DNA from: a virus
Strand: one strand, 5' to 3'
Virus record (IMG/VR): IMGVR_UViG_3300042453_002354
Location: 62,001-126,000 of that record
Length of the DNA: 64,000 nucleotides
Shown: positions 1-64,000 of the stretch, piece by piece
Position numbering within the stretch: the first letter of the stretch is position 1
Layout: the number at the start of each line of letters is the position of its first letter
The notes under the pieces: generated by a model
The model's input: the letters and a program-made list of their open reading frames with translations, nothing else
Told to the model about the DNA's origin: nothing
The model's database searches: none
Position numbers and translations under genes: made by a program

Positions 1-1104
1 TTTGTATCTTTTAATATTGGTTTTATGAAACGAAACGGCTGTATTTTTTTCTCGTATTTCAAAATCAATCTTTTGTATATCGGATTGAACATCTAATATG
101 GAAGTTTTTTCCATTATCAGCTTTTCTATCATAGCTTCGGTTTGTGATAATCCAATCTCAACCTCTTCTAAAGCTGAAGTTTTCTTATGTACCTCACATA
201 TTTTTGTATCTTCTGCTATTGATTGCTTGCAGGTAGGACAAGTTTCATTTTGACTGTAAAACTCTATCTCTCTACTCAATCTGGACTTATTATTCATCAG
301 TTTTGATTTAATATCATTACACTTGAATAATTGTGATTCTATTGGTTTTAGTGTTTTAATACCCATCTCTGACTTTTTAGTTTCCAATTCACTTATATAA
401 GATGAAATGGACTCTAAAGATCTTTTTTCAGTTTCAATCATTTCATTTATTTGTTCTATCTTTTCAGTCTTCCTTTGTCTCAAAGTATTGACATACTTGG
501 ATGCCATATCAATTTTTTGATTGGTGTGGGAGATACTACTATCAAGATCGTGTAGTTTAACTTTAAGCAAGGAAACTTTTTCTCTGAGTAAAGAATTCAT
601 TACAGAAAATATTTGTATATCCAATAAATCTTCTATAATGTTACGACGATCTGAGGGTTTTAATTGCATAAAAGGTGTAAAGTTGGCCGCACCCAACATC
701 ACTACCTGTAAAAAGGTTCTGTAATTGATTTTTAATATTTGATTTTCTAGTACGGATTGATAATCAACATTACTGGAATCTTGATTGAGTAAAATGCCAT
801 TTTCTGTTATTTCAAATATATTTGGTTTAATGCCTCTAGTGATTTTATATTTCTTACCGTTAGTTTCAAACTCAACGAATACTACACAATCGCCTTCATT
901 TACAGCATTAACCAATTTTGGCTTATTGATATTCCTAAAAGGTTTGTTGAAGAGACAAAATGTGAGTGCATCTAGTAGTGTAGATTTACCGGAGCCTGAA
1001 GGTCCGAATAAGATTGTGGTTTTATGCTGATCTAAAGCAATCTCAATTCCTGAGTTTCCCGTACTTAATAGATTTTTCCAAAATATTTTGGTAAACCTTA
1101 TCAC
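1..1104 (-). CDS. 46: Recombination endonuclease subunit gp46 (SbcC/Rad50-like), 3' end outside the window
   Basis: ATPase half of the gp46/gp47 complex, which resects DNA ends for recombination-dependent replication and late host DNA breakdown. Seen: 368 open codons running off the left edge. A Walker A motif GPSGSGKST lies at residues 34-42, followed by a long charged, coiled-coil-like stretch and a CPTC zinc-hook motif at about residues 289-292 (229-240), the SMC/Rad50 hallmark. The start is a GTG whose first bases overlap the stop of gp47 (GTGA), suggesting translational coupling. T4 gp46 is about 560 aa, so roughly a third, including Walker B and signature motifs, should lie beyond position 1. 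It is absent from a simple closed-ORF list only because it is truncated by the window. Confidence 0.95.
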   Translation of the reverse strand, partial: MIRFTKIFWKNLLSTGNSGIEIALDQHKTTILFGPSGSGKSTLLDALTFCLFNKPFRNINKPKLVNAVNEGDCVVFVEFETNGKKYKITRGIKPNIFEITENGILLNQDSSNVDYQSVLENQILKINYRTFLQVVMLGAANFTPFMQLKPSDRRNIIEDLLDIQIFSVMNSLLREKVSLLKVKLHDLDSSISHTNQKIDMASKYVNTLRQRKTEKIEQINEMIETEKRSLESISSYISELETKKSEMGIKTLKPIESQLFKCNDIKSKLMNNKSRLSREIEFYSQNETCPTCKQSIAEDTKICEVHKKTSALEEVEIGLSQTEAMIEKLIMEKTSILDVQSDIQKIDFEIREKNTAVSFHKTNIKRYK

Positions 1105-2165
1105 GTTCCCTCTTGCATCTTTAAATTAATGGCTTCATGATACAACTTGCTCATGAAGTCGATTATATCACCCTCATTAGAGAGTTGCAAATTTTTTATG
1201 TAGTCCACTAAAATAGATTTTGTATCTTTGCCAACATCGACAGACACATCTTCATTTTTTTTCTGAAAAACAAGATCTACTATAGAAACGTCAGCCGGAG
1301 ATTTATTGTATAAGTTATCTAAAAACTTATCAAGGAAATAAGGATTTGTTTTATTTTTAATAATAATTTTTACATACTTGTTCGTAAAAGAATTATAGTC
1401 AATATTAGATAGATCATTCATTGACATATGTTCATCGTCATATTCAAATTTGATAAACATACTTTTTGGATTCTCGAAGAATTGCAAAGAGCGATCATTA
1501 AAATCGAAAATATGATAACCTCTAGGATCTCCAAAATCGGACCAAGTCATGCCATATGGAGAACCTACGTATGTTATATTACCTTTAGTAGATCTATGGT
1601 GATAATGGCCGGACAATACTATTCTAAACTTTTTCAAAACTTCTTCACTCAGTCCGTGTGTGCTTTGATGTCCCTTGAACATATCGAAACCCATAAGTTC
1701 AAAATGTCCAAAACAAATATCAGATCTAGCCTCATCCAATTCTTTTATAAATTGTTGTTCTTGTCCAGATGGAATCCAAGGACACAGAAAAACTTTATAT
1801 CCATCATTTTCCCAAAGGTGTGGTTTGTCGTAGACGAATATATTTGGATATGAATCCAATAATTGCATACTATTCACATCATTTGTATTCTTGTAATACA
1901 CATCGTGATTACCTACTATTACGTGTAGATTGATTTTATTTTCACACAGAATATCAAAGAAGTTTTGCCGCCAATCTGATAGAGTTTTAAAGTTGATGTA
2001 TTTCCTTCGATCAAATACATCACCCAAATGAAATACGTGTTGAATGTCGTTCTGCTTCATTCTTGGTATGAAGTCATCACGAAGATATTCAATACAAAAC
2101 TGTGAGAAAAATTGAGAATCATTTCTCACACCAATATGCTGATCTGCTATAATTCCTACTTTCAT
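1101..2165 (-). CDS. 47: Recombination endonuclease subunit gp47 (SbcD/Mre11-like)
   Basis: Nuclease partner of gp46; a calcineurin-type metallophosphoesterase that trims DNA ends for strand invasion. Seen in the 354 aa: metal-binding D8-x-H10, GDVFDRR at 48-54, GNHD at 85-88 and a GHYHH motif near 194, in the expected order. T4 gp47 is 339 aa, so length and architecture are complete. It begins one base after gp55 ends and overlaps gp46 by 4 nt, so gp55-47-46 reads as one unit. Known family: Mre11/SbcD with an SbcC partner; that assignment is secure. Confidence 0.96.
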   Translation of the reverse strand: MKVGIIADQHIGVRNDSQFFSQFCIEYLRDDFIPRMKQNDIQHVFHLGDVFDRRKYINFKTLSDWRQNFFDILCENKINLHVIVGNHDVYYKNTNDVNSMQLLDSYPNIFVYDKPHLWENDGYKVFLCPWIPSGQEQQFIKELDEARSDICFGHFELMGFDMFKGHQSTHGLSEEVLKKFRIVLSGHYHHRSTKGNITYVGSPYGMTWSDFGDPRGYHIFDFNDRSLQFFENPKSMFIKFEYDDEHMSMNDLSNIDYNSFTNKYVKIIIKNKTNPYFLDKFLDNLYNKSPADVSIVDLVFQKKNEDVSVDVGKDTKSILVDYIKNLQLSNEGDIIDFMSKLYHEAINLKMQEGT

Positions 2166-2765
2166 CTATTCTATCAACTTATTGATCTTTTCTTTACTCT
2201 TTGCTTTTTTGGCAAAGTTGTTAGTTTCAAATTGTTCGATATATTTTCTCATATTAATATCTGCATACTCACTGCCATATCTCAAATTGCCGTCAATACC
2301 TTCACTGCCCTCAGCATCTCTCAATCCATTTTCAATACTTTTATATTTGATGTATAAATGCTGCTTCTCTTTTTTTATTCTTCTAACAAATGCCCAAGTA
2401 ATGATTTGGGTAAAATAAGCAAATGGATTATTACTTTTTTCTGGATCAAAATTATCAATATACAATAAACAGTTCTCTATACCATCTGCTATCATATCAT
2501 CTTTAAATGGATAATTAGCGAATCCTGGAGAATTACTAAGTTTATGTGCAATTTGGGTTATCATTAAACCTATTTCATCAGGAACAGGTGGTAAATCTGG
2601 TATAGTTGCACGACGATTAGACTTTAATTGTTCTACATAAGGCTTCCGCAATTCGGCAAATTCTTTCATTGCCTCGAAAAATCTTTTATTGTCCACATAA
2701 TGAACAACTTCTTTTTTCTTTGTCTTTGGTTTTACAACCCTTTTAATTCTTCTTATTGTCTTCAC
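2166..2765 (-). CDS. 55: Late-transcription sigma factor gp55
   Basis: Divergent sigma70-family factor that lets host RNA polymerase recognise T4-type late promoters (TATAAATA). Seen: 199 aa (T4 gp55 is 185), a very basic N-terminus, and a central sigma region-2-like stretch with aromatic and basic residues around FAYFTQIITWAFVRRIKKEK. No region 4 is present, as expected for gp55. Its presence agrees with the many NATAAATA boxes upstream of the structural operons here. The gene sits between uvsW and gp47, as in marine T4-like phages. Upstream is the only gene-free gap over 300 bp in the window. Any sliding-clamp-binding tail at the C-terminus (ends INKLIE) is not obvious. Confidence 0.9.
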   Translation of the reverse strand: MKTIRRIKRVVKPKTKKKEVVHYVDNKRFFEAMKEFAELRKPYVEQLKSNRRATIPDLPPVPDEIGLMITQIAHKLSNSPGFANYPFKDDMIADGIENCLLYIDNFDPEKSNNPFAYFTQIITWAFVRRIKKEKQHLYIKYKSIENGLRDAEGSEGIDGNLRYGSEYADINMRKYIEQFETNNFAKKAKSKEKINKLIE

Positions 2766-2802
2766 AAAGATGCCTTAAAAATAGATTAAACTCTATATTG
2801 AA

Positions 2803-2831
2803 AGATTACTAAAAATAATCAACAATGTCAA
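2803..2831 (-). promoter_or_regulatory. Possible sigma70-like promoter for gp55-47-46
   Basis: A perfect TTGACA lies at 2826-2831 (minus strand), then 17 nt, then TAATCT at 2803-2808, only a 3/6 match to the -10 consensus. Transcription would start about 30 nt before the gp55 ATG. The spacing is good but the -10 is weak, and no late-promoter box sits at a suitable distance on this strand. Confidence 0.3.
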
Positions 2832-2908
2832 CAAAATAAATAAAAGCCAATTGACAGATTTTGAACGTTATTCTCCTTACCGCTAAAAGGAGATTTTGAA
2901 TCATTATG

Positions 2909-2999
2909 AATACAATAAAATACAGAAAGTATTAGATGATTTGCGACGAAGGAGCAAATCATGTGCGAAGCACACTATAATTAAATACAATAAAATACA
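2909..2999. repeat. Two-copy 16-nt direct repeat flanking hairpins
   Basis: The same 16-nt AT-rich sequence occurs at 2909-2924 and 2984-2999, a 75-nt period. Both GCGAAGC-type hairpins lie between the copies. Only two copies exist, so this is not a CRISPR array. Confidence 0.75.
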
Positions 3000-3113
3000 A
3001 AACGAAATGACGAACGAAGTGAGGAATGTAGTTTAGAAAGATTGTATATAATTAACACACAAAAAATGCTGTTGTCAAATTTATTTTTCAACAAAATGTC
3101 TAATACCAGACAA

Positions 3114-3524
3114 TTATTGAAAAGTGTCTTCATCATCAAATTTATAGGTATCGAAAAACATCTTTTTGTGGAAATAGTCACTAATATAATATTCAGCATC
3201 ATTATAACTATTAATGTAGAGATCTATATACTCTTTTTTTGGTTTAAAGAATGCCAATACTTTATCTCTAGGTATTAAAGCTACGGTAGAATCTGAAAAA
3301 GGAATCCAGTCCAAAAGCTGTATGTTATAGTGTCCTTCAATTTCGTCGTATTCAGAAGTTAGTAGTTTTGGCGCTCCTACTAAAACAACACTATCTATAT
3401 TTCCCACAACTGCAAATTTTTTCTCTTCTTCGGGAAATACATAGCAAATTAAATCTTCTCTAGTCATCAATTTAATGACTTTAATATTTTCTATTTTGTT
3501 ATTTACTGGTAAATGTTTAGGCAT
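3114..3524 (-). CDS. Conserved T4-like phage protein, possible Sm-like fold
   Basis: 136-aa protein without a recognised catalytic motif. The N-terminus contains KVIKLMTREDLICYVF and a run of alternating hydrophobic residues, then a WIPFSD segment and an acidic tail. I recall this layout from small proteins encoded beside uvsW in marine T4-like phages; it hints at a small Sm/LSm-like beta-barrel, which is inference only. It starts at the base where uvsW ends (TAATG-type junction), so it is very likely co-translated with uvsW. The C-terminus ends just before the hairpin-rich gap. Function unknown. Confidence 0.7.
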   Translation of the reverse strand: MPKHLPVNNKIENIKVIKLMTREDLICYVFPEEEKKFAVVGNIDSVVLVGAPKLLTSEYDEIEGHYNIQLLDWIPFSDSTVALIPRDKVLAFFKPKKEYIDLYINSYNDAEYYISDYFHKKMFFDTYKFDDEDTFQ

Positions 3525-4978
3525 TAGAAAACCACTTTATGTATTTTGTAATCAAATTTTTCACTATCGTAAACTTTAGCTCTTTCCAAGAAATGCTTCA
3601 ATGCATAATTTTTTCTATTTTTATAAGAAAAATCATCTACTATGTCATATAAGTTGGCTTTATTTGAGTAATCGCCTATTCTTAAAACTCTTCCAATAGA
3701 TTGCAAAGATCTAATTCTCGATTTTGTAGGCGAAACAAAAATAATATTATCTAAGTTTTTAATATTAACACCAGTAGAAAAAACTTTTACAGAAGCCACA
3801 ATAATTGAACCTCTTTCATTTTCAACTTTTTTTCTAATCTCTTCTCTTTCTTCTGAAGGTGTTCCACCATATACAAAATATACATTTCTGTTTTTAATTG
3901 ACTTTTCAATCATAGAATGTAAAATCTTGCCGTGGTCATCAACAAATTCAAAAAGAATCAAAGTAGTGTCATTTAATGTTTTTGTTAAGTTTGTTATAAA
4001 TCTATTTCTTCTTTCGTGTTTAATTATGTATTTAACCTCCTCATCATATGTAGTTTCTTTCATTAACTTGCATTCATATTCAGGGTATTTTAAGCATATA
4101 CAGTGTATGCTTAGTTTTGCCAAAAAATTATTATCAATTAACTCTTTTGTGGAAATAACAGAAAATACCGGACCAAGGTATCCTTCTAGTATCAATTGAT
4201 TAACTTTTGTTCCATCTAAAGTTCCTGTCGTTCCTATTTTAATTTTAGTGTTTGAAGTTTTTTTCAATATTGAAGTTATAGAAGCACTTTTTCCTAAATG
4301 TGCTTCATCACAAATGATAACGTCAAATTGTTCAAACCAAACTTTTGGTAATTTATAGAGAGATTGCCAAGTACCTACTATTATATTTTTATTTGTATTT
4401 TTATCTTGTCCGCCATAAACTAAATGTATCTCACGATCAGTATTAAAGGTTTTATCGTTCACTGCATAGTCCGAAAAATCACTTTTCATTTGGTGTATGA
4501 GTGAAAGAGTAGGAACGATTATTAAAGTTTTGGTATTGAACCATCGGGTCAAAGTGTATATGGTAGCTGATTTACCTGAACCTGTTGGTGATAGTAATAA
4601 AGTTCTATTATTTTCGATTACGTGCTTAATACCTTTTATTTGGTAATCTCTTAGTTCAAATGGCAGCTTCAAATTATCAATAAATTCATTGAACTTGTCC
4701 AGATTGACTTCAATGCTTGAATCCGATTCATAGTCGAGAGTATAATCACGTTCCTTACAAAACTGTTTAAGGTAGTTCAAAAGGCCTATCGGCAAGGTGC
4801 AGTCCATCATATTGTAGAGACGAACATAACCATCCCACAATCTATTTTTGTAAGATGGTGTGAATTGAAATCCTTCTTGTCGGAATTTAAAATAGTCGGA
4901 TAGCTCTTGGTGTATGTACCCTTCAGTACGTAACCTAAAAAATACTTCATCAATTTTTTCGAGTTGTATTTTAGCCAT
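3524..4978 (-). CDS. uvsW: UvsW-like RNA-DNA/branch-migration helicase
   Basis: Superfamily 2 helicase that unwinds R-loops and branched DNA, switching T4 replication from origin- to recombination-dependent. Seen in 484 aa (T4 UvsW 503): an N-terminal substrate-binding domain with the family-typical NRLWDG around 45-50; Walker A SPTGSGKS at 130-137; DEAH at 224-227; GTTGT motif III; and a C-terminal SIGRVLR motif VI. It lies downstream of uvsY with a short gap and upstream of the Sm-like gene. The ATG at 4978 is kept because the conserved N-terminal pattern begins immediately. No classical Shine-Dalgarno (SD) sequence is seen. Confidence 0.95.
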   Translation of the reverse strand: MAKIQLEKIDEVFFRLRTEGYIHQELSDYFKFRQEGFQFTPSYKNRLWDGYVRLYNMMDCTLPIGLLNYLKQFCKERDYTLDYESDSSIEVNLDKFNEFIDNLKLPFELRDYQIKGIKHVIENNRTLLLSPTGSGKSATIYTLTRWFNTKTLIIVPTLSLIHQMKSDFSDYAVNDKTFNTDREIHLVYGGQDKNTNKNIIVGTWQSLYKLPKVWFEQFDVIICDEAHLGKSASITSILKKTSNTKIKIGTTGTLDGTKVNQLILEGYLGPVFSVISTKELIDNNFLAKLSIHCICLKYPEYECKLMKETTYDEEVKYIIKHERRNRFITNLTKTLNDTTLILFEFVDDHGKILHSMIEKSIKNRNVYFVYGGTPSEEREEIRKKVENERGSIIVASVKVFSTGVNIKNLDNIIFVSPTKSRIRSLQSIGRVLRIGDYSNKANLYDIVDDFSYKNRKNYALKHFLERAKVYDSEKFDYKIHKVVF

Positions 4979-5006
4979 ATGCTATATTTATAGCACATAT
5001 TAGAAG

Positions 5007-5441
5007 CTAACTTCCTTGGCTAAACTTGATGAATTCTATGGCGTTTCTTATATTCCAGGTTCTTTGTTTTAAGTTGTCGAGAATTGAATGTAAGAAATCG
5101 ATTTTTTCTTTTTGATAGGCAATCTTCTGATTGGATTCTATAATTTTTTTGTCTGACTGTAAATACACGTCAATGTCAGATTTTAATACTCTTTTATCAA
5201 AACTATCTAGTCCCAGTTCTCTTAATTCTTCAGGAGAAATTTTTCCATTGTAGTATTCCCATCGAACTTTATAAAGAAGTGAATGATCACTTTCCATCTT
5301 CTTTAGTAGAAGTTTTTCTCTAGTGTATATTTTATAATATTTGTTGTGTAATTCTGGAATCTTTAGACTTTCTGTGGCTAGATCGGAACGATCAACCTTA
5401 CAATCATTACTCCATAATTCTTCAATTTTGTCTATTTCCAT
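5007..5441 (-). CDS. uvsY: UvsY recombination mediator
   Basis: UvsY loads the UvsX recombinase onto gp32-coated single-stranded DNA. The 144-aa product (T4 UvsY 137) shows the family-typical start MEIDKIEELW, the ESLKIPELHNKYYKIY block, and a C-terminal helical tail with RTWNIRNAIEFIKF. A start 15 nt upstream (5456) is possible but would overlap the upstream gene. I prefer the ATG at 5441 because family members begin at this point. The gene lies between the gp3-like gene and uvsW, as in marine T4-like phages. UvsX is not in this window. Confidence 0.88.
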   Translation of the reverse strand: MEIDKIEELWSNDCKVDRSDLATESLKIPELHNKYYKIYTREKLLLKKMESDHSLLYKVRWEYYNGKISPEELRELGLDSFDKRVLKSDIDVYLQSDKKIIESNQKIAYQKEKIDFLHSILDNLKQRTWNIRNAIEFIKFSQGS

Positions 5442-5445
5442 ATTT

Positions 5446-6000
5446 TTATAGATCATCAGATATTGTATAATAACTATATCTGAAAGATACTACGGATGTC
5501 AAGAGAATAGTTTCGGAATTTGAAGCATCAATGTCAATACCTGATAAGCTAATAGGAAATGCGTCCACAAAAGTGTATCGTAAAAGTGGATTACCCTGAC
5601 TACTGGAAATTATTAAATCTATATTTGAGTAAATATTTCCTTGTCCAAATGGCCTTTGTAATGGATATGTTTTTCCTGTAATATCTTTGTCTAATCCTGA
5701 TTTAAGTTTTACATACTGTTCAAAGTTTTGAGGAAAATTTAATCCGTGTATCCACATGTAAAAGTCGTACCAGTTTTTTAAACCCTCTTGTACTAAAAAG
5801 GTCATTTCTAGATTTGAATATTCTAAACTAGTGCCTGGCAATTGTATGGCATTGAATAAGTTTTCTTGTGTTACTACGCCAGAAACTATTTCTGGGATAT
5901 TTACTTTTTGAATGAAGAATGAGCTTTCTTGCAATCTTGGAATGACAACAGCAAATGTCAATCCGTTTTGGAAGTTTTTAGTTGTTAGACTGCCTCTCAT
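5446..6000 (-). CDS. 3: Tail-tube-like protein, candidate gp3 tail completion/tube terminator
   Basis: 184 aa; T4 gp3 is 176 aa. The central pattern (LPGTSLEYSNLEMTFLVQEG followed by WYDFYMWI) matches the tube-fold signature also seen in gp19 of this phage (MPGV, then FQWSNRING). In marine T4-like phages gp3 sits directly between gp23 and uvsY, exactly this position. The role would be capping the proximal end of the tail tube and stabilising the sheath. It is separated from gp23 by a strong terminator and has its own late promoter (6036-6043). The alternative is another tube/baseplate tube-initiator paralogue. The symbol rests mainly on position and length. Confidence 0.6.
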   Translation of the reverse strand: MRGSLTTKNFQNGLTFAVVIPRLQESSFFIQKVNIPEIVSGVVTQENLFNAIQLPGTSLEYSNLEMTFLVQEGLKNWYDFYMWIHGLNFPQNFEQYVKLKSGLDKDITGKTYPLQRPFGQGNIYSNIDLIISSSQGNPLLRYTFVDAFPISLSGIDIDASNSETILLTSVVSFRYSYYTISDDL

Positions 6001-6035
6001 ATATTTTTTTATTTTATAATATTATCTGTGTCAAT

Positions 6036-6043
6036 TATTTATG
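6036..6043 (-). promoter_or_regulatory. Late promoter (CATAAATA)
   Basis: CATAAATA on the minus strand, 36 nt upstream of the gp3-like gene and just downstream of the gp23 terminator, allowing restart of late transcription. Confidence 0.7.
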
Positions 6044-6045
6044 CA

Positions 6046-6081
6046 CAAAAAAAATGAGAGCGATATTTCTACCGCTCTCAT
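6046..6081 (-). terminator. Intrinsic terminator after gp23
   Basis: A perfect 9-bp stem (6073-6081 with 6054-6062) with a 10-nt loop is followed on the minus strand by eight Ts (6046-6053). It lies 27 nt beyond the gp23 stop. Confidence 0.9.
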
Positions 6082-6107
6082 TTACTAATCACTCGATAAT
6101 CAGGATA

Positions 6108-7424
6108 TTACAGAGAAGTAATAGCCATCTTACGGAAGAACTCGTTAGAGTTAGCAACGATACTACCGTTACTATTACCAGCAAAGTTGCTAAATGGATG
6201 AGCAACGATACCATAACGAGTCTTGAACGCAATCTTTGGTTGGAATTGGTTCTGATCCACAGCCCTCATCATTTGGAGAGGAACATAAGGACAGTAGAAC
6301 AATCCAGCATCATAAGGATTTGCACCCTTATAACCAACAACCAAGAAGTTTGAACCTACAACATAAGGATCAATATAAACCTTGAAACGTCCATTGAGAA
6401 CACCAACAAAAGTATCACCAGTGTCATCAACGTTCAGGTTATCTTTGAGGTTTGTACCATAGTCAAGAAGTCCAGCGGACGAAAGGGCCGAAGCAACGTC
6501 CGAAGTACAAACGATCCAGTTACCACGACCACGACGAGTTCTCTTGGCAATTGTGTTTGCTTCTTTTTCAAGATGGAACATCAAACCTTTGAACTTTTCA
6601 ACTAACCAACGACCATCGGTGTCATTGTCAAGATCAATAGTTCCAGGAACTGAAGTATAAGTAGCACCAGGAACAGCCGATACGTAAATGGTACGGATGA
6701 ATTCACGGTTGATTTCAGCAAGAATTTCACCAGAAAGAATGTTTGCCAATTCGCTCTCGGCATCCAATCCATGAACCGCACGAAGATCATCCGCAAGTTC
6801 TGTGGTGTATTCAGCTTTAAGAGCACGAGTCTTAGCTTCCACTGTGAGCTTATCAATGCTGAAAGCCATTTGTGGAATTATGTTATCTTCACCCTGTGCT
6901 GTTGGCATCGCAGTACCAACATCTGCCATTGTGATGGCCAGAGGATCAAGAGTTGCATTATGTGTTCCAGTACCCGAGAAATCTGTGTCTGCTTCAAAGT
7001 GAAGTGCTTCGGAACCCCCTTGTGTACTATACTTGCTTTTAAGCGCAAATATCAGTCCTGTAGGTGCGTTCATTGGCTGAACACCAGCAACATCGAATGC
7101 CATAAGACGTGGAAGAACACGACGAACGAGAGAAATAAGAACAGGATCATAACCCTTCAAGTTAGGGTTAGCGTTTGGAAATCCACCAGTTGAGTTCACT
7201 GCTGGAGCCTCATTCAACATTCTGGCTTCATTCAATGCACCCTCGGAGGAATAACCACCGTTGACCAATTTCTTGTTTTCAATCGCTTGGTTTTCAAGAA
7301 CAACCGACATGGCCATTCTCTTGTAACGATCTTTGACAGGAATCACTCCCGATTCGTTGAGGTCGAGAACCCTCTCCCACTTTTTCATCAGCTTGGGAAT
7401 GCTGACTTGTGTACTCAAAATCAT
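6108..7424 (-). CDS. 23: Major capsid protein gp23
   Basis: HK97-fold major head protein. 438 aa (T4 precursor 521). Seen: family-typical RRVLPRLMAFDVAGVQPMN, a central KTRALKAEYTTELADD segment and the C-terminal NSNEFFRKM ending. The N-terminal leader carries two LNE sites (64-66 and 70-72). T4-type prohead proteases cut after (L/I)-x-E, so maturation after E72 is likely, leaving about 366 aa. A good SD (AGGAG) precedes the ATG, with a TATAAATA late promoter at 7469-7476 and a strong terminator behind, fitting a highly expressed single-gene transcript. Confidence 0.97.
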   Translation of the reverse strand: MILSTQVSIPKLMKKWERVLDLNESGVIPVKDRYKRMAMSVVLENQAIENKKLVNGGYSSEGALNEARMLNEAPAVNSTGGFPNANPNLKGYDPVLISLVRRVLPRLMAFDVAGVQPMNAPTGLIFALKSKYSTQGGSEALHFEADTDFSGTGTHNATLDPLAITMADVGTAMPTAQGEDNIIPQMAFSIDKLTVEAKTRALKAEYTTELADDLRAVHGLDAESELANILSGEILAEINREFIRTIYVSAVPGATYTSVPGTIDLDNDTDGRWLVEKFKGLMFHLEKEANTIAKRTRRGRGNWIVCTSDVASALSSAGLLDYGTNLKDNLNVDDTGDTFVGVLNGRFKVYIDPYVVGSNFLVVGYKGANPYDAGLFYCPYVPLQMMRAVDQNQFQPKIAFKTRYGIVAHPFSNFAGNSNGSIVANSNEFFRKMAITSL

Positions 7425-7468
7425 TTTTTCTTAACTCCTAAGTTATTTTTAAGTTAATTCATACAAAT

Positions 7469-7476
7469 TATTTATA
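7469..7476 (-). promoter_or_regulatory. Late promoter of gp23 (TATAAATA)
   Basis: Perfect TATAAATA on the minus strand, 45 nt upstream of the gp23 ATG. Confidence 0.85.
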
Positions 7477-8884
7477 AATTTCTTTTTTTGAAAGCATCAA
7501 TATATTGTTCGACCTCATAATTTGACTCGCCAGTTTGTTCTGTCAAGTTCATGCCACTGGTTATCATTCTTTTATTTGCAGTTTTGTTTCCACCCTTTGC
7601 AAAAAACGACTTTTTAATTGTTAGAACTTTTTCTGCAAAATCCTTTTTATTTGTAAAGGCCAAATTTTCCGTTAAGGACACTAATCTTTCGCTATCGGAA
7701 GATGTCAAACCTTCACAAGCCCTTTTGACGATTAAACTCTTTGAAGTTTCCTTTAGAGTCTTTGTCAAATGAATATTCTTTTTGGTTTGTTCATTCAGTC
7801 TATTTTCCAATTCTTTGGTTCTCTTAGTGAGACCTTTTACAAGATCTTTCTTGTTCTTTGGAACTTCAACATAATGCTTTTCAAAGAGATCTTTCATTCC
7901 GGACATAAAGTTTTCTGCTATTCTCGATTCAATTGAACGATCAACAGCTACTTTATTTTCTTTGAGCCATTCCGAAACTGCATAATCCAGATATGAAGAA
8001 AGTTTATTAACAATCCTATCTTCTTTCAACTTGCTCTGCTTTTTGTATGCAATTTTATACGCTTCTCTGATCTTTTCTCTTTCCGATGCAATTTTTTCTC
8101 TGACAACAGCTTCAAAAATTGTGGCGGTTTTTCTCTTGAATCCTTCGGAAAGTTTTTGACCCTTGAATAGAGTGTTTAGACTTTCATGCATTTCTTTCTT
8201 CTCATCTTCTTCGGAGCCATATGCTTCCTTCATTTCTTCTTCGTCTTCGTGACTAGATTCATGCATTTCTTTCTTTTCATCTTCTTCGGAGCCATATGCT
8301 TCCTTCATTTCTTCTTCGTGATCTTCTTCCTCTTCTTCTTCTTTCATTTCCTCTTCGGATTCTTCTTTTAAGGATTTGAATTTCTTATTACGCTTCTTGA
8401 TCGAGGTAAGAGCTTCGTTGACGAATTTTTCCATATCTTCTTCGTCTTCTTCCTCTTCTTCTTCTTCTTTTTCTTCTTCTTCTTTTAGTCCTGGAACTTC
8501 TGGATCGGGTAATATTTGATCACTTCCAAGATCTAAATCGGCTTCATCTCTTTCCTCTTCGCCACCAATAAGTTTTAGAAGTTCTTCATCCGGAACCTCG
8601 TCCATAAAACCCAAATCGTGTACAGGAAGTTTTTCGTTATAATCAGAATCGGAAAACTCTTCTTCTAAATCTTCTTCCTCTTCTTCGTCTTCTTCCTCTT
8701 CGGAGAGCTTATGCATCTCTTCTTCTTCATCTTCTTCTTCGGAAAGTTCATCCTTTTCCATATCTTCTTCCTCTTCCTCCATAAAAGAAGATAGTTCACC
8801 TTCAGGCACTTGTTTCTTATGGCCCAAATCATGAACTGGTAAAGAAATTGCTTCTTGTATCAGTTTGTTCAATTTGCTAGACAT
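7472..8884 (-). CDS. 22: Prohead core scaffold protein gp22, acidic-expanded
   Basis: Internal scaffold for prohead assembly, degraded by gp21. The C-terminal half (from about residue 240) is helical and Lys/Glu-rich with long heptad-like stretches, typical of gp22. The N-terminal half is extraordinarily acidic: long runs of Glu/Asp, two LPVHDLG motifs (about 15-21 and 87-93), and a near-exact tandem copy of a MKEAYGSEEDEKKEMHES unit. 470 aa against 269 in T4 gp22, so the acidic part may also replace the acidic core proteins gp67/68. The start is supported by AGGAG 8 nt upstream. Located directly upstream of gp23, as in T4. The low-complexity region could vary in length between relatives. Confidence 0.85.
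   Translation of the reverse strand: MSSKLNKLIQEAISLPVHDLGHKKQVPEGELSSFMEEEEEDMEKDELSEEEDEEEEMHKLSEEEEDEEEEEDLEEEFSDSDYNEKLPVHDLGFMDEVPDEELLKLIGGEEERDEADLDLGSDQILPDPEVPGLKEEEEKEEEEEEEDEEDMEKFVNEALTSIKKRNKKFKSLKEESEEEMKEEEEEEDHEEEMKEAYGSEEDEKKEMHESSHEDEEEMKEAYGSEEDEKKEMHESLNTLFKGQKLSEGFKRKTATIFEAVVREKIASEREKIREAYKIAYKKQSKLKEDRIVNKLSSYLDYAVSEWLKENKVAVDRSIESRIAENFMSGMKDLFEKHYVEVPKNKKDLVKGLTKRTKELENRLNEQTKKNIHLTKTLKETSKSLIVKRACEGLTSSDSERLVSLTENLAFTNKKDFAEKVLTIKKSFFAKGGNKTANKRMITSGMNLTEQTGESNYEVEQYIDAFKKRNL
8183..8319 (-). repeat. 75-bp-period tandem coding repeat in gp22
   Basis: Two 62-nt units (8183-8244 and 8258-8319) differ at one base and are separated by 13 nt. They encode a duplicated acidic module of the scaffold. 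The near identity at DNA level indicates recent duplication or ongoing homogenisation. Confidence 0.85.
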
Positions 8885-8922
8885 ATTCTAATCTCCTAAA
8901 CTTGGAAAATATATTCTTCATA

Positions 8923-8930
8923 TATTTAGT
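8923..8930 (-). promoter_or_regulatory. Late promoter variant (ACTAAATA) before gp22
   Basis: ACTAAATA on the minus strand, 39 nt upstream of the gp22 ATG. The same variant occurs at the same distance before two other large structural genes (43879, 45645). Confidence 0.55.
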
Positions 8931-8936
8931 AAAAAA

Positions 8937-9293
8937 TTATTCTTCACGAACTCTTAAAAATAAATCTTCTTCTAATCTAGATCCATCATCAAAATTCGCT
9001 AAGATTGTTATCTTATATTCATAATCAGATATACCACCATACAAACGAAATCTAACGATTTGGCCACAACTACAATTATCAGGATCGGTCAAAACGACAC
9101 CTGTACTAGATCTAAGAATTTGCGTTGTTGCAGCACTTTGATCATTAGGTATCTTTCTAGGCCATTTAATCGCACTAGCCGTAGCAGAAACCAAACTCAT
9201 CGAGGCAAGTGGTGTGGCATTACTAAAGTCCACATCAATGTCAAACTCTTCTGAAGGTTGTTTTTGTAAATTTAATCTTCTGTCTACTGCCAT
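8937..9293 (-). CDS. Small structural-type protein, Ig/beta-sandwich-like
   Basis: 118 aa, no catalytic motif. The C-terminal half has alternating beta pattern with GQIVRFRLYGG then YEYKITILANFDDGSRLEEDL, a layout I associate with small beta-sandwich proteins in phage virion operons. It is the last minus-strand gene of the accessory island before gp22, with a late-promoter-like box (9352-9359) 59 nt upstream, so late expression is expected. A capsid decoration or head-associated role is inference. Confidence 0.6.
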   Translation of the reverse strand: MAVDRRLNLQKQPSEEFDIDVDFSNATPLASMSLVSATASAIKWPRKIPNDQSAATTQILRSSTGVVLTDPDNCSCGQIVRFRLYGGISDYEYKITILANFDDGSRLEEDLFLRVREE

Positions 9294-9332
9294 ATTAGAC
9301 TCTATATTGTTTTGTTCAATTTATTATGTTAA

Positions 9333-9340
9333 TATAAAAG
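9333..9340 (+). promoter_or_regulatory. Possible promoter of the GH5 gene (TATAAAAG)
   Basis: TATAAAAG on the plus strand, 34 nt before the GH5 ATG, matches six of eight bases of the late box. No clear -35 is seen. Confidence 0.3.
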
Positions 9341-9351
9341 AAAGTCTAGTA

Positions 9352-9359
9352 TATTTATC
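9352..9359 (-). promoter_or_regulatory. Late promoter (GATAAATA)
   Basis: GATAAATA on the minus strand, 59 nt upstream of the 118-aa structural-type gene. Confidence 0.55.
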
Positions 9360-9373
9360 ACTATGGATTTTTT

Positions 9374-10363
9374 ATGAAAAAAATACTAATAATTGCTATG
9401 TTATTAATGTGCAATCTGGCATATGCAAAACCTCAGTATAGAGGATTTATGCTAGGGGATACGAGTTTACAAAGTTTATCCGATGCTAAAGCATTGGGCG
9501 TTAATATATTCAGACATCAGATTTTCGTTTCTCATATGAATGAACAAAACAAAGAATCTGTAATGAATGATGTATTCACGGTTTTAGATCCGATAGTAAA
9601 TTTTTGTTTGACTAATAATGTTAAATTGGTAATTGATCTACATCAACCGCCTGGAGGTATGAAACAAATCTCTCACAACAGATCCGATTCGGCGCATTTT
9701 TGGGACAGGAAACTTCAAAATTTAGTTATTTTCTTTTGGAAAAGAATATCAGAAAGATATAGTAATAATTCCGTATTATATGGATATGATTTATTAAATG
9801 AACCGGCATACCGATTACAACAGTGTAAACATTGCTATACGCTGAACGGATTATATCTAAAACTAAAAAAGGAAATTCGTAAATTTGACACACAAACTGA
9901 TATAATTTTAGAACCATCATTTGGCAAAAGTTCTACTTTGAAGTTTTTAAAACCATTAAAGGATGATAGAGTAATCTATAGTATACATTGGTACTCGCCA
10001 ATGAAAATAACACATCAAACACTTTTTAATTTTTCAGAACTGATTGAATATCCAAATAAAGAATACAATAAAAATGTATTAAAATCTGAAATGAGAACGG
10101 CAATAAATTTTCAGAAAAGATATAACGCCAGAATGTATATCGGCGAGTTTAGTTGTATTAGATGGGCAAAGAATTCCTCCGCAAAATTTTATATTAGGGA
10201 TGTAATATCAATCTTTGAAAAATTAGGATGGGATTGGTCTTATCACGCTTGGCGTGAATATGATGGATGGTCGCCGGAACACAATTCTGATATGAATGAT
10301 AAAAGTTGGAAATCAACAACGCCAGTATTGGAAATACTAAAAAAGCATTTTTCGCTGAACTAA
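9374..10363 (+). CDS. Secreted glycoside hydrolase family 5-like enzyme
   Basis: Predicted extracytoplasmic glycosidase with a TIM-barrel fold. Seen in 329 aa: a classic signal peptide (residues 1-18, cleavage after AYA); IDLHQPPGG at 88-95; the GH5 acid/base motif N142-E143-P; HWY at 205-207; and the candidate nucleophile E258 in YIGEF. These lie in canonical GH5 (clan A) order with a typical single-domain length. It is encoded on the plus strand against the surrounding head genes, between gp22 and gp21, with a shared bidirectional terminator at its 3' end. The substrate (beta-glucan, mannan, capsule or exopolysaccharide) cannot be read from sequence. No tail-attachment domain is visible, so free secretion or periplasmic action is inferred. 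Confidence 0.9.
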   Translation: MKKILIIAMLLMCNLAYAKPQYRGFMLGDTSLQSLSDAKALGVNIFRHQIFVSHMNEQNKESVMNDVFTVLDPIVNFCLTNNVKLVIDLHQPPGGMKQISHNRSDSAHFWDRKLQNLVIFFWKRISERYSNNSVLYGYDLLNEPAYRLQQCKHCYTLNGLYLKLKKEIRKFDTQTDIILEPSFGKSSTLKFLKPLKDDRVIYSIHWYSPMKITHQTLFNFSELIEYPNKEYNKNVLKSEMRTAINFQKRYNARMYIGEFSCIRWAKNSSAKFYIRDVISIFEKLGWDWSYHAWREYDGWSPEHNSDMNDKSWKSTTPVLEILKKHFSLN

Positions 10364-10368
10364 TAAAT

Positions 10369-10392
10369 CGTCCACAGAATATACTGTGGACG
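10369..10392. terminator. Bidirectional hairpin terminator
   Basis: A 9-bp perfect stem (10369-10377 with 10384-10392) with a 6-nt loop sits between the convergent GH5 gene and the 135-aa gene. U-tracts are weak on both sides. Confidence 0.65.
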
Positions 10393-10397
10393 AAGTA

Positions 10398-10805
10398 TTA
10401 CAACTTAAATATCTTATTGCTTCCGTTGTCCCATTGTACTGTAATATCACCACCATTTGGCGTAACTGGAAGTCCTGAAGCTATGTCAATATATGCTATC
10501 AGTCTCGATGAAGCCTCTACACCAGTATCCTGCCATATTACCAAGGCCTCGGAAACATCTCCCGTAACTGAAGTGAATAGAACATCAGCAGCATCAGCAA
10601 CACCAGAAGCGGCCGTCTTCGATGATAAATTACCAGAAGATGCGATTCTAGCCGCTAAAGGAACTGAACTGTAGAATTGATCAGTGCTTAGGTTTGCGGT
10701 ATAATCATTGGTATCGACGAGAGTGACTTTTATATTATCATTCAGCCAATCTATATCACCAGTTAAAAAGGCTTCTCTACCTTTGTCGTAAAGTGCATTT
10801 GCCAT
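10398..10805 (-). CDS. Conserved phage structural-type protein (ALYDKGREAFL family)
   Basis: 135 aa beginning MANALYDKGREAFLTGDI, a start I recognise from a family of small virion-associated proteins common in tailed phages. The rest is beta-rich (ITVQWDNGSNKIFKL at the C-terminus). No enzymatic motif. SD AAGGA lies 7-8 nt before the ATG and a perfect late box is at 10865-10872. It converges with the GH5 gene. The exact location in the virion is unknown. Confidence 0.7.
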   Translation of the reverse strand: MANALYDKGREAFLTGDIDWLNDNIKVTLVDTNDYTANLSTDQFYSSVPLAARIASSGNLSSKTAASGVADAADVLFTSVTGDVSEALVIWQDTGVEASSRLIAYIDIASGLPVTPNGGDITVQWDNGSNKIFKL

Positions 10806-10864
10806 ATTATTTAATCCTTATAGAAAATTTAATAAAAAAATTGCTCAGAGAATTTCATTCTCTA

Positions 10865-10872
10865 TATTTATA
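10865..10872 (-). promoter_or_regulatory. Late promoter (TATAAATA)
   Basis: Perfect TATAAATA on the minus strand, 60 nt upstream of the 135-aa structural-type gene. Confidence 0.75.
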
Positions 10873-10886
10873 CTCAATAAAATTGA

Positions 10887-11102
10887 CTATTCCGATACCA
10901 ATTCGGCATCAACTAGAGTTTTGAATTGTTGAATGTTTACAAAAATTTTTTCTGACACTTCATTCTTAAAGTAACCTTCATTACATTCAGAACAAAAATC
11001 ACCTTCTACATTCTTAATTGTGGCAGTTTCATTTTTGTATGTATAATACAAATCTCGACAGTCACGAATTAATTCACCATTTGAACACGCAAAACATTTC
11101 AT
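10887..11102 (-). CDS. Stand-alone MqsA/YgiT-type zinc-binding domain
   Basis: 71 aa. The cysteine pairs C3-x-x-C6 and C37-x-x-C40 match in number and spacing the zinc site of the E. coli antitoxin MqsA, and GELIRDCRDLYYTYKNETATIKNV and the FVNIQQFKTLVDAELV tail also resemble its N-terminal, toxin-binding domain. The protein stops where MqsA would begin its DNA-binding HTH domain. It is ATGA-coupled to the upstream 150-aa gene and expressed from a late promoter. A role in neutralising a host MqsR-type toxin is a hypothesis. It could instead be one of the generic YgiT zinc-finger proteins of unknown partner. Confidence 0.75.
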   Translation of the reverse strand: MKCFACSNGELIRDCRDLYYTYKNETATIKNVEGDFCSECNEGYFKNEVSEKIFVNIQQFKTLVDAELVSE

Positions 11103-11551
11103 CTTCTGTACCTATAAACAATAAATTTGTAATTTCTCTTTTGTATTCTGACAATTTCTCTTGGTTTCACGCCATGATTTACTATCATGTGCTGACCTAT
11201 TGCTTCCTGACTCAGTATTGATGTGCCAGGTTCAATTTCCATTTGAACGGATGGAACACCAAAGAACTCCTGAGAATATATCAAATCTTTTTTACAGTCA
11301 AATAAATCATTATCGCCAAAAAAAGATTCTTCGGTTGGAATGCCAAATGCGGATATTAATTTTGGTTGTGGTATTATATCTGGGTCGCCTAGACTTTCTT
11401 CTGATTCTATTTCTAGAATTATTAGATAGGTCTCGCCACTTAAATCTAAATGTGGAAATATTGTACTATTATTAATTTCTGGAAAGACTTCAGAAACAAA
11501 CAATAGTTTAAATGAAGGTACTTGAGTTGTAGATAATATTTGTTCACTCAT
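11099..11551 (-). CDS. Uncharacterised protein coupled to the MqsA-like gene
   Basis: 150 aa with no motif I recognise. The first two thirds are rich in acidic and hydrophobic residues (LIILEIESEESLG); the C-terminus is basic (REIVRIQKRNYKFIVYRYRR). It does not resemble the 98-aa MqsR toxin. A GATAAATA late box lies 35 nt upstream. The stop overlaps the next start by 4 nt. Its place in a head-gene region suggests a virion or assembly role, but nothing in the sequence proves it. Confidence 0.6.
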   Translation of the reverse strand: MSEQILSTTQVPSFKLLFVSEVFPEINNSTIFPHLDLSGETYLIILEIESEESLGDPDIIPQPKLISAFGIPTEESFFGDNDLFDCKKDLIYSQEFFGVPSVQMEIEPGTSILSQEAIGQHMIVNHGVKPREIVRIQKRNYKFIVYRYRR

Positions 11552-11585
11552 CCTTCGTAATCCTCACTCAAATGCGACTTAATGA

Positions 11586-11593
11586 TATTTATC
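11586..11593 (-). promoter_or_regulatory. Late promoter (GATAAATA)
   Basis: GATAAATA on the minus strand, 35 nt upstream of the 150-aa gene that is coupled to the MqsA-like gene. Confidence 0.65.
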
Positions 11594-11611
11594 GCATAAT
11601 ATTACATTAAA

Positions 11612-12271
11612 TTATTTTAAAGATTTTAGGAATTTTTCAAAAGCCTTTATCGCCAAATCTTCTCTAATTGATTTTTTCACTATTGGTTTTGTTATTTGTT
11701 GTTTAATTTTTTGCAATTCTCTTTCTACGATTTTGCCATTATTCCAAACCCATTCTTTTCCTTCTAGTATTCCTTCAACAAACGCATCAGGAGCACTAGG
11801 ATCTGCAACGACATCAACTGTGGCCAAATAATAATCGTCTTGAACTTCTTGTAAATTATTATCTATTTCTTTTAAACTACCCATACCACGAGAAGAGACA
11901 CCCAACTGAACTCCTTCATCAATGAAGGCTTTAACTATTTTTCCAGTTGGTGTGTCTAAAATTTTAGCTCTGCCAATAAAATTGCTACCATCTTCTCGTA
12001 TGGATGTAATCATATGAGAAACACGATCAAGATTAATCGTAGGTGTTTCAGGATGATTCAATTCGCCAAGTGCTCTGTTTTTGGATACTGCTTCTTGAAT
12101 ATATCTATTAACTTCTTTTTGAAGAACAGGATGTGGATATATCCTTCCATTCCTGTTTTCTAAATCTGCTTGGAGAAAAATACCTTCTATGAAGTAGTTT
12201 TTTCCAGGTTTATTTTCTTCCTGTAAAATTTCAACTTTTACATTTTCGTAGATTTCTCTTATGAGTTTCAT
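11612..12271 (-). CDS. 21: Prohead core protease gp21
   Basis: Serine protease (herpesvirus-assemblin/HK97-type fold) that cleaves gp22, gp23 and itself during head maturation. 219 aa (T4 212). Seen: NRNGRIYP near 39-46, catalytic His in GELNHP (H73) and catalytic Ser in GVSSRG (S126/S127), in the correct order and spacing. It follows the 81-aa gene by 6 nt and gp20 further upstream. Unlike T4, gp22 does not follow directly: a 2.7-kb accessory island intervenes. Confidence 0.95.
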   Translation of the reverse strand: MKLIREIYENVKVEILQEENKPGKNYFIEGIFLQADLENRNGRIYPHPVLQKEVNRYIQEAVSKNRALGELNHPETPTINLDRVSHMITSIREDGSNFIGRAKILDTPTGKIVKAFIDEGVQLGVSSRGMGSLKEIDNNLQEVQDDYYLATVDVVADPSAPDAFVEGILEGKEWVWNNGKIVERELQKIKQQITKPIVKKSIREDLAIKAFEKFLKSLK

Positions 12272-12277
12272 TTTTCG

Positions 12278-12523
12278 TTATCCTTTGTTCACAGAAAAAT
12301 CTAAAACTTTTAGAAAATTCTGAGGGCCTCTATTTAACATTCTTTCAAATTTTTCTTTATTTGTACCAACCATATACTGATGTGCGCCTAGTATGGCACT
12401 TGCACTGAAGATATCTACTAGCATAGTAGAGCCATTTTGAAACTTAATTTTTGCTCGTTGCTTAGTACGTACAACTTCCCTGAGTTGTTCTATGACATCT
12501 AAGTTTTCATTTATTACTTTCAT
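12278..12523 (-). CDS. Small conserved protein in the gp67/68 position
   Basis: 81 aa. The pattern FSASAILGAHQYMVGTNKEKFERML resembles a small-protein family (SASAI.. then KF.KML) often found between portal and protease genes of marine T4-like phages. It occupies the slot where T4 has the prohead core proteins gp67 and gp68, but it is not acidic like gp67, so homology is not claimed. Late box 31 nt upstream; overlaps no neighbour. Confidence 0.6.
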   Translation of the reverse strand: MKVINENLDVIEQLREVVRTKQRAKIKFQNGSTMLVDIFSASAILGAHQYMVGTNKEKFERMLNRGPQNFLKVLDFSVNKG

Positions 12524-12553
12524 TTTGGTACCAAATAAAAATATTCTACAAAT

Positions 12554-12561
12554 TATTTATC
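12554..12561 (-). promoter_or_regulatory. Late promoter (GATAAATA) before the 81-aa gene and gp21
   Basis: GATAAATA on the minus strand, 31 nt upstream of the 81-aa start. It touches the last codons of gp20. Confidence 0.6.
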
Positions 12562-14320
12562 AATTCAAATCTTCTTCTAATAGTATATTTAAATCAAAAA
12601 ATTCTTTGTCTTCTTTTGGCTCACCTTTGTTGATTCTTTTGTCTCGCTTAACTTCTGCCTTTTCTTCTTTGTTTTTTAAATTTTTAGTCTTTACTTCCGT
12701 TGCGCCAGTTTCTGGTGCATCAAAATTGACAGGATCTTTTTGCTTATCCAATTCCAATTCAAATTCTGCACTAGCCATATCAATGTCAGCTCTGTCTTCC
12801 GTCTTCTCAAGATATTCATCCTTTTCGGATTTAATCTGCTTATCAATATTTTTCTGCAATTCTTCCGATTGATTCAGTATCACATCTCTTACGTATTGAT
12901 GTGAAAAATATTTACCAACGTAAGGTTCTATGGATTGCAAAACATTTAATCTGGTTAAAGTTAATTCTTGATCTTTCAGTTCGCCAAAATAATTGTCCTT
13001 TGAGTAAATAAAATAAATGTAATTTTTAATTTGCTCCCATTCTTCTGGTGATATGATATTTTTTAATATTAATTGTCTTTGTAATAATTCCATAAAAAGC
13101 TGAGAGAATTGTTGTCTCAGTCTTACTATAAATTTATAAAACTTAACCTCATCTCTGGTTATTTCTGTCACTCTGCCAACATTAAAATTATTTTGGCTAT
13201 CGAGTCTTCCTATAGGAACATTTAGAGACTGATAGAATTTTCTCTGGAAATATTCAATATCTGATATTTCTCCGAGGTTTTGACCTCCAGGCAAAGTGTC
13301 AATAGAAGATCCGGTTGAACCATCTTTGACAGCTAACCAAAAATCTTCTTGCATAGAATAGAATTGTCTATCGCTTTGAACTTCACCAGTTTCGTGATTG
13401 TATATCATATTATTTCGATATGTGTTCATCATTTGCTGAACGAACTGTACCGCTTTATTATGTGGCATACCAGCGACATCTACCTTAAAAACTCTTCTTT
13501 CTGGTGCTCTAGTTATGCGATATATGACCGATGCATCTTCCATCATTTTTAATTGGTTCAAAGGTCTCATGGCTTTGTGTAAATGTGAATACACTATATT
13601 AGCATACTTGTCGACTATTCCAGAGTGACAATAGACAACCGAATCTGGTGTGATTCTATAAGTGGCATATAAATCTGGCATATTGAAGTTAAAGAATGGT
13701 ATGGTGCTAAATTGCATACCACCTCTTAATCCCATTTGATTGAATACAAAAAATTCTTCAACGTTTTTTACTAATTCAACGCCAGTTTCCGAATCCGTTT
13801 CTCTCTCTACTTGAGTTATTTTCTTCATTTGTCTAGGATCAACGTATCTCAATTCTTTGATCCCTTCTTTTTCTTTTCCTGGTATCACGAGAGCGTGATA
13901 ATATAATCTACCATCGACATACCAAGACCTAAAGATTTTATACGCATCTTCTCTGTAATTTAATAGAGATAAACATTCTTGGAATTCGGCTGAGATTTTT
14001 TTCTTGATTGATGATGGTATATCAGATTTAAGATTGAAATCTAATTCAACGCCTGGTTCTTTACCTTCTACTGAAATGGCCTCATTTACGATATCGTCTA
14101 TCGCCGCATCACATTGTGGATGTAAAGACATTTCTCTATATCTTGTGATAAGCTCAGTCTCACTTATGGCAGCATATTGTAGACTGTCTGCCGCTTGTCG
14201 CATAAATTGATCGACGACTAAAGAACCGTCTTGTAAGTTTGGATTTACAGGACTTTTCTGTAGCTTTTTCAATTCATCTTCAGTTTTACTTTTCTTTAGT
14301 TCAAATCCAAATAGTTTCAT
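12560..14320 (-). CDS. 20: Portal vertex protein gp20
   Basis: Dodecameric DNA entry port and head-tail connector, also the prohead initiator. 586 aa (T4 524). Seen: family-conserved blocks such as RYREMSLHPQCDAAIDDIVNEA, KELRYVDPRQMKKI, RITRAPERRVFKVDVAGMP, the tunnel-region PGGQNLGEISDIEYF and SLNVPIGRLDS. The C-terminal 90 aa are charged and low-complexity, accounting for the extra length. Located between gp19 and the gp67/68-position gene, as in T4. The ATG at 14320 has only a weak upstream SD. Confidence 0.96.
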   Translation of the reverse strand: MKLFGFELKKSKTEDELKKLQKSPVNPNLQDGSLVVDQFMRQAADSLQYAAISETELITRYREMSLHPQCDAAIDDIVNEAISVEGKEPGVELDFNLKSDIPSSIKKKISAEFQECLSLLNYREDAYKIFRSWYVDGRLYYHALVIPGKEKEGIKELRYVDPRQMKKITQVERETDSETGVELVKNVEEFFVFNQMGLRGGMQFSTIPFFNFNMPDLYATYRITPDSVVYCHSGIVDKYANIVYSHLHKAMRPLNQLKMMEDASVIYRITRAPERRVFKVDVAGMPHNKAVQFVQQMMNTYRNNMIYNHETGEVQSDRQFYSMQEDFWLAVKDGSTGSSIDTLPGGQNLGEISDIEYFQRKFYQSLNVPIGRLDSQNNFNVGRVTEITRDEVKFYKFIVRLRQQFSQLFMELLQRQLILKNIISPEEWEQIKNYIYFIYSKDNYFGELKDQELTLTRLNVLQSIEPYVGKYFSHQYVRDVILNQSEELQKNIDKQIKSEKDEYLEKTEDRADIDMASAEFELELDKQKDPVNFDAPETGATEVKTKNLKNKEEKAEVKRDKRINKGEPKEDKEFFDLNILLEEDLN

Positions 14321-14383
14321 TTTAAGTCTCTGATAAATGTAATGTATTGAAGAAAATACTATTGTATTTTATATATCTTTATC

Positions 14384-14391
14384 TATTTATT
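14384..14391 (-). promoter_or_regulatory. Late promoter (AATAAATA) before gp20
   Basis: AATAAATA on the minus strand, 64 nt upstream of gp20 and 18 nt past the end of the gp19 terminator. Confidence 0.5.
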
Positions 14392-14408
14392 GTCTGTTTA
14401 AATTGAAC

Positions 14409-14434
14409 AAAAAAAGGGGCCGATGGGCCCCTTT
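14409..14434 (-). terminator. Intrinsic terminator after gp19
   Basis: A GC-rich GGGGCC/GGCCCC stem (14416-14421 with 14426-14431) extended by three A-T pairs, with a GATG loop, is followed on the minus strand by a T-run (14409-14415). It lies 27 nt past the gp19 stop. Confidence 0.92.
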
Positions 14435-14460
14435 CAATATTTGTTTTAATAATAATTTTA

Positions 14461-15060
14461 TTACCTTACTATAGGTAAAGAAAATGCAGAGTCTGGAATA
14501 TTTACACCAAGTCCTGGCGAAGCAGACTGAGTAGGTACCCAATAATCGTAAGCAAGAGTTACTGTAAATTCTTGAATTGCTGTTGTGGAATCCCAGTTGA
14601 CATCAATTGGCGCAACCACTGTAGGAAAACATCCAACCAGTCTATATGCTCTGAGTGCAGAACCATCTTTACCCAATTGAGTAATAATAGCACTAGCCTT
14701 ATAGTTGTTCAGTACGCCCGCATCCTGAACCTGCGAAAGATTTGATTCGAGTCCGTTGATTCTATTGGACCACTGGAAGAACAAATCTCTGTATTTGTGG
14801 TTTTCGTCATTATATACAGTCATTGTGTAGTCTTCAAATGTTCTGTTTCCATAAACCTTAACGACTCTTCCTTGGTGTGAAACGTTTACAGTTTCTACAG
14901 TAACGCCAGGCATTTGTGCCGCTCTACAGAAATATTCAAAATCGTTACCGCCGGCGGCAGCAATTAAAAATGAAGGTACTGTCAACTGTACCTTGAAAAG
15001 ATTAGATCTGGCTCCTCCGCCTATCAATCTATTCTTAAACGCTTCTACGCTAATGGACAT
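14461..15060 (-). CDS. 19: Tail tube protein gp19
   Basis: Main subunit of the inner tail tube. 199 aa (T4 163). Seen: N-terminal FKNRLIGGGARSNLFKVQL, the AAQMPGVTVETVNVSHQGR strand pair and the FFQWSNRINGLES helix typical of gp19. It lies between gp18 and gp20 as in all T4-like phages. Strong SD (AAAGGAG), two late boxes upstream and a strong terminator downstream indicate a separate abundant transcript. Confidence 0.93.
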   Translation of the reverse strand: MSISVEAFKNRLIGGGARSNLFKVQLTVPSFLIAAAGGNDFEYFCRAAQMPGVTVETVNVSHQGRVVKVYGNRTFEDYTMTVYNDENHKYRDLFFQWSNRINGLESNLSQVQDAGVLNNYKASAIITQLGKDGSALRAYRLVGCFPTVVAPIDVNWDSTTAIQEFTVTLAYDYWVPTQSASPGLGVNIPDSAFSLPIVR

Positions 15061-15091
15061 TTTTTATCTCCTTTAAAAAGTCAATTTGACT

Positions 15092-15099
15092 TATTTATA
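15092..15099 (-). promoter_or_regulatory. Late promoter of gp19, proximal box (TATAAATA)
   Basis: Perfect TATAAATA on the minus strand, 32 nt upstream of gp19. Confidence 0.8.
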
Positions 15100-15103
15100 A
15101 CCA

Positions 15104-15111
15104 TATTTATA
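15104..15111 (-). promoter_or_regulatory. Late promoter of gp19, distal box (TATAAATA)
   Basis: A second perfect TATAAATA, 12 bp further upstream of the proximal gp19 box; the paired boxes may give tandem start sites. Confidence 0.6.
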
Positions 15112-15149
15112 TGAGTGTGTTCTAAATTGTACCGTTAATATGGCTATAT

Positions 15150-15171
15150 GAGAGGGTTCCAAAACCCTCTC
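15150..15171 (-). terminator. Hairpin after gp18
   Basis: A perfect 9-bp stem (15150-15158 with 15163-15171) with a 4-nt loop lies 13 nt beyond the gp18 stop. The minus-strand sequence after it is A/T-rich but has no clean T-run, so termination may be partial. Confidence 0.6.
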
Positions 15172-15183
15172 AAGTTTTTATTG

Positions 15184-17109
15184 TTAGAATTTACCTACAA
15201 TCTCGTTGAACTCAACTCCTGTTCTTACCGCCACAAAATTCAATTGAATGAAATTGATCGATCTGGCAGGTTTAATATAAATGTCACCAACAAATTCATT
15301 ACGATCAATTACTTCAGGAGTATTATTTCTGGAGTCAGCAACGACATAGAAATCGAAGATACCCCTTCTGCTCTTAACCAACTGAAGATATGGTTCAATC
15401 AAAGACTTGAATTGGCTTCTTGTAAATTCATCGTTAAACTCAAACAGTGAGAATCTAGCAGCACGAGCAATACTCTTTTCCAGTACAATGAACAATCTTC
15501 TGACATTAATTCTGTCAAATGCACTTGGTTTAGACAACAAAGTTTTATCGCCGAACAGAACAGTACCTTGACCAGGGAAAGACACGACAGGATTCACACC
15601 AGCTTGATACAAATCATCTCTATCTGCTTGGTTAGGGTTGTATGCCAATTTGACTACATTCTTTATATTGCCTCTGTTGAATCCAGCAGGAGAATACCAA
15701 GGATCTCTTTCGGTATCAGTTCTTACCATTAATCCTGCTATATCACCGTTTAGTGGCAACCATCTATATGCATCATTGTATTTGTCATATTGATATTTCC
15801 AACCAGAATCTAATACTGCATATGAACTAGAAGGTAAATTGTTTCTAAATGTCACAATATCTTCTGCTTCTTGCTTTGAGTTTGCAACAACATCATCTCT
15901 TTCTGGTGAAAGAACAACTAGACAATCTTTTCTAAACTCTGCTATATTATTAATCAAATATGTTGCAAGTGTTGCATCTGCATCACCGCCGAGTACAAAT
16001 GAAATGTCAATTCTTTCTGGATCTTTAAACAGATCAAATCCTGAAATTTTATCAGAATTATTAGCACTAGAACCATCAGAACCGCCAGATAAACTAAATG
16101 TGCTAGGTTTGTCTATGCTATCAAAGACTGTACCCGAAGCAGTCGAACCCCAGTTTATTCCAGCAGGAAGATGATCTGTCCACCAAACATATCTGGAAGA
16201 ACGATTCAACACATCCACATAATAATTACTGGAACCATCTTCCGATTTCGCATCCGATGCAAGTGAAAGTAATGCAAATCTTTCCAAAACTGAACCGGCT
16301 TGTCCACTGAAGAGCCCGTCTTCGTCAATAACCACTATATTAACCTGATCTCCTTCACCACCTCTTCCAGCAACAAAATCCGATGTTCCTGGTACAAACC
16401 TAACAACATCCGCAAATTCCCAAGAAAATTGTAGTTGAGAACCAGAGACTGGTGTATACTGTAAGCCAACTGCAAATGACGAATTGATTTCAAATGAAGA
16501 TGCAGACACGGAAACTACAACTCTTTCTTGACCAACATTAGCAGCAGTATCGTCTAATAGTATTTTAATCTTACTGCCAACTTCTAGATGATCTGTTAAA
16601 TCAACCGAACCAACTACAGAAACCAAAACCCCACCACCTGCGGACGAGAATCGTAAAGCGGCAGGTGTCTGAAACTTATATGCATTTGCTGAAGGACATA
16701 TGGAAACTTTAAGACTATTTCCTTTTTCGCCTGCATACTTAGCGGCAAAAGGTCCAACAGTCGCCGAACCATCCGCAAAATCTACTAGATATGAATCTTC
16801 ATTTTTTATTAGAGCACCAGAACCATCTGCGGTTGCATTAGCCGCACCGGAACCAACAACTCTAACTAATCTTAGCTTATTTCCATAAGCTAGAAAGTTT
16901 GCACAAGTAAAAAAACTAACAAAATTGTCATTCGTTGGTTTGCCAAATTGTTCGACTAGACCGAGTTCATCCTCTACTAACTGAATATCCTCTACTGGTC
17001 CCCAAGAAAAAGAACCAGCAAAAGCACCCTCTGTTGTAGATGCAGATGGCACTACTGTCGTTAAATCTATTTCACTGACATTTACGCCAGGGCTGACTTG
17101 AAATCCCAT
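15184..17109 (-). CDS. 18: Contractile tail sheath protein gp18
   Basis: Forms the contractile sheath around the gp19 tube. 641 aa (T4 659). Seen: N-terminal SPGVNVSEIDLTTVVP followed by GAFAGSFSWGPVE, the start typical of sheath proteins; a variable middle domain; and a conserved C-terminus with NRGNIKNVVKLAYNPNQADRD, INVRRLFIVLEKSIARAARFS and ROS-type strands (IKPARSINFIQLNFVAVRTG) that interlock subunits. SD AGGAG and a perfect late box at 17161-17168 precede it. Confidence 0.96.
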   Translation of the reverse strand: MGFQVSPGVNVSEIDLTTVVPSASTTEGAFAGSFSWGPVEDIQLVEDELGLVEQFGKPTNDNFVSFFTCANFLAYGNKLRLVRVVGSGAANATADGSGALIKNEDSYLVDFADGSATVGPFAAKYAGEKGNSLKVSICPSANAYKFQTPAALRFSSAGGGVLVSVVGSVDLTDHLEVGSKIKILLDDTAANVGQERVVVSVSASSFEINSSFAVGLQYTPVSGSQLQFSWEFADVVRFVPGTSDFVAGRGGEGDQVNIVVIDEDGLFSGQAGSVLERFALLSLASDAKSEDGSSNYYVDVLNRSSRYVWWTDHLPAGINWGSTASGTVFDSIDKPSTFSLSGGSDGSSANNSDKISGFDLFKDPERIDISFVLGGDADATLATYLINNIAEFRKDCLVVLSPERDDVVANSKQEAEDIVTFRNNLPSSSYAVLDSGWKYQYDKYNDAYRWLPLNGDIAGLMVRTDTERDPWYSPAGFNRGNIKNVVKLAYNPNQADRDDLYQAGVNPVVSFPGQGTVLFGDKTLLSKPSAFDRINVRRLFIVLEKSIARAARFSLFEFNDEFTRSQFKSLIEPYLQLVKSRRGIFDFYVVADSRNNTPEVIDRNEFVGDIYIKPARSINFIQLNFVAVRTGVEFNEIVGKF

Positions 17110-17160
17110 TTGTATCTCCTGTATTCAAAAAAGATAATTGAAAAATAATTTCTATAGAGA

Positions 17161-17168
17161 TATTTATA
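17161..17168 (-). promoter_or_regulatory. Late promoter of gp18 (TATAAATA)
   Basis: Perfect TATAAATA on the minus strand, 52 nt upstream of the gp18 ATG. Confidence 0.8.
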
Positions 17169-17192
17169 TTTTTGTCTCTTTACAGGAGTGTT

Positions 17193-18878
17193 CTAAAATT
17201 TCCACTTTTTGTTATTGAAATTGTTTTGCCAATTATTTAAATCTCTAGAAGCATCGTTATGTCCTACAATTTGCCATCTTGTTCCTATGTCATCGACATA
17301 AAAATTATCATCTTCTGGTCTATAAAGTATAGGAAATGGAATCAATTCATCTTCATTTTCTTTTATTGCTTGTTGTCTTGCATTACTTTTAGTTAGTTGC
17401 ATAAACAAGGTATCCGATGTCATCCAAGCAAACATAACAAGACACATTACCAAATCATCAAATCTTCCTGGTTCTGCCGCATATCCATTTTTTGCATTAC
17501 CACTGGCGACAAATGTTGTAAACTCACTTAGAGTTTCAAAATCGTGTATTTTTAATTTATCTTGTTCTATAAGTAGTTTTAGGTTTGAGCATCCTAATTT
17601 TTTGGTGTGTGGTGTGCTCTTTAATCCCAATCTTGGTCTATTTTTGCCTGGACCTAATGTTAAATTTTGTCCACCTCTTCCTTTATCGCAAGTGCAAAGA
17701 AGATTTTCATATTCCAAATCATTCCATATAATATGAGGTATTTTATCTCCTGTATTTACTTCAACTAGAATGTAAGCATCATTATAATACTTTGCTATAT
17801 TGACCACAGAAGTTGGTACCATTATATCTGCTATTTTATTTGAACGATATCTCGCCACTTGCTCATAATTTCCATCGGTACCATCTATAACTTGATATGC
17901 TGTGTAGTTTTGTCCCACACCCTCAGATACGTCAACAATTATAAAATAAACGTGATCCTTTTCTGGTGTCTTGAAAATGTTTACACCATTCTGTACTACT
18001 TTTGGTTCTTGCCATTTTATGGTTTTGATTTTTGCTGGCGATATCAAAGTGTTTGAAGAACCTAAAAAGTCTCCACCAAATTCTTGGATGAATTTTTCTT
18101 CACCCATATTTGCAATTTGACTTTCATACCAATCTTGATCTCTGCCAGGAACTTGAGACCAATGCGCTTCTACGGGTATGAATTGATTATTTCCCGAAAC
18201 TGCATCGGTCCAATATCTATAAAAATGATTCATACCGTTTGGTGTAGAAATCATAAACAACTTTGTTGTTTTACCGGAAGATATTACAGGAAATACGGAA
18301 GCAAAAAAGTCTTCTGCAATACTTTCATCTACGAATGCAAACTCTTCTAGTAGAACCATATTGTACGTTCCACCTCGACCAGAAGAACTTGAAGTTGGTA
18401 CTGCTTTTACCAAAGAATTATTTTCTAGAAGAATTGAATGTTTATTCCATTCACCAACACCTTGTTGCATCCATCTAGGTAATTGTTCGTATGCAAATCT
18501 AACTTTGCCAAGAATTTCTATAGCGGTGTCACTTTTGTTTGCCAGAATCAAAACTTTGTAGTTTTCTTTGAAGAGAATCGACCACAAAACATATGCACAA
18601 GTGATGGTACTCTTACCGATCTGACGGCTGCACTTCACTATAGCAAATCGGTTTTCATTGTATACTTTTATGATATCCTTTTGGAAATCATAAAGTTTCA
18701 TATATTTTTCTGGCTCATCTTCGTCCAGAGTTACTATTTTAATATAATTTTCAATAAAATATAAAGGGTCTTGAGAACACTTTACGTATTCTTCCACCTG
18801 TTCTGTCGTGAACTCGATTGAAATATTGGTCGCTTTAAGGTTTGGATTACCTTTGTATACTGTTTTTCTTTGTGACAT
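17193..18878 (-). CDS. 17: Terminase large subunit gp17
   Basis: Packaging motor: an N-terminal ATPase and a C-terminal RNase H-like headful nuclease. 561 aa (T4 610). Seen: adenine/Q-type entry near LYDFQKDII (62-70), Walker A-like SRQIGKST at 84-91, Walker B with catalytic glutamate in MVLLEEFAF (174-182), the ISTPNG coupling motif, and the nuclease aspartate in FIIVDVSEGVG near residue 315 with a late acidic FDDLVMCLVM motif. It starts 4 nt after gp16 ends. All key residues appear intact. Confidence 0.97.
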   Translation of the reverse strand: MSQRKTVYKGNPNLKATNISIEFTTEQVEEYVKCSQDPLYFIENYIKIVTLDEDEPEKYMKLYDFQKDIIKVYNENRFAIVKCSRQIGKSTITCAYVLWSILFKENYKVLILANKSDTAIEILGKVRFAYEQLPRWMQQGVGEWNKHSILLENNSLVKAVPTSSSSGRGGTYNMVLLEEFAFVDESIAEDFFASVFPVISSGKTTKLFMISTPNGMNHFYRYWTDAVSGNNQFIPVEAHWSQVPGRDQDWYESQIANMGEEKFIQEFGGDFLGSSNTLISPAKIKTIKWQEPKVVQNGVNIFKTPEKDHVYFIIVDVSEGVGQNYTAYQVIDGTDGNYEQVARYRSNKIADIMVPTSVVNIAKYYNDAYILVEVNTGDKIPHIIWNDLEYENLLCTCDKGRGGQNLTLGPGKNRPRLGLKSTPHTKKLGCSNLKLLIEQDKLKIHDFETLSEFTTFVASGNAKNGYAAEPGRFDDLVMCLVMFAWMTSDTLFMQLTKSNARQQAIKENEDELIPFPILYRPEDDNFYVDDIGTRWQIVGHNDASRDLNNWQNNFNNKKWKF

Positions 18879-18882
18879 AATA

Positions 18883-19362
18883 TTATTGTGATTTTAATTG
18901 TTTCAGTAATTTATGTAGCTCCGTTGTGCTTCCTACAAAGACATTATTATTTACCGTTTGTGCCTTCGCCTCTTCCGGTTCCTTCATCGTTTCTATCTCT
19001 CTCTTATCTTTATGTGCCTCTATTAGTTGTTTATTTCCTTCTAATATGGTCTTTATCATCAAAGACAAAACTTCGTATGCTCTTGGATGTTGAGAACTTC
19101 TAGCCAATTCCAAAAGATCCGTAATAGCTTCTTGACCCGCTTCTATAGCAGTCATCATATGACCACGAAGATATTCAAAATCATTTAACATTAAATTTTT
19201 TGAGTCATCACTGTTTGTATTTACTGCCTTTGCTATATCTTTTCTGACAGAATCATATTCAACAATTTGCTCCTTTTCCGTGAGGCTTTTTATTTCTTCC
19301 GTTTTTTCTTTTGACATAAAAAAGTTTTTATCCTTCGGTGATATGCCTGCTTTATAATTCAT
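18883..19362 (-). CDS. 16: Terminase small subunit gp16
   Basis: Recognises DNA for packaging and regulates gp17. 159 aa from the ATG at 19362 (T4 gp16 164). That ATG has an AGGAG 7 nt upstream. A longer reading from a TTG at 19377 would consume the SD and overlap gp15, so it is rejected. The central region (VRKDIAKAVNTNSDD, then FEYLRGHMMTAIEAGQEAITDLLELARSSQHPRAYEVLS) is the coiled-coil oligomerisation core of the family. Lies between gp15 and gp17 as in T4. Confidence 0.9.
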   Translation of the reverse strand: MNYKAGISPKDKNFFMSKEKTEEIKSLTEKEQIVEYDSVRKDIAKAVNTNSDDSKNLMLNDFEYLRGHMMTAIEAGQEAITDLLELARSSQHPRAYEVLSLMIKTILEGNKQLIEAHKDKREIETMKEPEEAKAQTVNNNVFVGSTTELHKLLKQLKSQ

Positions 19363-19373
19363 ATTTAACTCCT

Positions 19374-20225
19374 TCAATCATCTACATCAACGTCCGTTCC
19401 TGTCACTGGGTCGTATCTTTTACCATCATTAAACTCGAAACTCGATTCAGTATAACCATAATCATCATTTGGTCCGGCAGAGTTTGGATCTGGCGTGAGT
19501 ATGTGTCTCTGTATTCTAGGAATCTTTTTCAAATTTTCACTAGAAGGATCTATTTCTCCGAAATTATTTTCAGGCAATTTTGTATGAGTATTGACAATAA
19601 CTTCTCGTATAATTCCTTGTTGTGATATAGGTCCATAAAAATTCATTTTCACATTGAAAGATAAGGTCCAGGTTATATCTCTTTTTGCATCTAAATCTTC
19701 CGTCCACTGATCTTCAAAGGAAACGTCAGACAAATCTATATGCATATCATCTCTGAAATTCATTTCAGGAATTGGCAAATATTGTACAGTTAAACCTGGA
19801 GTAAAATAAGGTAAGATTTGTTCTACAATTTGATTGCATTCATCCGCAAACTTTGACAGTATGTATAGATCGATTTTAATATTATATGGAACTGTGGTAA
19901 ATTGTTTTAATAGAGTTTGATTGTCTTTTACCTTTGTGTATTTTTCTATCTTAGAAAGTTTTCTTGTAGTGTCATAAACCATTGAAGTCATTTGAAACGA
20001 CATTCTAGGTTGAATTGAATCTACAGTGTTTGGTTCAACCATATTGTTTTGTTCTTGTCTATAAACCCAACTTTCTTTTGGTCCATAAACTATAGGAACT
20101 TTAAATCTCTCAACTTCATTTCCAGAAGTATCAATTTTTTTTACAGTTATATTACTGAATAATGTACCAAAAACGGTAACAGCTTTTCTAAAAGATTTGT
20201 GATAGAACCATTCATTATTAAACAT
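19374..20225 (-). CDS. 15: Tail sheath stabiliser/completion protein gp15
   Basis: Hexameric terminator that caps the sheath and tube and joins the tail to the neck. 283 aa (T4 272). Seen: the family-typical start with WFYHKSFRKAVTVFGTLFSNI, then KVPIVYGPKESWVYRQ, PRMSFQM, and LTVQYLPIPEMN with a DWT-type strand near 180-200. SD AAAGGA lies 8 nt upstream. It follows gp14 by 15 nt in the gp14-15-16-17 unit. Confidence 0.92.
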   Translation of the reverse strand: MFNNEWFYHKSFRKAVTVFGTLFSNITVKKIDTSGNEVERFKVPIVYGPKESWVYRQEQNNMVEPNTVDSIQPRMSFQMTSMVYDTTRKLSKIEKYTKVKDNQTLLKQFTTVPYNIKIDLYILSKFADECNQIVEQILPYFTPGLTVQYLPIPEMNFRDDMHIDLSDVSFEDQWTEDLDAKRDITWTLSFNVKMNFYGPISQQGIIREVIVNTHTKLPENNFGEIDPSSENLKKIPRIQRHILTPDPNSAGPNDDYGYTESSFEFNDGKRYDPVTGTDVDVDD

Positions 20226-20240
20226 TTTTTTGTTCCTTTA

Positions 20241-21101
20241 TTAGCTCTTCAAAAACCCAAAAATATCCGATTCGGAAAAGTCCAAATATCCTTGAGATTC
20301 ATCAACAAATCCTCTATTATTTGAGAGATCAAAATCATTATCTGCCAATTGATCGGGAGTACCATCCAATGTTTTCGTAGTTCCGCTAGTTGCGCCAGTG
20401 ATAATACCATTAGCGGTATAAAATACTCCTTTTATATTAATCAATTTTAATTCGTTTTTAGTATAATCCCAGAGTGCGACTTCACCACTGGCGGTTGAAT
20501 TTGCTAAACTAGTTCCTTGAAAAACGATTTCATTATCTAAAAAATTGCCAACACTGTTAGTAACTTTTAATAATAAAGTTCTAGAATAATCAGTTTCAAT
20601 CTGATCAATTTCAGCAATTCCAGTATCGAATTGTTCTTGTCCAAATTCAAATTTAGTAACTTCTAGTTCATAAATTGGCAAATCACCTAATTGAAACCAT
20701 CTTTCAAATTTGTTTACAAATTTTATTTCCCATAATGAATTTGTAGGAGGATCGAAAATTAAATCTCCTTCTCTAGGATTATCTAATTCATAATTAGTTG
20801 CTTGATCGAATCTAGTTTTTGAAACTACTAAAGTTATTCTATGTTCTAATTGTAAACCAAACTTTGATATGTGCTCCTGTGCACCTTCAAATGCTTGACT
20901 CTTATAATACATTTCCAAATCATAGTAGTCATCAAATTTAGATAAGATGTCTTCACCGTATATTAAATCTAATTTTTGTGTAGTTCTTGGCAGATAAAGC
21001 AAATCTACGCCATGTATCTGTATGACCTCTTTAATAAGATCGTCTACTAAATTTTGTTCTGAACGAACTCTAAATTGTCTGAAATATGGATTACTTGGCA
21101 C
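20241..21101 (-). CDS. 14: Neck protein gp14
   Basis: Head completion/neck protein binding gp13 and the tail. 286 aa (T4 256). Seen: N-terminal NPYF then EQNLVDDLIKEVIQIHGVDLLYLPR, an LDLIYGED block, and MYYKSQAFEGAQEHISKFGLQ, all typical of gp14. The start is a GTG with AGGAG 6 nt upstream; no better ATG exists. A perfect late box (21125-21132) lies 24 nt further upstream. Gene order 13-(HAD)-14-15-16-17 is that of T4 plus one insertion. Confidence 0.9.
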   Translation of the reverse strand: MPSNPYFRQFRVRSEQNLVDDLIKEVIQIHGVDLLYLPRTTQKLDLIYGEDILSKFDDYYDLEMYYKSQAFEGAQEHISKFGLQLEHRITLVVSKTRFDQATNYELDNPREGDLIFDPPTNSLWEIKFVNKFERWFQLGDLPIYELEVTKFEFGQEQFDTGIAEIDQIETDYSRTLLLKVTNSVGNFLDNEIVFQGTSLANSTASGEVALWDYTKNELKLINIKGVFYTANGIITGATSGTTKTLDGTPDQLADNDFDLSNNRGFVDESQGYLDFSESDIFGFLKS

Positions 21102-21124
21102 AATATTCTCCTTACGTACCTAGT

Positions 21125-21132
21125 TATTTATA
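21125..21132 (-). promoter_or_regulatory. Late promoter of gp14-gp17 unit (TATAAATA)
   Basis: Perfect TATAAATA on the minus strand, 24 nt before the gp14 GTG. Confidence 0.75.
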
Positions 21133-21141
21133 GATTAGATT

Positions 21142-21801
21142 TTAACTGACCGATACGTTTCTATAATTTTTCATTATGCCGTGATCTACCATCACCGCAT
21201 GAAGTGTGATTGAACCGCCAGATCTGATTATCGTGTCTTTATCTATTTCATCTGATATGGATAAAAATGCATTTAAGTTACTAACATCATCATCAACCAA
21301 AACGACATAATTGTAATTTGATTGTTCAATAATTTTTTTGATCACAATTTTTTTGTTTATCGCAGATCCTTTGCCAGAACTTATGTTTCCTGCTCTGATT
21401 ACATGAATTTTACTATCTCTATTGTGTCCAACATCTATTTTGTATTTTCTAAGTGTGTTTAGAAATCCTTCTTTATTGTCAAAATCTGATCTTGCTGTCA
21501 ATAAATAAATTGAAGAATTTCTAGATTTGGCGGTCTTTTGTATTCTATTTAATAATTCTATAGTAACGGAAATTGGTACTGAAGTTTTTTGAAATAACTC
21601 AGCACTTCTAAATTCACCGAAGTCGAAAGACTCGCCATCTTGCAATTCGTAGGTATTAAATTCTGTATTTGTTAGGCTTTTTATTGTTTTGTTATTTTTG
21701 ACAACTTTGATTTTTGCAAAAGTATTGAATAAAGTTTCATCTATGTCAACAAAAGTAACAGATCTAGATTTTAGATAATCTTTGAAACTTTTTATAGGCA
21801 T
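21142..21801 (-). CDS. HAD-superfamily phosphatase-like protein
   Basis: 219 aa. Seen in HAD order: motif I DIDET at 19-23 with both aspartates, motif II LLTARS near 99-104, a Lys-containing GKGSAINKK stretch near 143-151, and motif IV VLVDDD near 172-177. All four are present, so catalysis (phosphate-ester hydrolysis) is plausible, with substrate unknown. It is inserted between gp13 and gp14, with gaps of only a few nt to gp13, so it is expressed late with neck genes. That suggests an action on nucleotides or nucleic-acid ends during packaging or a virion role, which is inference. Confidence 0.78.
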   Translation of the reverse strand: MPIKSFKDYLKSRSVTFVDIDETLFNTFAKIKVVKNNKTIKSLTNTEFNTYELQDGESFDFGEFRSAELFQKTSVPISVTIELLNRIQKTAKSRNSSIYLLTARSDFDNKEGFLNTLRKYKIDVGHNRDSKIHVIRAGNISSGKGSAINKKIVIKKIIEQSNYNYVVLVDDDVSNLNAFLSISDEIDKDTIIRSGGSITLHAVMVDHGIMKNYRNVSVS

Positions 21802-21804
21802 ATA

Positions 21805-22797
21805 TTATCCCATCCAAATATAACCCATAGACGTTTGAAATTCTTTTTGAAGTCTAACTTCTAACTTCTCCATTTCAGTAACTGCTTCGTCGTATATTTT
21901 TTGACCATTGAGTGTTACACCTCCCATTAAAGCAACACCATCATACTTCTTCAGATTATTGCCCCATTGCATCTTGAACAATAGATAAGCATATTCTCTA
22001 ACAAAATAATTGGAGTATACTTTAGGATAGTCAGAAGGATTTAATGCTTTCCACGCTTTAACCACAACGGTATCATCTATTTTAATTTGATTACCCCAAT
22101 CCGTGTTGATATTTAATCTGCCTGTGATTTGATTGAAATCGAATCTTGGTTGTGCGTTTAATTCAAAATCCAATAACGATAGATGTCTACGAAACATATC
22201 ATATGATATAATGTCTGTGCTGATAAGATGTGGTAAATTATTCAAATAGAATTGATATTTTACGTTCCACATTCCGGCGCCAGGATATCCCGTGTCCAGT
22301 TTTAATAAATGTGAAATTGCTATAATATCATCACCTAATGGCAAATAATGTCTATCGATATCACCCGCTACAAAAGGATTAGTTGCTGCCAATACTGCAA
22401 CAGTATTAGTGGATTCTCCTTTTATTGTTTCTCCTGGCAAGAATTGTATAAAATTGGCATATTGATTATCTTTCTTGGTATCATAAACTCTTATTGAAAG
22501 ATTATCACCAGCTTTATCGAAAAATTTAGTTTCTGCACCGCTGGTTAGTCCTATAATCTTTTCGTTTGTTTGAAATTCTGCTGTTACTGCCGATGCAAAA
22601 TTTATTTTACTGCCACTTATTTTATGTTGTAGATAGATGTCTTGTACGCCATCAAAGTGGTATTGCTTGAAATAATCCAATGCTTCTGATAATCTATCTT
22701 CACATTGCTCTGGTGATATGTTAATATCTATGACAGGTGCACCAAGTTTGGTCAAAACCCAATCTTTTAATTGTCTTCTTGTAGTAGGTAAAGCCAT
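21805..22797 (-). CDS. 13: Neck protein gp13
   Basis: Head completion protein that binds under the portal after packaging. 330 aa from the ATG at 22797 (T4 309). An upstream in-frame ATG (22839) would add 14 aa without family resemblance and put the late box only 11 nt away, so the shorter start is chosen. Seen: MALPTTRRQLKDWVLTKLGAP, INISPEQCEDRLSEALDYFKQYH and IITGLTSG-type beta blocks, then LLDFELNAQPRFDFNQITGRL, all typical of marine gp13. Confidence 0.88.
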   Translation of the reverse strand: MALPTTRRQLKDWVLTKLGAPVIDINISPEQCEDRLSEALDYFKQYHFDGVQDIYLQHKISGSKINFASAVTAEFQTNEKIIGLTSGAETKFFDKAGDNLSIRVYDTKKDNQYANFIQFLPGETIKGESTNTVAVLAATNPFVAGDIDRHYLPLGDDIIAISHLLKLDTGYPGAGMWNVKYQFYLNNLPHLISTDIISYDMFRRHLSLLDFELNAQPRFDFNQITGRLNINTDWGNQIKIDDTVVVKAWKALNPSDYPKVYSNYFVREYAYLLFKMQWGNNLKKYDGVALMGGVTLNGQKIYDEAVTEMEKLEVRLQKEFQTSMGYIWMG

Positions 22798-22849
22798 TTT
22801 AGATTTGCCTTTTTGATTTATTATCAGTGAGTTTGACAATACTAGTTAT

Positions 22850-22857
22850 TATTTATT
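22850..22857 (-). promoter_or_regulatory. Late promoter of gp13 (AATAAATA)
   Basis: AATAAATA on the minus strand, 53 nt before the chosen gp13 start; it faces away from the plus-strand late box at 22873-22880. Confidence 0.6.
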
Positions 22858-22872
22858 CACATTTAAATTGTC

Positions 22873-22880
22873 TATAAATA
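22873..22880 (+). promoter_or_regulatory. Plus-strand late promoter (TATAAATA)
   Basis: Perfect TATAAATA, 34 nt upstream of the 189-aa plus-strand gene; part of a divergent late-promoter pair. Confidence 0.78.
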
Positions 22881-22913
22881 ATTAAACAGAATTGAATATT
22901 TCGGAGAACTAAT

Positions 22914-23483
22914 ATGAGACTTCTTTTTTTAAAATTTTTAAATTTGGTTGAACGTCTTCTTAGAAAATATGTAGGCGAAGAAGAGGTAAAAAGTGACAAA
23001 GTATCGAACGATGTCAAACCAGTAGTTGAACCGGAACCCGTCAAAGTGGAAGAAAGTTTAGACGATCCTGAAACGACCGATCTCAACGGACCAGGAGTAA
23101 CACATTGTCTTTGGAAACCAGTATCGGATACTTCACCAGAATTAGTTATTGTAGTTGCTGCCGATACCATTAGAAGAGAACATCTAGTATTAGAATTGCG
23201 TGATAGTAGTGATAAAATAATAAAACTAAAAACTAATAGAAGCTACAGTGATCATAGAGGAAATCAATTACCGGATCACAAATTGGGTAGATTTAATTTT
23301 AAGCCTGGATTTAAAATAGAAAATTTAAAAAGTAGAGAACCAATAACTGTTAAATTTTTCATTCAAATAGGAAAAAAGAAACACGAATGTAAAGTTGGCG
23401 GTAAAGATTCGTTTGTCATCAAAGATGTGGCAAAACGTTGGGTCTGTACCGCCGGTCGTGTTAGATTAGATCCTAAGAAATGA
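22914..23483 (+). CDS. Uncharacterised late protein with amphipathic N-terminus
   Basis: 189 aa, no recognised family. Residues 1-20 form a hydrophobic/basic amphipathic segment (MRLLFLKFLNLVERLLRKYV) that could touch membrane. Then comes an acidic Pro/Glu/Val linker (to about 55) and a beta-rich domain with NRSYSDHRGNQLPDHKLGRF and CTAGRVRLDPKK. SD GGAG lies 8 nt before the ATG, and a perfect late box is upstream. It is a single plus-strand gene between neck and fibre genes, converging with the S74 fibre gene (23 nt apart). Virion, lysis-related or fibre-assembly roles are all possible. Confidence 0.7.
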   Translation: MRLLFLKFLNLVERLLRKYVGEEEVKSDKVSNDVKPVVEPEPVKVEESLDDPETTDLNGPGVTHCLWKPVSDTSPELVIVVAADTIRREHLVLELRDSSDKIIKLKTNRSYSDHRGNQLPDHKLGRFNFKPGFKIENLKSREPITVKFFIQIGKKKHECKVGGKDSFVIKDVAKRWVCTAGRVRLDPKK

Positions 23484-23506
23484 TTTAATTTTAATCACCA
23501 AGAAAA

Positions 23507-26065
23507 TTAAGATTTCAATAACTCAATTTCTTTTTTTAAAGATTCAACTTCTTTTATCAATTTTTGAATAAGTGACAAATTTAAAACTGATAAAGTTCCG
23601 TAGTTTACGCCGCCTGGTATTCTTTCCGCACCTTCTAATGTTGTAATACTACCATCTTCGTTTTGTATTAAATCCTCTTGTTTATATTCCCAATTCACTA
23701 GACGAGGTTCAATCTCTGCAACTTCTTCTGCTATTAATCCATAGTACGACCATTCGGCAGGATTTTCTAAAGGATCAGATTTTTTCGACCGAAACCAAAC
23801 AGGACGTAAACCTAAAATTGCATCACGATGTAAATCGTCTATATCTTCAACGTCTTTTTTATATCGAATAGAAGATGATGATCTAAATAATCTACCAGTA
23901 GATCCGGAAATGAATACGTTGGCCGCTCCCGCATTCGTATTATCACGAATGGAATTGGAAAGGAATTGTAAATCTGCTCCCGAGACTTGTGTTCTAAATA
24001 TTTCACTTCCACCTACAGAGAATACTGTTGCGGTACTAGTGGAGTTCACGGAACTAGTTGTTACATTTCCTGTTATATTTCCTGAAAAGGTTGCGGTTAT
24101 AGTTCCTGCACTAAAACTACCACCAGAATCTCTTGATACAATAGTGCTTCCTATATTTGAGGGACTTTGGTCTAACCCATCCAATAAATCCGCATTCAGT
24201 CCGCTACCAGATCCATCATTTCCTGCGTGCCATACCTTATTCCAAGCCGTAGAACCGCTTCCGGCGGTCGCTCTATAATATAATGCATTGCTATCATTAA
24301 AATTACAAGCAAATTGCATTGAGTAGTAATTTCCGGCATTACTGTGTGTACTAGCAAGTAAATGATACCAACCATTTGTCGTTTCTGGCCATCCCTCAGC
24401 AGTTGTTGCGGTACTAGTTTCCCAAAATCCAGAATTGACTCTGGTCGTTATGTTATCTGCCGTGCTGGATGAAGCGGCAGTATTCAAATACGTAGCAGTG
24501 GTTGCACCGCTTGCAGTTCCTGTTAAATTTGCCGTTATAGTTCCAGCACTAAAATTACCAGAAGAGTCTCTTGAGACAACAGTACTTCCGGTGTTTGCAG
24601 AAGTTGCGCTTAATCCGTCCAATAAATCAGCATTCAAATTTGTTACTAAGGTCGTGGAAGAAACCGATAGTGGCGCTGTGCCGGTTGCTACGGTTGAAAT
24701 TAATTGACTTGACGATCTTATAGATCCAGATACATCTAATTTTGTACCTGGACTTGCAGTTCCTATTCCGACATCACCACTTGATGTAATTCTCATGCGC
24801 TCGACATTATTGTTTCCAATGATAAAATCGGAATTTTCGTGATTCCAGAGATAAGCAACTGCACTAGCATTAATTCCAATAACCAAACCATCGCCGGTGG
24901 TCGTTCCAGTATTTGTATTTTGGAATGACGCAAACGCTTCATTTGCGGTCGTATTACGAAATCTCGCTCTAAACGTTGTTGAACCCGAGGTTACATCGAG
25001 CACATCTAGCGGTGAGGCTGTTCCTATACCAACATTACCGCTTGAGTTTATTCTGAATCTTTCTACACGAGTTGTAGAAGCACTAGGTGTGGTCGAAATT
25101 GCAAAAAATGTAGGATGACTAGTGGCGGTCGGCGTCGATTCTACGCCAATACTAATAGAAGCAGTATTTATAAATGTCGTTCCATTGCTAGTTGTGCCTG
25201 CCACTATGTTTAGAGGATTTGTTGAAGTTGTCGTTGCAGATGGACTTGCTTCAGTGCCGCCGGCCGCTTGCAGACCAACGCTACAAGATCCTCCGTAACT
25301 TCTTCCGAGTAGAGCAGTATTGATCGTTTCGCCTGATCGTATTACTATGGTTTGTGCAGCATTCGATACAGTATTTGAAGTATTTAAACAAGCGGTACCA
25401 TCAGAATTTATGCGGAATCTTTCAGTATTATTAGTTCTTAAACTAATTGCAGACGCATCTTGTCCAAGTAATGTTAAATCTCCTGTACCTCGGTGTTGTA
25501 TATAACTGCTACCGTTTGCTCCTCCATCTCTTGATAATCTCATTCCAAAATCGGTGTAAGTGGTATCACCTACGAAATCAATATAACTCTGTCCACTTCC
25601 CGTTCTACCATTTCCGATTTGTATTAAACAAGACTGTGTACTTGTGTTCGTATTTCCAACGTATAATTGTGCTCCTGCACCAGTCAGGTTAAGGGTTCCT
25701 GCAAATGTTGCCGCACCTGCATTGCTAATATTCCAATTGTTTGAGTTGGTCTGTGAAATGGAATATACATTAGTTATTGATTGATCGCCAAGACTTAATC
25801 CGGTTCCAAAAACGACTTGATCGCTTGAGTTCAGTCCTATCAAATTTACATTACCTGTATTTGCCGCATTTCTTGCCGTGATCGATTGATTATTCGGTAT
25901 TCTTAAATAACCAGACGATGCCGGACTTGGACCTAATGCAAGTCCACCGCCAATAGTTACTGAACCATCTGAAGATGATATTGTTAATCTATCCGTGCCT
26001 CCGGTCCTCAATGCTAAATCTTGTCCAGATGCGGTTGTTAAATTTTTAACTGTTAATGTAGCCAT
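23507..26065 (-). CDS. Tail fibre with C-terminal S74 chaperone-protease domain
   Basis: 852 aa. The N-terminus has repetitive beta-strand fibre sequence (TVKNLTTASGQDLALRTGG). The middle carries repeated GNVGIGTASP/ERFRINS elements typical of trimeric fibres and a pyocin-knob-like module (SGFWETST to WHAGND). The C-terminus (about 730-852) is an intramolecular chaperone: SIRYKKD with candidate Ser/Lys dyad, YGLIAEEV, then a coiled coil. In S74 proteins this domain trimerises the fibre and cuts itself off. Two modules are shared with the 1083-aa fibre at DNA level. Expected role: host recognition. Confidence 0.88.
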   Translation of the reverse strand: MATLTVKNLTTASGQDLALRTGGTDRLTISSSDGSVTIGGGLALGPSPASSGYLRIPNNQSITARNAANTGNVNLIGLNSSDQVVFGTGLSLGDQSITNVYSISQTNSNNWNISNAGAATFAGTLNLTGAGAQLYVGNTNTSTQSCLIQIGNGRTGSGQSYIDFVGDTTYTDFGMRLSRDGGANGSSYIQHRGTGDLTLLGQDASAISLRTNNTERFRINSDGTACLNTSNTVSNAAQTIVIRSGETINTALLGRSYGGSCSVGLQAAGGTEASPSATTTSTNPLNIVAGTTSNGTTFINTASISIGVESTPTATSHPTFFAISTTPSASTTRVERFRINSSGNVGIGTASPLDVLDVTSGSTTFRARFRNTTANEAFASFQNTNTGTTTGDGLVIGINASAVAYLWNHENSDFIIGNNNVERMRITSSGDVGIGTASPGTKLDVSGSIRSSSQLISTVATGTAPLSVSSTTLVTNLNADLLDGLSATSANTGSTVVSRDSSGNFSAGTITANLTGTASGATTATYLNTAASSSTADNITTRVNSGFWETSTATTAEGWPETTNGWYHLLASTHSNAGNYYSMQFACNFNDSNALYYRATAGSGSTAWNKVWHAGNDGSGSGLNADLLDGLDQSPSNIGSTIVSRDSGGSFSAGTITATFSGNITGNVTTSSVNSTSTATVFSVGGSEIFRTQVSGADLQFLSNSIRDNTNAGAANVFISGSTGRLFRSSSSIRYKKDVEDIDDLHRDAILGLRPVWFRSKKSDPLENPAEWSYYGLIAEEVAEIEPRLVNWEYKQEDLIQNEDGSITTLEGAERIPGGVNYGTLSVLNLSLIQKLIKEVESLKKEIELLKS
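24310..24507 (-). repeat. Fibre module shared with 29694-29891
   Basis: This 198-bp segment is closely similar, without length change, to 29694-29891 in the 1083-aa fibre gene. It encodes the pyocin-knob-like unit. Confidence 0.85.
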
Positions 26066-26099
26066 TTTTATTTTTACCTATTTAAAATTTAATTTCCTA

Positions 26100-28565
26100 T
26101 TAACTTATAAGAGCATAATTTACAAAGGCTCTCCAATTCACAGTCTGTGAGGCCGCACCAGTCACTCGGATTCTAACATCATTTGTGGAAACATCTACGG
26201 TAAAATCATATCCAGAACTTCCATAAGATTCAATCTCCTTGATTGTTCCTCCAAAATCTGCTGCTAACGTTGCTGCACCGGCATTATTTCTATAAACCAA
26301 AAATCTTAATTTTCCACCTACGCCCATAGCAGTTGTACTACTTCTCCTACCAACAACGTCAACATCAAATGAATATGTCGTATTATCTGCAAGAGTGAGT
26401 GTATACAAATTAGTTTGTGTTGCATCGGTAGTTGTGACGTTTGCAGATGTTCGTACAGTACCAGTAGGATCGCTAGAACCACCAGAAGCCGCTTTCCATA
26501 CTGCATTTCCGGTCGAAGTATCTTTTGTCAATACGTGTTCATTAGTAGCAGAAGATACGGCAGTCAGTGCATTAATGGCAGCTTGTGCAGTTGTTTGTCC
26601 TGTACCGCCGTTTGCTACCGGTAGAGTTCCCGTGACACCGCTTGATAATGGTAGACCTGTACAGTTTGTTAATGTACCGGAAGTTGGCGTACCAAGTAAT
26701 GGCGTTACTAGAGTTGGTGAAGTTGCAAATACCAAAGAGCCAGATCCGGTTTCGTCAGAAATGACACCAGCTAGTTCTGCTGAAGTTGTTGCTGCAAATG
26801 CATTTAGTTTATTGGATGTTGTAGTTAATGTACCGGATGTGGGTAATGTTACATTTGTCGCTGCGGTGGTAGTTAAAGTCAACGCAAAGTTGCCTGAGGT
26901 TGTTAAATTGTTAGCCAGAGTTAAATCGCCGGATAAACTTAATGTTCTATTTGCATCGTTGACGTTCAGACTGAGTGTTCTTGCTGCCGTTAGGTTTGCG
27001 CTATTTGTAATTCCCAAGTAATGAGAAGGCGTTGAATCGTCATACAAAAAGATATCACCAAAATATCCACTTTGTGTCGATGTGTTACTATTTGATAGTG
27101 CATCTGTAATGCCATAACCACTTATTGTAGTAGGTTTGGAAGCTATATTCGCAAAGGTGTATCCTGTACAGTTTGTTAATGTACCGGAAGTTGGCGTACC
27201 AAGTAATGGAGTCACTAAAGTAGGAGAAGTTGCAAATACTAAAGATCCAGATCCAGTTTCATCAGTGATTGCCGATCTTAGATTAGCACTTGTATCACTA
27301 ATTCCGTAACCGCTAAATGTTGTAGGATTTGTTCCTGATGTGACCCTTCCTTTAACATCTACGGTCACAGATCTATATGTTCCAGCAGTTGCGCCAGAAT
27401 TTGCTAAAGTCAATGAGGAAGATACATCAGCAGAACCATCAAAAGAAACTGACCAAGTTGCATCACCAGTTGCAGAAATACTTCTTGCAGTGGCAAGTTT
27501 TGTAGCAGTGTCGGAATTACCAGCAACAGGACTAATTTCTATATAAGCCGAACCTGACCATCTATAAATTTTATTTGTATCTAAAGCAACATAAATTTTT
27601 GCAGTTTCTCCGCTAACTGGAAATCCAGCAAGATTTGCATATTCGAGAACATCATCCACAAAACTAGGAAGCTGTGATGAAGGAACCAATCCCGAAGCAT
27701 TTAGTGTAGCAACGCCATTTACTGCACCCTTTTCGGATGATGCTACAGCATCGGTAATTCCGTAACCACTTAACGTTGTGGGTTTTGAAGATATGTTTGC
27801 AAAAGTATAACCAGTACAATTTGTTAATGTACCAGAAGTTGGAGTTCCTAAAATTGGCGTTACTAAGGTTGGTGAAGTTGCAAATACCAAAGAGCCAGAT
27901 CCCGTCTCATCAGTGATTGCTGATGCAAGGTTTGCGCTTGTATCACTAATTCCGTAACCGCTGAATGTAGTGGGATTAGTACCGCTGGTTACACGACCCT
28001 TAGCGTCTACAGTCACAGATCTATATGTTCCAGCAGTTGCGCCAGAATTTGCAAGCGTTAGTGAGCTTGATGCATTTGCCGAACCATCAAAAGAAACTGA
28101 CCACGTGGCATCGCCAGTTACAGAAATATCTCTTGCTGTTGCCAATTTGGTAGAAGTTGCTGAGTTTCCGTCTATACTACCTGAAATTGTGCTTGAAAAT
28201 GTTTTTGTTCCTGCTATTGTTTGCGTGCCAGTAGTTATTAATCCTCTATTGCTGGATGATGCATCTGGTATGTTAAATGTATGTGTGCTTGTCGAGGATG
28301 AAATATTAAAATCTGTTCCAGATGTTCCTGTCGCAAATGTTTGTGTCGATGCGGTTAAACTATTGAGTGATGTTATACCACCCTCAACTGAGGATGAAAT
28401 GGTAACATCACCAGTTCCCGTATCGATACCAGTTGATGACAGTGTTATGCCAGTACCAGCAATCAATCGCTTAACTACAGCTTGGCCAGAAACAGTATCG
28501 TTTAGATCACTTCTTTTTACTTCTTGATCTTTAATTTGTATAGATTTAATTTCTGTTCTGGACAT
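26100..28565 (-). CDS. Repetitive long tail fibre protein
   Basis: 821 aa. Seen: three related long repeats containing TLANSGATAGTYRSVTVDAKG, TTFSGYGISDT, GSLVFATSPTLVTP and TPTSGTLTNCTG, followed by the LPVANGGTGQTT motif common to phage fibre shafts. The C-terminal domain (about 690-821) is a compact beta-rich region (TTYSFDVDVVGRRSS) that probably forms a tip. Very similar in composition to side tail fibres of other phages. No S74 domain here, so a separate chaperone or none is needed. A CATAAATA late box lies 32 nt upstream. Confidence 0.85.
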   Translation of the reverse strand: MSRTEIKSIQIKDQEVKRSDLNDTVSGQAVVKRLIAGTGITLSSTGIDTGTGDVTISSSVEGGITSLNSLTASTQTFATGTSGTDFNISSSTSTHTFNIPDASSSNRGLITTGTQTIAGTKTFSSTISGSIDGNSATSTKLATARDISVTGDATWSVSFDGSANASSSLTLANSGATAGTYRSVTVDAKGRVTSGTNPTTFSGYGISDTSANLASAITDETGSGSLVFATSPTLVTPILGTPTSGTLTNCTGYTFANISSKPTTLSGYGITDAVASSEKGAVNGVATLNASGLVPSSQLPSFVDDVLEYANLAGFPVSGETAKIYVALDTNKIYRWSGSAYIEISPVAGNSDTATKLATARSISATGDATWSVSFDGSADVSSSLTLANSGATAGTYRSVTVDVKGRVTSGTNPTTFSGYGISDTSANLRSAITDETGSGSLVFATSPTLVTPLLGTPTSGTLTNCTGYTFANIASKPTTISGYGITDALSNSNTSTQSGYFGDIFLYDDSTPSHYLGITNSANLTAARTLSLNVNDANRTLSLSGDLTLANNLTTSGNFALTLTTTAATNVTLPTSGTLTTTSNKLNAFAATTSAELAGVISDETGSGSLVFATSPTLVTPLLGTPTSGTLTNCTGLPLSSGVTGTLPVANGGTGQTTAQAAINALTAVSSATNEHVLTKDTSTGNAVWKAASGGSSDPTGTVRTSANVTTTDATQTNLYTLTLADNTTYSFDVDVVGRRSSTTAMGVGGKLRFLVYRNNAGAATLAADFGGTIKEIESYGSSGYDFTVDVSTNDVRIRVTGAASQTVNWRAFVNYALIS
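27365..28052 (-). repeat. Direct repeats in the 821-aa fibre gene
   Basis: A stretch of about 38 nt is identical at 27367-27404 and near 28015-28052 (period 648 bp), within longer diverged repeats that encode the duplicated fibre shaft segments. Confidence 0.7.
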
Positions 28566-28596
28566 ATTAAAATCCTTTGATAAGATTTGTTTTTAT

Positions 28597-28604
28597 TATT
28601 TATG
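28597..28604 (-). promoter_or_regulatory. Late promoter (CATAAATA) of the 821-aa fibre gene
   Basis: CATAAATA on the minus strand, 32 nt upstream; it overlaps the stop region of the upstream fibre gene. Confidence 0.6.
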
Positions 28605-31600
28605 ATTCTAGAATCTCGATTCTTTCTTTCAATTTTTGTATTTCTTCTAATGCACTTTGTAGTGCTTTTGTTGAATTGCTGGCAATTTCCGACAACTCTT
28701 GTATGGATTTAATTATAGGCGATATGAATTCGTGATACCTCAACGATTGCTGTGAGTTAGGATCATCTTTATCGGATAATATCCAACCGGCAAAATCCTC
28801 ACCATTTTTACCAATCTGTTCTAATACTTCTTTTACTTCTTGTGCTATTAGTCCATAGTGTGTTCTTGTACCACTTTTTGGTGTTATCGTTTTGATTATT
28901 TTTCTATTTTCATCTAACAAAGGTTCACCGTTCTCATCTTTTTGTACATTAACTTCATTATAACCTACTTTCCATTTATAACTAACTGGTCTTAGTGCAT
29001 TTATAAAATTTAAACCAAGAGGGGAGTTTTCTATAGTATGCTTCGTTCTCACATCAGAAGTGTTAATTGTACCATCAACAGACCAGACCTCCTGCCAGCG
29101 ATAGTCATCATTACCTAATAAATGTGAATTATCCAGTTGTGGGAGTACGTTACCAGCAGGTGAAATCCAAAGTCCTTTGACTTGACTTGTATTTGTAATA
29201 TAAATTTCACCGTTTCGTGCATATTCATACACACCTCTTATCGTTGGTGTGATTCCGAAACTGTCCGTGGGTATTACCAATTCATTAGCCCAAAGATCAA
29301 AGGACCATGTAACACCGGCATCTGGACCTACAAATCTTATAGGGCCTTCTCCATTCTGGAAAATTTTTAAATTGCCGTTTATACCAGGTTCTCTTATTAT
29401 TCTTGCATCAAAATCGGTGCTGTCTTGCGAATGAAAATCTATATAACTATTTCTATCACCAGTTCCTATTGAATTTATTTCAATTCCGCCGGCGCCAGTT
29501 AGTATTGTACCTGCGGTTATAGTTCCAGCACTAAAATTACCAGAAGCATCTCTTCTGACTATAGTATTTCCAACATTACTCGCTGTTCCTAATAAGGAAT
29601 CATTTCCTGAATGCCATATTCTATTCCAAGACTTATTTCCATCATCAGTCGTCGCTCTATAAAACAATGAATTGCTATCATAAAAACTACCAGCAAATTG
29701 CATTGAGTAATAATTTGAGGTAGTACTATGCGTACTGCACAATAGATGATACCAAGCATTTGTCGTTTCTGGCCATCCTTCGGCGATTGTTGCGGTACTA
29801 GTTTCCCAAAATCCGGAATTGACTCTATTGGTTATATTATCTGCCGTGCTTGATGAAAAGGCAGTATTTAAATATGTAGCAGTGGTTGCACTGGTGGCAT
29901 TTCCAAAAAATTGGTTTGCTGTAACATCTCCCGCAACGTGTAACGAGGTACTTGGAGTATTCGTGCCAATTCCAATATTACCGCCTGATGTAATTCTCAT
30001 TCTTTCGGTGGCATTTGTGCTAAAGGTTAAATTTGCCGCCGCCGATGTCCGAATGTCTAATGTTCCCGTTCCCGAGTGTGATATTTCGCCAGTACCATTT
30101 AATCCTCCGTTGCGAGTCATTCGCAAAGTGCCGCCGCCGGAGGATGCACCAACAAGTGAAATTTGTGAAATACCGCTTCCGCTGCGACCATTTCCGACTT
30201 GAATGGAACACGTTTCAGTGCTAGTTGCGAAATCGCCAACCTTTAAAGTTGCGGCTGCGGGACGGATCATAACCACACCGTCGGCATCTATTCGCATTCT
30301 CTCTGTATTGTTTGTATGGAGTGCAAAATATCCGTTTTGTTGGTTTGAAAAGATGACGTTACTTCCATCTGCATTAGAGATATAAGCAGATCGAAATCCA
30401 CCACCTCCACTAGTTCCAAGATCTACACTAAATTCCGGTCTAGCCGCAAGATCGCCAATTCGCACAGATCCTATAACGTCCAGTGGATAGAGAGGATTAT
30501 TTGTTCCAATGCCGATCAACCCCATAGATGTAATTCTCATTCTTTCGGTACCGGCTCCGTAGTTTCCGCTCCAAAACTGTAACGCTCCGGTAGACTCGGC
30601 AGTTATATGAAAGTTATTTGAAGAAGTCGAACTACTTCCGATCTGAAGACTACTAGCAACATCAAGATTAGCATACGGAGATGTTGTGCCTATACCCACT
30701 TTACCAGTAGACGTAATTCTCATTCTCTCAGACAATCCAGTTACTATAACAATAGGAGCTGCATCTTGCGTTTGCAATAATAAAGATCCAGTGCCTCTAT
30801 GTGAAAGAACGGAATCGGCATTAGCACCACTAGCTTCTCTAGAAATTCTTAAACCAAAATCGGAATAGGTAGTATCACCTATGAAATCAATATAACTTTG
30901 TCCACTCCCTGTTCTACCATTTCCGATTTGTATTAAACAAGACTGTGTACTTGTATTTGAGTTTCCGACATAAAATTCGGCGCCTTGTTTACTTACTGTA
31001 ACGTTACCATCTGAACCTATTCTAAATCTTTCAGTAAATCCTGTACCAGTTTTAATTACGAGATTATCCGATGTTCCTATTGTTCTAATGGAATTTGTGA
31101 TGACATCGCCAGAAGATGAAAATCCGCCTGAGTTTATAATTCCAGTGACATCAATATCAGTTCCCCAGAGTTTTCCTACTCTACTTCCCGATGCACCAAT
31201 GTCATAAGTTGAATTTGGTATAAATGCCGCATTTGTTCCATTTGCTATGCGCCATTGATAAGCACCGCCATTTGAACCAAGATATAATGATTGCCCAGTT
31301 CCAGAATTTAATTGATTTCCAAAAATTTGAGATAATGCATTAGTAGTAGCTCCGAAATTTTGACTATTGGCGGTAGAGGGTATTAAGTTTCCTCCGCTAT
31401 CTAGATTCCATTTTGTTGCGCCACCGGCTGCTAGAGCTAGTGTGGTATCTGAGGTAATCTTTCTAGAAAATGTTTCAGCTAGATTGAAACCAGAGCGTCC
31501 TATCTTTAATTGATTGTTGATCAGAGGTAATAAATCGCCAGATGAACCATTGACTCCTTCTATTTTCCAATAGTCAGTTCCTCGTGCTTTAAACTTTATA

Positions 31601-31851
31601 CTGGCATCGTGAGAAGAAACAAACGGTACATCGGTAAAAATTCCTAATCCAGAATCTGTATCAAATTCAATTCTGGAAAAACTAGCTTGGGTTGACGTAC
31701 CTTGTGATAGAAATAATTTTGAAGGTACTGTGGAATTTGTGCTATGTACGAAAACGCCTAGCGTTTCACTAGCAAGAACTGGCAATTCTTGTAATGATGG
31801 TGTCGTATCATCACTAACTACAAGTTTATTAATCCCTTTATTTCTGGACAT
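28600..31851 (-). CDS. Long tail fibre with C-terminal S74 chaperone-protease domain
   Basis: 1083 aa. The N-terminus (about 1-100: VLASETLGVFVHST, FKARGTDYWKIEG) probably attaches to the baseplate or another fibre part. The middle has many IGIGTNNP/ERMRITS repeats and three copies of an IQIGNGRTGSG-type unit. A pyocin-knob-like module is shared with the 852-aa fibre. The C-terminus (about 930-1083) is an S74 chaperone: SDVRTKHTIE with candidate Ser/Lys dyad, YGLIAQEVKE, and a terminal coiled coil. Two S74 fibres in one locus suggest alternative or hetero-assembled receptor-binding fibres. Perfect late box 35 nt upstream. Confidence 0.88.
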   Translation of the reverse strand: MSRNKGINKLVVSDDTTPSLQELPVLASETLGVFVHSTNSTVPSKLFLSQGTSTQASFSRIEFDTDSGLGIFTDVPFVSSHDASIKFKARGTDYWKIEGVNGSSGDLLPLINNQLKIGRSGFNLAETFSRKITSDTTLALAAGGATKWNLDSGGNLIPSTANSQNFGATTNALSQIFGNQLNSGTGQSLYLGSNGGAYQWRIANGTNAAFIPNSTYDIGASGSRVGKLWGTDIDVTGIINSGGFSSSGDVITNSIRTIGTSDNLVIKTGTGFTERFRIGSDGNVTVSKQGAEFYVGNSNTSTQSCLIQIGNGRTGSGQSYIDFIGDTTYSDFGLRISREASGANADSVLSHRGTGSLLLQTQDAAPIVIVTGLSERMRITSTGKVGIGTTSPYANLDVASSLQIGSSSTSSNNFHITAESTGALQFWSGNYGAGTERMRITSMGLIGIGTNNPLYPLDVIGSVRIGDLAARPEFSVDLGTSGGGGFRSAYISNADGSNVIFSNQQNGYFALHTNNTERMRIDADGVVMIRPAAATLKVGDFATSTETCSIQVGNGRSGSGISQISLVGASSGGGTLRMTRNGGLNGTGEISHSGTGTLDIRTSAAANLTFSTNATERMRITSGGNIGIGTNTPSTSLHVAGDVTANQFFGNATSATTATYLNTAFSSSTADNITNRVNSGFWETSTATIAEGWPETTNAWYHLLCSTHSTTSNYYSMQFAGSFYDSNSLFYRATTDDGNKSWNRIWHSGNDSLLGTASNVGNTIVRRDASGNFSAGTITAGTILTGAGGIEINSIGTGDRNSYIDFHSQDSTDFDARIIREPGINGNLKIFQNGEGPIRFVGPDAGVTWSFDLWANELVIPTDSFGITPTIRGVYEYARNGEIYITNTSQVKGLWISPAGNVLPQLDNSHLLGNDDYRWQEVWSVDGTINTSDVRTKHTIENSPLGLNFINALRPVSYKWKVGYNEVNVQKDENGEPLLDENRKIIKTITPKSGTRTHYGLIAQEVKEVLEQIGKNGEDFAGWILSDKDDPNSQQSLRYHEFISPIIKSIQELSEIASNSTKALQSALEEIQKLKERIEILES
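29694..29891 (-). repeat. Fibre module shared with 24310-24507
   Basis: Second copy of the 198-bp pyocin-knob-like module; a further shared block lies near 30867-30975 and 25556-25660. Confidence 0.85.
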
Positions 31852-31885
31852 AGTAATCCCTCTGCTACAATGTTATTTGCACTTC

Positions 31886-31893
31886 TATTTATA
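31886..31893 (-). promoter_or_regulatory. Late promoter (TATAAATA) of the 1083-aa fibre gene
   Basis: Perfect TATAAATA on the minus strand, 35 nt upstream of the ATG; it overlaps the last codons of the 368-aa gene. Confidence 0.7.
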
Positions 31894-32995
31894 GTGCGAC
31901 AGAAGTGATTGCCTGATATCTAATTGTAGCTGCCCAATGTACTGTGTTGGTTGGATGTCCAACTACCATTACTTGTACATTAGTTCCCGATACTTGTACG
32001 AATGCATTATAATCAGAACTGTCTGTGCCAGATATGTTTTGTTGTATACCAACTAAAGAGGTCGCAATTACATTCCTTTTGGCACCGCCTTTTATGTTTA
32101 TCCAACAATTTTCATCAGCACTTACATTCAATCCTACCATATCAACTTCAAACCAAATTGCTGAATTTGCAACACCAGATGGAACATTCGGTAATTCAAA
32201 GTTCCAAAGTATTGTTGGTGATGAATCGGTAGTCATTACCGCATTAGTTAAAATGTGATGACCAGATTGTGCAAATCCTGAATGTGTTTTTAATTCTATT
32301 TCGGAAGAATTGATATAAGTTATAGGATTATCCGCAACTAAATTTTTTACATATATTGCTTCGCATTTATTTGAAGGACTGCCTATGGTTATATTATTTG
32401 CTAGTTTATCTCCTGTTATACTAGCTGCATCCACTGTTTTGATATCAGATCTTTCTACTGCGTGTACATAAATGTCAACTATAGAAAGTCCACTTGGTGC
32501 TGAATTGAATATGATTGTATTCCCTACTTTAAGATCTGGCGAAACATTCAAAGTCCAATCATTTCCAAACTGTAAAGGTACTTTATTTAAAAATACCGTC
32601 ATACCTTCTTCTCTTAATAGTCCAAGATCAGGAGGTAAGAATCCTAAACTAGAAAGATCGAATGTTGTTGTACTTCCATTCAAAGTTGGTGCTTCTAATC
32701 GTATTCGTAAACAATAATTTCCCGAAACAGCAGGAACAGAAATTTCTCTACCCAAATAAACAATATAAATTCTTTCGCCGAGTAGTGGAGGATATGAAAA
32801 TGCAATTTTTCTTCCGCCTTCAATTAAACCATATGAAAAGTTTGGTTCTTGTACGACACCATCACTAATAACTAAAATGGAAGATGAATGTCCAACTTGA
32901 TATGTTAGTGTAAATTCAGTCGTAAGACCGTCTGGAGAAATAACTTGTTTCTCAAAAACTCCGTATGCTGCTCCCGAACCTAGATACTTTGCCAT
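31889..32995 (-). CDS. Virion structural/fibre-associated protein
   Basis: 368 aa. The first half has two adapter-like beta repeats (VISDGVVQEPNFSYGL then IYIVYLGREISVP; TVFLNKVPLQFGNDWTLN) that resemble the repeats in the adjacent 858-aa fibre (LVTVDGVIVDGDSLGF, IIRILHLGF). The second half is a beta-rich domain that ends like the tip of the 821-aa fibre (TNTVHWAATIRYQAI against TVNWRAFVNYALI). It probably connects or caps fibres. It follows the 858-aa gene by 3 nt. No enzymatic motif. Confidence 0.7.
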   Translation of the reverse strand: MAKYLGSGAAYGVFEKQVISPDGLTTEFTLTYQVGHSSSILVISDGVVQEPNFSYGLIEGGRKIAFSYPPLLGERIYIVYLGREISVPAVSGNYCLRIRLEAPTLNGSTTTFDLSSLGFLPPDLGLLREEGMTVFLNKVPLQFGNDWTLNVSPDLKVGNTIIFNSAPSGLSIVDIYVHAVERSDIKTVDAASITGDKLANNITIGSPSNKCEAIYVKNLVADNPITYINSSEIELKTHSGFAQSGHHILTNAVMTTDSSPTILWNFELPNVPSGVANSAIWFEVDMVGLNVSADENCWINIKGGAKRNVIATSLVGIQQNISGTDSSDYNAFVQVSGTNVQVMVVGHPTNTVHWAATIRYQAITSVAL

Positions 32996-32998
32996 ATT

Positions 32999-35575
32999 TT
33001 AAATCTTTATAATATAATTTAATACTATGTATGGTGGGTTTGCGGAGAAACTTGTTCCGGGCCCTGGCGCAGAAATCTGTCCTGTGGTATTTGTAGATCT
33101 ACCTAAAGATGTGATATTACTATCACCAGAAACGCCTCCTGTAACCTTTCCTATCTTACCAGTGAAAGATCCGGTTGGATGAGTATGCTCTCCGTTACTT
33201 GAGCTATTACCAGTAAATGCAGGAATATTTATTGTATGCTGGTGAGAGGAATTAGTTCCTGGTACAGTACCTCTTACAACGTGGTCGTGTGTAGAACCTG
33301 TTGTGCTTATTGACACAGAAGACAAATTGTGTGTATGTGTAGCACTTTCTGTTGTAGTTGTTACGGTTAAATCGTGATCGTGATCTCCATCATAATTGGC
33401 CGAATTCGCTCTTAAATTTTTATCCGAAGACAATCCACTGCTTACAGTTCCAATCACAAAGTGATAATTAGTCGATGACCCAATATTTCCAGCACGTTCA
33501 ATATCAATCGTTGAAACTGAGTGAGTATGATTTGCAAGTCCAGTACCAGTTTCTGTAATTGCATCGGCGGCGTGTGTGTGATTAACTGAGTTTGCGCTAG
33601 TGGTTCCTGATAATTCGTGAGTATGTGCAGGATTTCTAGCTGATAAAACCCCAGAGATTGCCAATTGTTCAGATGATGCAAAAACTTGTCTACTCACTGA
33701 AGATGTGTCACCTACGCTACCCAGAACGTGTTCGTGTGATCCTTCTGTTAAAGATGTTGAAAATGTGGTATGAGTGTGTGACGTTGAAGTACTATGAGTA
33801 CCAGAATTTACAGTAATCGCTAAATTTGATCCATTTGATATGTTATGTTCGTGATGATGAGCAGGGACTAAATGAGTGTGTGAGTCATCGTGTGTATGAT
33901 CGGGTAATTCGTGAAAATGATCGAACTGGCCTCCTGTGGCACCCAGAATGTTTGTAGGTGCCGATGCAGATTTACCGATAGGAATTCTTTGTCTTAAATC
34001 TGGAACATTAAAACTTGTTCCGGCAACGCCTCCATATTTTACTCCTATAACGCTATATAGCGAAGGATACAAGCTAGAAGAATAACTCGATCCATCACAT
34101 AATAACCATCCTGGTGGTGCAGTTTCGCCGCCAAATTGTATTATACCACCTATAGGAAACCCAAACTCAAGTAATTGTACTCTATCTTCTAAATCTGATA
34201 TGTCAACACCATCTACAACTCCACCAACTGTTATATCGCCAGTAACGTTTAATGTAGGTGTTGATATATTTCCTGAATCGATGGTGATCGATTGACCAAC
34301 AACGGATTCATCAACTTTAATTGGGCCATTTAAATGTAATTCTTTAAATGGGTTTGCAGTAGTACCCAAATCTTTTGGTGATGCTGGAATGATATCACCA
34401 TTAATACTAAAGTTTGTTGGTGATGTTAAGACCACAGAATTTGACGTATTCAATTTTACCAAATCAACGGCAGTTCCAGTGGAATTTTTTGATCTTAATG
34501 CTTGATTGTTATTCAGTAAAATTTTACTACCATTTACCGCATCGTCGGCAATTTTAGTTGAAATGACTGCACCATCTACTAATTTTGCAGTGCTTACTGA
34601 ATCATTTTGTAGTTCATAAGAACCTACCGAACTAGGAGGAACTACCAGTGCACTTTGATTTGGCGAGTATAGTGCTCTTCTGGAAACTGTAGAGAATCCT
34701 AAGTGTAAAATTCTTATTATTTTACCAACAGCGGGAGCAACATCAAATGTTATTCTGTCGAAAACTCCAGAACCCGATGAAGTTTCTGTCAAAGACCAAG
34801 TTCCTGAAGAAAATCCTAAACTATCACCATCTACTATCACACCATCAACGGTAACTAATAATGACTTAGAATCTATTGCAGGTTGTGAAAGTGAAAAATT
34901 AACTTGTGAACCTGTTCCGGTATGTCTATCAACTACAAAATTTCTAAGATTTTGTTGTAATTGATCTGGACCCACAGAACCGGCAGTAGGAACAAAATTA
35001 TATGTCGCTTCTCCTCTGTGAAGAACATAAATTTTTTCTTCTTCTTTTGGTGCTGAACTAAATCCAATTTGTTTATTATATAAAGATCCTATACCAGAAA
35101 TTGTGTAATCTGTTCCTGGTTGTAGAACTTCCCAATTGTCATAATATCCGTGAATTATTTCTACGTTTACATCACCGCTATCTGCTGGTAATATATTTCC
35201 ATCGACTGTTATAGAAATATCAGTTCCATTATAATCTACCGCTGTGACGGCATAAGTTCCTAAGCTATCAACGGATGATGGACCAGCAACTATTAAAAAA
35301 TCGCCAGGAGCAAATCTTGATAATGCTGCCGCTAAATCTTGATCTGTTGTTGAAATTTGGTCGCCTAAAACAGTATTTTCAAAAACTAAATTTGTTGTAT
35401 TTTTTACTACCGATCTGGTAATGTATTTCTGTCTAATTACGGTTATGTTCTCTTCATAACCGCCTGGCACTTCTTGTGATAAATCAAAAATTGTTTTTGT
35501 GCCATCGGGCACAATATCATCTCTGGTATTTGGACCAAAAATTAGAGGCGATTTTGCATTTCCTATGTAACTCAT
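32999..35575 (-). CDS. Tail fibre with collar domain and His-x-His-rich tip
   Basis: 858 aa. N-terminal half: repeated adapter domains. From about residue 475: a phage tail collar domain (FPIGGIIQFGGETAPPGWLLCDG, then YGGVAGTSFNVPDLRQRIPIG), as in gp12-type short tail fibres. Residues about 545-840 contain more than ten HxH motifs (HTH, HEH, HDH, HQH) spaced through beta repeats. In T4 gp37 and gp12 such HxH sites bind metal ions along the trimer axis, so a metal-stabilised needle-like receptor-binding tip is expected. It may act as the short tail fibre of this phage. Confidence 0.85.
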   Translation of the reverse strand: MSYIGNAKSPLIFGPNTRDDIVPDGTKTIFDLSQEVPGGYEENITVIRQKYITRSVVKNTTNLVFENTVLGDQISTTDQDLAAALSRFAPGDFLIVAGPSSVDSLGTYAVTAVDYNGTDISITVDGNILPADSGDVNVEIIHGYYDNWEVLQPGTDYTISGIGSLYNKQIGFSSAPKEEEKIYVLHRGEATYNFVPTAGSVGPDQLQQNLRNFVVDRHTGTGSQVNFSLSQPAIDSKSLLVTVDGVIVDGDSLGFSSGTWSLTETSSGSGVFDRITFDVAPAVGKIIRILHLGFSTVSRRALYSPNQSALVVPPSSVGSYELQNDSVSTAKLVDGAVISTKIADDAVNGSKILLNNNQALRSKNSTGTAVDLVKLNTSNSVVLTSPTNFSINGDIIPASPKDLGTTANPFKELHLNGPIKVDESVVGQSITIDSGNISTPTLNVTGDITVGGVVDGVDISDLEDRVQLLEFGFPIGGIIQFGGETAPPGWLLCDGSSYSSSLYPSLYSVIGVKYGGVAGTSFNVPDLRQRIPIGKSASAPTNILGATGGQFDHFHELPDHTHDDSHTHLVPAHHHEHNISNGSNLAITVNSGTHSTSTSHTHTTFSTSLTEGSHEHVLGSVGDTSSVSRQVFASSEQLAISGVLSARNPAHTHELSGTTSANSVNHTHAADAITETGTGLANHTHSVSTIDIERAGNIGSSTNYHFVIGTVSSGLSSDKNLRANSANYDGDHDHDLTVTTTTESATHTHNLSSVSISTTGSTHDHVVRGTVPGTNSSHQHTINIPAFTGNSSSNGEHTHPTGSFTGKIGKVTGGVSGDSNITSLGRSTNTTGQISAPGPGTSFSANPPYIVLNYIIKI

Positions 35576-35585
35576 TATTTCATCC

Positions 35586-35930
35586 TTATGTGTTTACGTC
35601 TTCTATTAAAGAACTTTGCACATCAAATAAAATACCAGCGGATTCGGATTTAACTTCAACATAATCTCCAGGTTCTAAAACTAATTTATTACCTTCGATC
35701 AAACAAGGCAAAGCACTTCCTTCTGGAACTGGTGCGCCCTTTACGGTGTATGTTGACACACTAGCGGAACTATCATAAACTCTAACAGAAACCTGACCAC
35801 CACCATTTATGGATGCGACACTAATATGGATAAAATAACTAGTCTTACCACTAGGCGCCGTGTATAACGTTTGCCAAGAAGCACCAACATCTTTCAAATT
35901 TGCATTTTTAAAATTGCTGTTTATTGCCAT
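35586..35930 (-). CDS. Small virion-associated beta protein
   Basis: 114 aa, no named family. The pattern SWQTLYTAPSGKTSYFIHISVA, SVRVYDSS and KLVLEPGDYVEVKSESAG resembles small beta-sandwich proteins that phages carry next to fibre genes, possibly a decoration or attachment subunit. SD AGGA precedes the ATG. It is encoded between the collar-domain fibre and two tiny coiled-coil genes. Function is not determined. Confidence 0.62.
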   Translation of the reverse strand: MAINSNFKNANLKDVGASWQTLYTAPSGKTSYFIHISVASINGGGQVSVRVYDSSASVSTYTVKGAPVPEGSALPCLIEGNKLVLEPGDYVEVKSESAGILFDVQSSLIEDVNT

Positions 35931-35942
35931 ATATTTTTCCTA

Positions 35943-36170
35943 TTAGCTCATCGCTATTGCTCTAGCAAGTAATAATCTATCGTTCTCTAGTGAGGAGAAA
36001 ATTGAATTGATTGCAGAAACTAAGTTTGGTTCCGCTGCTGCAATAAAATTAGGATCAGTTTTAATCCTAATGTCCAAAAGATCAAGATCGCCTATCGCAA
36101 CTCCCAATTCATTTGTTTTTTCCCACCATAATTTTACGGTGGCGTAATCGGGAACTTTAATTTCTGCCAT
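35943..36170 (-). CDS. Small helical protein in the fibre operon
   Basis: 75 aa, mainly helical (WWEKTNELGVAIGDLDLLD; SAINSIFSSLENDRLLLARAIAMS). GGAG lies 7 nt before the ATG. It overlaps the end of the upstream 86-aa gene by 14 nt, suggesting coupled translation. No known family; an assembly factor or a fibre-adapter peptide is conceivable. Confidence 0.6.
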   Translation of the reverse strand: MAEIKVPDYATVKLWWEKTNELGVAIGDLDLLDIRIKTDPNFIAAAEPNLVSAINSIFSSLENDRLLLARAIAMS

Positions 36171-36417
36171 TTAGTTTCTCCAAAACTTGTAATAAAAGAT
36201 CCTTCATACCAAATAATTCTGATTTTATATTTTCAACATCTTGCTGTAGATTATTTATCTTGTCTTTTTGTATTTGTTTTTCTAAATTTTGTTTATCTCT
36301 AATCTTCTTGGCATTTTGATGTGCTTGCCAAGAAGATTCATCCACATTTACAATAGCACCACTTTGCATATCTCTGACGAGACCTTCTCTATCTTTAACC
36401 TTATAGTATCTAGTCAT
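36157..36417 (-). CDS. Small coiled-coil protein in the fibre operon
   Basis: 86 aa with an N-terminal globular part (VKDREGLVRDMQSGAIVNVD) and a coiled coil over about residues 30-82 (KQIQKDKINNLQQDVENIKS). The start overlaps the stop of the 2476-aa gene by one base (TAATG). Possible fibre or baseplate adapter or assembly chaperone; no family recognised. Confidence 0.62.
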   Translation of the reverse strand: MTRYYKVKDREGLVRDMQSGAIVNVDESSWQAHQNAKKIRDKQNLEKQIQKDKINNLQQDVENIKSELFGMKDLLLQVLEKLNGRN

Positions 36418-39400
36418 TATGAATCCAGTGCGATAACTTGAAGATCTTTGACTCTTATTGGTTTAGTAGAATCATTACCAGTTAATACTAGTTTAACTGC
36501 AACTTCACTAAATGGTGCCAATAGAGTTTCTTCATATTCAAAATCATTAAATGTATTACTATCTATCGAATTGCCTGGAAGTTTGTTTCCTACAGGAGTC
36601 AATTTGATGTAACGTACATTATCGAATTTTTCATTTTCATCCGAACCTGACATTTTTGCAAATGCTTCTACAGATTGACCTTCTTGAACATTTGCCAAGA
36701 ATCTAACTTTAAGAGCCGTGGCAGGATGTCTTAGGATCATTCTTTTTGTTACATACTTACAAGGTGCGGTGTGTCCAGTCGGTGATTCTGAACTATAGAA
36801 ATCTTCTATACCCAAAACCGTCACATTAGATGATGTGGATGCCGGATCGTAATCTGAATCATATTTTACTTCAATTCTCAATTTGTAATCTGGTGAAGAA
36901 TCTATAATTTCACTTATTTTTGTAATTTCATAAGTCGCATCATTTTTATTATCGGTAGAATTCATAACTTTAACATATTGTCCAGATCTCATAGAAGAGA
37001 GAACAGATTTACCAATTTCTCTTGCTTGTGCATATGTTGCCAATCCATCACTCGAACAGGTTATTACATCTCTATAGTAAGAAATATCTACGGAAGTACC
37101 TATTCCTGTAAGATCTGCATCAACCCTGACGGTCATACTAGTTGAATCCGGTCTAGTAACACTGATTAATCTTACCGTCTTCTTTGACGTTCCGTTAATT
37201 CCTAACAACATACCAGGAAACAATTCACTCAAGGTCGATATTACTGCATAATTGCTTGTCGAGAACGAGTCGCCAGAAATTGAAACGGTTGCATTTTCTG
37301 CTACCATAACTTCTTCATCACCAAAAGACCAAACATCCAATCCCGAACTTGAACAAGTTGCAGTCGATGATGTGATTGTGAATTTTTTATCCACAGTCAA
37401 CTGACTAGAAACAATGCTTGTAATTTTCCTTAAATTCTTACTGGTTCCACTCTGTACTAATACATAACCACCAACGTGATAGATTGAGGGTGTTGGTACG
37501 GATATTGTATTTGTATTTGCGGTCACACTACAAGTCGCCGAATCTTGTTTCCATCCAAAGAATACATAATCTGTTGGATCGGCAATGGTTCTATACTCAT
37601 CTATTAGTCCTGGATCAGAAACTTTATTTCCGATAATACCAAAATTCGATCTAGAAATGTCCAGAATAGGTGTAATGTTTGGATTATCACTAGACAACGT
37701 TGCTTGTACAAATAAACTCTTTGATGAACCTTCTATATTTCCTGGCGTTGTGATTATTCCAGCTATCGTAGGTTCATCTAGAGTCCATTCTCCTTCGTTT
37801 GCAACACTTGCAATCAATTTAGGTTCCTCGAATATTACATTTTCGCCTGGTTGCACATCTTCAAAATCTGCAACGTCTGGCAAAACATAAGGATTTACAT
37901 CACTGCCGTGCACACCCGAACCAGAAGTAATTCTATAATTATAATTAATTTCAGTTCCTTCTAGCTTCATATCAACTAAATTTGCGGTTATCTCATCAGC
38001 TTGAATGTCTGCTGTTGCGAATATCGTAGAACCACCTGCCGAATAATTAGTTTCTGATGCATCTTTTGGATTTCCATTTTCATCAAAAATTTCTATTGAA
38101 TACGAATCATAGTCCAAAACTGTTACATCGTGATACAATCTAACGGAATCTGAAGACTCGGTATTAATGTATTTTGTATCTATACCGCCGACAGATTCGA
38201 CCAAACCACTAATTTTTACTCTAGGTTTTCTATTGTCTTCCACTCGGTTTCTCATTCCGTGATTTTTGTGGAAAACTTTCAGTACATTACATCCTGCTTC
38301 AACCTTGAATGGATTATTTTTTAATTTGTCGAACGACAAGTTCTCGTTCACCAAAGTTACAATAGGATTTTTACTTATATCAAATTCTGCTTTATGTAAT
38401 TTGAACATTAAATCTGCTTGTTGATCTGGTGTCCAAGTAGAAGAGTTGGCGGACTTCAAAAACACACCATTGTATGATGCGGTATTTTGTATAATGTCGG
38501 CCTTTCCTACAATCGACTGTCCGATTCTGGCATACCAAACTTCATAGTCTTGAGTATTTGCCATAACTACTATAGCATATTCAGATTTTTCTTGTAGATA
38601 TACGGGATAATCAAATTCAAAATAAGTTCCTACAAAACCGGCTTCAAAGTTTGAACTTTGTGGACCATATCCATTCACAAATGATCTAGTTTTAGTATTC
38701 CATTTTGCTTCTGTATCAGGATCTGAAGAGAATGTTTCAAATGGTCCATAGTGATAATGATCTGTTGTTGTCCAAAATGATGGATCACTTTCACTAACCG
38801 TAGGATGTACAGGTACACTAATATACAATCTTCCTACATTTCTACCACTCGGATCGTCTATCGGAGTATCACCATCTATATCGTTTATAACTATTTGGTT
38901 TGGATACAAGTAAGTTTTCGATCCAGGAACTAATTTTGGTCCAGGAACGCCTGCAACGGTTTCTCTAATCTCAACACTAACGGGAATGACAGGATTCGCA
39001 GAGCCTGATCTATCTTTAAATTGAATCGATCTACTTCCAGAACCAACGTGCGGTTTATTTCTAAAATATAAAGTTACACCAGTTATGAATGCACCACCTT
39101 CATCAGTTATGTTTATTGTTTCTGCTATCGGATCGACCCAACAGACTTTGTTCAACTTATAACTATTTTCTGTGCTAGTGCTTATGGTTTTCTCAAAATT
39201 GTCATATTCTGTCGACAATTTGGCACCACGTGTTGAGAGTATAGTTTCTTGTCTCTTTTCTATTAATCCTTTACATTCAAATCTGGCAGAACCTGAGGAC
39301 TCTGAATCAGCTTGAATGTTTTGTGCGCTGTCTATAAATTTTATTACTTTAGTTCCTGTCTTAAAGCTAGGATTATCGGAAGAATCCTCCAAAACTTTAC

Positions 39401-42400
39401 CCGTAGATGTGTAGATTGGTTTACCATCAGGAATGTGCAGATAACCCGTTATTGCACCTGTGCTATCGGCAATTAATGGAAAATCGCCTGATGCATTTTT
39501 ACTTCCAATCACTGGGTTAAAATAAACAACATTAGTCGAAGAGCTTGCACTTCCGGAAACCACCGGAAAACTATTCTTCACACTTTCAATTAATTCATCT
39601 CTAACTTTAAATGAAACAGGTCTTTCGACCTTAGACATTACAATTTCTTTACCGGCAGATGAAGGTATACAGAAATGTGTTACTGGAATGTTATCAATAA
39701 AAGCATATACTCTGACATTTGGCTTAAATCCATTTAATGTAAATTTAACAATTTGACTTCTACAAAATTCTGCAAAATTAATTTCTTTAACAGATTCGCC
39801 AATTGACTGATTAATCACGCTAGGTGTGACCTTTAGTTTAACGCCACCTCTTGCTGTCGTTTCTTTACTAGTAATAGTTCTTTCGCCCTGAACTTGTAAT
39901 CTTGGATACTTGTTCTGTGGCGGTGTAGTTCTACCATTAATATATTTTTTTAATTTTTTAATCTCAGTTTCAATTCCCTTTATCTTATTTGATAATCCTT
40001 TCTTTTCTTTCTGATCTTTAGAACTTGCGAGTTTACCTCTAAGCTGTTCTAGATCTCTTTCTCTTCTTTGTAGATCCGACTGCTTCTTCATTCTATTATT
40101 CAGCCATTGCATCTGCTGATTTGGTCTCATTCCATTACCAAATGCAGGTCCAGGAAGAGGTGGTGAAGTTATGGAGTCTATTTCGGTTTTTGTTCCAACT
40201 ACATTAGTACTGAATTGCGTAGCATCTTTAGTGTATACAGTTCCCAATCCTTCGGAGAGATTAGTCAATGCATCGGCCAATCCATTATCAAAGTTTACGG
40301 ATAAAGGTTCTGACTTTTCTGTATTTTTAAATTCATCCGATTCTGGTTCTAATTTTACCTGTCCAACAAATGTAACTACATCGAATGGATTAATATTAAT
40401 AAAATCGGAAGCAATTCTTTGTGATACGGACTCGACACTTTCATATGGTAACATAATCAAATCGTTTTTCATCGTGTATCCGATTTGATTTCTTTCCACA
40501 TTTCCTGCATTTCCGCTAGAAATTTCAGTAAATCCTAGAGGATTGGTTTCATATGACTGAACTTCTTTCAATTCAATCATTCTTTCTACAAATGCAGGTC
40601 TCAACTCACCTTCTTTAGGATCTACTGCACAACTATAATCTTCATTCTGTACATCGCCTACGGCATGTCCTCTGAAGTTATCTACTAAAAATCCATTTTT
40701 AAATCTATCGTTGCCGTCTGCATCTTTTATTACTAGAGTTTCTGTATTTTTCTCTAAAAGCGAAAGTGAAGTGTAGTATTCAATTTGTGTTATTCTATCT
40801 TCAATTTTGCCAATATCTCGCATTGTATATCTGCGATTATTTCTGTGTGTTAGAACAACTTTCTTTAGATCTGAGGTCAAGGCAGGCAATTCTACCTCGG
40901 CTACAACCATACCATCAAGAGGATCGTCGGGCATAACAGGTTTCAAAGATGAAACACCTTCGACAATGCCAAATGAACCGTCAGTTCTTATATAAATTTT
41001 ATCATTTCTATGTAAAAAGTGTTCAAACTGTATGAATATATCACTTTCTGGTACATAGCAAATTTTGCTATTAAAGGTTCCGGTATTTGATTTCGTGGAT
41101 CTAAAATCCAAAACATCTGCTAATGGATATGAAGTTCCCGAATCGGTTGATGTATATTTTGGTATATCCGATATTGAAAACCCTGCACCCACTGGATAAG
41201 ATTCGATTGAAAAGTAGTTACCATCGACCGAGTGTTCAAAATAATCAAAAACAATAGCAAGTCTTCCGGTAGGAGGTTGTGCACCTCTTTTCAATTTGAT
41301 CGATGCGATATCATAAAAGGAGTCTCTTTGTCCATCATCCAATTCATATCTATCAACAATGTCTATATTGGATGCCGATGGTGCTGTCGTAAAATCAGAG
41401 GACATGTAAATATGTTTTACTCTAATTACATCCTCAACACCTAATGATATACTTTGTAGATCGGTTTTTAATGCATCAGTTAAGACATAGTATTGACCAC
41501 TAGGAGTACCAGTATTCTGATACGTACCCGTTCTTAGTGTTTTTTGCTTAGGTGAAGCATTGTTCTCGCCTGATATTCTACAAGGTACAATAGCTGTTAT
41601 GTTTCCAGCAGTAACCAAAGAGCTAAATGTTACTACAACTTCAGTTGAACTATTAAAAGTCACATTTTCTGCCTTTAGCGTATTGCCTGCGCTATCGGAA
41701 AAGAACCATTCAGTTGGCGAATAGGAAGGAAATGCACCCTGATCTGCACTTAAAATGATTGTTATTGTGTTAGATGATAACGTTCTAACAAAAAGTTTTT
41801 GTGCAGTATAATCAAACTTATCTTCGTCTATAGATCTAATGAATCCTTTAGGAATCACATATAATAGAACACTAGCATCTTGATCTTCCAGATCGGTATA
41901 GACTCTACTTATTGTTATATTTGTCTTTGCGTCCGATTTGGCCGCATCTAATTGAACCTTTTGATTGTCCAATGGTGCATTTACCACATAATAATGATAT
42001 TTAACTTGATTAGAATCTTCGTGTATGATGCAATCATTTTTGGATAGCTGTTGATACTCCGTAGTTCTCCAATATGTCCCATTACCAGTCGCTACGCCTC
42101 TAAAATTTGAAGCAGGTGTTATAGTTATATCGGCACCCTCAAATGGTTCTGAAAATTGAATTACATCACAAGAAAATCCAGCAGTACCATCTGCGCCGCC
42201 CTGAAAAATAGATTGAACGTGTTCAAATGAATGATCATCTTTTGTTATTTGTATATCTGTTAGATGCAATCTGTATGCGGCTGCGGAAGTACCAGGAGTT
42301 CCATCATCGAAATCGAAATACAAAACTCTAGCGGTTCCTATACAATATGCAGAGTCTATAGTTTTTGTCGGTCCAGTTAGAAATGAACCGTCTGCCGCTG

Positions 42401-43847
42401 GTGGTGCTTTTGGCGAACTTGTATTTTCCATAAATTCTCTTGTTCTACTAAAAAGTAGAACTTGTCTCATGGATTGCTTCGTTGTTGTAGATTCACCCCA
42501 TAATGTGATCGGTAGACCTTTAATGTTTGTTACTCTAATGAATGGACCCTTCATTGTTCTAACAATTTCTGGTTTTGATGTAACAAAATCCAAAGCCTTT
42601 TTACCTACAAGTCTGGATCTGTCAAGTTTTTCCAATTCATAACCCTTAACATATGCCTTGCCAGGATCTATTTGATACACCATTCTGGTGTCGGCGGCCG
42701 CAAGAAATGCTTCTTCATTGACTCCAGGTAAATATCCATCATTATATACGTGATAACCTGATATTCCCAAAAATTGCTGTCCTATTAATTCAGCCGCATT
42801 TGGTGTGCTTCTCTTGAGCATATCCTTGGTATAATGACCACTATTAGTTCCATCATTGAAAAATTCACTAGGAACTACAACGAAAGGTTTTATAGTGTAA
42901 TTGCCAGATTCATCAAACGTTCTTCTGGCCAATTCGTCTTGAATTAAATTATAATTTGTTTTGTTAGGAGGCGTTGCGGGAATACCATCAATCAGTCTAA
43001 TCAATTCTATGAAATTTTTATCAGTTACGGACGTAGTTGTTAATTTATCAATCGCCCTTGTCGATAATACTAGATCTATTTTTAATCTATGTGCTCCTGG
43101 CGCCGCATAGTTTGGAGAACCTTGAGCATTATCCAATAAACTCTCATCTTCTTCTGGTGTAACTATAGATTGAACTATTGACAATCCTATGCTTCCAGTA
43201 TGTCTATCATTTTCAGGATCGACAACAATCGATTGTTGTTTTACTACTGCAAAAAATCCATTAGTAAAATAAACACCTTCTTTAATGTTGGCACCTGTTC
43301 CTGTACCAATTACCGAATTTGAATTGTTTAAGGTTTCTAATTGTATTCCAGAATCTTCTACACTTAATATTTCATTTGCAAGAAATGTTTTTAATGCACC
43401 TTGCAATCCACCACTAGACTCTGTTCCGGCAGTTAAATATTTGACATATAATCTTATTACACCAGCTCCATCAATTGGTGTATAATTAACGATTCTTGCT
43501 TTTACGCCGGTCGTACTTGATATAACTTTATTTAAAAAATTAGTTTGAATTGCAACATCATCTACAAAATAAATCGAATTGTCAATTCCGCCTGTCTTGT
43601 TTACATATATTTTAACGTAGGTGTAATTTGAATCAAAAGTTGTGATGCCAGGAATGACCATAGCACCTTCTTTGAAGAAGTGTTGTCCCATTCTATCGAT
43701 TTGGGACTGGAACATAGTTTGTAATTGCGTCAGCTCTCTGGCCTGTACCGCAAACCTTGGTCTGAAAAGCATCCTATAGAATTGCTTATCCGAATCATAA
43801 TCATCAAAGTAAGGAGCACTTTTTAATTGATCTTTTATATCGGTCAT
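36417..43847 (-). CDS. Giant virion structural protein, DUF4815-like N-terminus
   Basis: 2476 aa, the largest gene here. The N-terminus (MTDIKDQLKSAPYFDDYDSD, FYRMLFRPRFAVQARELTQLQ) matches the DUF4815-type proteins of marine T4-like phages. Next come long beta-rich domains, a coiled coil at about residues 1235-1300 (RERDLEQLRGKLASS), a conserved IKFTLNGFKPNVRVYAFIDN block soon after, and further beta domains to the C-terminus. It lies between gp8 and the fibre genes, so a baseplate-to-fibre connector or large peripheral baseplate protein (functional counterpart of gp10 or of fibre-attachment proteins) is inferred. ACTAAATA late box 32 nt upstream. Confidence 0.75.
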   Translation of the reverse strand: MTDIKDQLKSAPYFDDYDSDKQFYRMLFRPRFAVQARELTQLQTMFQSQIDRMGQHFFKEGAMVIPGITTFDSNYTYVKIYVNKTGGIDNSIYFVDDVAIQTNFLNKVISSTTGVKARIVNYTPIDGAGVIRLYVKYLTAGTESSGGLQGALKTFLANEILSVEDSGIQLETLNNSNSVIGTGTGANIKEGVYFTNGFFAVVKQQSIVVDPENDRHTGSIGLSIVQSIVTPEEDESLLDNAQGSPNYAAPGAHRLKIDLVLSTRAIDKLTTTSVTDKNFIELIRLIDGIPATPPNKTNYNLIQDELARRTFDESGNYTIKPFVVVPSEFFNDGTNSGHYTKDMLKRSTPNAAELIGQQFLGISGYHVYNDGYLPGVNEEAFLAAADTRMVYQIDPGKAYVKGYELEKLDRSRLVGKKALDFVTSKPEIVRTMKGPFIRVTNIKGLPITLWGESTTTKQSMRQVLLFSRTREFMENTSSPKAPPAADGSFLTGPTKTIDSAYCIGTARVLYFDFDDGTPGTSAAAYRLHLTDIQITKDDHSFEHVQSIFQGGADGTAGFSCDVIQFSEPFEGADITITPASNFRGVATGNGTYWRTTEYQQLSKNDCIIHEDSNQVKYHYYVVNAPLDNQKVQLDAAKSDAKTNITISRVYTDLEDQDASVLLYVIPKGFIRSIDEDKFDYTAQKLFVRTLSSNTITIILSADQGAFPSYSPTEWFFSDSAGNTLKAENVTFNSSTEVVVTFSSLVTAGNITAIVPCRISGENNASPKQKTLRTGTYQNTGTPSGQYYVLTDALKTDLQSISLGVEDVIRVKHIYMSSDFTTAPSASNIDIVDRYELDDGQRDSFYDIASIKLKRGAQPPTGRLAIVFDYFEHSVDGNYFSIESYPVGAGFSISDIPKYTSTDSGTSYPLADVLDFRSTKSNTGTFNSKICYVPESDIFIQFEHFLHRNDKIYIRTDGSFGIVEGVSSLKPVMPDDPLDGMVVAEVELPALTSDLKKVVLTHRNNRRYTMRDIGKIEDRITQIEYYTSLSLLEKNTETLVIKDADGNDRFKNGFLVDNFRGHAVGDVQNEDYSCAVDPKEGELRPAFVERMIELKEVQSYETNPLGFTEISSGNAGNVERNQIGYTMKNDLIMLPYESVESVSQRIASDFININPFDVVTFVGQVKLEPESDEFKNTEKSEPLSVNFDNGLADALTNLSEGLGTVYTKDATQFSTNVVGTKTEIDSITSPPLPGPAFGNGMRPNQQMQWLNNRMKKQSDLQRRERDLEQLRGKLASSKDQKEKKGLSNKIKGIETEIKKLKKYINGRTTPPQNKYPRLQVQGERTITSKETTARGGVKLKVTPSVINQSIGESVKEINFAEFCRSQIVKFTLNGFKPNVRVYAFIDNIPVTHFCIPSSAGKEIVMSKVERPVSFKVRDELIESVKNSFPVVSGSASSSTNVVYFNPVIGSKNASGDFPLIADSTGAITGYLHIPDGKPIYTSTGKVLEDSSDNPSFKTGTKVIKFIDSAQNIQADSESSGSARFECKGLIEKRQETILSTRGAKLSTEYDNFEKTISTSTENSYKLNKVCWVDPIAETINITDEGGAFITGVTLYFRNKPHVGSGSRSIQFKDRSGSANPVIPVSVEIRETVAGVPGPKLVPGSKTYLYPNQIVINDIDGDTPIDDPSGRNVGRLYISVPVHPTVSESDPSFWTTTDHYHYGPFETFSSDPDTEAKWNTKTRSFVNGYGPQSSNFEAGFVGTYFEFDYPVYLQEKSEYAIVVMANTQDYEVWYARIGQSIVGKADIIQNTASYNGVFLKSANSSTWTPDQQADLMFKLHKAEFDISKNPIVTLVNENLSFDKLKNNPFKVEAGCNVLKVFHKNHGMRNRVEDNRKPRVKISGLVESVGGIDTKYINTESSDSVRLYHDVTVLDYDSYSIEIFDENGNPKDASETNYSAGGSTIFATADIQADEITANLVDMKLEGTEINYNYRITSGSGVHGSDVNPYVLPDVADFEDVQPGENVIFEEPKLIASVANEGEWTLDEPTIAGIITTPGNIEGSSKSLFVQATLSSDNPNITPILDISRSNFGIIGNKVSDPGLIDEYRTIADPTDYVFFGWKQDSATCSVTANTNTISVPTPSIYHVGGYVLVQSGTSKNLRKITSIVSSQLTVDKKFTITSSTATCSSSGLDVWSFGDEEVMVAENATVSISGDSFSTSNYAVISTLSELFPGMLLGINGTSKKTVRLISVTRPDSTSMTVRVDADLTGIGTSVDISYYRDVITCSSDGLATYAQAREIGKSVLSSMRSGQYVKVMNSTDNKNDATYEITKISEIIDSSPDYKLRIEVKYDSDYDPASTSSNVTVLGIEDFYSSESPTGHTAPCKYVTKRMILRHPATALKVRFLANVQEGQSVEAFAKMSGSDENEKFDNVRYIKLTPVGNKLPGNSIDSNTFNDFEYEETLLAPFSEVAVKLVLTGNDSTKPIRVKDLQVIALDS

Positions 43848-43878
43848 AATGAAATTCCGCTAAAGTGTGATTTTGTTA

Positions 43879-43886
43879 TATTTAGT
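43879..43886 (-). promoter_or_regulatory. Late promoter variant (ACTAAATA) of the 2476-aa gene
   Basis: ACTAAATA on the minus strand, 32 nt upstream of the ATG, the same spacing as before gp8. Confidence 0.55.
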
Positions 43887-43935
43887 CGATAATAACCGAG
43901 ATTATTTTTAGTAGATTTTTATGTTCTAGAATATT

Positions 43936-43961
43936 ATTTGTATAGTGTATCATATACAAAT
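43936..43961 (-). terminator. AT-rich hairpin at the end of gp8
   Basis: A perfect 9-bp stem (43936-43944 with 43953-43961) with an 8-nt loop touches the gp8 stop codon. It is AT-only apart from one G-C pair and lacks a T-run, so it may be a weak terminator or an RNA-stability element. Confidence 0.35.
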
Positions 43962-45613
43962 TAAAATTCTATGATAACTTTTATGGTTTCAGTTTGATCT
44001 GGCGATCTTAAAATAGGTCTACGATTTTCAAAATAAATTATGTCGCCACTATATTTTTGGACTTCTGGATTCACTATTGCGCTAATTGTGGCAGAAGCAC
44101 TTCCAGAAATTACCGAGTTTCCTACATTAAAGGTTTCGTAACCAGTTTCTGGTATTTGCACAAATACTAAATCTTTATTAGTACCGTTATCTAATACCTC
44201 TATCAAGAACCCCTGTGCGACTCCAGGCGTTTGTTCTACCAATGTACTATCAAGAGCAAAGGTACCTACTATCGAGCTAACAGTGAGTCTCGAACTGGCA
44301 CTTGCTGTCAATCCTGAAAAAATTGTTCCAGAAGATCCGAATGTTTCTGGATTTCTAATAATGCCAATTTGTCTATAATCATTTGATATTGGAAAATCGC
44401 CAGAACCTTCTGAGTAAGTTAAATCGACATTGAGCATAACATAGTGTCCGCCCAATTCTTCGACGGGATCTGCGCCGTGACCTTGACTTGGTGGTAAAAC
44501 AACAACGACCTGTGCCAAATTACTTCCGCTATTTGCTCCGGTAACAGTTGCGGTTGCGTAAGAATAACCAGTTCCTGCATTAATTAATGATACAGACGTT
44601 ATTCCATTTGGTGATGAAAAATTTATATTTGCCTTTGCTCTAGCACCCGTACCATCGCCGGTGATATTTACTGTAGGCAAAACTTGAAATTGAGAAGTTA
44701 AATCTATAGATAATGTAGATTCTAGAACGAATTCTTTAGTAGATCCTAGATAACTTATAACCTTGGAAGAACTTCCTGCTCCGGTCCCCGATACTATCCA
44801 CACAGTAGCTCCTGCATACCATCCATTGTTGGTAACGGCAGAAGAGCTAGGTGCTGAAATGGATTGATTTGGTCCTACTAATCCTATACTCTCCACAGGA
44901 GTTGTATTTAAAACTCTATCATATAGAGTTCCAGCATTAATCACTTGAATGGAATCTATTACTCCAGTATTTTCTGCACCTTGTTGTACATCCCATTGTG
45001 TCGAACCATCATCAGACTCTAGAGTTTTGACTGGCATCCAATGATCGGTTAAATATTTTAATGCATCGCCGGTTTGTACGGTGTACATATATTTCCACCT
45101 ATAACCATCAGCTAAACTTATAACCAGCAAAGGATTACTTTCATCCGCTACGGGTTCTATTGTAGATTTAACGCCGCCATTGTTGGACAAACATTTAAAA
45201 ACTTGAAAATATTGATTCATTGCATAAATGTTTCCTGGTGTGTAACCATTGGCATTTCCGCTCGTAACTTCACTGGAAGTCGGATGCTCGAATATGTGCG
45301 GATCTTGGTCAGAATATGCAACATAAACTGTATTTCCTGTTGCGTCCCAATTCCATCTAGGAATAACAAAAGAAGAATTATTAGGTGTAATTTTTTTGAG
45401 ACCCATCATTCCGTCCCAAATTCTTCTTTCACTGTATAGTGTATCTTTCGGAACATCGGGTATTAAATCGGCGTTGGTGGTTGCTGTGTTCCACGCCTGT
45501 GGTCTGCTTACAAACAAATAATGCGTATCTGCACCCACGGAAGAGTCTTCTATCGCATCTTTAAATATGCGAGCCTGCATGAATCGAAATTTATTAGTTA
45601 TTATTGCAACCAT
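43961..45613 (-). CDS. 8: Baseplate wedge protein gp8, extended
   Basis: Wedge subunit linking gp7, gp10 and gp6 in T4. 550 aa against 334 in T4. Seen: FRFMQARIFKDAIED then HYLFVSRPQAW, RIWDGMMGLKKI, KCLSNNGGVKSTIEP and DGYRWKYMYTVQTGDALKYLTDHWMPVKTL, all family-typical, within the first 220 residues. The C-terminal part (about 230-550) has extra beta domains (GTGARAKANINFSSP; INAGTGYSYATATV), as in marine relatives. It ends in EVQKYSGDIIYFENRRPILR, a motif seen in gp8 C-termini. ACTAAATA box 32 nt upstream. Confidence 0.9.
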   Translation of the reverse strand: MVAIITNKFRFMQARIFKDAIEDSSVGADTHYLFVSRPQAWNTATTNADLIPDVPKDTLYSERRIWDGMMGLKKITPNNSSFVIPRWNWDATGNTVYVAYSDQDPHIFEHPTSSEVTSGNANGYTPGNIYAMNQYFQVFKCLSNNGGVKSTIEPVADESNPLLVISLADGYRWKYMYTVQTGDALKYLTDHWMPVKTLESDDGSTQWDVQQGAENTGVIDSIQVINAGTLYDRVLNTTPVESIGLVGPNQSISAPSSSAVTNNGWYAGATVWIVSGTGAGSSSKVISYLGSTKEFVLESTLSIDLTSQFQVLPTVNITGDGTGARAKANINFSSPNGITSVSLINAGTGYSYATATVTGANSGSNLAQVVVVLPPSQGHGADPVEELGGHYVMLNVDLTYSEGSGDFPISNDYRQIGIIRNPETFGSSGTIFSGLTASASSRLTVSSIVGTFALDSTLVEQTPGVAQGFLIEVLDNGTNKDLVFVQIPETGYETFNVGNSVISGSASATISAIVNPEVQKYSGDIIYFENRRPILRSPDQTETIKVIIEF

Positions 45614-45644
45614 CGAACATTTCCTTAAAATGTTATTATGTCAT

Positions 45645-45652
45645 TATTTAGT
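45645..45652 (-). promoter_or_regulatory. Late promoter variant (ACTAAATA) of gp8
   Basis: ACTAAATA on the minus strand, 32 nt upstream of the gp8 ATG. Confidence 0.55.
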
Positions 45653-45657
45653 ATTGT

Positions 45658-48600
45658 TTAATTACGTTTAATTGCGGCCGCTTGTCCTTGTCCACCGCCT
45701 GATATTAATAACCAATCGGTATCGGTTCCTATTTGAGTAAATGTTAATACGCTAGTATTTTGAAGTACACCAAGTCCTAGAGGAGCCTCCATATTGTCGG
45801 TTCCGGCTGCCCATAGCGTGCCGTCCGTTTTAATGGCAAATGTAGATAAATCCCTACCTTCAATTAATCTCCAGTTAGTATCAGAACCTATTTGTATAGG
45901 AACGAGTGAATCGGTAGTTGTTCCGTTTCCAAACACTCTGTAGTTATTCCATCCCCAAGCCCATAATGTTCCATTATTTTTAATCGCAAATGTATATTGA
46001 TATCCTGCATATATTTCTTTCCAATCCGTATCGGTTCCTATTTGTATTGGAGATGTTTTTTGTATTGTTGTACCATCACCAAGTTGGCCGTAAGCGTTAT
46101 ATCCCCAAGCCCAAAGAGTTCCATTATTTTTTAGTGCTATAGTGTGTGAATTTCCTGCGGAAACTTTCATCCAATTCGTATCACTTCCTATTTGAACTGG
46201 CGAATTTCTTTGAGTGGTAGTACCGTCTCCAAGACGACCATTTACGTTATATCCCCAAGCCCAGAGGGTACCATTGCTCTTGATTGCAACTGTGTGGAAT
46301 TGTCCTCCCGACACACTACTCCAATTCGTATCACTTCCTATTTGAGTAGGTGAAGTTCTTCCGGTTGTATCTCCCACTCCCAATCGACCATATAAACCAG
46401 CACCCCAAGTCCAGAGGGTACCATTGCTTTTAATTGCAAGACTATGATAGTTGCCCGCCGAGATGTAAGTCCAGTCACTATCACTTCCTATTTGTGCAGG
46501 AGTTCCATTTGCATTATTGTTTGTGGTTGTGCCTTTTCCTAACTGTCCGTTGGTGTTTAATCCCCAAGACCATATTGTTCCGTCCAATTTTAGTGCAATC
46601 ATATGCTGATAGCCTACGGAAATATCTTTCCATTTTACTCCACTACTAATCAAAGTGGGACTTGATTTGTCAGAATCTAACGCATCAGTTTGATATGAAC
46701 CATTTCCAAGCACACCATAAAGTGCATCGCCCCAAGTGTATAATAAACCATTAGAACCTAATAATTCAGTTTGTCCAAAAGATTCTCCTGTACTTATACC
46801 ACCACAGAAAATCGGTTCAGGAGAACTTGCGTCAAGTAATGCACCAACATGCCATCCATTTGCTTCAATTTTGTTCCATGTTAAATATGTTGTAATTTTT
46901 TCTGGTGTTGTAACAAATTCAGTAAAACTTGATGTGATTGGTAGTCGGTAGTTACTACCCCAAGCCCATAAAGAGCCATCAACTTTTAATGCAAATGAAT
47001 ATGCTGCATTATTAAATATAACGTAAGCACCTGCAACATCATCCCAGTCTGTTTCTGTGCCCACCTGAATTGGTTCAAGAACTGTGCTAGTAATACTACC
47101 TATTCCTAATTCGCCAGTATATTGAGTACCCCAAGACCAAAGTGTTCCGTTAGTTTTAACTCCTAATGTATGCCAACCACCCGATGCGACAGTTTTCCAA
47201 TCCGTATCAGTGCCCACTTGAGTTGGTGTTGTTCTATCTACGGTCGTTCCATCACCAAGCTGACCGGAGGCATTGTGACCCCAAGCCCACAGCGTTCCGT
47301 CTACTTTTATTGCAAACGATCTGAGGTGGATTGCGAATATAGATGACCAATTCGAGTCTGTTCCGATTTGTACAGGAGTTAATCTATCTACATTTGTACC
47401 ATCGCCTAATTGACCTTCGGCATTTCTACCCCAAGCCCATAAAGTTCCATCAGATTTCAATCCAAGGAAATGATTAACGCCCGCATCTATATCAGTCCAG
47501 ATATTTGAATCAAATAACGTAGGATTTGGCGATGGGTTAAGTGCGCCGTTGTAAAATTGTCCGTTATACGTATTTGACCATAGGGTTCCATCATTTCTAA
47601 TTGATATTATAGTTGCACCATCGTTCCACGGTGCGCCACTATTCGTTATTGATGTTTTTATCCAAGCCGATCCTAAGACATCCATTGAGCCGTCAAATCT
47701 TCCAGCCCAATTTGTCTGATCTGATTTAATGGCGGAAAACATTCTACCAAAAAGATTAAAATCGGACCAAGTGTTGTCACGTTGCTCTACCGGAACTCCA
47801 TACGACACATCACTTCTTCCTGTTACTTTTTTTATAAAATTATCCCTATGCCATCCCCATAACGTATTTGTCGGAGTTAAATTTGTCTCTTCGGGTGTTG
47901 CAATAGTATTACCAAATGCTTCTCCTGTACTTATACCATTACAAAAAATAGGTTTAGGTGATGTTACATCTAAAATTCCACCACTTTGAAATGCGTGTGT
48001 TTGTATTCTATTCCATTTTAAATACGTTGTCAGTTTTTGTGGTGTCGTGCTAATATCTGTACCAGAAGAATCGCTCAATAGTCTAGATCCCCATCCCCAA
48101 CTCCACAATGACTTGTCTGATTTTATTGCATATGAATATCCACCACCGTAAATAAATCCTGTAGCAATTTCCGTCCAATCATCATCGGTGTCAATTTGAA
48201 TTGGTTGAGCCTTTGAAATTGTAGTACCATCACCTAATTGACCTGTGGTGTTATCTCCCCATGCCCACAGAGTTCCGTTCGATTTTATAGCTAAATGGTG
48301 TCCACCTGAAGTTGAGACATTAATGCAATTAAAACCTTGTTGTTCGTTTAGATAGTCAAGAGTTGTCCAAATTACATTATTAGATTCGTCTGTTATTTTT
48401 ATTGCTATTCCACTCGGATTGTCGGGATTCGGGTGTGGTTCATTGATATAAGAAGCTACAAGTACATGTGTTCCGGCGGTTAAAGTGATAGATATGTTTG
48501 AACTTGAACCGAAATTATTTGAAGAAGTCCAAGTCTGTCCTGCTATGCTATAAGATCCGAGATTATCGGCAGCATATTGAAAGTTATATGTTCCACTGAT

Positions 48601-51276
48601 CGGTATATGTATGGAAGTTGTAAATTCAAATGTTCCTACAGTATTAATATTTCCATAATTAATGGACCAATCATTCATGAATTGACCCCACGCATAGTGA
48701 GATGACTTAAACCAAGTAGGATCGATTAAAACCTTTGTTATGGTCGTTCCGATTTTCCAAAGTGTTCCATCATTTTTAATTGCAAATGACGCATATCCAC
48801 CTGCCGCTATAAAAGACCAATCTGTATCAGTGCCCACTTGAATCGGGGTTATTGAATCTACAGTTGTTCCATCGCCAAGCTGACCTTCAACGTTTCGTCC
48901 CCACGACCACAAGGTTCCATCAGACTTTAGTGCTAAAAAGTGGTTAATTCCGCTGTCAAGACTTACCCAATCAGTATCGGCGTTCAATAAGGTTGGTGCT
49001 GTGTGTGTAGAAGATTCGTACCAAAGATAGTGTGGCCAAGTCCAGAGCGTACCGTCATCTTTAATTCCGGCATTTCCGTAATTTCCTCCCCCAACGTACT
49101 GAACGCCTGTAATTTTGACAAAATTTGAATCTCTATTAAATGTTAAACCGGCAAATATATTATCTTCCCATAGTTGTCCATCTTGCTTGAGTGCCATCAA
49201 CAATTCGCCACTACCAAATCCTCCTTTTAGTATAACATCTGAGTATGGTATTAAATTGTCTTCATTTATTGGAGTCGATTGTAATTTTGGTAAAGTTCCA
49301 TTTCCAACGTATCCCCAAGTGTACAAAGTTTCTTCGGGAGGCAAAACTATCGGAGATAGACCAAGATCTATATTGACACTACCAAACTGTTCATTAGAAT
49401 TTATAGATGAAGTTAAGATCGATGTCGCACCACTCAATATTGAAGGAGTTCCAAATATTTCTTGTGTGTGAATGTTGATAGTAAATAACTGTTTTGATCC
49501 GCTAGGAAAGGGTGATGCAGTATCGCATAAAGGATCTTTTAAAATTGGTTCTGGTTGTATCTTGGTTCTTAACCAAGGTTTCATCCAAAAATCACCAACA
49601 ATGATATCAAAGAAATCTTTTATTTGATAATTTGCAAAATCGGTTTTCCAATAATTTGAATTACCCGAATATAACAATCTATCTTCATCATTTCCACCAT
49701 TTGGTTTATATGTAAATTTAAATCTATCGATGCTGTTTAATGATGCACCATTTCTGTATCTGACTAGACTTTCTAGTTGATATTCATCGAGTTCAGGTTG
49801 TATGTTAGGATCGACTTCTAATTTTAATTCTACATCTAACGGCTTAAATGAAATATCATTATACTCAACTTCGTTGTGCCAAGTAATCTGTAAATTATTT
49901 TGTACTTTCGTCTCACTTGAAATAAAGTTTTCACTTAAAAAGTTTCCAAATAATTTTAAACCCGATGGATGAATTAAATCTTTAACAAAAGATTCATAAA
50001 AGTCAAAAGATTCACTAACCTTGATTACATAAGAAAATTGTTGATAGTAAAAACTATCTTGTATAAATTTTGCATCACTTAATTTTCCATCATCATTTAA
50101 GAAATATCCTTTATATTTTATTATTGTACCAACTTGAGGAATTATGTGTAATTGATTATCACCATCCGGTTCGTAAACTAATATATTGTTGTAAGTTCTT
50201 TCACCAATTTTTACTTCACTAAATGCTGTTGGTGGTATTTTAAATCCTGGAGAAACAATATCAACTTTTGTTACATTGCCTAAAGTATTTACGGTAGATA
50301 CAGTGGCCTTAAAATCTTGAATATTAAAGTTTTGAAAATTACTGACTATCTCAGTTCCTATGGAATAGTTTGAACCTTTGTCGAATAATTTAAAACCAGT
50401 TACGCAAGTTACAGGATTTGCGAAAACGTTTGGAGCCTCATCGGAGTATAGAGTCTCGCCAGGATAGAATTCTCCTGTTATTGAACTTCTATTTAAAAAT
50501 AACTCGTATACTACATTTAAACCTATCTCAAGTTTTATGGCATATTCAACAAATGCGGAACTTTGACTATTTTGCCCAATTATTTTTTTATTGATGAATG
50601 CAAATGGAGTATCTGCCGAATTGGTTGGCATCTCAACTCTAACAGAATAGTTTTGAATCCATTTTCCATCAGATGGTCGGAGCATATCCACACGAGGATA
50701 ATAGAAATCAATTTCAGCACCTAATATTAATCTAAACAAATATTTGTATGCTCTTTCTGTTCCTTTTGCACCATAAAATTGCACAATGTTTTTTATGGCA
50801 TTTTGTATCTTAACTCTATTGTTTGGATTTGCAGGATCTACGTATAATTCTTTAGGAAATCTAGACATCACTTCTTTTTGAAGTGAATGTAAAAATGGGT
50901 CTTCAGTTGTGTCAAGATCTTGCAATCTAGGTAGATCTTTACTTAATCCTAAAGCATTGCCTCTGATTTCCATCCATTCGTAATATTTTTCTAGAAAATC
51001 TATAAATCTAGGAAAATCAGATTGAACATATTGTGGCAATCTATGCTTAACTATTTTTGCTATGCTTTGAATTTGTCTCGGTTGTTTTATGACGGTAGGA
51101 GATCCGTGAACTTCTCCGGAAGCAATTGAAGAAGGAACTAAATTTTGTAAATTAACCTTTGGTGAGCTAACGATAGAAGCTGTCGAAATTGAGGATGGTT
51201 TAACGACACCAACCATCACATGGTTTGATGATGAAAATCCAGAACTTATGCCAGTACATGTTATAGATTGTGACAT
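45658..51276 (-). CDS. 7: gp7-like baseplate wedge protein with three RCC1-type beta-propellers
   Basis: 1872 aa. Residues about 60-620 resemble marine gp7 (IVKHRLPQYVQSDFPRFIDF, IVQFYGAKGTERAYKYLFRL, FYYPRVDMLRPSDGKWIQNY). From about 650 the rest is RCC1-like: I count 21 blades of the form SxALKxDGTLWxWGxNxxGQLGDGT, in three sets of seven (about 650-1105, 1125-1485, 1510-1872). The sets are separated by near-identical linkers with PIFCxGISTGExFG. A PA14-like beta insert (about 860-985) interrupts the first propeller. It starts one base into the gp6 stop (TAATG). T4 gp7 is 1032 aa with no propellers. The propellers probably face outward for receptor or glycan binding (inference). Confidence 0.85.
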   Translation of the reverse strand: MSQSITCTGISSGFSSSNHVMVGVVKPSSISTASIVSSPKVNLQNLVPSSIASGEVHGSPTVIKQPRQIQSIAKIVKHRLPQYVQSDFPRFIDFLEKYYEWMEIRGNALGLSKDLPRLQDLDTTEDPFLHSLQKEVMSRFPKELYVDPANPNNRVKIQNAIKNIVQFYGAKGTERAYKYLFRLILGAEIDFYYPRVDMLRPSDGKWIQNYSVRVEMPTNSADTPFAFINKKIIGQNSQSSAFVEYAIKLEIGLNVVYELFLNRSSITGEFYPGETLYSDEAPNVFANPVTCVTGFKLFDKGSNYSIGTEIVSNFQNFNIQDFKATVSTVNTLGNVTKVDIVSPGFKIPPTAFSEVKIGERTYNNILVYEPDGDNQLHIIPQVGTIIKYKGYFLNDDGKLSDAKFIQDSFYYQQFSYVIKVSESFDFYESFVKDLIHPSGLKLFGNFLSENFISSETKVQNNLQITWHNEVEYNDISFKPLDVELKLEVDPNIQPELDEYQLESLVRYRNGASLNSIDRFKFTYKPNGGNDEDRLLYSGNSNYWKTDFANYQIKDFFDIIVGDFWMKPWLRTKIQPEPILKDPLCDTASPFPSGSKQLFTINIHTQEIFGTPSILSGATSILTSSINSNEQFGSVNIDLGLSPIVLPPEETLYTWGYVGNGTLPKLQSTPINEDNLIPYSDVILKGGFGSGELLMALKQDGQLWEDNIFAGLTFNRDSNFVKITGVQYVGGGNYGNAGIKDDGTLWTWPHYLWYESSTHTAPTLLNADTDWVSLDSGINHFLALKSDGTLWSWGRNVEGQLGDGTTVDSITPIQVGTDTDWSFIAAGGYASFAIKNDGTLWKIGTTITKVLIDPTWFKSSHYAWGQFMNDWSINYGNINTVGTFEFTTSIHIPISGTYNFQYAADNLGSYSIAGQTWTSSNNFGSSSNISITLTAGTHVLVASYINEPHPNPDNPSGIAIKITDESNNVIWTTLDYLNEQQGFNCINVSTSGGHHLAIKSNGTLWAWGDNTTGQLGDGTTISKAQPIQIDTDDDWTEIATGFIYGGGYSYAIKSDKSLWSWGWGSRLLSDSSGTDISTTPQKLTTYLKWNRIQTHAFQSGGILDVTSPKPIFCNGISTGEAFGNTIATPEETNLTPTNTLWGWHRDNFIKKVTGRSDVSYGVPVEQRDNTWSDFNLFGRMFSAIKSDQTNWAGRFDGSMDVLGSAWIKTSITNSGAPWNDGATIISIRNDGTLWSNTYNGQFYNGALNPSPNPTLFDSNIWTDIDAGVNHFLGLKSDGTLWAWGRNAEGQLGDGTNVDRLTPVQIGTDSNWSSIFAIHLRSFAIKVDGTLWAWGHNASGQLGDGTTVDRTTPTQVGTDTDWKTVASGGWHTLGVKTNGTLWSWGTQYTGELGIGSITSTVLEPIQVGTETDWDDVAGAYVIFNNAAYSFALKVDGSLWAWGSNYRLPITSSFTEFVTTPEKITTYLTWNKIEANGWHVGALLDASSPEPIFCGGISTGESFGQTELLGSNGLLYTWGDALYGVLGNGSYQTDALDSDKSSPTLISSGVKWKDISVGYQHMIALKLDGTIWSWGLNTNGQLGKGTTTNNNANGTPAQIGSDSDWTYISAGNYHSLAIKSNGTLWTWGAGLYGRLGVGDTTGRTSPTQIGSDTNWSSVSGGQFHTVAIKSNGTLWAWGYNVNGRLGDGTTTQRNSPVQIGSDTNWMKVSAGNSHTIALKNNGTLWAWGYNAYGQLGDGTTIQKTSPIQIGTDTDWKEIYAGYQYTFAIKNNGTLWAWGWNNYRVFGNGTTTDSLVPIQIGSDTNWRLIEGRDLSTFAIKTDGTLWAAGTDNMEAPLGLGVLQNTSVLTFTQIGTDTDWLLISGGGQGQAAAIKRN

Positions 51277-53099
51277 TATCTATTCTCATTAATAACTGTA
51301 ACTTTTACATCCGTCTGTTGAATTAATAACATTCTATTTCTACTTGCGAAAAAATCACCATTCGATGGCGTAGCATAGAAATATAGTTTATTACCGCCAT
51401 CACTTAATCCTTGTATACTTAGGCTAGATATTTGAATCGCACCAGTTTCATAATTTACAGAACCTATATTGTCATTTACTATAATTTTATTTGAGCCGAA
51501 TGGTCTGTATGCAAATAGTTTTCCATTACCATCATCAGTTATAAATGTTTCAAAACCGTTGAATATAAATCCAGAACTTTTTATTGTTCTTATATCATGT
51601 AGTACATCGCCCAAATCAAGAGAAGATTGAAACGAAAAATTATATTGAACTGGTACATTAAACGGTGGCGTTACGGCATATTTCAAGTAGACTGAAGTGA
51701 TATTACCAGTTATTGAATCATCAGCTTGATCGATATATCTCAAAAGCGTACTGTATCTAAAGGTAGTATCAAATCCACTCAACTTCTCTGCCGCAAATTT
51801 ATTTATCGACTCTCTAACAGAGTTTTCTATCTGACCTGAAGATTTGCTATTTTTCCTGCCTTCAAATCTAACCGTAGTTTCTATGCCAATATTCATATAC
51901 TCTGGATCTACCATTTCAACTTCAATGGCGACCATATTTCTAGGTCTAATAATTGTATTAATAATAGATTCTTTTTCTATTGTATTAAAGGTCAATCCAT
52001 TCTTTGGTTTGGCAGAAACGAAAACAACACCATACTTTGGTGGTGAATTGTCTTCACCTCCCCAGACTCTAACGTGTTCTATTTGTGGATAGTCTTTAAT
52101 CAATAAAGTTTCGTAATCCGATTTTGTCACCGCTCTAGCTTGTGTGTCATAATATAATGGTGCTTTAAATTTTACACTCTCTATAGTTTCTTTATCTGAA
52201 CCATTTCTCAAAGATTCTAGTGTGGTTATCGATATGTATTGTGGTGGAATCGTAACGCTATTTGGTGCAGTCAAGCTGGTAGTAGTAAACTTACTCAATC
52301 CGTGATATAATGGACCGTCAGTTACAAAATATGTTGCAGAGATTTGATTGCCATCTACTAATTTTTTTCCTATAAACCCATCACCAAAGTAGAGTTCCAA
52401 AAATTCATTATCTGCTTCTTGTAGAAAGTAAACATTGTCATTAGGACCAACTTCAGTTACATCCTTTGCTAAAGTCCAAGTGTCTCCTTGTGCAACACCT
52501 GAGTTTTGTAATATAGTAACAAAAAGTTTTGTACTGTCTATATTAGCATTTGGCAAAATGAATCTTTGGGTTGAATTTAATTCATTGTCTACAGTAAATT
52601 TGTGAGTTATTTTTTTGCCTTGATAGATGTCTATATCAGCGGAATATTGCTGTACACCCCCAACTAGGGTTGTTTTTGGAAGAACAACCCTATCCATCGT
52701 ATAAAGTTGTATTGGCTGATTAGAAGATCTAGAGGTAAATTCGTGGTGTAATGGAACTATTATGTACTCAGGAAATTCGGGAAAGGCTGAACTAGGCAAT
52801 TTAACTGTTAAGTTAAGTTTTGCATAAGGTGCCCTAATACTAGTAGGAACATAACCCAAAGATTTAGCTCTTGAGATTACATTATTTCTCAATATGGCAC
52901 TATCCAGAAATGATTCGTTCGCAATCATATTTGAATAAAATGCATTGTAACCTGTATTATATGCAAGAACATCTAATAGCAAGTTTATTCCAGAACCTTC
53001 AAAATTGTAATCCTGAAACTCTGGTTGATTTCTTAAAAAATCTTTGAGATTTTGTTTAATCTGCTGAAAATCCAATTCAGTGAACTTTTTGATTGTCAT
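51276..53099 (-). CDS. 6: Baseplate wedge protein gp6
   Basis: Wedge protein that forms the inner baseplate ring and holds the sheath-contraction trigger. 607 aa (T4 660). Seen: the J-like N-terminus FTELDFQQIKQNLKDFLRNQ, GSGINLLLDVLAYNTGYNAFYSNMIANESFLDSAI and RAKSLGYVPTS, all diagnostic; FKAPLYYDTQARAVTKSDYE near 315-335; and RYSTLLRYIDQADDSI in the C-terminal dimerisation part. Follows gp25 by one base, and the stop overlaps the next ATG. Confidence 0.96.
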   Translation of the reverse strand: MTIKKFTELDFQQIKQNLKDFLRNQPEFQDYNFEGSGINLLLDVLAYNTGYNAFYSNMIANESFLDSAILRNNVISRAKSLGYVPTSIRAPYAKLNLTVKLPSSAFPEFPEYIIVPLHHEFTSRSSNQPIQLYTMDRVVLPKTTLVGGVQQYSADIDIYQGKKITHKFTVDNELNSTQRFILPNANIDSTKLFVTILQNSGVAQGDTWTLAKDVTEVGPNDNVYFLQEADNEFLELYFGDGFIGKKLVDGNQISATYFVTDGPLYHGLSKFTTTSLTAPNSVTIPPQYISITTLESLRNGSDKETIESVKFKAPLYYDTQARAVTKSDYETLLIKDYPQIEHVRVWGGEDNSPPKYGVVFVSAKPKNGLTFNTIEKESIINTIIRPRNMVAIEVEMVDPEYMNIGIETTVRFEGRKNSKSSGQIENSVRESINKFAAEKLSGFDTTFRYSTLLRYIDQADDSITGNITSVYLKYAVTPPFNVPVQYNFSFQSSLDLGDVLHDIRTIKSSGFIFNGFETFITDDGNGKLFAYRPFGSNKIIVNDNIGSVNYETGAIQISSLSIQGLSDGGNKLYFYATPSNGDFFASRNRMLLIQQTDVKVTVINENR

Positions 53100-53507
53100 T
53101 TATCGGACCCTTTTTAGTGAAAATGTAATCTGCTTCGATTCGGTTTCTCCAACTATGTAGAACTGAATTTGTAACACCAAAGTATTTTGATTTAGTAGAT
53201 TTTTTGATGGTGGAGACATAACCTGTATTGATTGTATTCTAACTCTAGGCTCATAATCACGAATGGCCTCTTGAATCTTAGTTTTTATGATGTGTTCTGT
53301 CTGTGAATCGTACTGTTCAAACAATTGAGAAATTACATTTCCACCGAAAGATGGATTATAAAACTTTTCATAAAAATTAGTCGATACAATTTGTCGAACG
53401 GCTCTTGCGATGGCCCTATCACCTCTAAGTGGTATCAAATCGCCTGTGTCTGGATGTGGAGTGAAAGATAGATCTAAATCGCTATATCTTCTTTTTTCTA
53501 GAGCCAT
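53100..53507 (-). CDS. 25: Baseplate wedge protein gp25
   Basis: Small GPW/gp25-family wedge protein that joins gp6 and nucleates sheath assembly. 135 aa (T4 132). Seen: YSDLDLSFTPHPDTGDLIPL, ARAVRQIVSTNFYEKFYNPSFGG with the conserved EPR-type motif (YEPRVRIQSIQV). A late box lies 38 nt upstream, so gp25-6-7 is one late operon. Confidence 0.95.
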   Translation of the reverse strand: MALEKRRYSDLDLSFTPHPDTGDLIPLRGDRAIARAVRQIVSTNFYEKFYNPSFGGNVISQLFEQYDSQTEHIIKTKIQEAIRDYEPRVRIQSIQVMSPPSKNLLNQNTLVLQIQFYIVGETESKQITFSLKRVR

Positions 53508-53544
53508 AAACTATTGATGCCTAAACTAAAAGTCTTACGACTTT

Positions 53545-53552
53545 TATTTATA
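53545..53552 (-). promoter_or_regulatory. Late promoter of gp25-gp6-gp7 (TATAAATA)
   Basis: Perfect TATAAATA on the minus strand, 38 nt upstream of gp25. Just downstream (53528-53545) lies a 7-bp AAAAGTC/GACTTTT hairpin that would sit in the 5' leader. Confidence 0.75.
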
Positions 53553-53889
53553 CTAGGATCAAAAAATAGTATGACCAACAGAACATTACATAAACATAGA
53601 AAGAATTCACTGTAAAAAGTGATGTAAGTAAAAATTTACTGTTCAATATCGATTCTGTATGATATGCATAAGACAATACGAATAGTGCTAATGACTTTAC
53701 CAAAGATAATCCAAACATTGCGCCAAGGTGATAACAAAGCCATTTCACCAATGGATTACCTTCAATTTCCACAGAACCGTGATTTAATATACCAAAATAT
53801 GTAAAATTCATGTCCAAAAATTGAACAATTAGTAGCGATACGATAAGTACTTTGTTTAATTTTTTAATCATGTCTAAATTTACCATCAT
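53548..53889 (-). CDS. Small membrane protein, DUF5658-like
   Basis: 113 aa with three or four hydrophobic segments (about 13-32, 47-70, 70-83, 90-112). FLDMNFTYFGILNHGSVEIEGNPL resembles the DUF5658 signature (D..T..G....E.NPL). Its 5' end overlaps the gp5 3' end by 26 nt; the second in-frame ATG (53871) would reduce that to 8 nt. It lies in the baseplate operon, an odd place for a membrane protein. A holin-like or superinfection role is only a guess. Confidence 0.65.
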   Translation of the reverse strand: MMVNLDMIKKLNKVLIVSLLIVQFLDMNFTYFGILNHGSVEIEGNPLVKWLCYHLGAMFGLSLVKSLALFVLSYAYHTESILNSKFLLTSLFTVNSFYVYVMFCWSYYFLILV

Positions 53890-56497
53890 ATACTAAGAAT
53901 TCACGAGTGTTGTCGGATATAATAAATTGTTTTGGATAATCTTTGGCATATTTTGAAAATCTATAGTGATCTCTACCACCATTTGCATTACCAGCAAATC
54001 TAGGCCTTTCAATCACATTACCTTTTCTGTGTTTCGGTGCGGTGACTTGCCATTTAGAAAAATCTCCTGGTCCGTGATCGTAATAGATGAAAAACGTTTC
54101 CAATTCACCTGTCGGCAATGCTTCATACATCACTATTGGTCCACTGCCCGGCGGAACTAGAACGACTGGTTTACCATCACTATCTGCTTTTGGTTTGTAG
54201 AGATAGTTGCTTTGACTCGGATCGTATGAACCATTAGAAAATCTAATTCTAAATCCAGGCTTGAAGTTGGAAGAGGTTTGTTCGGTAGTACTTTCAGCTT
54301 CTGGTATGAATGGAGGTTCTAAGTTTGGTGTATAAATGGGCGAGAATGTCGGAAACAAATTAGCAACACCTGCCACATTAAATGAGGCGGTATTGTTTCC
54401 GATAGTAGGAGATTCAAATATGATAGATGAAGCAGCTCTCATTGAAATATAACTCAAAGATTCAAATGCTATCGTATCTGCGATTATTTTAACTTTACCG
54501 TCAACCTTTAATACGTAATCGCCACCTACTTCTACTTCTTTATTATCTGCGATCTTTTGTGCGTGACCACCTTCCATTTCTTGAAAGGTTGTGCCAGATT
54601 TAATAGATAAACCACCTGTACTTATTGTAGTTGAACCAGATTCGATTGTCAATTCGGTTTCTGATTTTATTTTTGTGGATTCATCGGAAGTTAAGTTTAT
54701 ATTTTTATTGCTTGCTATGTACATATCGGCCACCGATATTGTGTACAGTTTATTCAAGCACTTATCGACCAGTGTACCATCAGGATGAATTTCTCTAAAT
54801 GTGCCAGAACGATGATACCAATGCAATCTTTCTGCCTTTGGTGTATCATCTATTTCTATGTAATGTCCAGATTCGGATTGATATACGTGATTGTATGGCC
54901 ATTTTGCAGCATAAGGCGTTGCAGGTTCTTCAAAGGGTTCGCCTTCGACTGGTAGTTGATCTTTTGTTTCGCCCTTTGTCTCTGTTTTTTGTGGATTAAC
55001 AATCCTCGGTAAAGATGGACTTAATTTCATTCCTTTTACTGGTTCATATGCGGCCGCCGAAAAGGAGGAAACATTTGAATTCTTTTTACCTACGATGGTA
55101 TCTTCTATTTTTTGATTTCTGGCAAGTCTTGGTGTTACTGGTTCATTTAAGTATGGTTCAAGTGGATATCTACTAGCAGAATAAACTGGCGTGTTGTATG
55201 TCGCTGAAGACTGTTCTTCGGCGGTGCTTGTTGCCGATGGTCTTAGTAACTCCGCATCTGCTTCATCGTAAACACCATCATTGTTTACGTCATACGGAAA
55301 GTTTTGTATATCAAAATCTTTTTGTAAAACACCAACTGCGGTTCCTTGTGTGAATAGTTTATTTTCATTCCTAAGAGGATCATTACTTTCTCTTTCATTT
55401 TCAAATTCTATCGGAACCAATTCTTCATCATTTGCACCAAAATCTAGTCCCAAAAATTCTGAGATTTTTTGTGCTGTACTTCTTCCAAACCTTGATATCA
55501 TCTCAAGTGGATTGTTAATTGGAATCAAGGCAGTTATGACGGAAGAAACATTACTTACAACATCGCCATTAAACAATTGAGTAACTTCAAATGTTCCACC
55601 ATTTTGTATGTTCGATAAAATCAAATTAATAGGACTAGAAGGACCAAGAGTGGAAAGAGATTGTGATACTTCTGGTGGTATTATATTATTGACATATGAT
55701 GTTATTCTATTAGTCACCTCAGATTGTAAGACATCTTTAAAATTCAGCAACAAATCTGGATTAGCTGACATTTGATTCAATATGACATTTAATCCGTCCG
55801 TTACATTTCTTCTGTTTGTGTCTGACAGATTTTTAGCGGAAGAAATTCCCATTCCATTGATCAAGTTATCAAAACTATTTGCACTCAAATCTTCAGATAA
55901 TAGCGATAGACCATTTGAAGGATTTAAAAATGTTTGAGCCAAATTTAATGTCGATTGTGAATTAAACTTTGGCAATTGCTGTACTAGATTGTCTATTTTC
56001 GTTCTATCATTTACTGGTACTTGATAACGCACATCAGTTAAAAACTTATTGACTGAAGTTTTGGATGCATCTTGCATTCCAGTTACAAAATTGGAGCCAA
56101 AATCATACGAACCACCGAACTCTGGAGGTCTAGGTACTTCACCATTGCTTAATTGTTCGGGTGTGGTAGGATCGTTAAATCCTACGTCAGGTACAGAGGT
56201 TTGTGTCGGTATGCCTGGTATCATACCTATCACACAAGGCATTTGGCATATGGTAGAATCCATAAAAAAGCCAAAAACCCAGTCACCTTCCCTGAGTCCT
56301 ACGACATTGTTTCCGTGATCGATTGGTAAACAAACCTGAGCCCAAGGTAGAGTATCAGTCGGTATTTGACTCTTATCTTCGGTGTGTAGTCCAAAAATGC
56401 GTACACGAACACGACCTAGCATTAGAGGGTCCATTCGATCCTCTACTACGCCTTTCCACCACACGAAACCGTCTAAGCCTTCAAAGTTTTTTAACAT
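53864..56497 (-). CDS. 5: gp5-like baseplate hub/central spike protein without lysozyme domain
   Basis: 877 aa (T4 gp5 575). Residues about 1-105 are the gp5 OB-fold (GFVWWKGVVEDRMDPLMLGR, RVRIFGLHTED, GDWVFGFFMDS, MPCVIGMIPG). The middle (about 110-520) is helical and Ser/Asn-rich with no lysozyme motif. Residues about 540-700 form the triple beta-helix spike (SGHYIEIDDTPKAERLHWYH, KNINLTSDESTKIKSE, GGDYVLKVDGKVKIIAD). A final segment of about 150 aa (PGFRIRFSNGSYDPSQSN onward) follows the helix. The role is membrane puncturing during contraction. The absence of lysozyme is shared with marine relatives. Confidence 0.88.
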   Translation of the reverse strand: MLKNFEGLDGFVWWKGVVEDRMDPLMLGRVRVRIFGLHTEDKSQIPTDTLPWAQVCLPIDHGNNVVGLREGDWVFGFFMDSTICQMPCVIGMIPGIPTQTSVPDVGFNDPTTPEQLSNGEVPRPPEFGGSYDFGSNFVTGMQDASKTSVNKFLTDVRYQVPVNDRTKIDNLVQQLPKFNSQSTLNLAQTFLNPSNGLSLLSEDLSANSFDNLINGMGISSAKNLSDTNRRNVTDGLNVILNQMSANPDLLLNFKDVLQSEVTNRITSYVNNIIPPEVSQSLSTLGPSSPINLILSNIQNGGTFEVTQLFNGDVVSNVSSVITALIPINNPLEMISRFGRSTAQKISEFLGLDFGANDEELVPIEFENERESNDPLRNENKLFTQGTAVGVLQKDFDIQNFPYDVNNDGVYDEADAELLRPSATSTAEEQSSATYNTPVYSASRYPLEPYLNEPVTPRLARNQKIEDTIVGKKNSNVSSFSAAAYEPVKGMKLSPSLPRIVNPQKTETKGETKDQLPVEGEPFEEPATPYAAKWPYNHVYQSESGHYIEIDDTPKAERLHWYHRSGTFREIHPDGTLVDKCLNKLYTISVADMYIASNKNINLTSDESTKIKSETELTIESGSTTISTGGLSIKSGTTFQEMEGGHAQKIADNKEVEVGGDYVLKVDGKVKIIADTIAFESLSYISMRAASSIIFESPTIGNNTASFNVAGVANLFPTFSPIYTPNLEPPFIPEAESTTEQTSSNFKPGFRIRFSNGSYDPSQSNYLYKPKADSDGKPVVLVPPGSGPIVMYEALPTGELETFFIYYDHGPGDFSKWQVTAPKHRKGNVIERPRFAGNANGGRDHYRFSKYAKDYPKQFIISDNTREFLVYDGKFRHD

Positions 56498-56524
56498 AGT
56501 GCGTTTATGAAAAATGATCTCTAG

Positions 56525-56752
56525 TTATGTATCTTTCAAACATTTATCATCTAGCGTCTTTTTCGCTAAAGAGACCATTTTTATGTAATCCATCACTATT
56601 AAAAAGTCTTCTACGATTTCATCTTCTATTCTGTACATCTCCTCAATACTTAGATCACTGTGCATATTAAAATCGATAGAATCTCTGAATAATCTAATCA
56701 GAGATTTTCTTGCAGTATTATAGAGATATCGATCATTTACTGGTCTAGTCAT
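56525..56752 (-). CDS. Small uncharacterised acidic helical protein
   Basis: 75 aa from the ATG at 56752, one base after the upstream gene stops; a start 30 nt earlier would overlap it. Mainly helical with TRPVNDRYLYNTARKSLIRLF and an acidic centre (SIEEMYRIEDEIVEDFLI). No family recognised. Last gene of the small-gene cluster before gp5. Confidence 0.55.
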   Translation of the reverse strand: MTRPVNDRYLYNTARKSLIRLFRDSIDFNMHSDLSIEEMYRIEDEIVEDFLIVMDYIKMVSLAKKTLDDKCLKDT

Positions 56753-56753
56753 T

Positions 56754-57407
56754 TTAAGTCCAAAGAAAAAATCTGATATCAATCAGACGATGTAACATTT
56801 CTTGATCTTCTTTATCCCAATATTGTTCTAGTTCAAATGAGTTCTGCCGAAGTTCCTTTCTCAACTCTCTCTCACTTTCAGTAAGTTCATCTTCCATCGT
56901 AAGAAATTTAGAACCTTCGATTTCTACAAACTTGTACCATTTTCTACCATCATTGTTTACCTGCTTTATTAATTCTTCAATCTGAATTAGATTTATATCT
57001 ACTCTGCCAGGTCTAGCATCTTTCCACCAAAGATAAAGCTCCCTAACTTCTTTAGCGAAATTTCTGTGACCTTCATTTAAATCTTCACCATCCCTCGATA
57101 GTTCTGGACTCATATTTAACCAAAGTTCTAGATATGATAATCCAAGTTCTCGATTAGATAATCCCTTGTAACTAATCTTTTTAAATCTTCGATGACCTAT
57201 TTCCATTTTAGCCAATTCGTTCTCGACAAAGTGTGTCAATACTGCAAAATTGGCATATAATAACATCTCACGAGAATCTGAAAAGCCAGGTTTAGTTCCT
57301 AAGTGTACTACGTGATACTTGTCGTATGTTCTGTGTGCAATCCACGATTTTATTCGGTAAAACTTATGGACAATATCATTCAGTATAAGTTTTTGCATCG
57401 TCTTCAT
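56754..57407 (-). CDS. Conserved phage protein of unknown function
   Basis: 217 aa from the ATG at 57407 (a GTG reading at 57488 would overlap the upstream gene by 56 nt and lacks SD spacing). Seen: HKFYRIKSWIAHRTYDKYHVV, then a helical, Trp/Glu-rich body (LYLWWKDARPGRVDINLIQI, RELRKELRQNSFELEQYWDKED). I recall similar 200-250-aa proteins in marine T4-like phages, but no function. No catalytic motif and no membrane segment. Its neighbours are small cytoplasmic proteins, so an early or middle intracellular role is likely. Confidence 0.6.
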   Translation of the reverse strand: MKTMQKLILNDIVHKFYRIKSWIAHRTYDKYHVVHLGTKPGFSDSREMLLYANFAVLTHFVENELAKMEIGHRRFKKISYKGLSNRELGLSYLELWLNMSPELSRDGEDLNEGHRNFAKEVRELYLWWKDARPGRVDINLIQIEELIKQVNNDGRKWYKFVEIEGSKFLTMEDELTESERELRKELRQNSFELEQYWDKEDQEMLHRLIDIRFFLWT

Positions 57408-57432
57408 AATATTATACCAAAAAAATACACAC

Positions 57433-57744
57433 TTATTCTTTGTTGTTTTGTTCGTGTAATTGTTTAAGTGTCTCGCCGAGAAATACACACTCCATATAAG
57501 ATTCTGAACAAGGTCTCCATTTTTGCACTTTCTTATACTCTATTCTATTTTGTTTTGCATCTACCCAAAACGGTTCATCTTCATCTATGTCCAGATATGC
57601 AAGCACATTATCATTTTCTTGTTCAACCCATACCAACATATTCAAACAAGGTCTAACCTTGTGCATAAAATTCCAATCATTAAAATTTATGTAGGCAAGT
57701 TCAAACTCAAAATCAAAGTCAACCACATCATCAAAGTATATCAT
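57433..57744 (-). CDS. Uncharacterised acidic protein
   Basis: 103 aa, acidic in the first half (IYFDDVVDFDFEFELAYINF) with WNFMHKVRPCLNMLVWVEQE in the middle. No family recognised. Its ATG overlaps the TGA of the upstream 59-aa gene (ATGA), so translation is coupled. Confidence 0.55.
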   Translation of the reverse strand: MIYFDDVVDFDFEFELAYINFNDWNFMHKVRPCLNMLVWVEQENDNVLAYLDIDEDEPFWVDAKQNRIEYKKVQKWRPCSESYMECVFLGETLKQLHEQNNKE

Positions 57745-57920
57745 TGTAATAATTCCTCTACAAGTTTTTTATAAACGTCATATGCCTCTAGCAATTCTGA
57801 GAGCATCGGTGTTATCTCTTCTTCTTTTAATTCATAAAAGCCGCCTAATAAGATGTCTTCAACATCCTTTATAAGTTCTTTAAGAATTTCTAACTTTTCT
57901 ATGGCGATGTCAATTTCCAT
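57741..57920 (-). CDS. Short acidic helical protein (59 aa)
   Basis: A 59-aa ORF starting MEIDIAIEKLEILKELIKDV and ending VEELLQ. It is almost all amphipathic helix, strongly acidic, with heptad-like leucines. It fills the gap between two genes, starts 4 nt after the upstream stop and shares ATGA with the next gene, all typical of a real small phage gene. Function unknown; a small binding protein is plausible. Confidence 0.65.
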   Translation of the reverse strand: MEIDIAIEKLEILKELIKDVEDILLGGFYELKEEEITPMLSELLEAYDVYKKLVEELLQ

Positions 57921-57923
57921 TTT

Positions 57924-58181
57924 TTAGTCTTCATATAAAAATGCTTCGATTCTTTTTAGTTTTTCTTGTAGCGTTTTCAATCTTGCTTGCAGCTTCCATC
58001 TTTTTGTTGGATTTTTTCTTACCTGAAGTCTACCAAAAACATCCATATATTTTTGTTGATATTTCTGATATGATTTAAGTGCTTCGGCATTTAACTTTCT
58101 AGTAACCGAAGTCTGGTTCGGTTCCGCTGTGCTCAATTCTTGATTGCTCTCCTCTTCCTTTGGTGATAATGTTTCTGTCAT
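57924..58181 (-). CDS. Small basic helical protein
   Basis: 85 aa from the ATG at 58181, which has GGAG 7 nt upstream; a TTG at 58196 in frame is rejected because it would include the SD. The N-terminus is acidic and Ser/Gln-rich; the C-terminus is a basic helix (RKNPTKRWKLQARLKTLQEK). Its 5' 83 nt overlap the 3' end of the uracil-DNA glycosylase in another frame. No family recognised. Confidence 0.6.
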   Translation of the reverse strand: MTETLSPKEEESNQELSTAEPNQTSVTRKLNAEALKSYQKYQQKYMDVFGRLQVRKNPTKRWKLQARLKTLQEKLKRIEAFLYED

Positions 58182-58845
58182 TTTTTTCTCCTTCAACTTT
58201 AATCGGATTCCAATCTATAATATCTATTTTATGCTTTTTTAGAAACTCATTGCAAGCAGAAAAATGCTTACAATTAAAAAAACCTCTGTGTGCTGAAAGT
58301 GGCGATGGATGTGCAGCTTTCAGTATCAGGTGCTTTTTCTTGTCTATGAATGCAGAACATTTGGCAGATTTCTGACCCCACAACATAAAAACCACATTTG
58401 GCAAAGAATCCGAAATGTGCTTTATAACTCTTTCGGTAAAAATCTCCCACCCCAATCCATAATGAGAACCTGGTCTTCCGTTCTCTACTGTTAAAACTCT
58501 ATTCAGTAAAAATACACCCTGATCAATCCAATTTGACAGTCTACCTTGAATTTGGATATCTCCGATGTCTGACTGTATTTCCTTAAATATATTGTTCAGA
58601 GAAGCGGGTACAGTCTCTTCCGTAGACTCGAATGCAACACCAGTAGCAGCACCATTGTGATAAGGATCTTGTCCTATTATAACCACTTTGATTTTGGCTA
58701 GTGGCACACTCGCAAAAATTTTAAACGTATTTTCTGGATCTGGATATACTAGCGTCCGTTTTCTCTCATTGGTCACACGTAATGCCAAATCCTGAAAATA
58801 TTGTTCGTGCGATTGTAATGTTAAAAATTCTCTCCACTCTTGCAT
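58099..58845 (-). CDS. ung: Uracil-DNA glycosylase (family 1)
   Basis: Removes uracil from DNA, starting base excision repair. 248 aa. Seen: the water-activating GQDPYH at 58-63 with catalytic Asp60; GVFLLNRVLTVENG near 110-123; VVFMLWGQKSAK near 151-162; and the minor-groove loop HPSPLSAHRGFF at 179-190. All family 1 motifs are intact. Canonical enzyme sequence ends near residue 216. The remaining 30 residues are basic, unstructured-looking and overlap the next gene. The presence of a phage-coded Ung suggests the phage genome has normal thymine and must remove uracil incorporated or formed by deamination. It sits among small genes expressed before the late operons. Confidence 0.93.
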   Translation of the reverse strand: MQEWREFLTLQSHEQYFQDLALRVTNERKRTLVYPDPENTFKIFASVPLAKIKVVIIGQDPYHNGAATGVAFESTEETVPASLNNIFKEIQSDIGDIQIQGRLSNWIDQGVFLLNRVLTVENGRPGSHYGLGWEIFTERVIKHISDSLPNVVFMLWGQKSAKCSAFIDKKKHLILKAAHPSPLSAHRGFFNCKHFSACNEFLKKHKIDIIDWNPIKVEGEKNDRNIITKGRGEQSRIEHSGTEPDFGY

Positions 58846-59018
58846 AAATTATTCAATTGCTCCTGTAAAAGTTTCTTCTTGAGATACAGCTCTTCAAGTT
58901 CTCTGAAAAGATTTATGCAACCTATACCAACGCACGAATGTATTGTTCTGTATACATACTGAATTTGGCATTCGGTCTTTTCAATTTCTTCTCTAATTTC
59001 TTTAATCAAGGTCGTCAT
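58821..59018 (-). CDS. Small coiled-coil protein
   Basis: 65 aa from the ATG at 59018. Two helices (TTLIKEIREEIEKTECQIQY and LFRELEELYLKKKLLQEQLN) are linked by a stretch with two cysteines (HSCVGIGC). It overlaps the upstream gene's end by 17 nt and the ung start by 25 nt, a tightly packed arrangement. No family recognised. Confidence 0.55.
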   Translation of the reverse strand: MTTLIKEIREEIEKTECQIQYVYRTIHSCVGIGCINLFRELEELYLKKKLLQEQLNNLCKSGENF

Positions 59019-59310
59019 TTTCTGTATTCCCATTTTGTAAATTTTCGCAACGCAAAACATAGTCTTCTGTAACTAATTCACAAAATTGCTTTTCGCTAAT
59101 GTTATTTAAGTCTGATCCTTTTAACTTTAAAATTTTCAACGTCTTTGTAATTGATAATATCATAGTTGAATAGACAGTGCAATTACTTGCAAAAATTTTA
59201 TTTGCCACTTCCAAATCAGATAAGGTTGATGATTTTACACTTCTTGCGGTGCCAAATCCTATAACCCAAAATATCAAAGCAAATACAATATCCACAAAAG
59301 TCAAATTCAT
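59002..59310 (-). CDS. Small membrane-anchored protein
   Basis: 102 aa. Residues about 4-22 form one transmembrane helix (LTFVDIVFALIFWVIGFG) with no cleavage site, followed by a helical hydrophilic domain with a cysteine pair. SD AGGA precedes the ATG. Likely N-terminally anchored in the inner membrane with a cytoplasmic or periplasmic domain. An accessory lysis or host-takeover function would be inference; no spanin or holin hallmark is visible. Confidence 0.55.
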   Translation of the reverse strand: MNLTFVDIVFALIFWVIGFGTARSVKSSTLSDLEVANKIFASNCTVYSTMILSITKTLKILKLKGSDLNNISEKQFCELVTEDYVLRCENLQNGNTENDDLD

Positions 59311-59324
59311 TATTTTTCCTATGT

Positions 59325-59606
59325 TTAACGTTTTTGATTATAACCGGATGAAAAACTACTTGATGCGTATGCTTCTTTTCTTGCATATTGAATTAATTCA
59401 TTAACTCTAATTTCCAAATTTGTATATCTTTCTCGTCTATACTTTCGACTCTCTTCTTCAATCTTCTGTCTCGAAATGCAAGTATACTTTTGGTGCAAAA
59501 TTACAGATACTTCATAACTAGTGTATACAGAATGTCTTGCCAGATCATAAAACTCGTGGATTAATTCTTCTTGTTTTATTAGAAGGTGACTTGTAATTTG
59601 AGTCAT
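59325..59606 (-). CDS. Small uncharacterised helical protein
   Basis: 93 aa from the ATG at 59606, preceded by AAGGTGG; a GTG 9 nt earlier would consume part of that SD. ATGA overlap with the upstream 199-aa gene. The middle is basic and helical (RQKIEEESRKYRRERYTNLE), ending in a Ser-rich tail. No known family. Confidence 0.55.
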   Translation of the reverse strand: MTQITSHLLIKQEELIHEFYDLARHSVYTSYEVSVILHQKYTCISRQKIEEESRKYRRERYTNLEIRVNELIQYARKEAYASSSFSSGYNQKR

Positions 59607-60202
59607 ATTATCCACCTTAAAAATAATTTTTTAGAATCTGGTCTGTTCATTATATAATCGCAAGTTTCGGCTATAATGTCAAGACCGTTTGTTATGAAGT
59701 CGGCCTCAGCTTCAGAATATTTTTTAATGTGCTGTAAATACAATTCTTTATAGTGCATTGCATTGTAATAAGATAACAACCAATCGTGTTGTTGATATCT
59801 ATCGATCTTTAATGAATTGATTTTAAGGTTGAAAATATTAAATAGATTTTTCCCTATTGATTTTGTCAATCTAGTATCAAATGAATTTTGATTATATTCT
59901 GATATGAAATGCCCTATTTTAAATTTGTGATTCTTGTGTATAGAAGATGTAAACTTATATGTTATGGGTGCATACAAATTACCGCCCAATGAAGATACCA
60001 AACCCTTTTCTGATAAGAACTTCCACTTCTTATAAGAATATTCATTTATACCTTTTTTATTTTCATCTCTCCAAAAATCAACTTCTTCACTCTGCGGACA
60101 AATTTCTTTGTTGAACATATCGGTAAACTTTTCGATATGCTCTTCGTATTCAAGAAATTTGGCATAGTCCTCAAAGCGAACTAAAGTGACTTCAGTTGTC
60201 AT
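59603..60202 (-). CDS. Uncharacterised protein in the small-gene cluster
   Basis: 199 aa, no motif recognised. Mixed alpha/beta with aromatic residues (RYQQHDWLLSYYNAMHYKEL) and DFITNGLDIIAETCDYIMNR near the C-terminus. SD GAGGG lies 7 nt before the ATG. The start overlaps the end of the Lys-rich 47-aa gene by 11 nt. It is second in the cluster that begins at the sigma70-like promoter 60357-60365, so expression before late genes is likely. Confidence 0.6.
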   Translation of the reverse strand: MTTEVTLVRFEDYAKFLEYEEHIEKFTDMFNKEICPQSEEVDFWRDENKKGINEYSYKKWKFLSEKGLVSSLGGNLYAPITYKFTSSIHKNHKFKIGHFISEYNQNSFDTRLTKSIGKNLFNIFNLKINSLKIDRYQQHDWLLSYYNAMHYKELYLQHIKKYSEAEADFITNGLDIIAETCDYIMNRPDSKKLFLRWII

Positions 60203-60335
60203 TTATTTCCCTCTGAGATATTTGTGTTCTATTTCCTTTTTTCTTTTTCTTTTTGTTTGCGTGTACAAACACAGAAAGAAATTTGAAATCAATAAAATGT
60301 CTAGTCTTTGTTCTTTTTTTCTTTTTGTTTGCCAT
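60192..60335 (-). CDS. Small Lys-rich basic protein (47 aa)
   Basis: 47 aa from the ATG at 60335, chosen because GGGAG lies 7 nt upstream; the next in-frame ATG upstream (60386) has no SD and would precede the promoter. Two ANKKKK clusters (2-7 and about 27-33) flank a hydrophobic centre (HFIDFKFLSVFV). It may bind nucleic acid or act as a small inhibitor of a host enzyme; this is a guess. First gene of the cluster. Confidence 0.5.
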   Translation of the reverse strand: MANKKKKRTKTRHFIDFKFLSVFVHANKKKKKKGNRTQISQREINDN

Positions 60336-60356
60336 ATTGCTTCTCCCTATTTTTAT

Positions 60357-60365
60357 ATTATAACA
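60357..60365 (-). promoter_or_regulatory. Sigma70-like extended -10 promoter
   Basis: TGTTATAAT on the minus strand (TG-N-TATAAT) lies 22 nt upstream of the Lys-rich gene. No strong -35 is seen, which is acceptable for extended -10 promoters. It probably drives the 60.3-56.5 kb gene cluster. Confidence 0.6.
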
Positions 60366-60393
60366 AAAAGGATCATAACATAGCAAATGTTTA

Positions 60394-61518
60394 CTATCTA
60401 AAAGTTCCGTGTCGAAATGCTGGATTTACTTTGCCATAAATTTTACCATCAGAACCTCTTAATTTACAAACTCCCGTATTTTGGTCTTTTATTGCTTCTT
60501 GAGATAATTTATATCCAAATTGATTAAAATAATATCTCCATCTTCCGTCAACGAATGCCAAAGGTGAACTAGATCTGGCAATAACCTTTCCGCTTTTTGT
60601 TACTAACTCAAAATACTTTAATCTGACTGGTGCAATTAGAACCGGCTTATATGCTCTTGGTTCTGGTGGTGTATAGTGTCTGTCTGAATGTGATTTCCAC
60701 AACCAATTTGTAGGTAACGATATTCCTTTGCCAGAATCGTTGCGTAAATATTTAATAGATTCTATCAAACTTTTCGTCGGCCACGATCTTCTTTGTGGTC
60801 TCGGCGTTTCATCTGTGACCTTCAATCTGCCATTCATTGCTGGATGCCAAAGAAAAAAGATCTCAGCACCTTTTAATGACTCCTTTCTAGTTTGTACATC
60901 ATCATCAACGGAACTACTACCATCGTGCGAAAAAAGATATGCACCTCTTCTTGGACTTGCTTTTGATCCGTGTACTTCATTGACTATTCTATCGCCCGTT
61001 ATGAACGAACCAAAAGGAACCCAAGGATTGTTTACATAGAAACAATTATCACGTTTTGGCAAAACTTTTAAAACTTCATCCGCCAGTTCTTTTGCAAGTT
61101 CTTTATTGAGAACGTGTTCAGTGGCGCCAGAAAAATACCATATGACATTTTTATATCTTTTAGGAAATTCAGCAAATCTTTTTGCTTCTGCTATAATTTT
61201 AGGAAAATCATTTCTAGTAAAATTGTGATCGTCTCTCCAAGCCAAGTTCAGTCTTATAGCCGGAGTTCTTCCTCTTCTAGCAAGGTGTTTTATGACATTT
61301 GTTGGATCATCAAATAAATCCTTTTGTGTAAAAAAACCGGCGGCCCAACCACGAGGATGTGAATCTATTATAACTTGTGGATACTTACCGCCACCAAGAT
61401 AATCCATACCGAATAGTCTTGGTCTTTTGACTTCTGGTGTTAGCGCAACAGATTGAAATTGGAATGGTAGGCATAATAAAAGCAATACGACTAATACCTT
61501 GATTCTATGAAAATTCAT
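60394..61518 (-). CDS. Secreted protein, possibly a TIM-barrel glycosidase
   Basis: 374 aa from the ATG at 61518; the upstream in-frame ATG (61581) lies before the late promoter. Seen: a strong signal peptide (basic start, LVVLLLLCLPF core, likely cleavage after QSVA). Alternating strand-helix segments follow: AIRLNLAW, VIWYFSGATEH, NCFYVNNPW, RIVNEVHGSK, AYLFSHDGSS, EIFFLWHPAMNGR. These resemble beta-strand ends of a TIM barrel with acidic residues. The C-terminal 90 aa look like a separate beta domain. No exact family is assigned. Late box upstream, so it is made late and exported. Confidence 0.6.
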   Translation of the reverse strand: MNFHRIKVLVVLLLLCLPFQFQSVALTPEVKRPRLFGMDYLGGGKYPQVIIDSHPRGWAAGFFTQKDLFDDPTNVIKHLARRGRTPAIRLNLAWRDDHNFTRNDFPKIIAEAKRFAEFPKRYKNVIWYFSGATEHVLNKELAKELADEVLKVLPKRDNCFYVNNPWVPFGSFITGDRIVNEVHGSKASPRRGAYLFSHDGSSSVDDDVQTRKESLKGAEIFFLWHPAMNGRLKVTDETPRPQRRSWPTKSLIESIKYLRNDSGKGISLPTNWLWKSHSDRHYTPPEPRAYKPVLIAPVRLKYFELVTKSGKVIARSSSPLAFVDGRWRYYFNQFGYKLSQEAIKDQNTGVCKLRGSDGKIYGKVNPAFRHGTFR

Positions 61519-61562
61519 TTTGAGTATGAACACCTCTCGATTTAGTATACTCGGTGTATTTT

Positions 61563-61570
61563 TATTTATG
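61563..61570 (-). promoter_or_regulatory. Late promoter (CATAAATA) of the secreted-protein gene
   Basis: CATAAATA on the minus strand, 45 nt before the chosen ATG at 61518. Confidence 0.65.
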
Positions 61571-61591
61571 TCGATTCGCAAAATCCAAAAT

Positions 61592-61599
61592 AATAAATA
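61592..61599 (+). promoter_or_regulatory. Plus-strand late promoter (AATAAATA)
   Basis: AATAAATA on the plus strand, 46 nt upstream of the 430-aa virion gene, back to back with the minus-strand box at 61563-61570. Confidence 0.6.
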
Positions 61600-61644
61600 G
61601 TATGTAATTAAAAATGAATATTGTGATCATTCCAAGAATAGAAA

Positions 61645-62937
61645 ATGGCACAATACAGCAAGAGAACAAATAATTACCTAACACACGCAAAAACATTGTT
61701 TGAAGTTGTGATGATTGCCGACCAAAATGGCAATCCAACTTCCGTCAATAACCCTACGGGCACTGCCGTAGATGCATTTGGCAGAATGCGTGTATCAAAT
61801 CCTGTCACACTATTCGATAGTTTTAACAGATATCAAATCAATTCTCATTTCTCCACTTTAACGTCAGTTTCTGGTGGTTCAATTTCTTATAATGAATTTG
61901 ATAGCTCAATTTTATTAAATGTAGACACATCTTCAGGTTCTTTTGTAAAAAGAGAGACGACAAGAGTATTTGCATATCAACCAGGTAAGTCATTACAAAT
62001 TTTAGCAACATTTTGTTTTGATGTGGCACAAAGTGGACTCAGACAAAGAGTTGGATACTTTAATGATAATAACGGAGTTTTCTTAGAGCAAGATAATAGC
62101 GTAATTAGTTTTGTGATAAGATCTAGCGTATCCGGTTCTGTGAGCGATCTGAATCGTGTTGCTAAAACCGATTGGAATATAGACAAATTAGACGGTACTG
62201 GACCATCCGGAAAAACTTTAGATTTAACCACAGCACAAATATTTTGGACAGATATTGAATGGTTGGGTGTCGGATCTGTTCGTTGTGGTTTTGTAATAGA
62301 TGGGCAATTCGTACACTGTCATACATTTCATCACGCAAATCATATAGAAAGCACCTATATGACAACAGCTTGCTTGCCAATAAGATATGAAATACAAAAC
62401 ACGGCAAACACTTCGGTATCAAGCTCGTTAAGACAAATTTGCTGTAGTGTGATATCTGAAGGTGGTTATGAACTGAGAGGAAGAAATAAAAGCGCAGGAA
62501 GTTCCTCTTTAATAAATTTACCAACAGCAGGAACGTTTTACAATTTAATGTCAATAAGATTGAAAGTAGATAGATTGGATGCTATCGTAGTGCCAAAAAA
62601 CATAAGCGTTTTTGGCAAAGGTAATAATACCAGAATACATTGGAAAATATTATCAGGTGGTACGATTACTGGTGGATCTTGGAATTCTGCTGGTAGCGAT
62701 TCTGCCGTTGAGTATAACAACACGGGTACTCTAACTGGTGGTTCGTCTTTAGTCGAAGGTTATATTGGCATAGATGCACAAAGCTCACAAACCGCCAGTT
62801 TAGATTCAGGAATGTTCAAATTTCAATTAGAAAGAAATGGATTAACAGGCCAGTCTGTAATTTTTACTCTAGCCGCAACGGGTGGAGTGGATGACGACAA
62901 AGCACTGGGTGCAATGGTTTGGGAAGAAATAACATAA
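61645..62937 (+). CDS. Virion structural protein
   Basis: 430 aa. Starts MAQYSKRTNNYLTHAKTLFE and continues with TAVDAFGRMRVSNPVTLFDSF, a block I associate with large beta-rich virion proteins of many marine phages. The body shows jelly-roll-like strands (WTDIEWLGVGSVRCGFVIDG, HCHTFHHANH). The C-terminus ends in a strand-turn segment with VDDDKALGAMVWEE. Probably a head- or tail-surface protein. It opens a plus-strand late unit with the next gene; the SD is weak. Confidence 0.7.
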   Translation: MAQYSKRTNNYLTHAKTLFEVVMIADQNGNPTSVNNPTGTAVDAFGRMRVSNPVTLFDSFNRYQINSHFSTLTSVSGGSISYNEFDSSILLNVDTSSGSFVKRETTRVFAYQPGKSLQILATFCFDVAQSGLRQRVGYFNDNNGVFLEQDNSVISFVIRSSVSGSVSDLNRVAKTDWNIDKLDGTGPSGKTLDLTTAQIFWTDIEWLGVGSVRCGFVIDGQFVHCHTFHHANHIESTYMTTACLPIRYEIQNTANTSVSSSLRQICCSVISEGGYELRGRNKSAGSSSLINLPTAGTFYNLMSIRLKVDRLDAIVVPKNISVFGKGNNTRIHWKILSGGTITGGSWNSAGSDSAVEYNNTGTLTGGSSLVEGYIGIDAQSSQTASLDSGMFKFQLERNGLTGQSVIFTLAATGGVDDDKALGAMVWEEIT

Positions 62938-62974
62938 GTTTAAAACACACACATACAAAAAAAAAGGAAGAAAA

Positions 62975-64000
62975 ATGACAGACTTTTTACCCCCAATTGA
63001 AATATTCGAGGATGTTGCCGCAGTTTATTCCAATGGACGACCTGGCAGTATCGATCCATCAGTTCCAACGAGAAATGGTTGGTATTTTAGAAATGCATTA
63101 GCAGGACAAAAAATAAATTGGTATTTCTTTGATGGATATGTTAATAACATTACTGTGCAAAATTTCTCTGCATACGCCGTAGTTACTCTAGATTCTACTG
63201 TATCTAAACCGTATCTAGCCGTTTATACCAAACCAACAGGATCTGGGGATTTTGCGCCTTGGTATAAATCTAGCAAAGTGTTTTTGATGTCTTCTGGTGT
63301 TGTTGGTACAAAATATTTGGTATATTTTGGACAAGATCCACAAGTTCATCTAGATTTACCTAGAATTCAACTAACACCTGGATTGACAAATGGTTCGTTT
63401 GGCAATAGTGAAGAAATATTAACCATTGCATTCAGCACCGACTCGGGTGCGGCTGTAAATTCAGTTAAATTGTTGACAGAAAGTTTAGGAATTAATGCCA
63501 CAACATTCAAGCAAGAATACGAACTTGAAATAAGAAATCCAGCAGGACTTTGGAGTTTGAATAATCCTCCTTTATGGCCAAAGAAGTGTAAAGAATATAA
63601 AAACGATTCTATAGTACTGACTCAATCCGGATGGACCGTTTTGAGAACAGGCGAAGTTCTAGTCGCAATGGGCGGAAGACTGATCGATGCAGGAGTGTCG
63701 GATGTTGTTGATATTAAATTTACAGAAGAATCATATGAAAGGGGCGATCCTTTAACCGTTAAAGTTGTATTCAACGAAAAGGTTGATGTCACGGCCGGTG
63801 CTACGGTATCAGTTTCTTGGACTGGTGGTAATTTTAACTGCTCAGTTCCTTCAAACTTGACCGGAGTATATGAAGTTTTATTTCAGGGTGTAGTTCCTTC
63901 TGCCGCTGGTACGTTGAGTTTGTCACCTGAAACAAAAATTACGGGAACTATTAGAGATACTGGTACAGTAAATGCATCGAACTTGAACGTTCCTGTATTC
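62975..64000 (+). CDS. Virion protein with Ig/bacterial-adhesin-like repeats, 3' end outside the window
   Basis: 342 open codons from the ATG at 62975 to the right edge. SD AAGGA lies 7 nt upstream. Seen: MTDFLPPIEIFEDVAAVYSN then GWYFRNALAGQKINWYFFDG; YLAVYTKPTGSGDFAPWYKS; and near the edge a putative Ig-like domain (KFTEESYERGDPLTVKVVFN, then AGATVSVSWTGG) like those in surface-exposed phage proteins. No stop is reached, so length is unknown. It follows the 430-aa gene by 37 nt in the same late unit. A surface or fibre role is inferred. Confidence 0.65.
   Translation, partial: MTDFLPPIEIFEDVAAVYSNGRPGSIDPSVPTRNGWYFRNALAGQKINWYFFDGYVNNITVQNFSAYAVVTLDSTVSKPYLAVYTKPTGSGDFAPWYKSSKVFLMSSGVVGTKYLVYFGQDPQVHLDLPRIQLTPGLTNGSFGNSEEILTIAFSTDSGAAVNSVKLLTESLGINATTFKQEYELEIRNPAGLWSLNNPPLWPKKCKEYKNDSIVLTQSGWTVLRTGEVLVAMGGRLIDAGVSDVVDIKFTEESYERGDPLTVKVVFNEKVDVTAGATVSVSWTGGNFNCSVPSNLTGVYEVLFQGVVPSAAGTLSLSPETKITGTIRDTGTVNASNLNVPVF

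What the first reader, a model, noticed from the sequence alone, without database searches (positions are those of the whole stretch)
10887..11102. Stand-alone MqsA zinc domain: candidate anti-toxin protein
C3/C6/C37/C40 spacing and flanking sequence match the N-terminal, toxin-binding zinc domain of MqsA, yet the protein ends where the DNA-binding half should begin. A phage that carries only the toxin-neutralising half could block an abortive-infection-type MqsR response without affecting its own transcription. It is expressed from a late operon.
Basis: partly seen in the sequence, partly recalled or inferred. Interest (0 to 1): 0.7.

Follow-up and report, generated by a model that had tools for sequence, protein, structure and literature searches.

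The report
Phage-borne MqsA toxin-binding domain
A T4-like environmental virus of bacteria carries, on its own and without a toxin partner, just the zinc-binding half of the bacterial antitoxin MqsA (the half that grips the toxin MqsR), so it is a good but untested candidate for a viral protein that disarms a bacterial RNA-cutting defence toxin.

Summary
ORF 10887-11102(-), 71 aa, is an MqsA N-terminal zinc domain: Pfam PF15731 1.2e-18 over positions 1-69 of 131; C3/C6/C37/C40 present; the AlphaFold model (pLDDT 94) matches 3HI2 chain A (MqsA-N bound to MqsR) at TM 0.87, rmsd 1.0 Å. It stops at the domain boundary and no HTH half follows. It is not a generic YgiT finger: 86 bits against a profile of MqsR-paired MqsA, 20 bits against stand-alone fingers paired with DUF4258. 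The host record is a near-complete 157-kb T4-like phage with no MqsR or DUF4258 toxin found. In contrast, 79 of the 80 nearest bacterial MqsA are full-length and 72 have MqsR beside them. The gene and an ORFan (11099-11551, ATGA overlap) form a two-gene insert between gp21 and the next head gene, absent in other T4-like phages, behind a T4-late-type motif. Published work shows that isolated MqsA-N neutralises MqsR, and that MqsRAC blocks T2. So a phage antitoxin mimic is the best reading (about 0.5). Against it: the MqsR-facing residues are not specially conserved, the host is unknown, and expression looks late. Probable new member of a known kind, phage-encoded antitoxins.

The parts
10887..11102 (-). 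[quoted passage not shown]
   Evidence: Pfam PF15731 1.2e-18; PDB 3HI2 phmmer 2e-10; AF2 pLDDT 93.8; Foldseek TM 0.87 to 3HI2_A
11099..11551 (-). ORFan of 150 aa, first gene of the two-gene insert, overlapping the MqsA-N start by ATGA (probable translational coupling)
   Evidence: no homologue beyond the same phage species; only a weak PHROG 'minor tail protein' match, 3e-5; uninformative fold, pLDDT 35
11586..11593 (-). GATAAATA, T4-late-promoter-like motif, 42 nt upstream of the 150-aa gene start
   Evidence: motif only, not tested
10865..10872 (-). TATAAATA late-promoter-like motif downstream of MqsA-N, 67 nt before the next gene (start 10805); marks the probable end of the two-gene unit
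11612..12271 (-). gp21 prohead protease, conserved left flank of the insert
   Evidence: Pfam Peptidase_S77 1.6e-39; anchor for 79 relatives
10398..10805 (-). phrog_644 gene, right flank of the insert; directly after gp21 in relatives L042 and L044
   Evidence: phrog_644 2.8e-46
7472..8884 (-). gp22 scaffolding protein; adjacent to gp21 (80 bp or less) in 69 of 72 relatives
   Evidence: Pfam T4_CASP 6.7e-58

Best explanation
The gene is a phage-carried fragment of MqsA that works as an antitoxin mimic. A small zinc-stapled domain is made during infection and binds free MqsR-family RNase toxin of the host as a 1:1 heterodimer, by adding its edge strand to the toxin's beta-sheet as E. coli MqsA-N does. 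It thereby keeps phage mRNA translatable when host shut-off and proteolysis remove the host's own MqsA. Without the HTH half it cannot bind DNA or repress mqsRA; it is a pure toxin sink. Shown here: homology, fold, domain boundary, lack of an MqsR or DUF4258 match in the phage, insertion as a two-gene cassette, presence in five phage records. Shown in the literature for the homologue: isolated MqsA-N neutralises and co-purifies with MqsR, and MqsRAC blocks a T4-type phage. Inferred: that this copy binds a toxin, that the toxin is MqsR, and late expression.
For: Family and fold. More like MqsR-paired MqsA-N (86 bits) than like DUF4258-paired stand-alone fingers (20 bits); E. coli MqsA-N gives 79 and 25. 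Genomic: 72 of 80 nearest bacterial relatives and 12 of 12 full-length viral relatives sit beside MqsR, whereas no MqsR ORF was found in the 157-kb phage record with a profile that found those 12, nor with PF15723 or PF14076 (the PF15723 control rang in no genome, so that call alone is weak). The record ends match over 223 bp at 97%, so it is close to complete. Zinc ligands and core positions carry the bacterial residues (mean frequencies 0.98 and 0.80). The buried interface set keeps its hydrophobicity (FGYFSIF, mean KD 1.49; E. coli 1.13; bacteria 1.39). Present in four further contigs of the same phage species with one amino-acid change, dN/dS about 0.12 on three changes. Literature: MqsR with MqsA-N gives robust growth and a purified 1:1 heterodimer, MqsA-C does not (PMC2791442); MqsRAC inhibits T2 (PMC10783111); T4-like phages already carry anti-TA proteins such as Dmd, gp61.2/AdfA and TifA (PMC10286901, PMC10853763).
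Against: The MqsR-contact positions diverge at least as much as the rest of the protein (interface -2.14, rest -1.48; no bacterial paired MqsA below -1.01; permutation P 0.18, so not significant), and the nearly invariant buried P4 is F. No avoidance of the MqsR site GCT: the phage lies within the range of related phages. The motif suggests late expression, whereas the T2 study describes rapid persistence on phage attack. The host is unknown. Selection evidence rests on three substitutions, in effect one independent comparison. No binding or rescue data.
Confidence: 0.5

Rival explanations
1. Toxin-binding domain re-aimed at another toxin. The MqsA-N fold is kept, but its toxin-facing strand has changed to bind a different small RelE-fold RNase of the host (DUF4258, BrnT or RelE type). 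It is still an anti-toxin protein, but not anti-MqsR.
For: Interface residues are the least conserved functional set, yet remain apolar with more aromatics. Close stand-alone relatives sit directly behind BrnTA (L029, L030) or an RHH protein (L152). Distant stand-alone YgiT fingers pair with DUF4258 toxins.
Against: By profile the protein is clearly on the MqsR-paired side. Interface divergence is not significant against the rest (P 0.18). The partner of the BrnTA-linked fingers is unknown.
Confidence: 0.2
2. Antitoxin of a phage-borne pair: the coupled 150-aa ORFan is its partner (a new toxin or effector) in the toxin-first order seen in mqsRA.
For: ATGA overlap and upstream position copy the mqsR-mqsA layout. 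The two genes came as one insert, absent at this place in 72 relatives with both flanks.
Against: The 150-aa protein has no toxin-family match, no sequence likeness to MqsR at E<1 and a weak match to a phage minor tail protein. A lytic phage has little use for an addiction module. Four-base overlaps are common in phage operons.
Confidence: 0.12
3. A passenger or relic of a captured mqsRA locus with no present role.
For: Cargo insertions occur at this place (a GH5 gene here, a different ORF in L043). Only three substitutions support selection.
Against: No trace of mqsR or of the HTH half nearby. Clean start and stop, all four Cys and nearly the whole core kept across a long branch (2.5 changes per site). 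Kept in five records.
Confidence: 0.1
4. A reused zinc domain with a phage-internal job (head assembly, chaperone-like or translation-related), unrelated to toxins.
For: It lies among head genes and is probably expressed late; the toxin surface has changed.
Against: Related phages build the same head without it (69 of 72 have gp21 next to gp22). The only role shown for this fold, as far as I know, is toxin binding.
Confidence: 0.08

Closest known systems
MqsA (YgiT) antitoxin of E. coli, N-terminal domain (PDB 3HI2, 3GA8; PMC2791442)
   Same: Same fold (TM 0.87, rmsd 1.0 Å), same Cys4 zinc site, ungapped alignment over 70 residues, about 30% identity; ends at the same domain border
   Different: No HTH half, no mqsR neighbour, carried by a lytic-type phage, different MqsR-facing side chains
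MqsA of Comamonadaceae and other Pseudomonadota plasmids and chromosomes (for example Polaromonas pPNAP04)
   Same: Closest sequence group, 42-48% identity, shared YTYK-ET...GDFC motif
   Different: Those are 133-aa proteins directly behind mqsR
Stand-alone YgiT-type zinc fingers paired with DUF4258 toxins
   Same: Antitoxin-like one-domain zinc proteins of about 75 aa without HTH
   Different: 20 bits against 86 bits on competing profiles; toxin gene next door; chromosomal
Phage antitoxin mimics: Dmd (T4, against RnlA/LsoA), AdfA/gp61.2 (against DarT), Gp145 (ICP1, against DarT; PMC11481870), TifA (against ToxN; PMC10853763)
   Same: Small phage proteins without a cognate toxin in the phage that disarm TA defences; several in T4-like phages
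   Different: Gp145 has under 15% likeness to DarG; here the protein is a plain homologue of the host antitoxin domain. The target would be MqsR, for which no phage inhibitor was found in the paper library. Activity is untested

Membership tests
MqsA family antitoxin | N-terminal Cys4 zinc domain (C3, C6, C37, C40 spacing) | tested here: met
MqsA family antitoxin | MqsA-N fold (long two-strand sheet and five-turn helix) | tested here: met
   AF2 pLDDT 93.8; Foldseek TM 0.86-0.87 to 3GN5 and 3HI2
MqsA family antitoxin | C-terminal HTH-XRE DNA-binding and dimerisation domain | tested here: not met
   ends at residue 71; 81 bp to the next gene, no HTH. So not a full MqsA, only its N-domain
MqsA family antitoxin | adjacent mqsR toxin gene | tested here: not met
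   no MqsR ORF in the window or in the rest of the 157-kb record; 72 of 80 bacterial relatives have it
MqsA family antitoxin | binds and neutralises MqsR | not testable with these tools
   interface chemistry kept, identities not
DUF4258-linked YgiT finger antitoxins | closest to that sub-family and next to a DUF4258 gene | tested here: not met
   20 against 86 bits; no PF14076 in the record
Phage-encoded antitoxin mimic | phage gene resembling an antitoxin, without its cognate toxin in the phage | tested here: met
Phage-encoded antitoxin mimic | neutralises a host toxin and restores phage growth | not testable with these tools
   needs rescue and plating assays; host unknown
Phage-encoded antitoxin mimic | accessory: absent from otherwise syntenic relatives | tested here: met
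   gp21-gp22 gap 80 bp or less in 69 of 72; L042 and L044 lack the two genes; L043 carries another ORF

The most novel reading that the evidence does not exclude
A T4-like phage took only the toxin-gripping half of a host antitoxin, changed its contact face, and uses it with the coupled 150-aa ORFan as a two-gene counter-defence cassette that disarms MqsR and possibly other RelE-fold RNase toxins. That would be the first phage inhibitor of MqsR and a case of counter-defence by domain amputation of a host antitoxin.
Probability: 0.15. Interest if true: 0.75.

Novelty: new member of a known kind. Interest (0 to 1): 0.5.

Why it matters
MqsRAC is a proven defence against a T4-type phage, yet no phage inhibitor of MqsR was found in the literature searched. 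A natural, toxin-free MqsA-N in a T4-like phage gives a specific, cheap test of whether phages counter MqsR by borrowing the antitoxin's binding half. If true, it shows a simple route to antitoxin mimics (drop the DNA-binding half, keep the grip) and supports a defence role for mqsRA in nature. If the protein binds another toxin, it tells how this fold changes partner.

Tried and rejected
(1) Frameshifted full-length MqsA: no HTH remnant in the 81-bp gap or past the stop. (2) Loss of the DNA-contacting basic turn 23-RGRK-26 as a phage adaptation: rejected, because the bacterial relatives also read KGET there. (3) Generic or DUF4258-type YgiT finger: rejected by profiles. (4) Avoidance of the MqsR site GCT: coding-strand ratio 0.75 over long genes, but 0.84 in the shared region with 8 of 34 related phages lower, so no signal. 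(5) Interface conservation as positive evidence: it failed. (6) 150-aa ORFan as MqsR-like toxin: no similarity; the single-sequence AF2 model is useless (pLDDT 35). (7) Cyanophage host: no psbA; the host stays unknown although gp20 is nearest to cyanophages at 43-45%. (8) Tree of 70-aa domains: the phage is a long branch with a weakly supported position. (9) PF15723 search of the own genome: its control rang nowhere, so a local MqsR profile with 12 positive loci was used instead. (10) MqsA-N in cultured phages: none close; only three distant full-length MqsA-like ORFs in other phages and no E. coli-like MqsR.

Full report
What was checked. The ORF at 10887-11102 (-) is real: ATG start, 71 codons, TAG stop. 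Its product matches Pfam MqsA_antitoxin at 1.2e-18 over positions 1-69 of the 131-position profile, the NCBIfam YgiT finger above its cut-off, and four E. coli MqsA entries in the PDB without a gap over residues 1-70. The four zinc cysteines are at 3, 6, 37 and 40. A model built on 38 aligned relatives has mean pLDDT 93.8, and its best solved matches are full MqsA (3GN5), the isolated N-domain (3GA8) and the N-domain bound to MqsR (3HI2 chain A, TM 0.87, rmsd 1.0 Å). In E. coli MqsA the two domains join at residue 68 (PMC2791442). The phage protein ends at 71, and only 81 bp follow before the next gene, with no HTH remnant.

Which kind of finger it is. Stand-alone YgiT-type fingers of about 75 aa are common in some bacteria: in the cyanobacterial genomes searched here, five inspected loci each had a gene of DUF4258 type directly upstream (two confirmed by Pfam). 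That is a different branch. On competing profiles the phage protein scores 86 bits with MqsR-paired MqsA-N and 20 bits with the DUF4258-paired fingers; E. coli MqsA scores 79 and 25. The closest bacterial proteins are MqsA of Pseudomonadota and Acidobacteriota at up to 48% identity. Of the 80 best bacterial loci, 79 are full-length (110 aa or more) and 72 have an MqsR gene found by a local profile. All 12 full-length viral relatives also have MqsR next to them. The one-domain, toxin-free state of the phage gene is therefore unusual in its own branch, though not unique. Fingers of this branch without HTH were also seen in Chamaesiphon (L152) and, next to a BrnT-BrnA pair, in contigs L029 and L030.

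Where it sits. The window is part of a 156,877-bp IMG/VR record whose ends match over 223 bp at 97%, so the genome is close to complete. gp20, gp21, gp22 and gp23 mark it as T4-like. No MqsR ORF was found in the record with a profile that found 12 viral MqsR genes in the same run. PF15723 and DUF4258 searches were also negative, though the PF15723 control rang in no genome. In 69 of 72 related phages with both genes, gp21 and gp22 are separated by at most 80 bp; L042 and L044 have two extra head-region genes there; the window phage has 2.7 kb. The extra parts are a two-gene unit (150-aa ORFan and MqsA-N, overlapping by ATGA) and a GH5 glycoside hydrolase on the other strand. A GATAAATA motif of T4-late type lies 42 nt before the ORFan, and a TATAAATA lies between MqsA-N and the next gene. 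Four other contigs, all of the same phage species at about 96-98% DNA identity, keep the gene with one amino-acid change.

How it most likely works. Brown et al. (PMC2791442) showed that MqsA-N alone, co-expressed with MqsR, allows robust growth and forms a 1:1 complex, while the HTH half does not. MqsR/MqsA/MqsC lowers T2 plating 2,100- to 5,000-fold (PMC10783111). T4-like phages are known to carry small anti-toxin proteins (Dmd, AdfA/gp61.2, TifA). The economical reading is that this phage carries a DNA-binding-free MqsA that mops up MqsR during infection. Shown here: family, fold, domain border, absence of a detected toxin, accessory insertion. Inferred: toxin binding, toxin identity, timing, benefit.

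What speaks against it. If the protein were kept to bind ordinary MqsR, the contact residues listed by Brown et al. should be conserved. They are not: the interface score is -2.14 against -1.48 for the rest, below every bacterial MqsR-paired MqsA in the set (lowest -1.01), and the almost invariant buried P4 is F. The difference from the rest of the protein is not significant (P 0.18), and the buried set stays apolar (FGYFSIF against PSIMSFM in E. coli). A changed partner, or a divergent MqsR in an unknown host, is thus possible. The contact is largely strand-to-strand, so side-chain change does not exclude binding (inference). The phage does not avoid the MqsR site GCT more than related phages. 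The host could not be named. The claim that hosts encode mqsRA is supported only in general: MqsR-paired loci occur in many Pseudomonadota, including MAGs whose record titles suggest lake or reservoir samples (L137, L181).

Verdict. A well-identified gene of a known kind, with one specific and easily tested prediction. About 0.5 for an MqsR-neutralising antitoxin mimic, 0.2 for the same fold aimed at another toxin, and the rest divided among a phage-borne pair with the ORFan, a relic, and a phage-internal role.

Noticed in passing
9374-10363 (+): A GH5 cellulase-family gene (Pfam 2.8e-24) with a signal-peptide-like start sits on the opposite strand inside the head-gene block, between two genes that are neighbours in L042 and L044; in viral contigs only the same phage species was found with it.
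   Followed up: partly
L034:14262-18924 (record 34262-38924): Three RCC1-repeat (beta-propeller) proteins of about 510 aa in tandem, an unusual fold for a T4-like phage.
   Followed up: no
L037:171-941, L037:6054-7325, L038:5860-7119, L038:4608-5333: The same phage carries a trypsin-like protease, a class-III aminotransferase, a C5 cytosine methylase and a zeta-toxin-like P-loop kinase.
   Followed up: no
L029:1872-2630; L030:5432-6201: MqsA N-domain genes without HTH lie directly behind a BrnT-BrnA toxin-antitoxin pair (in L029 with a one-base overlap of the two genes), suggesting a third component or a partner change for this fold.
   Followed up: partly
L152:959-1710 (Chamaesiphon): A cyanobacterial stand-alone MqsA N-domain of 69 aa that keeps the MqsR-facing residues, but with no MqsR within 1.5 kb and a ribbon-helix-helix gene upstream.
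   Followed up: partly
11099-11551 (-): 150-aa ORFan with no relative found outside this phage species apart from a weak PHROG minor-tail match; function unknown.
   Followed up: partly
L043:3466-4122 (-): In a related phage the gp21-gp22 junction carries a different insert, a 218-aa protein with a treble-clef zinc finger (DUF4379), so this junction takes up cargo repeatedly.
   Followed up: no
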